A stretch of 38,750 bases of DNA from Alphaproteobacteria bacterium (GTDB lineage Bacteria; Pseudomonadota; Alphaproteobacteria; Sphingomonadales; Kordiimonadaceae). The notes beneath the pieces were generated by a model. That model saw only the letters and a program-made list of their open reading frames with translations, was not told the DNA's origin and searched no databases. The position numbers and the translations under genes are program-made. This document shows, piece by piece, positions 1-38,750 of this stretch (positions within the stretch are counted from its first letter, which is position 1; every line of letters begins with the position of its first letter). The stretch covers positions 1-38,750 of the forward strand of contig JAJFIT010000031.1 in the NCBI GenBank assembly GCA_021774775.1, written 5' to 3'.

Positions 1-486
1 ACCACCAGCATTCGCCGCCAACAGGACAAAATTCGGGTTACCGCGCAATTGATTGATCCCTCAGGTGCCATTCTATGGTCGGATCGCTTTAACGCTGTCG
101 GCGATGACATGATGGCCATGCAAGAATCGATCGCGGTTAAAGTGGCAAATGCCGTGTCCGCCGAACTGGACACGTCCGGCGTTCTCAAGAACCCCGAGAC
201 CGGCGTTATCTACAAAACCCGTGAGGAAGCGCTCGTCGCCATCGCTTCGCCGAAAAGCCGCCTTACGGCGCTGCTGTTGTGCATCCCGCCGCTTGGTATC
301 TTTGGCATTCACCGCTTCTATCTTGGCAGGCCCTTCACGGCTATTTTATATCCCTTTACCGGCGGTTTGTTTATCTTTGGATGGTTAATAGACACGGTCC
401 TGATTGCCCTCGGCACCTTCGCGGACGGCAAGGGCCGCCCGGTGAGTATTTGGCACCATGACCCGCTTAAAAAGCTAAAAACCTGA
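1..486 (+). CDS. C-terminal part of a TolB/FlgO-like protein with a TM2 membrane domain (5' end outside window)
   Basis: The reading frame is open from base 1, so the gene starts upstream of the window; 161 codons are visible. The first ~50 residues (RVTAQLIDPSGAILWSDRF and the following MQESIAVKVANAV) match the TolB-like domain seen in adenylate-cyclase-like and CadC-like bacterial proteins. The last ~70 residues form a TM2-type module: a hydrophobic segment, the hallmark GIFGIHRFYLGR, then a second hydrophobic segment. It is therefore probably an inner-membrane protein with a soluble N-terminal part. Its stop codon overlaps the trpF ATG (TGATG), so the two are probably translated together. 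The molecular function is unknown. The domain calls are pattern recognition; the family name of the full protein cannot be given without its N-terminus. Confidence 0.7.
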   Translation, partial: TTSIRRQQDKIRVTAQLIDPSGAILWSDRFNAVGDDMMAMQESIAVKVANAVSAELDTSGVLKNPETGVIYKTREEALVAIASPKSRLTALLLCIPPLGIFGIHRFYLGRPFTAILYPFTGGLFIFGWLIDTVLIALGTFADGKGRPVSIWHHDPLKKLKT

Positions 487-1130
487 TGACAATAGACGTC
501 AAAATATGCGGCATCAGCGATGCCGCGCATGCCCATGCGGCTGCAATGCACGGGGCTACTTGGCTCGGGTTTATCTTTTTCCCGCCCTCCCCGCGTAACC
601 TGTCACTGGAAGCCGCAAGGAAGCTTGCCCAGCAATTGCCGCAAGGCCCCAAACGCGTTGGTGTTTTTGTCAATGCAGCGGACGATTTGCTATTGGGTGC
701 GGTTGAAGCCCTGTCACTGGACGCGGTACAGCTGCACGGCAACGAAACACCAGATGGCGCGGCCCGGATCAAAAAACTGCTGGACGTGAAGGTGATGAAA
801 GCCATAGCGATCAGCACGGAAGAAGACCTGTCGAAGGCCGACCCGTTCCTGCCCCATGTGGACCGTATCTTGTTTGATGCCAAACCACCTAAGGGCTCTG
901 TGCTACCCGGCGGCAACGCGGTCAGTTTTCCGTGGCAAATTCTAGGGCACAAACAGTTGCCCTACAAATGGATGCTGGCAGGCGGCCTGACCGCAGACAA
1001 TGCGGCAGAAGCAGTTGCCGTCAGCGGTGCAACTGCGCTGGATGTTTCGTCCGGCGTGGAAACAGCGCCCGGAAAAAAATCATCTGCATCAATCCAGCAC
1101 TTTCTTCGCGCAGCAAAAGCCATTAAGTAA
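486..1130 (+). CDS. trpF: Phosphoribosylanthranilate isomerase
   Basis: Cytosolic TIM-barrel enzyme that converts N-(5'-phosphoribosyl)anthranilate to the 1-deoxyribulose phosphate product in tryptophan synthesis. The 214-residue protein has the family start KICGI with the catalytic Cys at residue 8, the GFIFFPPSPR loop, VQLHGNE, the general-acid Asp in LFDAKPP (Asp131), LPGGN, and the phosphate-binding AGGLTADN near residue 180. Length is normal. The ATG overlaps the stop of the upstream TM2 protein by one base. It leads the trpF-trpB-trpA run, with a 66-base gap to trpB; trpC, trpD and trpE are not in this window. Confidence 0.95.
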   Translation: MTIDVKICGISDAAHAHAAAMHGATWLGFIFFPPSPRNLSLEAARKLAQQLPQGPKRVGVFVNAADDLLLGAVEALSLDAVQLHGNETPDGAARIKKLLDVKVMKAIAISTEEDLSKADPFLPHVDRILFDAKPPKGSVLPGGNAVSFPWQILGHKQLPYKWMLAGGLTADNAAEAVAVSGATALDVSSGVETAPGKKSSASIQHFLRAAKAIK

Positions 1131-1170
1131 AGAGCCTGTTTTTTTATCGCACCGTCTGACCACATCTTTG

Positions 1171-1196
1171 GCGGCGCAAACAAAGGGTGCAGCCGC
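1171..1196 (+). promoter_or_regulatory. Hairpin directly before the trpB start with the Shine-Dalgarno in its loop
   Basis: GCGGCGCA (1171-1178) can pair with TGC-A-GCCGC (1188-1196), giving 8 base pairs with one bulged A. The arm ends on the base before the trpB ATG. The only Shine-Dalgarno-like run, AAAGGG (1182-1187), lies in the 9-base loop. The pairing is read directly from the sequence; any role in trpB translation is inference. Confidence 0.35.
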
Positions 1197-2405
1197 ATGG
1201 CGCTCAACAGCTATACTACCGGCCCGGACGAAAAAGGGCATTTTGGTCAATACGGCGGACGCTATGTCTCCGAAACCTTAATGCCGCTTGTCTTGCAGGT
1301 AGAGCAGGAATACCGCGCGGCCATGAAGGACGAAACCTTCCTGGCTGAACTTGATGAATTGAACCGCCAATATATCGGCCGGCCAAGCCCCTTGTATTAC
1401 GCCGAGCGGCTGACCGACCATTTGGGCGGCGCAAAGGTTTATTTTAAACGCGAAGAGTTGAACCATACCGGCGCGCACAAGATCAACCACGCCATTGGTC
1501 AGGTGTTACTGGCCAAACGCATGGGAAAAACCCGGGTGATTGCGGAAACCGGGGCCGGGCAACACGGCGTCGCCACCGCAACTGTTGCGGCGCGTTTTGG
1601 TTTGGAATGTACTGTTTTTATGGGGGCGGTGGATATTGAGCGCCAAAAACCCAATGTTTTCCGCATGAAACTGCTGGGCGCAGAGGTGACACCAGTCACA
1701 TCAGGGTCGGCCACTCTCAAGGATGCGATGAATGACGCGCTCAGGGACTGGGTCACCAATGTGCATGACACCTTCTATATCATCGGCACGGTTGCAGGCC
1801 CGCACCCCTACCCAATGATGGTGCGTGATTTCCAATCGGTGATTGGCCGCGAAACCAAAGAGCAAATTCTCCATATGGAAGGCCGCCTGCCCGACAGTTT
1901 GGTTGCCTGTGTTGGTGGCGGCTCTAACGCACTGGGGCTGTTTCATCCGTTTCTCGATGACCGCGATGTGGAAATGTATGCTGTCGAGGCCTCGGGCCAC
2001 GGCGTCGACACGGACCAGCATGCAGCGTCAATTGCTGGCGGAAAGCCGGGAGTGTTGCACGGTAACCGCACCTATTTGCTGCAAACTGACGATGGTCAAA
2101 TTACAGAGGCCCATTCGATTTCTGCAGGTCTGGACTATCCCGGCATCGGACCTGAACATGTGTGGCTGCACGAACAGGGCCGGGTTACCTATGTGTCGGC
2201 AACCGACAAGGAAGCCATGGAAGCTTTCCAGTTGTGTTGCCGCACCGAAGGCATTATCCCGGCGCTGGAGAGCGCGCACGGTCTGGCCCATGTAATGCGC
2301 ATGGCCCCCACTTTGCCGAAAGACCATATCTGCGTATTGAACCTGTCTGGTCGCGGCGACAAGGATATTTTCACCGTCGCAAAAGAGCTGGGCGAGGAAA
2401 TTTAG
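1197..2405 (+). CDS. trpB: Tryptophan synthase beta chain
   Basis: PLP enzyme that joins indole and L-serine to make tryptophan in the alpha2-beta2 complex. All 402 residues align by eye with the TrpB1 family: [15 protein letters not shown] at the N-terminus, PLP lysine in [10 protein letters not shown] (Lys95), ETGAGQHG with the catalytic Glu, the phosphate loop GGGSNALG, and NLSGRGDKD near the C-terminus. The ATG at 1197 follows AAAGGG nine bases upstream, within a predicted hairpin loop. The stop is one base from the trpA ATG, as expected for two subunits made in equal amounts. Confidence 0.97.
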
Positions 2406-2406
2406 C

Positions 2407-3225
2407 ATGAGCCGACTGAAAGCACGCTTTGATGCGCTCAAAGCCGATAACCGAGCTGCATTTGTCACCTATATTCAAGCAGGCGACCCGAACCGGGATG
2501 TATCGACCGCAATTCTAGCAGGATTGCCGGGCACGGGCGCAGATATTATCGAACTCGGCATGCCCTTCACTGATCCTGCCGCTGATGGCCCGGCGATTGA
2601 CAAAGCAGCGCAGCGCGCCCTTGCTGCAGGAGCCTGCACCAAACAAACCTTCGAAATGGTACGCGAGTTTCGCACCGCAGACGACGCCACGCCCATTGTT
2701 TTGATGGGCTATTTCAACCCGGTTTTCCATTACGGCGTCGAAGCTTTTTGCAAAGATGCGGCGTCGGTCGGTGTGGACGGGCTGATCATTGTTGACCTGC
2801 CGCCTGAGGAAGACACAGAGTTGTTAGTGCCCGCAAACGCCAATAATATCGACATCATTCGCCTCGCCACACCCACGTCTGACGACGACCGGCTTACCAC
2901 CATTGTTAACGGCGCGAGCGGTTTCGTTTACTATGTTGCCGTTGCCGGCGTAACCGGCGACAAGTCTGCCACTGCAGACAACATCGGCGATGCAGTTGCA
3001 AGGATCAAACGCCACACCAACCTGCCGGTTGCGGTCGGGTTTGGCATCAAAACACCGGAGCAAGCCGCAGGTGTTGCTGCGCGCGCGGACGCCGTCGTTG
3101 TCGGGTCTGCCATTGTATCTCTCATCGAGCAGGGACTTGAAAAGCAGCAACCCAATGCGGATATGATAGAAAATATACTGAATTTTACCCAAAATTTGGC
3201 TAATGGTGTAAGATCAGGCCGGTAA
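2407..3225 (+). CDS. trpA: Tryptophan synthase alpha chain
   Basis: Cleaves indole-3-glycerol phosphate to indole and glyceraldehyde 3-phosphate and passes indole to TrpB through the inter-subunit tunnel. The 272-residue TIM barrel keeps both catalytic acids at the usual positions: Glu49 in [10 protein letters not shown] and Asp60 in ADGPAI. It also keeps [18 protein letters not shown] and [11 protein letters not shown], the phosphate-site motifs. It starts one base after the trpB stop. Confidence 0.97.
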
Positions 3226-3275
3226 AACGGCGCTTAAGACAGATAAATAAATATTTTCTGAAGGGGGTACACGGC

Positions 3276-4151
3276 ATGAGTTGGCTAACCAATTATGTCA
3301 AACCAAAGCTGCAAAAGGTTCTGAACGCACGGGATACCCCCGACAATCTTTGGCACAAGTGCAAAAGCTGCGGCCAGATGATTTTCCAGAAGGAATTTAT
3401 CAGCAGCGGACGCGTGTGTGCCCACTGTGACCACCATGACCGCATGCCACCGGCTGAACGTTTTAAAACATTGTTTGACAATAATAAGTTTGACCTGGTT
3501 TCCCTGCCGTCTGTGGCGCAGGACCCGCTAAAGTTTAAGGACACCAAAAAATATACCGAGCGGCTGAAAACGGCCCGTTCCACCACCGGCGACGAAGACG
3601 CTATCAAGGTTGCGGTGGGTAAAGTTGGCGGGCAGAAAACCGTTATTGCCATCCAGAATTTCTTCTTCATGGGCGGCTCCATGGGCATGGCCGTGGGCGA
3701 AGGCATCATCACAGGCGCCAAGGAAGCGCTCAAACTCGGGGTGCCGTTTGTCATGTTCACCGCGTCAGGCGGCGCGCGCATGCAGGAAGGCATCCTGTCG
3801 TTAATGCAAATGCCGCGCACCACTGTTGCAGTGCAAATGTTGCGCGATGCTGGCTTGCCCTATGTCGTTGTGCTAACCGACCCCACGTCGGGCGGCGTTT
3901 CTGCCTCCTACGCCATGCTGGGCGACGTACAAATTGCCGAGCCCGGCGCGATGATCGCTTTCTCCGGCCCGCGGGTTATCGAACAAACCATCCGCGAAAA
4001 GCTGCCTGAAGGTTTTCAGCGCTCTGAATATCTGCTGGAACACGGCATGGTAGACATGGTTGTGCACCGGCACGAACTAGCCCCGCGGCTCGGCACTGTG
4101 CTGTCAATGTTGATGGCGGGCAGCCATAAGCGAAAAATTGCTGCAGAATAA
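3276..4151 (+). CDS. accD: Acetyl-CoA carboxylase, carboxyltransferase beta subunit
   Basis: Beta half of the carboxyltransferase that moves the carboxyl group from biotin to acetyl-CoA, the first committed step of fatty acid synthesis. The 291-residue protein has the N-terminal zinc ribbon with Cys29, Cys32, Cys48 and Cys51, then the crotonase-type fold with [22 protein letters not shown] and [13 protein letters not shown] strong Shine-Dalgarno (AAGGGGG) lies about eight bases before the ATG. The gene lies 50 bases after trpA and before folC, a neighbourhood familiar from alphaproteobacteria. The partner accA is not in the window. Confidence 0.96.
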
Positions 4152-4204
4152 CAAACTCAGCCTGCAAATTACCACTGTGTAACAGTATCCGGAGCCCGCG
4201 CAGG

Positions 4205-5548
4205 ATGGACAATCAGGCCAGCGACCAAGCAGCTGACAATAAAAGCGATCAAATATTGGCGCGCCTCATGGCGCTTCATCCAAAGAAAATTGACCTGTCG
4301 CTGGGGCGCATGCACGCCATTCTGGCGCGTCTCGGGCACCCGGAAAAGAAACTACCCCCGGTTGTTCATATTGCCGGTACCAACGGCAAGGGTTCAACGA
4401 TCGCGACCCTGCGCGCCATCGCTGAAGCAGCGGGCCACCGGGTTCATGTCTACACCTCGCCGCATTTGGTGCGGTTCGGCGAGCGTATCCGCCTTGCCGG
4501 GCAGCTGATAGACGAAGAAACACTAGCCGTTTTGCTGGAGCGGGTTGAAACGGCTGCTGGCAACGATCCGATCACGTATTTTGAAGTCACGACCGCGGCA
4601 GCGCTGCTGGCCTTTGCTGAAACCCCGGCCGACCTTTGCATTCTGGAAGTAGGTCTTGGTGGGCGGCTGGACGCTACTAATGTTGTGGAAAATCCGGCGG
4701 CAGTTGGCATTACCCCCGTTAGCCTCGACCATCAGCAATTTCTCGGTGATACGCTGCAGGAAATAGCAGCAGAGAAAGCCGGGATTATCAAACCGGGTAC
4801 GCCGCTGGTTGTAGGCAGCCAAAAGAAAGTTGGCCTCGATGTGATCAAGACAATTGCCGATGCGCATGGTGTCACACCACATCTGATTGATGAGGCTTGG
4901 CACGTGGAGGCCAAAACCGATGGCAGCGGCATATTGTATGAAGACTGGCAGTCTGTGCTGGACCTGCCGATGCCACCGCTGGTCGGTTCGCACCAGGTCA
5001 AAAACGCGGCAATGGCCATTGCTCTGGCTCATGCCCAACAGGCTGTTGCTATCCCGGATTCGGCCATTAAGGCCGGGCTTGGTTGGGTACGTTGGCCTGC
5101 GCGCCTTCAACAGATAAAAGACACAATATACAACGGGATTTTACCGAACGGATCAGACCTGTGGCTGGACGGTGGTCATAACCCGGCAGCTGGTGAAGTT
5201 ATTCGGTCTTTCCTGCAAGGCGTTGATCCGGTCGAGCGGTCCGTGACGATGATACTCGCCATGATGGCAAACAAAGACGCTGCCGGATTTCTGCAGCCGC
5301 TCACCGGGCTTGTTGACCGGGTGATATCGGTACCGATCCCGAGCGAAGATGGCGCTGCGCAGCCTGCCAACTTGGCTGCTGCGGCAACAGACATTGGCAT
5401 CAACGGTGTTGTCGCCAAAGATGTGCGCTCGGCCCTGACAGCAATCAAGGACAAAGCCCACCCGGGAAGGCCGCCCTTTGTGCTGATCGCTGGCTCACTT
5501 TTCCTCGCCGGGCAAGTGCTGCGGGACACTGACCTGCTGCCAACCTAA
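4205..5548 (+). CDS. folC: Bifunctional folylpolyglutamate synthase / dihydrofolate synthase
   Basis: Cytosolic Mur-ligase-family enzyme that adds glutamate to dihydropteroate and extends folate polyglutamate tails. The 447-residue protein shows the ATP loop GTNGKGST (from Gly58), the folate-site stretch YTSPHLVRFGERI, LEVGLGGRLDATNVV, and the C-terminal LDGGHNPAA. Length is usual for the family. It follows accD by 53 bases and is probably co-transcribed. It ends 19 bases from the convergent DUF1801 gene, and no obvious hairpin terminator separates them. Confidence 0.95.
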   Translation: MDNQASDQAADNKSDQILARLMALHPKKIDLSLGRMHAILARLGHPEKKLPPVVHIAGTNGKGSTIATLRAIAEAAGHRVHVYTSPHLVRFGERIRLAGQLIDEETLAVLLERVETAAGNDPITYFEVTTAAALLAFAETPADLCILEVGLGGRLDATNVVENPAAVGITPVSLDHQQFLGDTLQEIAAEKAGIIKPGTPLVVGSQKKVGLDVIKTIADAHGVTPHLIDEAWHVEAKTDGSGILYEDWQSVLDLPMPPLVGSHQVKNAAMAIALAHAQQAVAIPDSAIKAGLGWVRWPARLQQIKDTIYNGILPNGSDLWLDGGHNPAAGEVIRSFLQGVDPVERSVTMILAMMANKDAAGFLQPLTGLVDRVISVPIPSEDGAAQPANLAAAATDIGINGVVAKDVRSALTAIKDKAHPGRPPFVLIAGSLFLAGQVLRDTDLLPT

Positions 5549-5567
5549 TCGCAGAGCCCTGATTGAG

Positions 5568-5996
5568 CTATTCAGCCGCCCAGCTATATCGGTCTTTCAT
5601 CACCTCGACCGACTGCGCAATCAGCTGTTCCAGAATCGATAGGTCCACATCCTCCAACTTATTGATATAAAGGCAGGATTTCCCGATTTTATATTTCCCG
5701 ATTTTGCTCATCAATTCAGGAAAACCAGCAAAGCCCGGCATAATATAGACGGTCAACGATGTCTTGCGCGGCGACAGCCCCACTATCATCCAGCGGCCAC
5801 CGCGCCCACTTTCATATTTATAATCATAGGCACCGAAGCCAATAATTGATTTGCCCCACATTTTAGCCTGCCAACCAGTGGTGCGCGCCATCAGGGTGCA
5901 CACGGCGCGGGTATCTGCCTGGCGTTTCTTGTGCTCGATATCGTCGAGAAACGTCTCCACAGAGGCGTCATTTTGCTGTGTTTTCAACTCGGCCAT
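5568..5996 (-). CDS. DUF1801 (YdhG-like) domain protein
   Basis: A 142-residue soluble protein whose central part, MWGKSIIGFGAYDYKYESG followed by SPRKTSLTVYIMPGF and GKSCLYINKLEDVD, is a recognisable DUF1801 pattern. No catalytic function is established for this family as far as I know. The ATG at 5996 has AGGGGACC upstream. It begins 14 bases after the stop of the GST-kappa-like gene and is probably the last gene of a three-gene unit (SDR-like, GST-kappa-like, DUF1801). Confidence 0.8.
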   Translation of the reverse strand: MAELKTQQNDASVETFLDDIEHKKRQADTRAVCTLMARTTGWQAKMWGKSIIGFGAYDYKYESGRGGRWMIVGLSPRKTSLTVYIMPGFAGFPELMSKIGKYKIGKSCLYINKLEDVDLSILEQLIAQSVEVMKDRYSWAAE

Positions 5997-6010
5997 CGCG
6001 GTCCCCTTTT

Positions 6011-6616
6011 TTATGCCTGCAGCGATATTTCCTTCTCAACAGCCGCCAAACTGTCTTTGCCAAAAAACATTTCCTCGCCGATAAAAAAAGTCGACACACC
6101 AAACATGCCCCGGTCAATTGCTTCCTGCGTTGCTTCCATCAGCGCGGCCTTCACCGCAGGGTCACCGACCTTCGCACTGTAATGGGCTGCATCCAGTCCC
6201 GCTGCCCCTAGTACAGCAAGCAAAACATCAGGGTCATCTGCTTTTTTTTCATCCTCCCACATCGCTTTCATAACACAAGCAGTATAAGCGTCTAACTCTC
6301 CGGCCATCTCAGCAGCCGCAGCGCCGCGCATTGCCCGCAGAGTGTTGACCGGAAAATGCGGGTTCATGGTAAAGTCCGTTAAGTCGTGGTGGCGAACAAA
6401 CCGCATAATTTCGCGCCGCATGTAGTCCATTTTCGCAGGAATGCCAGCGAAGGCAAAGAAAGGTGACTGGTTACCCGTTGCCTTGAAAATACCGCCAAGC
6501 AAAGCAGGCCTGCGGGTAAAACTAACCCCTAACCGCTGTTCAATTTCCGGCAGAACCTTGTAGGCGAAGTAAGAATTGGGGCTGCCAAAATCAAACCAAA
6601 ATTCAAGCTTTGTCAC
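6011..6616 (-). CDS. 2-hydroxychromene-2-carboxylate isomerase / GST-kappa-like (DsbA superfamily) protein
   Basis: Thioredoxin-fold protein of the DsbA/GST-kappa group, 201 residues with the start chosen here. The N-terminal FWFDFGSPNSYFAY motif carries the Ser typical of 2-hydroxychromene-2-carboxylate isomerases and GST-kappa, rather than a CxxC pair. RRPALLGGIFKATG and the C-terminal FGVSTFFIGEEMFFGKDS are also family features. I chose GTG at 6616 because AAGGAAAT lies just before it and the family start (KLEFWFDFGSP) follows at once. Reading further upstream would add 44 atypical residues overlapping the SDR-like gene. It follows that gene by 10 bases. The true substrate is unknown; a glutathione-dependent isomerase or transferase is the likely class. 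Confidence 0.85.
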   Translation of the reverse strand: MTKLEFWFDFGSPNSYFAYKVLPEIEQRLGVSFTRRPALLGGIFKATGNQSPFFAFAGIPAKMDYMRREIMRFVRHHDLTDFTMNPHFPVNTLRAMRGAAAAEMAGELDAYTACVMKAMWEDEKKADDPDVLLAVLGAAGLDAAHYSAKVGDPAVKAALMEATQEAIDRGMFGVSTFFIGEEMFFGKDSLAAVEKEISLQA

Positions 6617-6626
6617 ACATATTTCC

Positions 6627-7373
6627 TTAAAAGGTTTCGTTGTTGGGGCGAACGTCCAGCTCAAAGGTCCAGCAGTCCCTGGGCTGGTTATGCAGCATCC
6701 AATAGGTCTCTGCGATAGACGCCGGATCCAGGAGCGGCGTCTGCGCAAGCGCCTCTTCCCCGGCTCGTTCGGTAATCAACTGGCGCACCCATTTGGTATC
6801 CACCGCTGAATCGATCACCAAATGGGCGACATGAATGTTTTCCGGGCCCAGTTCGCGGGCCATGGCTTGCGCCAGACCGCGAAGGCCAAATTTAGCGCTG
6901 GCGAAGGCTCCGTAACCCGCGCCGCCGCGCATACTGGCGGTCGCACCAGTAAAGAAAATCGAGCCCGACCCTTGCTTGAGCATCACACGGGCAGCAGCCC
7001 GGCCAGCCAGAAATCCGCCGTAGCAGGCCATCTGCCACACTTTCCGAAACACGCGTTCAGTCGTGTCGGCAATCGGAAACTTGACGTTACCGCCAATATT
7101 GAAAATAACGACGGAAAGCTCACCCAACCCGGCAGCAGCTTCGATAAATTCGTCTACAGCCTCTTTCGAACGCGCATCCAGAGATCGGGCAACCAAGGTG
7201 CCACCGGCCTGCTCAATTTCCTCGCGTAACGGCTCCAGTTTGTCGGCGCCGCGACGACCAGCCACAACGACGTAACCTTCGCGAGCAAAACGCCTGGCGA
7301 TAGCAGAGCCAATGTAATCACCGGCCCCAACTATGGCGCACACTTTGGGCTTTACGTCTTTTTCTTCTGTCAC
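6627..7373 (-). CDS. SDR-family protein with a non-canonical active site
   Basis: A 248-residue Rossmann-fold protein of the short-chain dehydrogenase/reductase superfamily. A cofactor loop GAGDYIGSAIA lies near residues 16-26, and FNIGGN (91-96) replaces the usual NNAG. The FTGATASMRG segment and GAFASAKFGLRG follow. By position the catalytic Tyr of YxxxK is Phe157 (F-A-S-A-K161) and the catalytic Ser is Ala144, while Lys161 remains. I have seen this FTGATAS...F-A-x-A-K arrangement in a distinct SDR subgroup, so it is probably real rather than a sequencing error. It may bind NAD(P) without classical catalysis, or use other residues. GTG start at 7373 with GGGAGAG upstream. It is the first gene of the unit reading towards DUF1801. 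Confidence 0.85.
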   Translation of the reverse strand: MTEEKDVKPKVCAIVGAGDYIGSAIARRFAREGYVVVAGRRGADKLEPLREEIEQAGGTLVARSLDARSKEAVDEFIEAAAGLGELSVVIFNIGGNVKFPIADTTERVFRKVWQMACYGGFLAGRAAARVMLKQGSGSIFFTGATASMRGGAGYGAFASAKFGLRGLAQAMARELGPENIHVAHLVIDSAVDTKWVRQLITERAGEEALAQTPLLDPASIAETYWMLHNQPRDCWTFELDVRPNNETF

Positions 7374-7443
7374 AGCGGCTCTCCCTCACTAATTAAGTGT
7401 AGGGCAATTGGGTCAAAAGTGAAATCCAGAGCGCATAGCCAAT

Positions 7444-7472
7444 AAAAAAGGCGCCCGAAACCGGACGCCTTT
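7444..7472 (-). terminator. Rho-independent terminator of trxA
   Basis: On the - strand AAAGGCG-T-CCG pairs with CGG-G-CGCCTTT around a GTTT loop, an 11-pair stem including one T.G wobble, followed by a run of T (7449-7444). It lies 25 bases past the trxA stop and upstream of the SDR-like gene, separating the two transcription units. Confidence 0.85.
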
Positions 7473-7496
7473 CGTAATCATTCTTGCAAGTGAAGC

Positions 7497-7817
7497 TTAA
7501 CCAACCGCGCTATCAATCCATGAAGCCAGTTGGGCCTTTGGTTTGGCGCCCATTGTGGTTGCCACCGGCTCACCGTCCTTGAAAATCAGGATCGTCGGGA
7601 TCGAACGAACACCAAAACGGGTCGGTGTTTCGGGGTTGGCATCAATATCCATTTTGGCGATGATAATATCGTCGCGCTCATCGGAGATTTCTTCCAGTAC
7701 CGGACCTATCATTTTACAAGGGCCACACCACTGTGCCCAAAAATCTACCAACACCGGTTTACCGGCATTTAATACATCGTCTTCAAATGACGCGTCTGTT
7801 ACAGCAATCGTAGCCAT
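7497..7817 (-). CDS. trxA: Thioredoxin
   Basis: Small cytosolic disulfide reductase of 106 residues. The redox site WCGPCK holds Cys31 and Cys34; FWAQWCGPCKMIGP, the buried Asp in VDFWA, and the cis-Pro in RSIPTILIFKDGE are all present. Length is that of a standard single-domain thioredoxin. It lies downstream of addA in the same direction with a 151-base gap, and ends in a strong terminator, so it may be made both from its own promoter and by read-through. Confidence 0.96.
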   Translation of the reverse strand: MATIAVTDASFEDDVLNAGKPVLVDFWAQWCGPCKMIGPVLEEISDERDDIIIAKMDIDANPETPTRFGVRSIPTILIFKDGEPVATTMGAKPKAQLASWIDSAVG

Positions 7818-7891
7818 GATATTTACTCTTTTCTATACCGCATCGGGCAGCGCCCGCGCATAATTTGGTTTCGATGATTTCCTCAGGGCCT

Positions 7892-7920
7892 AAAGTAGGA
7901 ACGCTGCAGCTGATGGTCAA
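7892..7920 (-). promoter_or_regulatory. Possible sigma-70-type promoter for trxA
   Basis: On the - strand TTGACC (7920-7915) and TACTTT (7897-7892) are separated by 17 bases, leaving a leader of about 65-70 bases before the trxA ATG. The -35 is good (five of six) and the -10 is poor (three of six). This is a weak, sequence-only call. Confidence 0.3.
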
Positions 7921-7968
7921 GGATTAGTAACGCACGCGTGATGGGTAAATGTCGTTTTTCCCGCCGGT

Positions 7969-10900
7969 TTATAGCCCAGCGTCCACAAGCGACTGTTCTA
8001 TCAACTGGTCAGGCAGCTCCATAAGACGCGCAGCATCGGTCCAAAGCAAGGCTGCGGTAATTTTCTTGCCCGGATAGACGGACTTAAGCGCCCGCACATA
8101 AAGACCCATCTGACGCAGGTAAACATCCGGCACACCTGAAACTTGCGCGGGCGGCGGGCGATTGGTTTTATAGTCAATAATCATTACCTGATCATCGCTG
8201 GCTACCAACCGGTCGACCTGCCCGGCAATGGGGCGGCCAGCCGGATCGCTTGCTGTCTCAACCAGCCCGGCAATTGGAACCTCAGCCCGGCTTCCCGGGC
8301 CAAACAACGCCCCCAGTGCGGGATCATCCAATACCGCCTCGACTTCCTGCCAAAATGCCTGAGCATCACCGTCGCTGAGGTCGTCCGCGCGGCGCAGATA
8401 CGCCAGTGCTGCTGGCTGGCGTGCAGCAGGCGGCATGTCCGGCAACCATTGCAACAGTGCATGTAGCAGATTGCCGCGCCTGAACCGCTGACCGGTGCTG
8501 CGGTCAAGCGGCCCTGTCACCGCTGGTTCCTCATCGGGCCGAGACGGAGCCAATGGTTTCACGGGCGTAGGCTCCGTGGGCATGGCTTCAAAAAGCCAGG
8601 CGGGCGCGACTGTCTCAACCCTATGGCCATCGCCCATTTCAATGGGTGCTTCAACCGCCGCCGTTTGCTCAACTTCAATACAACGAATGGCACGACCTTC
8701 GCTCATATGCTCCGCCGCATCTAATCCATCAAACCCGTCGCTGATCAATTTATACCAACAGTCTTCGCCTGGTTCGTTCGCACCGCGCCATCCGGCAACA
8801 TACAGGTCGTCTTCCGCCCGCGTTAAGGCCACATACAACAACCGTCGATATTCAGAAAGCTGACGTGCTTTCAACTGCTCTCGTGCCGCTTCAATTTCCG
8901 GCAGTCCCCGTGCCTGGCTCGCCCAAACCGAAATTGTTGGCCCTAAAGGCATGTCCGGCTCAAGCGGTAGCAAACGGCCATCGCGTGACAGGTCAGGCAA
9001 CCCCACAAGGTCGGATAAATATACGATCGGCGCCTGCAACCCTTTGGCACTGTGAGTGGTCATGATGCGAACCCGGTCGCCCGCCTGTTCCATGTCCCGT
9101 TTGATCTGGGTGTTGTTGCGTCGAACCCGCTCAATAAATGCAAGCAGCGACGCAGAATGGGTAAGTTCAAACGCCAGTGCTTCCTCCTGGAGCTCGTCAA
9201 CCGGGTCGTGAATTTCATCGCCCAGCCTGCCAGCAAGCTTTCGCCTGCCGTCCAAATCGATAAGAATATGATTGAAAAAATCAAAAGGACCACCGATATC
9301 GGCTCGGTTCAAAATGCCGACCAACAATTGATATGCGTCCTTGAAGTGAGTGTCTTCCCGCATTGCATACAAGGCATTCCAAAGCGAGCCTGATCTGCCG
9401 TGGGCCAACCGAAATAAATCGTCGTCGCTCAGACCCACAAGCGGACTTTTCAGCACTACCGCCAGCGTCAGGTCATCGGTTGGCAAAACCGCAAACTGCG
9501 CCACCGCCAGCAAGTCCATCACCGGCAACTCGTCCAACAATACCATCCTGTCTCGGCCCGCAACCGGAACCCCGAGTGTTTTCAGTGCTTTGACAAGATG
9601 GTCAACAAATGCTGTGCGCCTACGCACCAGAACCAAGATATCGCCCGCCTGCACAGCGCGGCCCCTGGACGGCAATGGCCGCGTGCCAACAGATCGGTGA
9701 ATGTGGCTGGCAATGCGCCAGGCACAGCGCTGTTCGGCGTCATCAACCGGCGCTTGGTCGACCGGCATTTGCCATCCACCCTCACCGCATTCCTCAGCTA
9801 GGTCAGCCTTTTCAGGCTTGGCTACATGCTCGAGGGGCCATAACTCAACCCTGCCCGCGTGACCGACTCGCTTAAAACGGTGGGCGACAATCTCGCCGTC
9901 AGCCGACAGGCCTTCCCATGCTCGCCCACCCTCAGAAAATACACTATCAACCAACGAGAGCACAGCTTCTCCCGACCGGAAAGACAGCGAGAGCGGAATG
10001 GCCTCCGTTCGGTGGCCAACGGAATTTGCCTGCGCAAAAACCCGGTTGCGGGCCCCGATAAATTCGCGCGGATCAGCGCGTTGAAAAGAAAAAATCGACT
10101 GTTTGGCGTCGCCTACCGCGAAGATGGTTCGCTCAATGTCGCGGGCACCGTCGCCCGCGAAAAATTCCGCCGCCAAAGTCTCTACAACCCGCCATTGGTC
10201 ACGGTTGGTATCCTGAGCTTCATCGACCAGAATATGATCAATGCGATTGTCCAGTTTATAGAGAATCCACGGCGCAACTTCAGCTTGCGAAAACAAGGTA
10301 ACGGTGCGGTCAATCAGGTCATCGAAATCAACCAGGCCGCGCTCGCCTTTAACGTGATTATAACGCCGCAGTTGCTCCAGCCCCAATCGCAAAAGTGCTG
10401 CGGTCGCAGTTGCCGCCTTTTGACGAACACATGCTTCTTCCACCACTAACAGCTGCTGCTGCTCGGCTTCTATAATCGCCTTGAGGCTCTCATTTGCATC
10501 CAGGATTTTTTTCGTCGCGACAGTTTTGAGGGCAGTACCCGCTTTGGTCAAAAATGCGGCTTTATAGGCTGAAAAATGTCCCGGTCGCTGGTTTTCAGAC
10601 AGTTCAATGAATTGCATGATCGCCGCAGCCCGCGATTGATCATTTTTTGACCCGGATTGCATCGCACTCGCAAGGCCCAATAAGGCACTTTGATCTACGC
10701 GCTCGCTGGCACAGGCGTTTGCGATAATGTCATGCACAGTCTCGCCTACCGTGGCACCCAACCGCCTGTATAACTCCGCCAACAGACCGGCGGTGCCGCC
10801 GCAGGCGCGAACGGCGCGCTTCAAAAGCGGTGCCTCAAACGACAGCCGATCAACAACTTCGTCGAAGGTGCGCTCAGTCACCAACGCTGCGACAACGTCC

Positions 10901-11454
10901 AGTGCCTGTTGCAATTCAAGAGCCAGGGGCGCGCGCGTCGCTGCCAGCATTTTGTCTTTGGCCGACTGCATTAACTCATTGGCTTCCGCTTCGTCTATGC
11001 CTTCAAAGCCCGGAGACATATCCGCCTCAAGCGGGAAACGTCCCAAAAGCGCCTGACAGAAACTGTGGAATGTCTGGATTTGCAGCCCGCCAGACAGATC
11101 GAGCACCAACGCGAACAGTTGGCGCGCCCTCGCCAGCATTTTTTCGTCCGCTTGCTCGTCAACGCGCGCCGCGATTTCGCCGGTCAGTTCACCGTCAGAC
11201 AGCGTGGTCCAGCGGCCCAGTTCGACAAAAATCCGGTTTTTCATTTCCGCCGCTGCCGCCTTGGTAAAAGTCAGGCAGACGATATTTTCCGGCGGTGTGC
11301 CGGTGAGCATCAACCGCAGCACCCGCGCGGTCAAAACGTGGGTTTTACCGGTGCCCGCTGATGCACCCACCCACGCCGATATTTTCGGATGCGTGGCCCG
11401 GGCCTGATCATAGGTCATGCCCGGCGTCGCTGAATTTCCCGCAACACGGTTCAT
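7969..11454 (-). CDS. addA: Double-strand break repair helicase-nuclease AddA
   Basis: Large subunit of the AddAB complex, which unwinds and trims DNA ends for RecA-dependent repair. The 1161-residue protein has, in order: Walker A GASAGTGKT (30-38), the UvrD-type helicase with Walker B DEAQDTNRDQW, QSIFSFQRADP, the late motif TTHSAKGLQAPIV, and YVALTRAEDDLYV. A C-terminal RecB-type nuclease follows with IIDYKTNR (Asp1094, Lys1096) and a downstream QMGLYVRAL. Its ATG overlaps the addB stop (ATGA), so the subunits are translationally coupled. Length fits the alphaproteobacterial AddA family. Confidence 0.95.
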   Translation of the reverse strand: MNRVAGNSATPGMTYDQARATHPKISAWVGASAGTGKTHVLTARVLRLMLTGTPPENIVCLTFTKAAAAEMKNRIFVELGRWTTLSDGELTGEIAARVDEQADEKMLARARQLFALVLDLSGGLQIQTFHSFCQALLGRFPLEADMSPGFEGIDEAEANELMQSAKDKMLAATRAPLALELQQALDVVAALVTERTFDEVVDRLSFEAPLLKRAVRACGGTAGLLAELYRRLGATVGETVHDIIANACASERVDQSALLGLASAMQSGSKNDQSRAAAIMQFIELSENQRPGHFSAYKAAFLTKAGTALKTVATKKILDANESLKAIIEAEQQQLLVVEEACVRQKAATATAALLRLGLEQLRRYNHVKGERGLVDFDDLIDRTVTLFSQAEVAPWILYKLDNRIDHILVDEAQDTNRDQWRVVETLAAEFFAGDGARDIERTIFAVGDAKQSIFSFQRADPREFIGARNRVFAQANSVGHRTEAIPLSLSFRSGEAVLSLVDSVFSEGGRAWEGLSADGEIVAHRFKRVGHAGRVELWPLEHVAKPEKADLAEECGEGGWQMPVDQAPVDDAEQRCAWRIASHIHRSVGTRPLPSRGRAVQAGDILVLVRRRTAFVDHLVKALKTLGVPVAGRDRMVLLDELPVMDLLAVAQFAVLPTDDLTLAVVLKSPLVGLSDDDLFRLAHGRSGSLWNALYAMREDTHFKDAYQLLVGILNRADIGGPFDFFNHILIDLDGRRKLAGRLGDEIHDPVDELQEEALAFELTHSASLLAFIERVRRNNTQIKRDMEQAGDRVRIMTTHSAKGLQAPIVYLSDLVGLPDLSRDGRLLPLEPDMPLGPTISVWASQARGLPEIEAAREQLKARQLSEYRRLLYVALTRAEDDLYVAGWRGANEPGEDCWYKLISDGFDGLDAAEHMSEGRAIRCIEVEQTAAVEAPIEMGDGHRVETVAPAWLFEAMPTEPTPVKPLAPSRPDEEPAVTGPLDRSTGQRFRRGNLLHALLQWLPDMPPAARQPAALAYLRRADDLSDGDAQAFWQEVEAVLDDPALGALFGPGSRAEVPIAGLVETASDPAGRPIAGQVDRLVASDDQVMIIDYKTNRPPPAQVSGVPDVYLRQMGLYVRALKSVYPGKKITAALLWTDAARLMELPDQLIEQSLVDAGL

Positions 11455-14400
11455 GATTCATGCTCCGGCTCAGGCAAACCGAGATCGTCAACCAGCGGAT
11501 CAATGGAATTGCGCCATTCTTTCACCCGCGCCAGGTGGTCATAGTCACCGTACCCGGTAATTTCAGGACGGGGGTTTGACAGATACGCGGTGTTTGGATC
11601 AGCGAACGTCGTAACAATTTTTTTTAGGCCCAATGCCGCTTGTTCGATCGATGCAGGCACGTCCTTAATCGGTCGCTTGGTTTCCTGCGCCGGGTCGCCG
11701 CCCGACAATTTCCAGAAAACAAGGTCTTCCACTGTCGCCGCCGCAAGCCCCTCAAAGGCACCCTGTGCCGCCAACCAGCCCTCAAGCGGCAATTGCGGCG
11801 CATAGCCTGCCTCAACCTGCTTGGCTGTCGGCGTTTCCCCTGTCTTATAGTCTATGATTTCCAGTGTGCCGGTTGCGCGGTTACGGTCGATCCGGTCAGC
11901 CTTCGCAATCAGAGTAAACTCTGAAACGGCAGGGTCAAAGATCGACGAATGACGCGCCCATCCCTCAATCAACACCGGATCAAAAGTCTCCTGTCTGGCT
12001 TGTTGGTTTTCCACAAACCACTTGGCAATCCGCTCAAACCGGGGCCACCAGAAGGCATATACTGCCGGTTGGCTGATCACAGGCGCAAAAGTCTCGCGCC
12101 CCACCTCCATAAGGCGGGCCAACCCCTCCGCACCAATAATTGCGCCGCCGGTCGCCATGAAAACTTCGAGCGCCTCATGCAGCAGCGTACCCTTCTGTGC
12201 AGCGTTGGGGGCATCATCAAGCGGATCAAGCGTCGGCAATCGCAGGATTTTCCGCGCATAAAGTGCATAGGGGTCGCACATCAACTCTTGCACCTGGGTC
12301 ACCGAAAGCTCGGTTGGTCTGGCACCGACCGGCGGTTTGGGTGCAGGCGGCAAAACCGGCGCTACCGCTTGGGGCGCAATCATTTGCTGGGCCCAGCGCA
12401 AATAATGTGTCGCCCTTGGAATGTTTCTGCCAGCCACCGCTTCAATGCGGAACCACCAGCGGCTTGGCACCGTCGGCGTACCATCAGTTTTTTCTGACCG
12501 GGTCAAAATCACCTCTGGTGCACTGGTGCCCAAAATAAAGTCGTGGGCAGATTGGCCGATGCGCCGATCATGGGAGGGCAAGCCAAACTGCTTGCGCATG
12601 TCCCTACTCATCCAGGGGTCGGTGGCGGGCTCGGCGGGCCATACACCTTCATTCAAGCCACCCAAAATCATCAGGTCTGCGCGTTGCAGTCTGGCTTCAA
12701 GCGGGCCCCAAATGGCAAGCCGGGGGTGCTGGTTCCAATTGGGACGCACGATTACGCTCGCTGTCATTTCGGCAAACAGGGCGCTGTAGCTTTCAGCGCT
12801 GGGCACCAACAAATTGTCCCCGTGATCTATAAGGCTGGTTATATGCTCTGACAAAACCGAACCGCTGTCGCCGCGCCAAAGGTTTTCGCTACCACTTGCA
12901 GTGTCTGTCGCGCACAGCTGTTCTGCGGCTGTTATATGCAGATGCAGGGTTTCCGCCACGTCCGCTGGCGCTGTCAACCGCTGCTCCAGCGGCTGCAAAA
13001 TAGTTACCACTTGCTCCAATCGCTTGATAAGAAATGCAGCCGCCGCTCGCTTTGCCGCATCGTCCTTTTTAAGCCCCGTCAGGTGATCTTTTGCCTTGGC
13101 AACGATCCCGCCAAGCCCACCGGCCGGGCGCACGCCGCGTAAAGTCTGCTGGTCCAGCTCTCGAACGAACGCGAGAAAGTCTTCCCGCGCAAGCCCAGCG
13201 GACACCAATGGGTGTTGCAGCAAACTCAGAGTAGACAGCGGTCCAAAACCATCGCTCACAGCCGCAGCAATCAGCCCAAGCAACCTGCCGGGCAGGCTGT
13301 TTATCGCCTTGTCACCGCCGGAATCGTCGATGGTGACCCCCCATGTGCGCAATGCCGCTCGAACATAAAGCGCCAGCTGACGGTCCGGCGTAACAAGGGC
13401 GGCGGTTTTGCCCGGCGTCTCCAGTATCTCGCGCATTATAACCGCGATTGCACCCGCTTCTTCGCGGCGGGACCCTGCTACCACCGCAGCCAAATTACCA
13501 AATAAATCCTGATCGGTCAGGGCGCGAAAGCCCAGGTCTCGCCACTGGGTCGTTGTAGCGGCAGGCAACAAGGCACTGCGCAGCAACTGCACACGCTTAT
13601 GTCCCGGTTCGTGCTCACACGAGGCCCTAGACCACGGCTCAACTTCATGACGGCTTGCCCCCAGGGTCTCAAGCAGGCGCTTCATGCTGCTTTGCGGATG
13701 ACTGTCCGCGAGAACCGACCAAACATCGTCATCAATACTCAAATCAAGCGCAGGCAGTACCACGCTGCCCTGCGGTAACCGTGATACCGTATGCAGCAGC
13801 TGCGCCGTCGCTGGGATCGAACCGGTAGAACCCGCCGCAACAATTGGCCCACGGTCAGCATCCGCTTGCAATATCTCTGCATAAACTCGCAGTGTTTGAT
13901 CACGGTAGGCTGCCGGGTCCTGCGTGCCTTCGACCTCCAGTATAGCGGGCCAATGCTGGGTTGCAATTTGCAAAAACTGAAGCGTTTCATTCCAGTGCGC
14001 CGCGAGGCTGTCGGGCACCAGATCAGCAAGATTGTCAAAAGACAAGCAGGCCGTATCCACCTGGTCAATCAATAGCGCCAGTTCACCCGCCAAACGCCAA
14101 GCCTGCGCCGGCGCCAACCCCTTGTCCATGGAACCCGGCAAACGCCAGGCCTCGACCAGTTTGGTCAGCAATGTCTGGCGGCGCAACGGTGAAATCGGCG
14201 GTGTTATCTGCGACAGGTCCAGACCCAGCCCTGCGCCCAGAAATTCGATCTCGCCGTCATCGATATCGCCGATCGCCCGCATGGTAGGCAACAAGATCGG
14301 CTTGCCGCCGCCCAGACGAAGGAAAGCTTCCCTGAGCGAGCGCGATGCCCGCCGATTGGGCAATAATACAGTAACAGATGACAGAAGCAGCGGGTCAGTG

Positions 14401-14489
14401 CCGTATCTGTCCAATAGCCCTTGAGCCAGCTCATCGACAAAGGACTGCCCTGCGTCGATCGTATAGATTTTTGGAGCCCTTAACTTCAT
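11451..14489 (-). CDS. addB: Double-strand break repair protein AddB
   Basis: Second subunit of AddAB, with an inactivated helicase-like fold and a C-terminal nuclease. The 1012-residue protein has VLLPNRRASRSLREAFL near residue 45, GGLNEGVWPAEPATDPWMS in the middle, and a nuclease motif IIDYKTG (Asp880, Lys882). I see no cysteine cluster after the nuclease motif, so it probably lacks the iron-sulfur staple of Bacillus AddB. The ATG directly follows the tsaE stop (TGA ATG), and the stop overlaps addA by four bases. The whole divL-tsaE-addB-addA run is one operon by spacing. Confidence 0.94.
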   Translation of the reverse strand: MKLRAPKIYTIDAGQSFVDELAQGLLDRYGTDPLLLSSVTVLLPNRRASRSLREAFLRLGGGKPILLPTMRAIGDIDDGEIEFLGAGLGLDLSQITPPISPLRRQTLLTKLVEAWRLPGSMDKGLAPAQAWRLAGELALLIDQVDTACLSFDNLADLVPDSLAAHWNETLQFLQIATQHWPAILEVEGTQDPAAYRDQTLRVYAEILQADADRGPIVAAGSTGSIPATAQLLHTVSRLPQGSVVLPALDLSIDDDVWSVLADSHPQSSMKRLLETLGASRHEVEPWSRASCEHEPGHKRVQLLRSALLPAATTTQWRDLGFRALTDQDLFGNLAAVVAGSRREEAGAIAVIMREILETPGKTAALVTPDRQLALYVRAALRTWGVTIDDSGGDKAINSLPGRLLGLIAAAVSDGFGPLSTLSLLQHPLVSAGLAREDFLAFVRELDQQTLRGVRPAGGLGGIVAKAKDHLTGLKKDDAAKRAAAAFLIKRLEQVVTILQPLEQRLTAPADVAETLHLHITAAEQLCATDTASGSENLWRGDSGSVLSEHITSLIDHGDNLLVPSAESYSALFAEMTASVIVRPNWNQHPRLAIWGPLEARLQRADLMILGGLNEGVWPAEPATDPWMSRDMRKQFGLPSHDRRIGQSAHDFILGTSAPEVILTRSEKTDGTPTVPSRWWFRIEAVAGRNIPRATHYLRWAQQMIAPQAVAPVLPPAPKPPVGARPTELSVTQVQELMCDPYALYARKILRLPTLDPLDDAPNAAQKGTLLHEALEVFMATGGAIIGAEGLARLMEVGRETFAPVISQPAVYAFWWPRFERIAKWFVENQQARQETFDPVLIEGWARHSSIFDPAVSEFTLIAKADRIDRNRATGTLEIIDYKTGETPTAKQVEAGYAPQLPLEGWLAAQGAFEGLAAATVEDLVFWKLSGGDPAQETKRPIKDVPASIEQAALGLKKIVTTFADPNTAYLSNPRPEITGYGDYDHLARVKEWRNSIDPLVDDLGLPEPEHES

Positions 14490-14978
14490 TCACTGCGGCC
14501 CGATTCGGCCAACCAGTCGTTCCTGCCAATCGACATTGTCAGCGGAAACTTCCAGATTCCGGCTCGCGTCCGCACCGTCAGGCACATGAGTAAATGCAAT
14601 TTTCAGTGCGTTTCGCCACCAGTCGGCAGGCATGCGGTCGGGCCATTCCACCAGCAAAACAGTGGTTTCGCGCTCATCATCCAGGCCAAGGTCTTCAATG
14701 TCGTCCGGCCCTTTCAAACGGTACAGATCGCTATGGTAAACATCTGTTCCGTCGGCAGCACTGTAGATTTGCACCAGCGTGAATGTGGGACTGGGCACCT
14801 CAAGATCGCTGACACGGCAAAAAGCGCGAATAAAAGCACGGGCAAACGTAGTTTTGCCTGTACCCAGATCGCCGGAAAGCGCGAGCAAATCACCCGGTTT
14901 TATCAGCGGTGCGAGTGCAGCAGCAAAACTTTCGGTAGCAGCTTCACCGGATAGAGTTGTGTGGAATATTTCAACCAT
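14490..14978 (-). CDS. tsaE: tRNA threonylcarbamoyladenosine biosynthesis ATPase TsaE
   Basis: Small P-loop ATPase of the TsaB-TsaD-TsaE complex, which makes t6A at position 37 of ANN-decoding tRNAs. The 162-residue protein has Walker A GDLGTGKTTFARAF (36-49), the family stretch SPTFTLVQIY, and YHSDLYRL. Length is normal. It begins 15 bases after the divL stop. In many alphaproteobacteria I recall an aminoglycoside-phosphotransferase-like kinase and a nucleotidyltransferase (AmgK/MurU type) between tsaE and addB; here tsaE abuts addB directly. Confidence 0.94.
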   Translation of the reverse strand: MVEIFHTTLSGEAATESFAAALAPLIKPGDLLALSGDLGTGKTTFARAFIRAFCRVSDLEVPSPTFTLVQIYSAADGTDVYHSDLYRLKGPDDIEDLGLDDERETTVLLVEWPDRMPADWWRNALKIAFTHVPDGADASRNLEVSADNVDWQERLVGRIGPQ

Positions 14979-14993
14979 TATCGGCTCAACATA

Positions 14994-17375
14994 TCAGGAT
15001 GTGTCAACAATTGGGCGTTCACGCGGCAGGTAGCAAGACAAGCCAAGACCGGCTTCGCCGACCGCATCAAGAGTTACCCGTCCGCCATGCAGGCGTACAA
15101 TACTACGCACCAAAGCAAGGTCCAGACCAGTCGCCCGGCGCGCACCGGGGGAAACGCCCATAGCAACCGTTGTTAGCAAGCGGGTGCGTTCTGCATGTGT
15201 AAGGCCGGATTCGATGTTGGTGATGCAGACATGTATTTCGCTGTCCAAATCGATCAAATCAATGATCAGTTCGCCGCCGTGGCGAGTGAAACCCAGCATC
15301 GACGAGACCATATTATAGAAGGCCTGCTTGATGCGCGAGCCATCCGCCATAATTGTACCTATCTCATCGTCAATCGTTAGCTCCAGTTTGGTGGATGCCT
15401 TGTGGGCCAATTCCTGGGCCAGAACAGCGGCTTCTTTAAGCATGTCAGCGATAGGTGTTGCGGTGAATTCGAGGGACAGCTCACCGGATTCGATCACCGC
15501 CAAATCAAGAACATCAGAAATCAAATTCTTGAGGTCATCAGACGCGCTAAGGATATTTTTTACATAGCCCGCCTGCTGGTCATTAAGCGGGCCAAAAACA
15601 TTCTGGTCCAACAGTTCGCCGAAACCGATGATAGTATTCAAGGGTGTTCTGAGCTCATAAGACATATTGGTGATAAACTCGCTTTTCAGCTTGTCTGCCG
15701 CCTCAAGCGCCTGAGACCGTTCACGCAGCGCCTGCTCAACCTTAAAACTGTCAGTGACGTCGGTCTGCGTCAACATCACGCCGCCGTCCGGCAATGGCAC
15801 AATTGTATAGTCAATAACCGCACCGTCGTCGCGGGACCATTTACCGGTTTTATAACTGCGCGCGGCAACCCACGTTACCAAATTTTCCGAAAAATCACTG
15901 CTAGTGCCAGCGCTGCTATTTAAGTTCGCGCTGTTCACCAAATCGGTCAAATGCGGCGAACCCTGCACCTGCGCAGCGCTCAATTGCCATATATCACTGA
16001 AAGCCGGGTTTGAAAGCTGAAGCCGCCCATCGGTGCCAAAAACAGCAACACTTTCACGCATATTGTCGAGCGTCTCCTGTTGAACCGCAATCAGCGTGTT
16101 GTAGGACCGTTCAAGTGCAAGCTTGTCGGTTACATCTTCGAACAATATCAACAATCCACCCAGCGGGTGCGGCTGGGTTACCACACGGTGAGCGGTACCA
16201 TCAGGCAAATGCCACATTTCCTCTGATGGCTCCAACAGCGTAGTATATTGCTTTAATATGCCCTCTTTCCATTTACGGAAATTGGCCTGTTCCGGTAGCT
16301 TGCGCCGTTCATGCATGGCCTCCAGCAATTCGCTGTGGCGAATGCCGCCCGCCAGCTGTTCTTCTGAAACGCTGGAAAGGCGCGTGAATGCGCTATTGTA
16401 GAACCTGAGCGTTTGACCCGGACCGAAAATCGCCACTGGGCTGCGAAGCCGGTTCAGGGTTTCTGACTGCGACTCGAGCACCCGCGACAATTCAGTCAGC
16501 GCTTCTTCCTCGCCGGTTACATCAACGGCAATACCCATGCTGTTACCTTCGGTATCCAGCGGCGTATTGGTAACATTGAAGGCCCGACGCTGACCGTCAG
16601 TTACACCGAATCTGCGTTCCATAATCGGCGACCCCTGACCAAAGGCTTTACTGGCAGATGCCGGGCCTGCATTGCCGAAAAGTTCCAGGCCCCGTTCAAT
16701 GACATTGGCGACCGAACCACCATCAATTGCCTTTACATAGGCGTCATTAACCTCCAGCAGTTTAAAATCCGGGCTTCGCAACCACACCGGAAACGGCAAA
16801 TGGTTAAAAGCACCGGTCAAGTCTTTCAGCCGCAATTCCAGTGCTCGCACGCCGAGCCTGTTGGTGCGAACCGGCCTATCAACCGACTGCTCCAGCCACA
16901 TTATGCCGCTGGGCCAGCGCGCGTCGCGGGCGGGAAGCCACTGCAGGTCAATAATCATCCGGGCTTTGCCGGGGCCATTGTCCACCACTATCGGTGACGG
17001 AACATCAAGGCCCTGTTCCACACCGCTGCGGATGAGCTGAACAGTCTTGTCAGGCAGTCCGTAGCCCTCCTCGCCAGCCAGATCGTCCAGCCGGGAAACC
17101 TTGCCGGGAAAGCCAGCGATCGACAACGCCGCCGGGTCCGCCTGCAGGCGTCCATCCGGCCATAGCCAAACCGGAATACGGTGGTCTGTCTTGATCATGG
17201 TATCCAGGAAGTCGGCCAGGTCCTGCAAGGACCGTGCGCGGTCTGACATGCGACCGGCGCGCCAGAAGGCGTAGAGGCTAGCCCCCATCCAGACAAGCGC
17301 TGTCACAGCCAAAATTAGCCACAGGGGCGAAAGACTTTCGCCAACCTCAGCCACTGAATTTATCCCGGAAAACAT
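14994..17375 (-). CDS. divL: DivL-like PAS-domain pseudo-kinase with Tyr in the H-box
   Basis: Membrane-anchored cell-cycle regulator of the histidine kinase superfamily, 793 residues. One N-terminal membrane helix (about 16-38) is followed by PAS-like repeats (PFPVWLRSPDFKLLEVNDAY, RSPVAIFGPGQTLRFYNSAF and ESVAVFGTDGRLQLSNPAF). A HisKA-type helix then reads FITNMSYELRTPLNTIIGF, with Tyr573 where the phosphorylated His should be. The ATP lid is degenerate too: NIESGL stands where DxGxG is expected, though GLDLALVRSIVRLHGG remains. In Caulobacter DivL the same His-to-Tyr change occurs; there it inhibits CckA, under the control of DivK. Adjacency to tsaE and the metK/ahcY unit supports the name. 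Its role in this organism is inferred. Confidence 0.88.
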   Translation of the reverse strand: MFSGINSVAEVGESLSPLWLILAVTALVWMGASLYAFWRAGRMSDRARSLQDLADFLDTMIKTDHRIPVWLWPDGRLQADPAALSIAGFPGKVSRLDDLAGEEGYGLPDKTVQLIRSGVEQGLDVPSPIVVDNGPGKARMIIDLQWLPARDARWPSGIMWLEQSVDRPVRTNRLGVRALELRLKDLTGAFNHLPFPVWLRSPDFKLLEVNDAYVKAIDGGSVANVIERGLELFGNAGPASASKAFGQGSPIMERRFGVTDGQRRAFNVTNTPLDTEGNSMGIAVDVTGEEEALTELSRVLESQSETLNRLRSPVAIFGPGQTLRFYNSAFTRLSSVSEEQLAGGIRHSELLEAMHERRKLPEQANFRKWKEGILKQYTTLLEPSEEMWHLPDGTAHRVVTQPHPLGGLLILFEDVTDKLALERSYNTLIAVQQETLDNMRESVAVFGTDGRLQLSNPAFSDIWQLSAAQVQGSPHLTDLVNSANLNSSAGTSSDFSENLVTWVAARSYKTGKWSRDDGAVIDYTIVPLPDGGVMLTQTDVTDSFKVEQALRERSQALEAADKLKSEFITNMSYELRTPLNTIIGFGELLDQNVFGPLNDQQAGYVKNILSASDDLKNLISDVLDLAVIESGELSLEFTATPIADMLKEAAVLAQELAHKASTKLELTIDDEIGTIMADGSRIKQAFYNMVSSMLGFTRHGGELIIDLIDLDSEIHVCITNIESGLTHAERTRLLTTVAMGVSPGARRATGLDLALVRSIVRLHGGRVTLDAVGEAGLGLSCYLPRERPIVDTS

Positions 17376-17436
17376 GCATAAATGCAGACTAGCGCCCTAA
17401 CAGGCGCAAGCACAAGCAGCAGATGCACCAGCCAAC

Positions 17437-17475
17437 AAAAAAAGGCCGGCAGCGGAATGGACCCCTGCCTGCCTT
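17437..17475 (-). terminator. Rho-independent terminator of metK
   Basis: On the - strand AAGGCAGGCAG (17475-17465) pairs with CTGCCGGCCTT (17452-17442) with a single mismatch, followed by a T-rich run through 17437. It lies about 55 bases past the metK stop and upstream of divL, so divL needs its own promoter in 17376-17436; I found no convincing one there. Confidence 0.82.
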
Positions 17476-17529
17476 GAAATTATGTATTTTAAACCGACCT
17501 GCCGTCGGGTCAGTTATCTGACCTGGCCG

Positions 17530-18699
17530 CTAAACGTCAAACTCAGACTTCAACGCATCAATCAGATCGGTTTTTTCCCAGGAGAAACCGCCGTCAGCGT
17601 GCGGGTCGCGGCCAAAGTGGCCGTATGCCGCCGTGCGCGCATAAATTGCCTTGTTCAGGCCCAAATGCTCGCGGATACCACGCGGGCTAAGGTCGACCAG
17701 GTCCTGCAAAACAGACGACAGGCGCGCCGGATCAACTACAGGTTTGTCGCCCCACAGGTCAACATAGACCGACAAAGGCTTCGAGACGCCAATGGCATAG
17801 GCCAACTGGATGGTGCAATTGTCTGCCAGCCCTGCTGCAACGACATTTTTCGCCAGATAACGGGAGGCATAAGCGGCAGACCGGTCAACTTTGGTAGGGT
17901 CCTTGCCTGAAAAAGCACCGCCACCGTGCGGGGCCGCGCCGCCGTATGTATCAACAATAATTTTACGGCCAGTTAGCCCGGCATCACCGTCGGGCCCGCC
18001 GATGACAAAATTGCCGGTCGGGTTCACGTAAAATTCGTCTTCCGGGCACATCCAGCCGTCGGGCAGCACATCAACCACATGACCGCGCACAAGTTCGCGC
18101 AGCTCTTCCTGGGTGACATTTTCCTTATGCTGAGTGGACACCACAACGCTGGTGGCACCAACCGGGCGCCCGTCCACATAGCGCAAAGTTACCTGGCTTT
18201 TGCTGTCAGGCTCAAGGGCTGAACCCGCATCGGCATGGCGCGTATCCGCCAATGACCTTAGAATGCGATGCGAAAAATCGATCGGTGCAGGCATAAGGCT
18301 TGCAGTTTCATCGCAAGCATAGCCAAACATGATGCCCTGGTCGCCAGCGCCTTCATCTTTGTTGCCTGCTGCGTCAACGCCCGCCGCAATATCGGTTGAT
18401 TGCTCGTGAAGGAAATTCTCAAATGAAGCATTTTCCCAGTGAAAACCATCCTGCTCATAGCCAATGTCTTTAACAGCATCCCGCGCGACCCGTTCGATGT
18501 CGTCGCGTGTGATGCTGTTTGGCCCGCGCACTTCGCCGGCAACAATAATCCGGTTTGTGGTCACCATTGTCTCAGCCGCAACGCGCGCATCGGACTGAGC
18601 GCCCAGGTACAAGTCGACAATTTCGTCGGAAATTCTGTCGGCAACCTTGTCCGGGTGGCCCTCCGAGACCGATTCGCTGGTAAACAGATATTCTTTCAT
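17530..18699 (-). CDS. metK: S-adenosylmethionine synthase
   Basis: Makes S-adenosylmethionine from methionine and ATP. The 389-residue protein carries the N-terminal [32 protein letters not shown] in the middle, and the phosphate loop [19 protein letters not shown]. Length is normal. The ATG has a strong AAGGAG ten bases upstream. It lies 38 bases after ahcY in the same direction, so the two steps of the methyl cycle are probably on one mRNA. Confidence 0.96.
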
Positions 18700-18737
18700 T
18701 TGAAACTCCTTCAGGCCGTATGTCTAATCAACTTGTT

Positions 18738-20024
18738 CTAGTAGCGGTAATGCTCGGGCTTGAACGGGCCCTGGGTCTTAATGCCCAGATAGTCAGACTG
18801 TTCCGCTGTCAGTGTGGTCAACTGTGCGCCCAGCTTTTCCAGATGCAACGCAGCCACTTTTTCGTCCAGATGCTTGGGCAACACATAAACATCAAGCTTG
18901 TAGTTTTTATAGTTTTCCCAAAGTTCAATTTGAGCAAGAACCTGATTGGTAAAGCTGGCTGACATCACAAAGCTGGGATGACCGGTAGCACAGCCAAGGT
19001 TCACCAGGCGGCCTTTAGCGAGAACGATCAGACGTTTGCCGTCCGGGAACACAACTTCGTCCACTTGCGGCTTCACTTCTTCCCATTTGTAGTTTTCCAG
19101 GCCAGCAATCTGAATTTCGCTGTCAAAATGGCCAATATTACAAACGATGGTGCGATCTTTCATATCGCGCATATGATCAAGGGTGATGACATCCTTGTTG
19201 CCAGTTGCGGTGACAAAAATATCACCCAGCTTGGCTGCGTCGTCCATTGTAACGACTTCGTAGCCCTGCATTGCCGCCTGCAGCGCACATATAGGATCGA
19301 TTTCTGTCACCAAAACCCGCGCGCCCTGGCTGCGCAGCGATTCGGCACTGCCTTTGCCCACATCGCCGTAGCCGCAAACAACGGCAACTTTACCGGCAAT
19401 CATCACGTCGGTCGCGCGCTTGACGCCGTCTACCAGCGATTCGCGGCACCCATAGAGGTTATCAAACTTTGATTTGGTCACGCTGTCATTAACATTAATG
19501 GCAGGCACCAACAGACGACCTTCCTTTGCCATTTCATACAACCGCATAACACCGGTTGTTGTTTCTTCCGAAATACCGCGCACGCCTTCCATCAGTTCAG
19601 GGTACTCATCATGCATCATCACGGTCAGATCACCGCCGTCATCGAGAATCATGTTGGGCACCCATCCGTCCGGGCCTTTGATTGTCTGGTGGATGCACCA
19701 CTCTGCTTCTTCTTCGGTTTCGCCCTTCCAGGCAAAAACCGGAATACCTGACGCGGCCATGGCGGCGGCAGCCTGATCTTGAGTTGAGAAGATATTGCAG
19801 CTTGACCAACGCACTTCAGCGCCCAACGCCGTTAGCGTTTCAATCAAAACCGCGGTCTGGATTGTCATATGCAAACAACCAGCGATACGGGCACCTGCAA
19901 GTGGTTGGCTGGCGCCGAACTCTTCGCGCAGCGCCATCAGGCCCGGCATTTCGGTTTCAGCGATATTGATTTCTTTGCGTCCCCATTCAGCAAGGGAGAT
20001 GTCAGCAATTTTATAATCGGTCAT
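18738..20024 (-). CDS. ahcY: Adenosylhomocysteinase (compact form)
   Basis: NAD-dependent enzyme that splits S-adenosylhomocysteine into adenosine and homocysteine, removing the inhibitor of methyltransferases. The 428-residue protein has [54 protein letters not shown], the NAD loop [13 protein letters not shown], and [13 protein letters not shown]; it ends in KPEHYRY. The stretch between NMILDDGGD (about 124-132) and GISEETTTG (about 150) is short. The ~40-residue insertion common in alphaproteobacterial AhcY is absent, so the protein has the length of animal-type enzymes. It shares a transcript with metK behind a palindromic operator. Confidence 0.96.
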
Positions 20025-20043
20025 GATACGTCCTACTTTGACT

Positions 20044-20057
20044 GCAAATTAATTTGC
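20044..20057. repeat. Perfect 14-bp palindrome in the ahcY leader
   Basis: GCAAATTAATTTGC is fully self-complementary. It ends 20 bases before the ahcY ATG, downstream of the -10-like box. It could be a second protein-binding site or a short leader hairpin; the sequence does not say which. Confidence 0.45.
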
Positions 20058-20061
20058 GAGG

Positions 20062-20090
20062 CTTATAGCAGAACAAAAGTATTAGATAAA
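20062..20090 (-). promoter_or_regulatory. Possible ahcY-metK promoter overlapping the operator
   Basis: On the - strand TTTATC (20090-20085) and TATAAG (20067-20062) are spaced by 17 bases. The -35 box overlaps one half of the palindrome at 20086-20101, which would let a bound repressor block RNA polymerase. The -35 is weak, so the call is tentative. Confidence 0.4.
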
Positions 20091-20101
20091 GATTTCTTTA
20101 T
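20086..20101. promoter_or_regulatory. Palindromic operator upstream of ahcY-metK (SahR-like)
   Basis: ATAAAGA-TT-TCTTTAT is a perfect 7+2+7 inverted repeat in the 95-base gap between the HPr gene and ahcY. ArsR-family SahR repressors, which respond to S-adenosylhomocysteine, are described for methionine-cycle genes in proteobacteria, and I recall their sites as AT-rich palindromes of this look. The palindrome is certain; the regulator's identity is inferred. No sahR gene is in the window. Confidence 0.55.
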
Positions 20102-20119
20102 ATAAGAAAATAGGAATGT

Positions 20120-20407
20120 TTATTCAATTTCACCAAACCGGCTTGAAACAAGCGATATAATCTGCTCCAGGGCAGCGTCCTGATCCGCTCCTTCTGCTGA
20201 AATACTGATGGTGTCACCCTTGGCTGCACCCAGCATCATCAGGCCCATTATGGAGGTTGCCGTTACACAGGTGTCATGCCTGCATACCTTGATCACCGCC
20301 TTAAACATGCCAGCTTCCTTGGCCAAACGGGCCGATGCCCGTGCATGCAAACCGCGCCGGTTTACAATTTCAACCGGTCGGGAGACGCCCGCAGCGCTAT
20401 CAGCCAT
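20120..20407 (-). CDS. ptsH: HPr-type phosphocarrier protein of the regulatory PTS
   Basis: A 95-residue phosphocarrier. NRRGLHARAS carries the phospho-histidine (His21), and TSIMGLMMLGAAKG carries the Ser (Ser52) that HprK phosphorylates. Both sites are present, matching the hprK gene upstream. In alphaproteobacteria this HPr works with an EIIA rather than with sugar permeases and relays nitrogen and carbon state. It follows the EIIA gene with a one-base gap. Enzyme I (ptsP) is not in this window. Confidence 0.93.
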   Translation of the reverse strand: MADSAAGVSRPVEIVNRRGLHARASARLAKEAGMFKAVIKVCRHDTCVTATSIMGLMMLGAAKGDTISISAEGADQDAALEQIISLVSSRFGEIE

Positions 20408-20409
20408 GG

Positions 20410-20808
20410 TTATTTCCCGAGAATCTGACTGGCGACATTAATATATTTGATGCCGGCTTCTTTTGCCGCATCAACCGCCTCTTCCAGCCCGAGTGCGGCC
20501 CGCACGCTGGCAAGCTTGATCAACATAGGCAAGTTGATACCGGCAATCACTTCCACCTTGCCTTTTTCCATAATGGAAATCGCCAAATTAGACGGCGTAC
20601 CACCGAACATATCGGTTAAGAGAACAACACCGTCGCCGCTGTCGACAGTTTTTACCGCCTCGAGAATTTCCAGGCGCCGCTGCTCCATATCATCGTCGGG
20701 TCCAATGCAGACGGCCTGAATATTCTGCTGCGCGCCAACCACATGTTCCGTCGCGGCAATAAACTCTTCAGCCAATCGGCCATGCGTTACCAGTACCATC
20801 CCAATCAT
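20410..20808 (-). CDS. PTS EIIA component, mannose-family type
   Basis: A 132-residue single-domain EIIA(Man)-like protein that receives phosphate from HPr. MIGMVLVTHGRLAEEF places the phospho-histidine at His9; GVVLLTDMFGGTPSNLA and INLPMLIKL are the usual family motifs. No EIIB, EIIC or EIID domain is attached or nearby, which fits a regulatory rather than transport role. It lies between rapZ and the HPr gene, an arrangement widespread in alphaproteobacteria. Confidence 0.93.
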   Translation of the reverse strand: MIGMVLVTHGRLAEEFIAATEHVVGAQQNIQAVCIGPDDDMEQRRLEILEAVKTVDSGDGVVLLTDMFGGTPSNLAISIMEKGKVEVIAGINLPMLIKLASVRAALGLEEAVDAAKEAGIKYINVASQILGK

Positions 20809-20833
20809 TGAACTTCATTCCTCTTTTTCGTCA

Positions 20834-21769
20834 TCAGCTGCTGGATAATTCCCGGTGATACAAATTAACTGCAAGACCATCGATGGCCATTTGCCCCGCA
20901 ACAGCTTCCGCCGTGGCCACCGACCGATGCTGACCGCCCGTGCAACCAAATGCAATGGTTAAATAGGCTTTTCCTTCGGCCTGATACCGCGGCAACAGGA
21001 AACTCAACAGCCCGTGGACCTTGTCCAGAAACGGTGGAAACGTATCGTCGGCGCGAACATAATTGGACACTGCATCGTCGCGCCCGGTCAATGGTTTCAG
21101 GTCAGGAACATAATGAGGGTTACGCAAGAACCGCACATCAAGAACAATATCAGCGTCGCGGGGTGCACCGTGGGCAAAACCAAACGACATAAAAGTTACG
21201 ATCAAATCGTCAGATTCTTTGGCAAAACGGCGGCGGATGATGCGGCGGGTTTCAGCCCCGGTTCGGTTACTGGTATCAAGAATACCGTCAATATTTTCCC
21301 GCACCACGGTCATCACATCGCGTTCTTGTTTGATCGCTGCGCGTAGCAATTGCCTGTCACCCAACGGGTGTGGCCGTCGAGTTTCCGAAAAACGTGTGGT
21401 CAACACATCGTCTGATGCGTCCATGAACAGCACATGCAAGCGTAAGTCTTTTCTCAGCCGCAGCCGCTTTTGAACCTCAACAAACAAGTCGGGAGAGAAA
21501 TGCAGCGTGCGGCTGTCGATGCCTATAACCACGGGTCGGTCAAGCGATTCCAAATTTTGATCATCGATCAGCGCTTCCACCATGGTCAGCGGCAGGTTGT
21601 CCACCGCCTGAAAACCAATGTCTTCAAAAGCGTGCAGTGCTGCCGACTTCCCCGCCCCAGAAAGGCCTGTTACAATAACCAATTGCCGCTTGGAGGGTGG
21701 CTTCAGCGGACCCTTACTCGCGGCCGAGGCTTTGCTGGATTTGGCCGCCTTGTCGCTCTTGTCACCCAT
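20834..21769 (-). CDS. rapZ: RapZ (YvcJ family) nucleotide-binding protein
   Basis: P-loop protein known in E. coli as the adaptor that targets the sRNA GlmZ to RNase E, tying RNA decay to amino-sugar supply; its alphaproteobacterial role is less clear. With the ATG at 21769 it has 311 residues: Walker A GLSGAGKS (35-42), then AVDNLPLTMVEALI, and the C-terminal GCTGGQHRSVA. The first ~28 residues are a Lys/Ser/Ala-rich extension absent from E. coli RapZ. This ATG overlaps the hprK stop by 8 bases and has GGAAGG upstream; a TTG at 21790 would add seven residues. Confidence 0.92.
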   Translation of the reverse strand: MGDKSDKAAKSSKASAASKGPLKPPSKRQLVIVTGLSGAGKSAALHAFEDIGFQAVDNLPLTMVEALIDDQNLESLDRPVVIGIDSRTLHFSPDLFVEVQKRLRLRKDLRLHVLFMDASDDVLTTRFSETRRPHPLGDRQLLRAAIKQERDVMTVVRENIDGILDTSNRTGAETRRIIRRRFAKESDDLIVTFMSFGFAHGAPRDADIVLDVRFLRNPHYVPDLKPLTGRDDAVSNYVRADDTFPPFLDKVHGLLSFLLPRYQAEGKAYLTIAFGCTGGQHRSVATAEAVAGQMAIDGLAVNLYHRELSSS

Positions 21770-22205
21770 CACCCGTGCCTGCCTTCCCAATTCGTGTTAA
21801 ATCCCGCACAGCCAACTCTATTTTAATTGGGGTCGACTGTTCAAATGCATTCGACTTCAGGCTGTTAATTTTTTCGCCTGCGATCTCAGAAAATTCGATT
21901 TCCGGCAACCGCGCTATGTCGCCTGCATCGACCAGTTCAACAACCAACTTTAAAATGGTTGTTTTAATCGCCGGTATGGAAAGGATGCCCAGCCCGCGCA
22001 CTTCAAGCAACCCATACAAGGCTTCCGGCGCATAAGCGACCAGCCCGCGCCGTGAGGGACGGGTTAGATATTGATCGTCTGCAACAAGGGTAGCACCCCG
22101 GTCGATCAACCGTAACGCCAGGTCAGATTTTCCCGATCCTGACGGCCCGCGCAAAAGCACGCCTGCGCCCGCAACATCAACAACTGTACCGTGGTTTGTT
22201 TGCAT
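21762..22205 (-). CDS. hprK: HPr kinase/phosphorylase, short alphaproteobacterial form
   Basis: Phosphorylates or dephosphorylates the regulatory Ser of HPr. At 147 residues it holds only the C-terminal kinase domain; the N-terminal domain of Gram-positive HprK is missing, as is normal in alphaproteobacteria. Walker A GPSGSGKSDLALRLIDRG starts at residue 20, and LVADDQ follows. It lies between chvG and rapZ, so envelope signalling and PTS control share a cluster. Confidence 0.93.
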   Translation of the reverse strand: MQTNHGTVVDVAGAGVLLRGPSGSGKSDLALRLIDRGATLVADDQYLTRPSRRGLVAYAPEALYGLLEVRGLGILSIPAIKTTILKLVVELVDAGDIARLPEIEFSEIAGEKINSLKSNAFEQSTPIKIELAVRDLTRIGKAGTGDG

Positions 22206-22213
22206 CCGCCGTG

Positions 22214-22235
22214 CCCCCGATTTTCCCCCGATTTA
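22214..22235. repeat. Tandem 11-bp repeat in the hprK leader
   Basis: CCCCCGATTTT (22214-22224) is followed at once by CCCCCGATTTA (22225-22235), differing only in the last base. On the coding strand this gives two G-runs 8-30 bases before the hprK ATG. The period is close to one helical turn. Confidence 0.5.
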
Positions 22236-22290
22236 CCCTGATGGCTCAATAGTCTCGCGTTGTTGTTTACCTTGCACCCAACTGGTTCAA

Positions 22291-23961
22291 TTAAGCGGGT
22301 GCCAGCGGCAATGTCACGACAAATCTGGCGCCGGTTTCACCGCCACCATCTGCGGCAATATTTTCCACAATAATAGTGCCGCCGTGTGCCTCGATAACCT
22401 GCTTGGAAATCGCAAGACCCAATCCCGAATGACTGCCGAACTGTTCTTCCGATGGCCGTTCGGAATAAAAGCGGCTGAAGATTTTGTCTTCCGATCCTTC
22501 AGGCACACCCGGGCCCTGATCAGAAATCGTCAGAAACACCGTGCGGTTCCTGACCGACAGCTTGATCTGAATATGCCCTCCAGCCGGGCTAAAGCTAACG
22601 GCATTGTCGATCAAATTGCGCCACACCTGCCCCAACCGCGCGTCAATACCGGCCACAACAAACACCCCCGCTTCGTCGTCAGAAAAGGCCAGCTCGACAT
22701 CACCCAGTTTGCCTGTTGTATTATAGGCCTTCACCAATGTGGCAAGCATAACACCCAGATCGACAACGGATGTATGGCTACGGGTAAGTTCGGCGTCCAG
22801 GCGCGAAGCATCCGAGATATCAGTAATCAATCGATCAATGCGCTTCACATCGTCTTCCAGAATTGCCAACAACTTTTTGCGCACCTCTGGTTTGTCGTTC
22901 ATCTGAATTGTTTCAAGCGCACTGCGCATGCTCGACAGGGGGTTCTTTATCTCGTGCGCCACATCGGCGGCAAATTGCTCAACCGCATCGATCTGATTAT
23001 AGAGTGCACCTGTCATGTCAGATAGTGAGCGAGACAGGTCACCGATTTCATCGCGCCTTTCGGCAAATTCGGGGATACGCTCCTCGCGTCCGATGCCGCG
23101 GCGCACTCGTTCCGCCGCACGTGCCAAAACCCTGATCGGGCGTACAAGCGTTCGACCCAAAAAGAAAGACAGCAAAATAGTCAGCGCAAATGCGCCGATA
23201 AATATTTTTATGGTCAACATTTGCTCGGCACGGACAATGGTATCAATATCATCGGTCTGGGCGGTCAACAAAAGCGCACCAAGTACGCGCCTGAAGCGCT
23301 GCACCGGCACCGCAATATTGATCACAAGATCACCGTCTGCGCGCTGCCTGATTTGGCTGGTCAAGACCCCGGCCAACGCTTGTTCCACTTCCGCCAGGTC
23401 AGTTGCCCGGACCGTGGGCCGATCAATATTGGCCGGCGCTGAAATTTCCTTGGTAATCGCATCCAGAAAATCATGCAGCCGATTGACAATTTGTTCTTTC
23501 AATGACGGCTGATAGTCCAGCCTGCGCAGGGGCTCTTCGATCAATTCCTTGTCACCAGCTAAAAACAGGCTATCGGCAATCATGCCGCCGCTGGTGGCAA
23601 ACAAACGCGCCCGGTTTTCGGTTGGCCCCACCAGGCGGGTGATTATCTGGCGAGCAGGTGCCGGGTCTATATCGATCGATTCGGGTCCGGCCACCGCAGA
23701 TTCGCCCAGTGCGCCTGCTATAATGCTGGCTTGCACCGAAAGCGCCGCCGTGCGCGCCTCGATCAGATTTTGCCGGAATTCATTTAGGTAAAGCACGCTG
23801 CCAACCAAAATGACCAACGCCAATGCGTTGACAAACATGATACGCACCATCAGTGGCGACAGGCCCCGCGTATAATGGCGTGGATGCAGGTTTTTTTGCC
23901 GGGGCCGCGGCAAGCGGGCTCCTGTAAGGTTTCGGTGTTTCTTGCTTTTGTCTGCCGCCAC
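22291..23961 (-). CDS. chvG: Sensor histidine kinase ChvG
   Basis: Inner-membrane sensor of the ChvG-ChvI (ExoS-ChvI) system, which responds to acid or cell-envelope stress in alphaproteobacteria. The 556-residue protein has a basic N-terminus, membrane helix 1 (about 40-60), and a periplasmic sensing part (about 61-248). Helix 2 (about 251-268) and a HAMP linker follow, then the HisKA box FAADVAHEIKNPLSSMRS with phospho-His336. The ATPase domain has NLIDNAVSFSP, DQGPGVP and GLGLAISKQVIEAHGG. All catalytic boxes look intact. It follows chvI by 14 bases. Confidence 0.92.
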   Translation of the reverse strand: MAADKSKKHRNLTGARLPRPRQKNLHPRHYTRGLSPLMVRIMFVNALALVILVGSVLYLNEFRQNLIEARTAALSVQASIIAGALGESAVAGPESIDIDPAPARQIITRLVGPTENRARLFATSGGMIADSLFLAGDKELIEEPLRRLDYQPSLKEQIVNRLHDFLDAITKEISAPANIDRPTVRATDLAEVEQALAGVLTSQIRQRADGDLVINIAVPVQRFRRVLGALLLTAQTDDIDTIVRAEQMLTIKIFIGAFALTILLSFFLGRTLVRPIRVLARAAERVRRGIGREERIPEFAERRDEIGDLSRSLSDMTGALYNQIDAVEQFAADVAHEIKNPLSSMRSALETIQMNDKPEVRKKLLAILEDDVKRIDRLITDISDASRLDAELTRSHTSVVDLGVMLATLVKAYNTTGKLGDVELAFSDDEAGVFVVAGIDARLGQVWRNLIDNAVSFSPAGGHIQIKLSVRNRTVFLTISDQGPGVPEGSEDKIFSRFYSERPSEEQFGSHSGLGLAISKQVIEAHGGTIIVENIAADGGGETGARFVVTLPLAPA

Positions 23962-23975
23962 GTTGCTTGGGTGCC

Positions 23976-24689
23976 CTAGCCGTCTTTATACCGGTAGCCA
24001 ACACCGTACAGCGTTTCAATCGCGGAGAATTCCTTGTCGACCATTCTGAATTTCTTACGCAGTCGCTTAATATGGCTATCGATTGTTCGGTCGTCCACAT
24101 AGACATCATCAGTGTAGGCTGCATCCATCAGCTGGTCACGGCTTTTTACATGGCCCAGATGCTGGGCCAGGGTTTGCAAAATCAAAAATTCAGTGACTGT
24201 CAGGGTAACATCGTCGCCGCACCAGGTTACGCTGTGACGCAGTGGGTCAAGAATAAGGTTTCCACGCACCATAACCTCGTCGCCTGCCTCAACCGGTGCA
24301 TCATCGCCGTCATCCTTCGAGGTCATTTCAACGCGGCGCAGCAAGGCACGAATTCGCTCGATCAGCAACCGCTGGGAAAAGGGTTTGCCGATATAATCAT
24401 CGGCGCCCATTCGCAGACCTAACAGCTGGTCAATCTCTTCGTCTTTTGATGTCAGGAAAATCACCGGCATTGAGGAAACTTCCCGCAGTTTACGCAACAA
24501 TTCCATGCCGTCCATCCGCGGCATTTTAATGTCAAGCACTGCAAGGTCGGCCGGATTTTTAGAAAGCGCGTCCCAGGCTTTTTGGCCGTCAGGGTATGTC
24601 CGCACGCGAAAACCTTCAGCCTCCAGGGCGATCGTAACTGAAGTTAGGATATTGCGGTCGTCATCCACCAGCGCGATGGTTGCTGTCAT
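23976..24689 (-). CDS. chvI: Response regulator ChvI
   Basis: OmpR-type response regulator paired with ChvG, 237 residues. The receiver domain has the acidic pair in VDDDRN, phospho-Asp53 in [11 protein letters not shown], Thr/Lys in FLTSKDEE, and DDYIGKPF. The C-terminal winged helix has [25 protein letters not shown] and [26 protein letters not shown] precedes the ATG. It is the first gene of the chvI-chvG-hprK-rapZ-EIIA-HPr run and is divergent from pckA across a ~520-base gap. Confidence 0.94.
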
Positions 24690-25208
24690 CGGGGGTCCCC
24701 TTTTTATGTGTTTATCCCGTTTTATCTGTGTCCCGCACCTGCAATAGGCTGAATTTGCCGTGTAATTCTAGTCAAATACAGAACCGGGTAAAGCGTTAAG
24801 CATGATTTGCGACCAAAACATGGCGGCCCAGTGTCATCTTAGGGTCAACATTTGGGGAAACCCACGGCTAAATTAAGGTCTATCTGTAGGCCTCTCAATG
24901 ATTTACTTGCGACGAATGATTTCTCAAAAATTCGTCGCCCAGGCCCGCAAATTCAAGCGCGGCTATCCGCGGCACAAAAGCTGACCAGACGGTCCAGAAT
25001 GGGGCTGTTCAAATGACAGCGCTATCAATTCAAAACCACTAAAATTCAGGTTGATTTATTATGCCGTTTCCGCAAGCTTGTCGTCGGTTTTCAGGATGGG
25101 TTGGGACACTCACGGGTCGGGCGACACAGTAAATTGGTTACCTGATATTTTTCGCGCTTTCGCTGCTGGCAAAGGCGCTTCCATAAATTCACGTTGGAGG
25201 ACAAGAGG
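24690..25208. other. Long intergenic region between divergent chvI and pckA
   Basis: No convincing coding frame is seen. The gap must hold the promoters of both genes, but I found no clear -35/-10 pair. It contains a perfect 9+9 inverted repeat (24909-24938) and, 20 bases later, a second short hairpin (CGCGG 24958-24962, CCGCG 24967-24971). GCTGT/ACAGC arms form a further small repeat near 25005-25020. Confidence 0.6.
24909..24938. repeat. Perfect inverted repeat in the chvI-pckA gap
   Basis: GCGACGAAT (24909-24917) and ATTCGTCGC (24930-24938) are exact reverse complements around a 12-base spacer. Neither side has a T-run directly after the stem, so it does not look like a standard terminator. 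It could be an operator or part of a structured RNA. Confidence 0.55.
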
Positions 25209-26813
25209 TTGCAAATTTTTGGTGCTTGTCACAGTACAGTCAGTTTGGATGCCCAAGGCATCACCGATACCGGAAATCAATATTGGAATTTGGGCACAGC
25301 CCAACTTTACGAGGAGGCGATTCGCCGCGACGAAGGCTTGATCGCCGATGGTGGTCCCCTGGTTGTCAAAACCGGTCGCTGCACCGGACGGTCCGCCAAT
25401 GACAAATTCACCGTGCGCGACGACACCACCGAAAATACCGTTTGGTGGGGCGATGTAAACCGCCCGATGACGCCGGAGCATTTTGACGCTGTTCACGCGG
25501 CGTTCCTCGAACATGCCAAAGGCAAGGACTTGTTTGTGCAAGACCTTTGGGGCGGTTCAGACCCGGACCACAGGGTAGCCGTACGCACCATCGGCGAGTT
25601 CGCCTGGCACAGCCTGTTTTGCCGCACCATGCTGGTGCGCCCGACAGCCGACGAAAAAGCAGGCATGGCGCCACAGTTTACCGTCATGAACCTGCCAAGC
25701 TTCAAAGCCGACCCGGCGACTATGGGCTGTAACTCCGAAACCATCATCGCGGTGAATTTCGCCAAAGGGCTGGTGCTGATCGGCGGCACTGAGTATGCCG
25801 GCGAAAACAAGAAATCTGTTTTCTCGATCCTGAATTACCTGCTGCCAAAGGACGGCATTATGCCCATGCATTGCTCGGCCAACATTGGCCCCGAGGGCGA
25901 TGTGGCGATATTCTTCGGGCTATCAGGCACTGGCAAAACCACGCTTTCAGCCGACAGTGCGCGCACCCTTATCGGCGACGACGAGCATGGTTGGTCCGAT
26001 GACAGCGTTTTCAACTTCGAAGGCGGCTGTTACGCCAAGTTGATTAACTTGTCCGAAGAGGCCGAGCCGGAAATTTATGCCACCACCCGCATGTACGGCA
26101 CTGTGCTGGAAAATGTGGTGATGGACCCGAACACGCGCCAGCTTGATCTGGACGACAATACGCTGGCCGAAAACACCCGCGGCGCTTACCCGATCCATTA
26201 TATTCCCAATACCAGCGAACATAACCGCGGCGGCAAGCCCAAAAACATTATTATGCTGACGGCTGATGCTTTCGGGGTGTTGCCTCCCATCTCAAAGCTG
26301 ACCCCCGAACAGGCAATGTACCACTTCCTGTCCGGCTATACCGCCAAGGTTGCAGGCACCGAAATCGGCGTCAAGGAACCGCAAGCAACCTTTTCAACAT
26401 GCTTCGGTGCGCCCTTCATGCCGCGCCACCCTAGTGTTTACGGCGACCTTCTACGCAAGAAAATTGCGGAAACCGGGGTTAACTGCTGGCTGGTAAACAC
26501 CGGCTGGACCGGCGGTGTCTACGGCGTTGGCCACCGCATGCCAATCAAGGACACCCGCGCCTTGTTGCATGCAGCCCTTGACGGCAGCTTAAATAGTGCA
26601 CCCATGCGCATCGACCCCAACTTCGGCTTTGAAGTGCCAGTTGAAGTGACCGGTGTTGACAGCTTAATCCTCAATCCGCGCGACACCTGGGCCGACAAGG
26701 ACGCCTACGACGCCAAGGCCCGTTATCTGGTCGAACTGTTTATCAACAACTTTGAAACATTCGCTGGCCATGTTGATGACAGCGTAAACGCGGCGGCCCC
26801 CAGTGCGGCTTAA
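25209..26813 (+). CDS. pckA: Phosphoenolpyruvate carboxykinase (ATP)
   Basis: Converts oxaloacetate and ATP to PEP and CO2, the entry step of gluconeogenesis. The 534 residues (start used here) include [14 protein letters not shown], the long family signature ending in NYLLPKDG, kinase loop [11 protein letters not shown] (from about residue 237), [21 protein letters not shown], and [17 protein letters not shown] at 25209 is preceded by GGAGG with eight bases spacing; a TTG at 25194 has no such site and would add five residues. Divergent from chvI, an arrangement common in alphaproteobacteria. Confidence 0.95.
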
Positions 26814-26838
26814 CCCTGCAACCTTCTAACAATTCTCA

Positions 26839-26868
26839 AAAGGCAGTGCCAAATGCGGCGCTGCCTTT
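26839..26868. terminator. Terminator between convergent pckA and the GST-kappa-like gene
   Basis: AAAGGCAG-TGCC (26839-26850) pairs with GGCG-CTGCCTTT (26857-26868) around AAATGC, a 12-pair stem with one wobble. On the + strand a short T-rich tract follows, 26 bases past the pckA stop. The A/T flanks make weak action in the other direction possible too. Confidence 0.75.
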
Positions 26869-26871
26869 ACT

Positions 26872-27468
26872 TTAAAACCCACCTGTCTGAGCAAACCGGA
26901 TAGCATCTTCCGCGCGGTCATCGCCCCAAAAAACCTCGTCCCCCACGAGGAAATTTGGCGTACCGAACAAGCCAAGGCCGCGAGCTGCATTTGTGGCGTC
27001 CTCAAGCGCTTCAACGACGGCGACGCTTGATGCCTCGCGTATCACCCGTGCAGGGTCCTGGCCAATATCGTCCAGGCTCCGGGATAAATTCACGGGTGAA
27101 CCCGCAACTAGCCCCTCACCAAACCAATAGTGATAACAGCGGCAAACAAATTCCCGGCACCAGCCTTCCTGCGCACCAAGAACGGCAATCTGATTGGTAA
27201 GTTCAAATTTTTCAATAGGATACGGCACTGGTGACTTGATAGCCAAGCCGTATAAAAGCGCGCGGCGCTCAACATCGCGCTGCATATAGGCCATTTTCTT
27301 GTCATTATTTAAAAATGGGTTACCGGCTTGTTCCTGCATCAATTGCCGCACGCTGAACGGGCGCATATTGAACCGAATTTTGTTTTTGGCTTCTAAAGCG
27401 CCGAGGCGCATAACCGAAAGATAAGTATAGGTGCTGCCGACGGTGAACCAAAAATCAATTTCTTTCAT
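26872..27468 (-). CDS. GST-kappa / 2-hydroxychromene-2-carboxylate isomerase-like protein
   Basis: A 198-residue thioredoxin-fold protein of the DsbA/GST-kappa group. The N-terminal DFWFTVGSTYTYLSVMRLG carries the Ser of this group instead of a CxxC, and GLFGTPNFLVGDEVFWGDDR closes the fold. ATG at 27468 was chosen because GAAAGG lies just upstream and the family start follows; an upstream start would add 12 residues. It is the second protein of this group in the window and is only loosely similar to the one at 6011-6616 by eye. The substrate is unknown; a glutathione-dependent isomerase or transferase is likely. Confidence 0.82.
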   Translation of the reverse strand: MKEIDFWFTVGSTYTYLSVMRLGALEAKNKIRFNMRPFSVRQLMQEQAGNPFLNNDKKMAYMQRDVERRALLYGLAIKSPVPYPIEKFELTNQIAVLGAQEGWCREFVCRCYHYWFGEGLVAGSPVNLSRSLDDIGQDPARVIREASSVAVVEALEDATNAARGLGLFGTPNFLVGDEVFWGDDRAEDAIRFAQTGGF

Positions 27469-27553
27469 CGCGGGCCTTTCTGCCAATGAAATCACCCGTA
27501 CCAACGGAGGCTGGCGTCCTCAAGTCCCTATTCATACCACTATTGGCAGCTAC

Positions 27554-27585
27554 CCTGATAGGGCTTGATAAAATCAAGCATCAGG
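27554..27585. terminator. Strong bulged hairpin downstream of the terB-like gene
   Basis: On the + strand CCTGAT, a 3-base bulge (AGG), GCTTGAT, loop AAA, ATCAAGC and ATCAGG form a 13-pair stem (27554-27585). On the - strand it begins 12 bases past the terB-like stop. No T-run follows, so it may be a weak terminator, an mRNA 3'-end stabiliser, or an operator for the next gene. Confidence 0.5.
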
Positions 27586-27597
27586 CACCCTTTGAAA

Positions 27598-28044
27598 TTA
27601 ACCCGCCTCGGCCTCAACCTCATGCTTCAAATGCACACGGTCGCGGGTGGAAACACCCAGCAAACCCGACACTTTTGCCAGCACATTGGCTTCGAAGTTA
27701 TCGATATGGTTGTCGGCAAGGGCAACACGCCACAACAGCCGCACAATTTCCTGGCGGCCCGCCTGGTCCAGCTCATCGGTGATCGCTTTGGTGAATTTAT
27801 ACAGGCATGTGGCTTCCTGTTGCTGCGCCTCGGCGTCACCGATTATCTGCTCGGCGTCCTCGCTCTCCAGGTCAAAATGATCGGTCATACAGGCCAGCAA
27901 CTGCGCCCGCTCATCAGCGCTGAAGTCACCGTCGGCCCGCGACACATAAACCAGCAAAGCGGCAGTTGCCAGTTGCACGTCGTTGTATGTATTTTCCTGT
28001 TCCGGGCTTTTCAGGCCCAGTAATTTTGTCATTTTATCAAACAT
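27598..28044 (-). CDS. TerB-like (tellurite resistance family) protein
   Basis: A 148-residue, mostly helical soluble protein. ALLVYVSRADGDFSADERAQL and LLWRVALADNHIDNFEANVL are the paired acidic motifs of the TerB fold, which bind metal in known structures. No other tellurite genes are nearby, so a resistance role should not be assumed; stand-alone TerB proteins are common and poorly understood. It follows the Tag-like gene by 105 bases in the same direction. Confidence 0.8.
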   Translation of the reverse strand: MFDKMTKLLGLKSPEQENTYNDVQLATAALLVYVSRADGDFSADERAQLLACMTDHFDLESEDAEQIIGDAEAQQQEATCLYKFTKAITDELDQAGRQEIVRLLWRVALADNHIDNFEANVLAKVSGLLGVSTRDRVHLKHEVEAEAG

Positions 28045-28149
28045 TCGTCACTCATTCGTAAGGTCTGCATCACTTGTTATCCTATCGCCCGGCTTGGTCG
28101 GCGAAAGCTCGCTGCGGCAACAGGTTCAGCCCGTGCGGTAAAATAATTT

Positions 28150-28827
28150 TCAAAGGTCAGGTCCAACACTCAAGGCCAGCAGCCGAGAGATATGGGCAAA
28201 GGGTCTGCCGCTTTCATCCGCCCACTGGTTGAAGGCCGCTTGAACTTTGGCCTGTGCGCCCTTGCCTGTGGGTGCTTTGTCCACCACGCCTTCACGCACT
28301 AGGGCTGCCACCACATCGCGGCCCATCACCCAGCCATCTTTGCCAAGAAAGCGCAGGAAATACTGCGCTGTCGAGCCGCCAAGCCTGCTGCCACGCTTGT
28401 GCAGCATGGCCAGAAGCCCGGTAAAGTCCTCCATCGGCCAATCGGCAATGCAGGCGGCGGCCGTGCCGTATTCATCCTCAAGATCACACAGCATAATTGC
28501 GTTATCGCGCACAGTTTGAATTTTGATGCCGTTCCTGACAATGCGGGTGTCTTTCAGAAGGCTATCCAGATCGTCATCAGACATGAATTTCCAGCGTACC
28601 GGCACAAAACCCTCAAAGGCTTCCTCAAACCCCGCCCATTTGTTTTCGATCACTTTCCAGCTGAACCCGGCCTGAAAAATCGCCCTGGTCATACCTGCCA
28701 AAATACGGTCTTCCGGCAAGGCCTTAATCTCGTCTGCCGATTTAATCGCCGGCATCATATCCTCAATCACTTCGCGGCTGCCGCGGTGTGCCGCCGCCAA
28801 ATCAAACAATTCATTTATGTTATGCAC
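28150..28827 (-). CDS. Divergent DNA-3-methyladenine glycosylase I (Tag) family protein
   Basis: A helix-hairpin-helix glycosylase-like protein, 225 residues from the GTG at 28827, which has GAGGA six bases upstream; an ATG at 28854 with a weaker site would add nine. The core AGMTRAIFQAGFSWKVIENK followed by WAGFEEAFEGFVP matches the Tag helix that shapes the base pocket. However, the N-terminal Cys and the YHDxEWG segment of E. coli Tag are missing, as are matching zinc ligands at the C-terminus. It probably excises alkylated bases or is a relative with altered specificity. Divergent from the J-domain gene across about 220 bases. Confidence 0.7.
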   Translation of the reverse strand: MHNINELFDLAAAHRGSREVIEDMMPAIKSADEIKALPEDRILAGMTRAIFQAGFSWKVIENKWAGFEEAFEGFVPVRWKFMSDDDLDSLLKDTRIVRNGIKIQTVRDNAIMLCDLEDEYGTAAACIADWPMEDFTGLLAMLHKRGSRLGGSTAQYFLRFLGKDGWVMGRDVVAALVREGVVDKAPTGKGAQAKVQAAFNQWADESGRPFAHISRLLALSVGPDL

Positions 28828-29049
28828 GCTGTTTCCTCGCTGATTTTCATTCATTCCAGCCTATGCGCAGCAGCGGTCGGCGTCCAGTATTCACACGTAA
28901 CAAAACCGGGATTTCCATACCTGGAACCATCAAATATGCTGCAAGTAAATCTAGGCCTTGAAATTCGCGCCCGGTTAGACGACAGTGCGCCGCCTCAGTT
29001 GCCTAACGGCGATAGAGACTTTCTTTCAATTGTCCGGTAAAATAACCCC

Positions 29050-29556
29050 ATGCCAAGTGATCACATCAGAAGTTTTGGTTTCCCCCGCTGGGGCGAGTAC
29101 GGCAAGGATAAAGACGCCCAAGCCGTTCAGATGTGCGAATATACCGGCTGCAATGAGCGCGGCGACCACCCGGCACCCAAATCACCGGGCTCGAACGAGC
29201 GCTGGCATTTTTGCCGACCCCACGCCGCCGAATATAATCGCAACTGGAATTTCTTCGAAGGCATGAGCGACGATGAAGCCAAGCAGCATATGGAAGATAA
29301 CAGCCAGTCATCTGATGCATTTGCCGGTGCCCGCACCTTCGAATGGGGTGGCGCGGAAGACGAAAATGGCTATTCCACAACCGAACAGGCCGCGTTTGAC
29401 ACACTGGAACTGGACAGCAGCGCCGGGCAAGACGCGGTTAAAAGCCAATACCGCAAGCTGGCCAAAATGTACCACCCGGACGCCAACCCTGGCGACCCGG
29501 CAGCGTCGGAGCGGTTTCACCAAATCCAAAGCGCTTACGACCTGTTAAAAGAATAG
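29050..29556 (+). CDS. J-domain protein with an N-terminal Cys/His cluster
   Basis: A 168-residue DnaJ-like co-chaperone. The C-terminal ~60 residues are a J-domain: AAFDTLELDSSAGQDAVKSQ, the HPD triad in MYHPDANPGD, and FHQIQSAYDLLKE. The N-terminal part holds a likely zinc-binding cluster (Cys, Cys, His, then WHFCRPHAAEYN). There is no Gly/Phe region or classical DnaJ zinc domain. The layout, with the J-domain last, is a recurrent alphaproteobacterial form; it would stimulate Hsp70 ATPase on an unknown client. It ends 40 bases from the convergent M14 gene. Confidence 0.88.
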   Translation: MPSDHIRSFGFPRWGEYGKDKDAQAVQMCEYTGCNERGDHPAPKSPGSNERWHFCRPHAAEYNRNWNFFEGMSDDEAKQHMEDNSQSSDAFAGARTFEWGGAEDENGYSTTEQAAFDTLELDSSAGQDAVKSQYRKLAKMYHPDANPGDPAASERFHQIQSAYDLLKE

Positions 29557-29596
29557 CCCTGGCCTGACGGCAGTGCGCTCCGGTTTCGATCAATAT

Positions 29597-30640
29597 TCAT
29601 ATTATTTCATCTTCGTCAAACAGTGGTTCTGCGTCCAGCTGATCCATCAAACTTTCAATTTTGTCTTCGGCACTGCGGTTTTGGCCATGTTTGGCAATAT
29701 GAAAAACCGCGTCACCTTCGTTGACAACGGGCAGGGTTGCACGCCCAATGATCAGTCCGGCCTCGGTAGCGACAACCTCTGTCTCCACCTGTCCAAACGG
29801 GTCAGCCACGACCCCGACCACGTCACCGACGCTGACTTCCTCTCCGATAGTTCGGTATGTTCTCAAAAGGCCGCCTTCGGGTGCCCGCAACCATGAGCTG
29901 GTTTTGGCCAAAATAGAGTGAGTTTTCAGGGCCGGTACGCCTCTGGACGTAATCATTTCCAGGCGGTGCATAACCCGCAAAATTCCGCTTACGCCGGCGC
30001 GCACGGCAAACTCGTCAAATCGCAGGCCTTCCCCAGCTTCATAAAGAAGGATATCAACCTCTTCTTTTTGTGCTGAATGCCGAAGAGATCCTTCCCTTAC
30101 CTTAGAGGTTACAATGATTGGGGCTCCAAAACATTTAGCTAAATCCATGGTCTCCGGCTTTGACGGCGTAACACGAATTTGCGGCAGGTTCGCTCTATGG
30201 ATCGCGGCGGAATGCAGGTCAATTCCCACGTCAGATTTCCGGACAATTTCATTCATGAACAAATTGGCAAGGCGCGAAGCAAGGGCGCCTTTGGTGCCCC
30301 CTGGAAAACACCGATTGAGATCACGGCGGTCGGGCAAATAGCGCGAGTGGCTCATGAAACCAAGCGTATTAACAATCGGCACCGCCAGAAGCGTGCCACG
30401 CAATCGATCCAGGTTTTTTGTCCGCAACAGCCGTCTAACAATCTCAACACCAATGACCTCATCACCGTGAATTGCAGCGCTGACAAATATCGTCGGCCCT
30501 TGCCGTCGCCCATGCACCACATGAACCGGCAAGGTTACCGGGTTATGGGCTGATGACATGCTCACCGGTAAATCAATGGTACGCCGGGTGCCGGGGTCAA
30601 TTTTTTCAGTGCCAATTTCAAACGGCGTCTGGATTGGCAC
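29597..30640 (-). CDS. M14-type succinylglutamate desuccinylase / aspartoacylase family protein
   Basis: Zinc-dependent hydrolase, 347 residues. The zinc ligands are in AAIHGDE (His58, Glu61) and IDLHSA (His143), with the catalytic Glu in LLYEAGEG (Glu201). A C-terminal barrel-like domain (about 255-325) and an acidic tail follow. The GTG start overlaps the rimK stop (TAGTG), so the two are translationally coupled. By family it removes an acyl or glutamyl-type group; with RimK next to it, removal of added glutamates is an attractive but unproven guess. Confidence 0.85.
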   Translation of the reverse strand: MPIQTPFEIGTEKIDPGTRRTIDLPVSMSSAHNPVTLPVHVVHGRRQGPTIFVSAAIHGDEVIGVEIVRRLLRTKNLDRLRGTLLAVPIVNTLGFMSHSRYLPDRRDLNRCFPGGTKGALASRLANLFMNEIVRKSDVGIDLHSAAIHRANLPQIRVTPSKPETMDLAKCFGAPIIVTSKVREGSLRHSAQKEEVDILLYEAGEGLRFDEFAVRAGVSGILRVMHRLEMITSRGVPALKTHSILAKTSSWLRAPEGGLLRTYRTIGEEVSVGDVVGVVADPFGQVETEVVATEAGLIIGRATLPVVNEGDAVFHIAKHGQNRSAEDKIESLMDQLDAEPLFDEDEII

Positions 30641-31545
30641 TAGCCTTTCCCAACAGTTTTTGTTTTTCCCGGTTGAGCCTTCTTCTCTATCAGTTCGATG
30701 ATTTTTCCGGCAATATCAATACCGGTTGCATTCTCAATACCCTCAAGGCCAGGTGATGAATTCACTTCCATAACAACCGGTCCGTGGTTCGAGCGCAGAA
30801 GGTCAACGCCGCAAACATTCAGACCCATGGCTTTGGCGCTTCGTATGGCTGTTGACCGTTCTTCCGGCGATATTTTCACTCGTTTCGCACTGCCGCCGCG
30901 GTGCAAGTTGGAACGAAACTCCCCCTCCGCTCCGGTTCTCATCATCGCTGCCATAACCTTGCCGCCGACGACAAGTACGCGAAGATCAGAACCACCAGCT
31001 TCTTTGATGAATTCCTGAACTAAAATATTCACGTTTGCGCCGCGGAAGGCCTCCACAACCGACTTGGCCGACCGATCGGTGTCGGCGAGCACGACGCCGA
31101 TGCCCTGAGTGCCTTCCAATAGCTTGATCACCAATGGCGCGCCGCCAGCTTGTTTGATAACTTCTTCTGTCTGTTTTGGGTCATGTGCAAAAGTTGTTAC
31201 AGGAAGCCCGACACCTACACGTGACAACACCTGCAGCGAGCGAAGTTTATCACGCGAGCGGCCAATGGCTACGCTTTCATTGAGCGGGAACACCCCCATC
31301 ATTTCAAACTGTCGTAATACGGCCAGCCCGTAAAAGGTGATCGACGCCCCGATACGCGGAATCACCGCATCATAGGTCGGCAATTTTTCCCCTCGATAAT
31401 AAATGGACGGCCTCCGGGAGGCGATATTGATATAGCATTGAAGCGTATTGATCATGTCCAACTGGTGACCACGTTGCTCGGCGGCTTCCTGTAATCTTTT
31501 GTGCGAATAGAGATTGTGGTTTCGTGCAAGCATCGCAATTCTCAT
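30640..31545 (-). CDS. rimK: RimK-type ATP-grasp glutamate ligase
   Basis: ATP-grasp ligase of 301 residues, the size of E. coli RimK, which adds glutamates to the C-terminus of ribosomal protein S6. Visible motifs are [18 protein letters not shown], the RimK N-terminal [21 protein letters not shown], the ATP-site [34 protein letters not shown], and the metal-site [14 protein letters not shown]. It lies between a RimB-like protease and an M14 hydrolase in one direction. The substrate here could be S6 or another protein or peptide. Confidence 0.92.
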
Positions 31546-31613
31546 GATATGTCGCCTTTATATGTTCAGGTATTATCGTCAGCAATGAATAGAATTTGTT
31601 GCAAATGGTCGTG

Positions 31614-32054
31614 TTATTTTGACTTCCCGGATTTCAGCTTAAAAGTTTTGGACGGGTCTACAAGCAGCCGGTTGCCCATGCCCTCGCGGCCCAAAAGCAT
31701 AAGATAACTCATATCCGACCGATCAGTCAGAGATATTTTGATGGGCCATGATTGATCACCCAACTCCAGCAATGTTTCGATAACAAATCGTTCTTCGGAA
31801 GAACCGTTGGATGACTTTACTGTGCGCACATCATTGAGCGCCGACCTGCAGTTAATAATATGCTCAACGTCATGAATATCCGGGTGAATGTCAAATTGCA
31901 CCCAAGGCTTTCCGTCTTTTCTTATCTTCTTTAAATTATCAACGTGAAGCGACGAAGTTTTCGCACCGGTGTCTACTCGAACCTGCAAGTCCTCAATACC
32001 AAGTTCTGGCAATGCGCAGGTTTCCAGGCAACCTACAATTAGTTTTTCGGTCAT
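31614..32054 (-). CDS. RimB-like retropepsin-type aspartic protease (DUF785 / putative ATP-dependent zinc protease family)
   Basis: A 146-residue protein of the family often named 'ATP-dependent zinc protease', which has a retropepsin fold. VRVDTGAKTSSLHV holds the active Asp (Asp28 from the ATG at 32054), and the partner LMLLGREGMGNRLLVDP is near the C-terminus. A TTG two codons earlier is also possible. In Pseudomonas, RimB of this family acts with RimK on glutamylated S6. Here it is the first gene of the rimB-like, rimK, M14 run, 68 bases before rimK. Confidence 0.85.
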   Translation of the reverse strand: MTEKLIVGCLETCALPELGIEDLQVRVDTGAKTSSLHVDNLKKIRKDGKPWVQFDIHPDIHDVEHIINCRSALNDVRTVKSSNGSSEERFVIETLLELGDQSWPIKISLTDRSDMSYLMLLGREGMGNRLLVDPSKTFKLKSGKSK

Positions 32055-32101
32055 TAACAAACAATCTTTCGGCTGTGTTTTATCGCTGGCAATAACTATT
32101 C

Positions 32102-32128
32102 ATTATGATGCGGGTATACAAATGACAA
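32102..32128 (-). promoter_or_regulatory. Possible promoter for the rimB-like/rimK operon
   Basis: On the - strand TTGTCA (32128-32123) and CATAAT (32107-32102) each match five of six consensus bases, but the spacing is short at 15. It lies in the 149-base gap between the GNAT gene and the rimB-like gene, about 48 bases from the start codon. Confidence 0.35.
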
Positions 32129-32203
32129 TAATCACACGCTTTTCATTTAATCACAAAGGAATAGCGTTGCCCTACTCCGCTGCCGCGGACGCCCAGCGGC
32201 ATT

Positions 32204-32884
32204 TCAAATGACAAAAGGTATAACCAATTTGCTGCGCTGCTTTCCTGAGCCGTCGAAATTGCCCGCATCCAGCCACGCCTGAAATCCGGCCTTGATGACC
32301 GGCCATTCGCTGCCGATCATCGAATACCATGCGGTGTCACGGTTCTTGCCCTTAATCACCATATCGTTTCTGAATATGCCCTCAAAGACAAAGCCGAATC
32401 GCAGCGCCGACCGCATTGAAGCGGCATTGGCAGCGTTGCATTTCCACTCGAACCGCCGGTATCCCTGTTCGTCAAACACGTGTTTTGCCATAAGATATAG
32501 CGCTTCGGTAGCAGCGCGGGTACGCTGCAAATCCGGTCCGAAAACCACACAGCCCACTTCGGCGCTGCCGTGCTCGGGGCGGCGACGCATATAGCTTGCC
32601 ATGCCCACAATCCTGTCACTGCCCGCGTCCATTATCACCATGGTGCGCCAATCGCGCTCAACTCGAACATGAGCCAGCATTGCATTCAATTCGTCCGCGC
32701 TGCTGTAGGGACCCATGGGAATATATGTCCATAAGCTGTCATTGCTCGTGCCGCCAATCGCCGCAAACAAACCCGCGGCGTGCTGATCAGCAACGAACGG
32801 CTCCAGCCGACAATAGGCCCCAGCCAGTTTTGTTTCACCGACAGCGCCCCGCGCCGTCCAATGTGCCAGATTTTGTTCTACCAC
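32204..32884 (-). CDS. GNAT-family N-acetyltransferase (RimJ/RimL-like)
   Basis: A 226-residue acetyl-CoA-dependent transferase. MVIMDAGSDRIVGMASYMRR, then AEVGCVVFGPDLQRTRAATEALYL (the acceptor strand and pyrophosphate loop), and FEWKCNAANAASMRSALRFGFVFEGIFRN form the RimJ/RimL-like core. GTG start at 32884 with AGGAG eight bases upstream. It follows the DUF1272 gene by 31 bases, probably in one unit. The substrate is unknown: a protein N-terminus or small amine are both possible. Confidence 0.85.
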   Translation of the reverse strand: MVEQNLAHWTARGAVGETKLAGAYCRLEPFVADQHAAGLFAAIGGTSNDSLWTYIPMGPYSSADELNAMLAHVRVERDWRTMVIMDAGSDRIVGMASYMRRRPEHGSAEVGCVVFGPDLQRTRAATEALYLMAKHVFDEQGYRRFEWKCNAANAASMRSALRFGFVFEGIFRNDMVIKGKNRDTAWYSMIGSEWPVIKAGFQAWLDAGNFDGSGKQRSKLVIPFVI

Positions 32885-32915
32885 TATTCGTACTCCTGCC
32901 TGGCCGCCAACAAGG

Positions 32916-33224
32916 CTAGCGGTTACGCGGCCTTATCTTCTTGATCGCCGCGGCAAATTCCAGATGGGCCTCCAGGTCGACAGGCTTCAAATATCGCTCA
33001 GTTGATGGCGGTTGATGCTGGGCAGATACGCCCGGCCGCCATTCTGTCGTCGGTCGGGTGGGTCTTTTCTTGAAGCCTCCACCGCAATTGGGGCACACAT
33101 TTTCCAAAACATCCGACACACAGTCGGCACAAAAGGTACATTCGTAACTACATATCAATGCTTCCGAACTGTCGTTGGGCAAATCCATGTCGCAGTGTTC
33201 GCAGGATGGCTTCATTTCAAGCAT
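32916..33224 (-). CDS. DUF1272 cysteine-rich small protein
   Basis: A 102-residue protein whose first ~55 residues hold four Cys pairs or near-pairs (CEHC, CSYECTFCADC, CPNCGG), the pattern of DUF1272 and a double zinc-ribbon-like fold. The tail is basic and unstructured-looking. Function is unknown. It is the first gene of a - strand unit with the GNAT gene and is divergent from the M20 amidase. Confidence 0.82.
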   Translation of the reverse strand: MLEMKPSCEHCDMDLPNDSSEALICSYECTFCADCVSDVLENVCPNCGGGFKKRPTRPTTEWRPGVSAQHQPPSTERYLKPVDLEAHLEFAAAIKKIRPRNR

Positions 33225-33267
33225 CGGTTTTCTCCCTGTAGCCCTGTTGGTTTACTTTTATCCGTAG

Positions 33268-33297
33268 TTTACAGGTGCAGCCTGTGTTCCCTATACT
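33268..33297 (+). promoter_or_regulatory. Promoter of the exported M20 amidase
   Basis: TTTACA (33268-33273) and TATACT (33292-33297) each match five of six consensus bases with an 18-base spacer. Transcription would start near 33304, and AGGAG (33328-33332) precedes the ATG. The spacer contains a small inverted repeat, ACAGG-TGCAG-CCTGT (33271-33285), a possible operator. Confidence 0.55.
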
Positions 33298-33338
33298 GTA
33301 GAAAATCAACGCAGCAAACAAAGTTCTAGGAGTAATTT

Positions 33339-34670
33339 ATGACAATCGCAGGGCATGGAAATATTACAGCTTGTCTGGTCATTTTTATTGGCCTTTTTCA
33401 ACCCGTCATGGCCACCGATAAGCCCGCTGATACAATAGAAAAAGCCAGCGCCAACCGCATGGAAGCCCGCATTAAAGCCCTGTCTCAGTTCGGCAAGAAC
33501 GCTGACGGCGGCGTGGACCGGGTTGCTTATTCGGACGCCGACCTGCAGGGGCGCGCCTATATCATCAGCGAGCTTAAAGCACTGGGGCTGAGTGTGCGCA
33601 TTGATGCCGCGGCCAATATTTTTGCTCGCCGCGCCGGCAGTAACCTGTCGGCCAAGCCCATATTGTTTGGCTCCCATATCGATTCGGTGCCAGGGGGCGG
33701 CAACTACGATGGCCCCACCGGCGTTATCGCCGCCATGGAAGCAATTGATTTGTTGAACGCCGCGGATATTCAAACCAGCCATCCGCTGGAACTGGTTGTC
33801 TTCTCCAACGAAGAAGGCGGCCTTGTAGGGTCGCTGGCCATGCGCGGACATTTGAAAATGAGCGCGCTGACTGTGGTGAATGCCAGCGGCAGGTCGATCG
33901 GTGACGGCACCAACCTCATCGGCGGCAACATCAGCGACGTCGCCAGTGCTAAAGTCGACACTGACAAATACGAAGCCTTCATCGAACTGCATATCGAACA
34001 GGGCGGTATCCTGGACGAAGAAAAGCTGGATATCGGCGTGGTGGAAGGCATTGTCGGCATCGGATGGTGGGATGTGACCGTCGAAGGCTACGCTAACCAC
34101 GGCGGCACCACTGCCATGAACAACCGGCGCGACGCCATGGTTTCTGCCGCTGAACTCACGCTTGCGATAAACCGCATTGCGCTCAGGACAGACGGACGGC
34201 AAGTGGCCACCGTTGGTCGCATTCAAGCCTTTCCGGGCGCGCCCAATGTCATTCCGGGCCGGGTGGAAATGAGCATTGAAATTCGTGATCTGAAACAGGC
34301 AAAAATTGATCAGGTTTATGCTGCAGTTGAAAAAGCTGCCGCCGAGATTGCGGCGCGCAACAAAACCAGCATCCGCTTTAAGGAAATTGATGTGGCGTCG
34401 GAGCCCGCGCCCACCGATCCGCGCATGCGCAAAATTATTGAAACTGCAACACAGGCACTGGGTTACAGCTACCGCATCATGCCGTCTGGCGCGGGCCATG
34501 ACGCGCAGGATATGGTTCATATTGCCCCCACCGGCATGATTTTTGTACCGTCTGTCGGCGGTGTCAGCCACTCCCCCAATGAATTTACCACGCCGCAAGC
34601 TATGGCCAGGGGCGCGGACGTTTTGATGCGGGCAATCCTCGCCGTTGATGCAGGCGCGTTGGAAAAATAA
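33339..34670 (+). CDS. Exported M20-family Zn-dependent hydantoinase/carbamoylase-type amidase
   Basis: A 443-residue metal-dependent amidohydrolase of the N-carbamoyl-amino-acid / allantoate / ureidoglycolate amidase group. Residues 1-25 look like a signal peptide (hydrophobic core ending PVMA), so it is probably periplasmic. Metal-site motifs are GSHIDSVPGGGNYDGPTGV (His113, Asp124), FSNEEGG (Glu158/159), ELHIEQGG (His218) and SHSPNEFT (His411). GNYDG precedes a normal dimerisation lid region. A signal peptide is unusual for this mainly cytosolic group. The substrate cannot be told from sequence. Confidence 0.88.
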   Translation: MTIAGHGNITACLVIFIGLFQPVMATDKPADTIEKASANRMEARIKALSQFGKNADGGVDRVAYSDADLQGRAYIISELKALGLSVRIDAAANIFARRAGSNLSAKPILFGSHIDSVPGGGNYDGPTGVIAAMEAIDLLNAADIQTSHPLELVVFSNEEGGLVGSLAMRGHLKMSALTVVNASGRSIGDGTNLIGGNISDVASAKVDTDKYEAFIELHIEQGGILDEEKLDIGVVEGIVGIGWWDVTVEGYANHGGTTAMNNRRDAMVSAAELTLAINRIALRTDGRQVATVGRIQAFPGAPNVIPGRVEMSIEIRDLKQAKIDQVYAAVEKAAAEIAARNKTSIRFKEIDVASEPAPTDPRMRKIIETATQALGYSYRIMPSGAGHDAQDMVHIAPTGMIFVPSVGGVSHSPNEFTTPQAMARGADVLMRAILAVDAGALEK

Positions 34671-34697
34671 GCGGATAAGCCCTGCAGCCTGGCGCTA

Positions 34698-35360
34698 CTA
34701 TAGTTTGTAAGCATCGAGCAAACCGTGGGAAAGCGGCGCTGCCTCGCCTTCAGGCGCAACGTCCGGCGCGTGCTGGCGCATGCTGATCGGCACCACACCA
34801 GCCCAAACCGGATAGCTGGCCTCGTCGCCGTCACCGGGTGGGTCAGCCCGAACCTTGGCGCTGGCGTCTTCAATCTCCATCTCCAGCAGGCCGGTTGCCT
34901 TGCGCTCGGTCTCTGTCATGGGGCGCAACTGCGGCCAACGCCCAGGCGCCAGCATCTCGAAAAACCGTTCCATGTGATACTTGAACGCACCGTCATCTTC
35001 AACCAGGCGCGGCTTGCCGTAAGCCACCACGGAGCGGTAATTTACGCTGGTATTGAAAGCCGAACGCGCCAACACCAGGCCGTCCAGCTGGGTAACCGCA
35101 ACCGTTGCCGGATTGCCCTGTGCCAGATGGCGAATCATCATGCTCTTGGACGATCCGTGCCAATAAAGCCGGTTGCCCTCACGCCAATGGGACGTGGGGA
35201 TCACATAGGGCTGGCCGTTCACTTCAAACGCCACATGACACAGAAAATGGCTATCAATAATATCGTAAGCCAGTTTCTTGTCATAACTGGCCCGTTTCAG
35301 CCCGCGGCGCACCCGGTTTCGGTCATTGGCCGAAAAAGCACCGTTACCTTGCTTACTCAT
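34698..35360 (-). CDS. Pyridoxamine 5'-phosphate oxidase family flavin-binding protein
   Basis: A 220-residue split-barrel flavoprotein of the FMN-binding PNPOx-like group. HFLCHVAFEVNGQPYVIPTSHWREGNRLYWHGS is the typical N-terminal barrel (shown here as two overlapping motifs, FLCHVAFEVNGQPYVIP and TSHWREGNRLYWHGS), followed by NYRSVVAYGKPRLV and WAGVVPI. It is not the true PdxH. The ATG overlaps the stop of a small upstream ORF by eight bases. It is divergent from a MocR regulator, a pairing that suggests MocR controls it. Confidence 0.85.
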   Translation of the reverse strand: MSKQGNGAFSANDRNRVRRGLKRASYDKKLAYDIIDSHFLCHVAFEVNGQPYVIPTSHWREGNRLYWHGSSKSMMIRHLAQGNPATVAVTQLDGLVLARSAFNTSVNYRSVVAYGKPRLVEDDGAFKYHMERFFEMLAPGRWPQLRPMTETERKATGLLEMEIEDASAKVRADPPGDGDEASYPVWAGVVPISMRQHAPDVAPEGEAAPLSHGLLDAYKL

Positions 35361-35574
35361 CTTTTACTGCCTTGACTGATATGTCCTGCTGTGTGGACAG
35401 CTGTTTGGGGAAACAGGCAGCTGCCTTCGCTTCCCAGGTGCCGTTGAAAATTTGCACCCACGCCGCGGCGAAGGACGATGAGGAATGCTGCGAAGCAACG
35501 TTGCGCCCGGTTGAGTACCGCGGCTCTCTGCGAACCAAAAAAGTGGTGCGCCCAATAGTAAGTTGAAGTGACAT
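35353..35574 (-). CDS. Possible small protein coupled to the PNPOx-like gene
   Basis: A 73-residue frame (ATG at 35574, with GGAA about eight bases upstream) whose stop overlaps the next gene's ATG in ATGAGTAA, as expected for translational coupling. It begins MSLQLTIGRTTFLVRREPRY and has no clear signal peptide or known domain. I do not recognise it. Frames in the same stretch on the other strand have worse starts. It could also be an untranslated leader. Confidence 0.4.
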   Translation of the reverse strand: MSLQLTIGRTTFLVRREPRYSTGRNVASQHSSSSFAAAWVQIFNGTWEAKAAACFPKQLSTQQDISVKAVKDE

Positions 35575-35620
35575 CGATTTTTCCAAGTTTTATTTGTCAG
35601 GCCCTATATGTGTGGCATCA

Positions 35621-35649
35621 TTGACCTTATATAAAGATCCAATTTTATT
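35621..35649 (+). promoter_or_regulatory. Possible mocR promoter
   Basis: TTGACC (35621-35626, five of six) and TTTATT (35644-35649, four of six) are 17 bases apart. Transcription would start about 10 bases before the mocR ATG, giving a nearly leaderless mRNA. Confidence 0.4.
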
Positions 35650-35666
35650 TTTTTGATAGGTCCAAT
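35636..35666. promoter_or_regulatory. Direct-repeat operator candidate for MocR
   Basis: AGATCCAAT (35635-35643) and AGGTCCAAT (35658-35666) are direct repeats 23 bases apart, about two helical turns. One lies in the putative promoter spacer and the other ends at the mocR ATG. MocR regulators are known to bind direct repeats in divergent promoter regions. The repeats are seen; the regulator is inferred. Confidence 0.5.
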
Positions 35667-37103
35667 ATGAAAGATGATTTCACCGCACTTTGGGGTAGCG
35701 GGCTGGATCCGCAATCTGGCAACACCCTGCAACGGCAATTGCACAGCAAAATTCGCACAGCGATTCTGGACGGCAAACTGGCGAGTGGTGCAAGACTGCC
35801 AGCCAGCCGTGTGTTGGCGAGCAGACTGGGTGTTGCGCGCATCACCGTTGTTCAGGCCTACGACCAACTGACGGCTGAAGGCTATCTGGAAAGCCGAACC
35901 GGTGCTGGCACCTTTGTCGCGGGCAGCAGCCCAGACCAGCTACTCCAAACCAGTAAAACACATGCTGCCAAACATGAAACGCCGCAGACTGAGTACCGCC
36001 ACGTCCTTCTGTCTGGCATGCCTGCGCTCGACCAATTTCCAATCACAATTTGGGCGCGAACCACCAGCCGCGCCATGCGCCAGCTAAACACTGAAATGAT
36101 GTACCACAGCGACGTGATGGGCTACGCGCCGCTACGGCGCAACATTGCAGATTATTTGCAGGCGTCGCGCAGTGCCCTATGCGATGCCTCGCAGATTATG
36201 ATTGTATCTGGCTTGCAACAGGGGCTGTTTTTGCTGGCAAATGCAACACTGAAACCTGACGCACCGATCATCCTGGAGGACCCCGGCTATGACGGCATGC
36301 TGGCGTCCGCGGCGGCCACAGGCCGCCCGGTCCACTATACCAGCGTCGACGACCACGGTGCCCTGCCACCCAAGCAGGCTGGTGGTATGCTGGTTACCAG
36401 CCCGTCGCGGCAGTATCCGCTGGGGCATACCATGCCGCACAGCAGACGGTTGGAAATGCTTGCCTGGGCGCGCACCACGGATAGCCTGATTTTCGAAGAC
36501 GATTATGATAGCGAATTTCGCTACGGCGGGCATCCGCTTAACAGCCTGCAAGGCATTGACGGCGGCGAGCGGGTTATCTACGGCGGCACCTTTTCAAAAT
36601 CACTGTTCCCCGCCTTGCGGCTGGGTTATTTGGTGGTGCCCAGGCCACTGATTGAGCGGTTGCAAAAATTCCGCAATGCCATCGACAGCTTCCCGTCAAT
36701 TACCGGGCAAATTGCCCTAAACGCCTTCATGAATGACGGCGACTTTACCCGTCACATCAGGCGCCTTAGAATGGTCCACGCCAAACGTAAGAATTTATTC
36801 ACCAATTTTGCCCACACTCACCTCAGGCGATTCTTGGATTTCCAGCCGTCCGATGCTGGCCTGCATTTGCTGGCCTATACGGCGGACGAACTTGTGAAAT
36901 CCGGGGTAAAAGACAAACAGCTTGCAGAACTGGCGCAGTCCGCGGGCATAGGCGCGGTACCGGTATCAAACACCTACCAGTTTGCACCAAAACAGCAGGG
37001 GCTGCTGATGGGTTTTGCCAATCTGGACGATGAAAAAATTGAAGGGGCTGTCAAAAAATTTTCAAGCGCCATATACAAGGTGCTGAACACGACAACGAAT
37101 TAA
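35667..37103 (+). CDS. MocR/PdxR-type transcriptional regulator (GntR helix fused to aminotransferase fold)
   Basis: A 478-residue PLP-binding regulator. The N-terminal GntR winged helix reads LHSKIRTAILDGKLASGARL and then SRVLASRLGVARITVVQAYD, ending EGYLESRTGAGTFV. A type-I aminotransferase domain follows with VSGLQQGLFLLA, LEDPGYDGM, TSPSRQYPLGHTMP, EDDYDSEFRY, and the PLP lysine in GGTFSKSLFPALRLGY (Lys311). Length is normal. Divergent from the PNPOx-like unit, and 15 bases before the carbonic-anhydrase-like gene. PdxR-type control of vitamin B6 or an amino compound is the likely theme. Confidence 0.93.
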   Translation: MKDDFTALWGSGLDPQSGNTLQRQLHSKIRTAILDGKLASGARLPASRVLASRLGVARITVVQAYDQLTAEGYLESRTGAGTFVAGSSPDQLLQTSKTHAAKHETPQTEYRHVLLSGMPALDQFPITIWARTTSRAMRQLNTEMMYHSDVMGYAPLRRNIADYLQASRSALCDASQIMIVSGLQQGLFLLANATLKPDAPIILEDPGYDGMLASAAATGRPVHYTSVDDHGALPPKQAGGMLVTSPSRQYPLGHTMPHSRRLEMLAWARTTDSLIFEDDYDSEFRYGGHPLNSLQGIDGGERVIYGGTFSKSLFPALRLGYLVVPRPLIERLQKFRNAIDSFPSITGQIALNAFMNDGDFTRHIRRLRMVHAKRKNLFTNFAHTHLRRFLDFQPSDAGLHLLAYTADELVKSGVKDKQLAELAQSAGIGAVPVSNTYQFAPKQQGLLMGFANLDDEKIEGAVKKFSSAIYKVLNTTTN

Positions 37104-37118
37104 AGGTTGGAGGAACTA

Positions 37119-37880
37119 ATGTTGCCACGATGGGTCAAATCAGGAACAGTGCTAGCCGCAGCAACATTGCTCGGCACATCTGGACTACTCGCTCAGGAAA
37201 ACTGGAGTTATACTGGCGCGAACGGCCCGGCCAATTGGCACACCCTCTCTGGCACCAACGCCTTATGCGCTGCTGGCCAGAACCAATCTCCAATTAATAT
37301 TGATGCAACCGAGCCTGCGGTGATGCACCGCCTGCGCCCTGATTACAACGTGTCCGAAATTAATCTGTCTCATAACCGATTGATGATTTCCATGGATTAT
37401 GAGCGGGGCAGTTACCTGCGGGTCGGCCAAAAAATGCTGACGCTCAACGGCCTTACCTTCCGCACCCCCGCCGAACACCGTGTGGCAGGTGAAACCTACC
37501 CGATGTCGCTTCAGTTTATGCACCGGGCCAGCGATGGCAGCCGGGCGATTGTCGTAACACTGGTAAAAGAAGGCCGCCCCAACCGGGCATTGGCAGAATT
37601 TATCGCCAACATGCCGCTGGAGCCGGACCAGCGAAACCGCAACGCCAGCATACTGGTCAATGCGCGCGACCTGATGCCAGCAGACAAAGGCTATTTCCGC
37701 TATATGGGTTCGTTGACAACACCTCCCTGTAGCGAAGGGGTCAGTTGGTATATCTTCAAACAACCCATTCAGGCATCCAAGGAACAGATTAATCTGGTGA
37801 GAGGCGTTGTTGGAGCAAGCAATGTTCGCCCGCTGCAAAACCGCGGCAATCGCCTGATTTTAGATGCGCGGGGACAATAG
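37119..37880 (+). CDS. Exported alpha-carbonic-anhydrase-like protein lacking the zinc ligands
   Basis: A 253-residue protein with a signal peptide (about 1-25, ending GLLA before QENWSY) and the alpha carbonic anhydrase fold: NWHTLSG, CAAGQNQSPINI, GSLTTPPCSEGVSWYIF, and the C-terminal NVRPLQNRGNR. The conserved Cys pair (Cys50, Cys204) is kept. The zinc site is not: aligned to HFHxPSEH, the first two His are Thr113 and Arg115, and the third (ExHLVH) is Gln132. It should therefore not bind zinc or hydrate CO2 and resembles animal carbonic-anhydrase-related proteins. ATG at 37119 with GGAGG five bases upstream. A lipoprotein gene follows after three bases. Confidence 0.85.
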   Translation: MLPRWVKSGTVLAAATLLGTSGLLAQENWSYTGANGPANWHTLSGTNALCAAGQNQSPINIDATEPAVMHRLRPDYNVSEINLSHNRLMISMDYERGSYLRVGQKMLTLNGLTFRTPAEHRVAGETYPMSLQFMHRASDGSRAIVVTLVKEGRPNRALAEFIANMPLEPDQRNRNASILVNARDLMPADKGYFRYMGSLTTPPCSEGVSWYIFKQPIQASKEQINLVRGVVGASNVRPLQNRGNRLILDARGQ

Positions 37881-37883
37881 ACC

Positions 37884-38699
37884 ATGACACCGCGACCACT
37901 TCACCAAAAACTGGCAACCATCCTCACGCTATCGCCGCTGCTGATTTTGGCAGCCTGTGGCGGCGGGGGCTTGCCGGGCAGTGGGCCGTCTGCGCGCCTT
38001 GCTGGCGGCACAGTCCAGGAATTGCCCACAAATCTGCAGGCCGCCATTTGCCAGGGCCGCGCCCAGGACGCCATTGATGCCCTGACCGCCGAGCCACTGA
38101 TGTCACCCACCGACAGATTTTATATCGCGCTCGCGCTGGATGAAGCTGGCATGGGAACCCGCGCCCGGCGCCTGTATGCCAGAGTTATGCAAACTGCGTC
38201 CAAAGACAGTGTGCGCGCGCGCTGCCCGGACAGGGTGCTGGCTAACGGCCCGGTTGTTGATGAGGCGGCCCGCCGCCTCGCCACCATATCGCAGGTGCTG
38301 TCTGCAATGGATGTGAACCTTGCGCCCCAACCACGTTTGCATGACGGCATCGCACCCTCCGGGCCAATCCGTGTGGTCGACCCGGTAAAATTCTCCGGCG
38401 TTGTTCCCAGCGGCCGTCCCAGTGCGATCGCCCGGCCCTCGAGCCAATCACCGCTGGGCCAGTGGTTCGTGCATCTGTCCAGCTACCGCTCCATGGATAC
38501 GGCGATGAAAAACCGCGCCACCGTCGAGGCGAAATTCCCGCCGTTGGCAGGTATCATTGACCAGTGGGAGCTTGAGGTCGGCGGCAGTGTTGCTGTGCGT
38601 CTTGGCGTTCGGGTCGGCGAAAAAGCCGATGCAACCAGCCTGTGCAATGCGATAAAAAGCCAGCAAGAATATTGCGCAGTTATTGACACATCACAGTAG
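37884..38699 (+). CDS. Lipoprotein with a C-terminal SPOR-like domain
   Basis: A 271-residue protein with a lipobox LILAAC (Cys25) followed by a Gly-rich linker, so it is probably anchored to the outer or inner membrane. A helical, TPR-like part follows (about 45-140, with DRFYIALALDEAGMGTRARRLYARV). The C-terminal ~85 residues begin GQWFVHLSSYRSMDTAMKNR and look like a SPOR peptidoglycan-binding fold. It starts three bases after the carbonic-anhydrase-like gene and is probably translated with it. The SPOR call is moderate; no function is known. Confidence 0.72.
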   Translation: MTPRPLHQKLATILTLSPLLILAACGGGGLPGSGPSARLAGGTVQELPTNLQAAICQGRAQDAIDALTAEPLMSPTDRFYIALALDEAGMGTRARRLYARVMQTASKDSVRARCPDRVLANGPVVDEAARRLATISQVLSAMDVNLAPQPRLHDGIAPSGPIRVVDPVKFSGVVPSGRPSAIARPSSQSPLGQWFVHLSSYRSMDTAMKNRATVEAKFPPLAGIIDQWELEVGGSVAVRLGVRVGEKADATSLCNAIKSQQEYCAVIDTSQ

Positions 38700-38750
38700 C
38701 GGGCGGTAAAGCTGCCTTAGGTATTTTCTGACCGGCTGGGGAGCGGGTCA

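Follow-up and report, generated by a model that had tools for sequence, protein, structure and literature searches.

Introduction

Carbonic anhydrases (CAs) that have lost catalysis are described in animals, viruses and Toxoplasma. The animal CARPs (VIII, X and XI, and those of cnidarians) have the alpha-CA fold, lack at least one of its zinc-binding histidines and have been retained in evolution. The cytosolic CARPs of cnidarians carry the triplet Arg-His-Gln at the zinc site, and secreted ones are described as having been reinvented recurrently (PMC4981384, in excerpt). Toxoplasma TgCA_RP lacks two of the three histidines and, like the eta-CA of Plasmodium (PfCA), has Gln as the third ligand; both come from eukaryotic parasites, and PfCA keeps two histidines and is described as active (PMC5437132, in excerpt). 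For bacteria, a search of one open-access library found no described group of acatalytic alpha-CAs, and the preliminary description of the locus treated here named none either.

The window analyzed here comprises 38,750 nucleotides of contig JAJFIT010000031.1, from an organism of the Kordiimonas lineage (Kordiimonadaceae), and encodes an alpha-CA-like protein with Thr, Arg and Gln in place of the three histidines. Its fold is that of the bacterial alpha-CAs 8w7x, 4c3t and 6im0 (34–39% identity, Z about 34), and its triplet is near the one reported for cnidarian CARPs, as are the related xRQ and xHQ triplets of its orthologues (PMC4981384, in excerpt). Like TgCA_RP and eta-CA it has Gln at the third position, but it keeps no histidine at all, whereas the former lacks two and the latter retains two. 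Unlike the animal CARPs, it is bacterial and apparently exported, it has a SPOR-like partner, and the loss occurred within a paired orthologue group that still holds members with an intact site.

Residue numbers such as 94, 96 and 119 follow human CA II numbering, and triplets are given in that order. Labels beginning with L (L001, L002 and so on) denote loci and those beginning with G (G003, G008) denote genomes in this analysis.

The Gene and the Fold of Its Product

37109–37113, forward strand: ribosome-binding-site-like GGAGG before the ATG (direct sequence reading)
37119–37880, forward strand: gene of an alpha-CA-fold protein of 253 residues, a probable pseudoenzyme (PF00194 match at E 1.4e-27, AlphaFold model, superposition)
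37119–37193, forward strand: signal-peptide-like stretch, residues 1–25, with SGLLA directly before QE (read by eye)
37266–37268, forward strand: Cys50, one half of the conserved Cys pair (unchanged in all 27 rows of alignment A1)
37728–37730, forward strand: Cys204 of the same pair, within TTPPCSEG (invariant in alignment A1, 27 rows)

Membership in the alpha-CA superfamily is clear from the PF00194 profile match of 97.3 bits (E 1.4e-27), against a cut-off of 27, and the best match to bacterial alpha-CAs with known structure, among them 6im0 and 6eki, reaches E 4.3e-47 in alignment. The AlphaFold model (mean pLDDT 95.2, pTM 0.91) superposes on 8w7x with a Z of 34.2 and 1.2 Å over 222 residues, and on bacterial alpha-CAs more widely with a Z of about 34 and 1.2–1.3 Å over 222–225 residues. 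The preliminary description had noted a signal peptide and an intact Cys pair; the N-terminus is indeed signal-peptide-like, ending LLA before QE, and C50 and C204 do not vary in any row of alignment A1. The motif AQ(D/E/S) at the putative signal-peptide end recurs across many orthologues. Alpha-CA matches were also present in 193 plasmid records, every one of them below 60% identity.

A Zinc Site Without Histidine

37455–37457, forward strand: Thr113, at the His94 position (alignments)
37461–37463, forward strand: Arg115, at the His96 position (alignments)
37512–37514, forward strand: Gln132, at the His119 position (alignments; codon read in the sequence)

In the alignment to 6im0 and 6eki, T113, R115 and Q132 stand opposite the three zinc histidines, and the 95-row alignment concurs, which bears out the earlier claim that all three ligands have been replaced. 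The protein thus (TRQ) has neither the His set at 94, 96 and 119 of a catalytic alpha-CA nor the His-His-Gln set of an eta-CA, and it shows the CARP-like combination of an alpha-CA fold with at least one zinc histidine missing. Gln92 and Glu117 support the zinc ligands in the classical enzyme; the window protein has Gly and Ser, respectively, at these positions, and Leu at that of His64. Retained are Glu106 (E119), His107 (H120), Thr199, Thr200, Trp209 and the Cys pair C50/C204; roles in alpha-CA have been described for His64, Glu106 and Thr199 (PMC4981384, in excerpt). The Glu119-His120 said earlier to be kept is therefore the Glu106-His107 pair, while a further retained histidine, given as His134, is in fact H135.

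Misalignment, with other histidines serving as replacement ligands, was rejected on the basis of the alignment and of the model's superposition: no other His falls at the metal site in the alignment, and the fold superposes on bacterial alpha-CAs at 1.2–1.3 Å. Sequencing or assembly error was likewise rejected, the same substitutions being present in independent genomes. TRQ recurs in the 90%-identical orthologue L002, so that the homologue sharing all three residues that had been proposed as a check does exist, and VRQ is found in five genomes (L003–L007); together with dN/dS values of 0.10–0.13 among L001–L003, this makes chance or sequencing error unlikely.

Ligand Triplets in the Family and Beyond

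Searching 59 genomes around the window, 29 of its family, not all of them complete, and 30 from other families of the order, gave a PF00194-type homologue in 28 of the 29 family genomes (its own included) and in one of the 30 others. None of the 28 family matches contains an internal stop. Orthologues of the present clade occur in 27 of the 29 family genomes, the 28th homologue (G026) being a canonical HHH protein that the tree places on another branch. Together with two Rhodospirillales assemblies (L072 and L073), the 27 family orthologues make up a clade of 29 members, referred to below as the pair clade.

At least one ligand has been lost in 22 of these 29 members, and all three in 10. The triplets of the family are HHH, HHQ, NHH, NHE, xHQ (x being V, T, D, S or K), xRQ (x being T, V or E) and TKQ. 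HHQ is carried by L018 and L020, and by L076 outside the pair clade, and the intact HHH pair members are L072, L073, L026, L012, L016, L017 and L022. By matching, Kordiimonas sediminis (ERQ), Eilatimonas milleporae (DHQ) and Pseudokordiimonas caeni (NHE) apparently belong to the family, with K. marina and K. gwangyangensis apparently among its HHH members. Val121 is a pocket position of the classical alpha-CA, kept in the K. marina protein, and two of the HHH members, L017 and L022, have Asp there; judging from this residue, even pair members with intact ligands may be altered in activity.

Outside the pair clade, 66 rows were read, 64 of them from the best 80 of 588 matches and two from the 59-genome search, a sample biased toward the query. 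Here HHH prevails (58 of 66), unlike in the window protein, and eight rows have a substituted ligand: L076 (HHQ), L085 (DHQ), L091 (VRQ), L092 (YHH), L093 (ERH), L094 (SRQ), L115 (THQ) and L127 (VRQ). A phylum-wide sample of 299 genomes gave 52 PF00194 matches, of which 50 were read after the window's own and G044 (HHH) had been set aside. HHH was found in 44 of the 50, substitution in four (NHH, QHQ, RHQ and EHH, the EHH row possibly being misaligned) and an incomplete site in two, one of these with Gln at 119. The RHQ and QHQ proteins (L246 and L243) are alpha-CA homologues from other families, and the triplet of L246 is the one reported for cnidarian cytosolic CARPs (PMC4981384, in excerpt).

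Both inside and outside the family, His96, where lost, is replaced by Arg (Lys in one row) and His119, where lost, by Gln, except for Glu in two sister rows. The intermediates HHQ and NHH may, by analogy, still bind zinc, since Gln119 is the eta-CA pattern and the His94Asn variant of human CA II retains reduced activity (PMC5437132, in excerpt). The window protein is past this stage.

The Partner Gene and Its Neighborhood

37884–38699, forward strand: partner gene, encoding an exported lipoprotein of 271 residues, 3 bp after the CA-like gene (lipobox LAAC; TPR-like N-terminal and SPOR-like C-terminal domain)
38701–38717, forward strand: terminator-like hairpin after the pair (pattern scan; seven found against 4.7, sd 2.0, in shuffled sequence, near chance)
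35667–37103, forward strand: MocR-type regulator gene upstream, outside the pair (PLP_TF_PdxR, 401 bits, cut-off 320)

Among 29 loci compared for neighborhood (28 of the family and one of the order), the partner is the next same-strand gene in 27, the exceptions being G026 and G044, the latter from another family. At the 25 loci with a placeable start, the distance between the two genes lies between -17 and +15 bp. Across the 59 genomes, partner profile matches at E of 1e-74 or better occur in 27, exactly those with this CA clade, and three further genomes have weak matches to the C-terminal part only; as the search profile itself included 25 of these 27 partner proteins, what this result adds is the lack of strong matches in the remaining genomes. 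In L072 and L073, an HHH alpha-CA is followed directly by the same partner, and the other neighbors seen in the family are not nearby. The partner was not found at the 64 other outside loci (from the best 80 of 588 matches), three of which end less than 500 bp from the gene.

A lipobox is present in 25 of 27 partner proteins. None was found in L051 and L052, from two genomes of genus g4, whose partner may be a soluble periplasmic protein on this sequence reading. In the closest relative, G014 (L030, 9005–9772), a stop lies inside the SPOR-like gene match near its end, so that the gene is seemingly shortened, by assembly error or truncation.

The domain assignments of the partner are modest. 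Its SPOR match (PF05036) has E 0.06 and 14.1 bits, below the gathering score of 21, and 20 of the 27 family partner proteins have SPOR matches at E up to 1 (best 6e-5). The AlphaFold model (pLDDT 81, pTM 0.45) gave no Foldseek match at E of 0.001 or better, the SPOR domain of RlpA (6i05) standing third in the list with E 0.04 and a probability of 1.00. Superposition on 6i05 yields a modest Z of 7.7 and 3.2 Å over 74 residues, and that on TPR domains an equally modest Z of up to 9.3, with LpoP (6w5q) at 9.2, below the caution threshold that applies to helical repeats. The C-terminal domain may resemble that of RlpA, whereas the N-terminal domain differs in being TPR-like, and glycan binding by the partner is putative.

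Tree distances of the CA-like and SPOR-like proteins correlate with a partial r of 0.72, the same as for SPOR and MocR (0.72; 18 genomes), so the pair is not singled out by this measure. The MocR-type gene lies upstream in 21 of the 27 pair loci, including all 19 of the genus, and is missing in the other six. In the window this PLP regulator is divergent from a pyridoxamine-phosphate-oxidase-like gene (34698–35360, PF12900). A sodium symporter gene is an equally constant neighbor of the pair within the family. Further conserved neighbors, DnaJ-like and Psp-like genes among them, have the look of family synteny. Psp and GNAT are labels given by reading the sequences, whereas for SNF, PNPOx and DnaJ a single protein each was checked. 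Promoter-like sites in the scan were near chance level.

Order of Events

The tree was built from 95 rows with the ligand columns removed and was midpoint-rooted; basal forks within the family are weak. All 29 pair members group in a single clade (support 100/96). Its first branches are the HHH proteins L072 and L073, and the HHH members L026, L012, L016, L017 and L022 are interspersed with degenerate ones. A constraint that unites the 22 degenerate members lowers the log-likelihood by 42 units (AU p 0.0135), and a single ligand loss at the family root is thereby rejected. Two ligand changes are forced by the starred branches and five are needed by parsimony, while loss-only counting on the 95-row tree arrives at eight within the pair clade and eight outside; regain of His is possible. 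A tree of the species in the genus, inferred from AhcY and TrpB and weak in its deep forks, likewise mixes genomes with intact and degenerate sites.

Most likely, on these phylogenetic grounds, ligand loss has recurred. The pairing is most likely older than the loss, because L072 and L073 branch first and carry the SPOR-like gene next to an HHH alpha-CA in surroundings that lack the family's other neighbors.

Selection and Alternative Explanations

Among the ligand-less L001–L003, dN/dS is 0.11, 0.13 and 0.10, compared with 0.05–0.13 for neighboring genes in the same genomes. Other pairs give 0.05–0.28, the highest value belonging to L016 and L017, both HHH; two pairs are saturated, and several comparisons are near or at dS saturation. 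V78, E160, R183, Y211 and R242 never vary among the 29 pair members but are rare, at 2–12%, in 58 outside HHH proteins, and the Cys pair and Glu106 are invariant in 27 of 27 family members. The five invariant residues imply that the clade fixes these positions and leaves the zinc site at liberty to vary. Root-to-tip paths are longer in degenerate lineages (1.45, n=22, against 1.14, n=5; p 0.02, uncorrected for relatedness), and some relaxation of these lineages is therefore possible.

Such relaxation could be taken further, to an enzyme that is no longer useful and is drifting toward loss, with the pairing as a relic. The longer paths, the repeated loss of ligands in many different ways and the beta-CAs found in 17 of the 19 genus genomes would all suit this explanation. 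We nevertheless regard it as unlikely, given a dN/dS of about 0.1 among proteins without ligands, 28 family matches free of internal stops, and the invariance of the five clade-specific residues, the Cys pair and Glu106. The earlier suggestion of selection for a non-catalytic job gains support instead from the low dN/dS, retention in 27 of 29 family genomes, loss on more than a single occasion, the invariant residues and the adjacent partner gene.

That job might be the binding of a small anion or sugar in the former active site, with Arg96 and Gln119 as contacts. Within the family and beyond it, a lost His96 gives way to Arg or Lys and a lost His119 mostly to Gln, Glu106 and Thr/Ser199 are kept in all 22 degenerate pair members, and dioscorin with bound ascorbate (4twl) shares the fold (Z 30.1). 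A shared ligand site, however, would hardly leave position 94 freely variable (T, V, D, S, K, E or N), nor the wall positions 64, 65, 67, 92 and 121. Moreover, one base change is enough to turn a His codon into one for Arg or for Gln, and mutation supply may account for part of the Arg96/Gln119 pattern in this way. A changed pocket of this kind is accordingly improbable.

Less probable still is a role as helper of the sodium symporter encoded downstream, in the manner of human CARPs and a lactate transporter, where CARPs VIII, X and XI enhance transport by MCT1 non-catalytically (PMC6609565, in excerpt). At 25 of 27 loci the symporter gene (PF00209) comes after the pair; at the remaining two, the window and L038, the contig ends within 60 bp. 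Yet pair and symporter are separated by 67–253 bp at 24 loci and by 1.3 kb at another, in contrast to the coupled CA and SPOR-like genes; the symporter was not found beside the pair in L072 and L073; and further family synteny is conserved as well.

An active CA working by unusual chemistry, either zinc-free or with the metal placed elsewhere, is very unlikely: Glu106 and Thr199 persist, and the HHQ members share the ligands described for the eta-class enzyme of Plasmodium (PMC5437132, in excerpt), but in the window protein the site contains an Arg and not a single His, and the His64 shuttle is missing.

A Probable Binding Protein of the Periplasm

The protein is thus probably a secreted alpha-CA pseudoenzyme, a bacterial analogue of the animal CARPs, kept for binding a protein or ligand in the periplasm. 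With this function, the SPOR-like domain of the partner would dock on cell-wall glycan, and the CA-fold protein would bind either the lipoprotein itself or a client that the lipoprotein presents. Arg at position 96 would make up for the charge that went with the zinc and hold the pocket together; standing in the place of the zinc, it could stabilize Glu106 and the pocket without a metal. In the ancestral pair, catalysis would have become dispensable more than once, and the binding role would not. The recurrent reinvention described for secreted CARPs in cnidarians is a close evolutionary parallel.

With three beta-CA matches in its own genome, the organism need not rely on the CA-like gene for CO2 hydration. 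Compensation by beta-CA as the trigger of ligand loss was considered and is unsupported, because beta-CA presence does not track the loss: of the 19 genus genomes, the two without one are G003 (VRQ) and G008 (HHH).

A wider proposal is more tentative, and the evidence falls somewhat short of making it the expected outcome. The CA fold may have become the pure binding subunit of a SPOR-like lipoprotein in an alphaproteobacterial envelope module, catalysis having been lost more than once while relatives with an intact site survive, and bacteria may hold largely overlooked CARP-like pseudoenzymes that converge on Arg96 and Gln119.

Concluding Remarks

The partner gene, the graded series from HHH through HHQ and xHQ to xRQ, and the orthologues with an intact site are additions to the preliminary description. 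Taken at the level of sequence, this is a bacterial CARP-like family in which dead, intermediate and intact-site orthologues occur in one and the same gene pair. The label "carbonic anhydrase" on a bacterial protein is hence no guarantee of activity. As cultured members with dead, intermediate and intact sites apparently exist, the role of a zinc-less CA fold is testable by gene removal.
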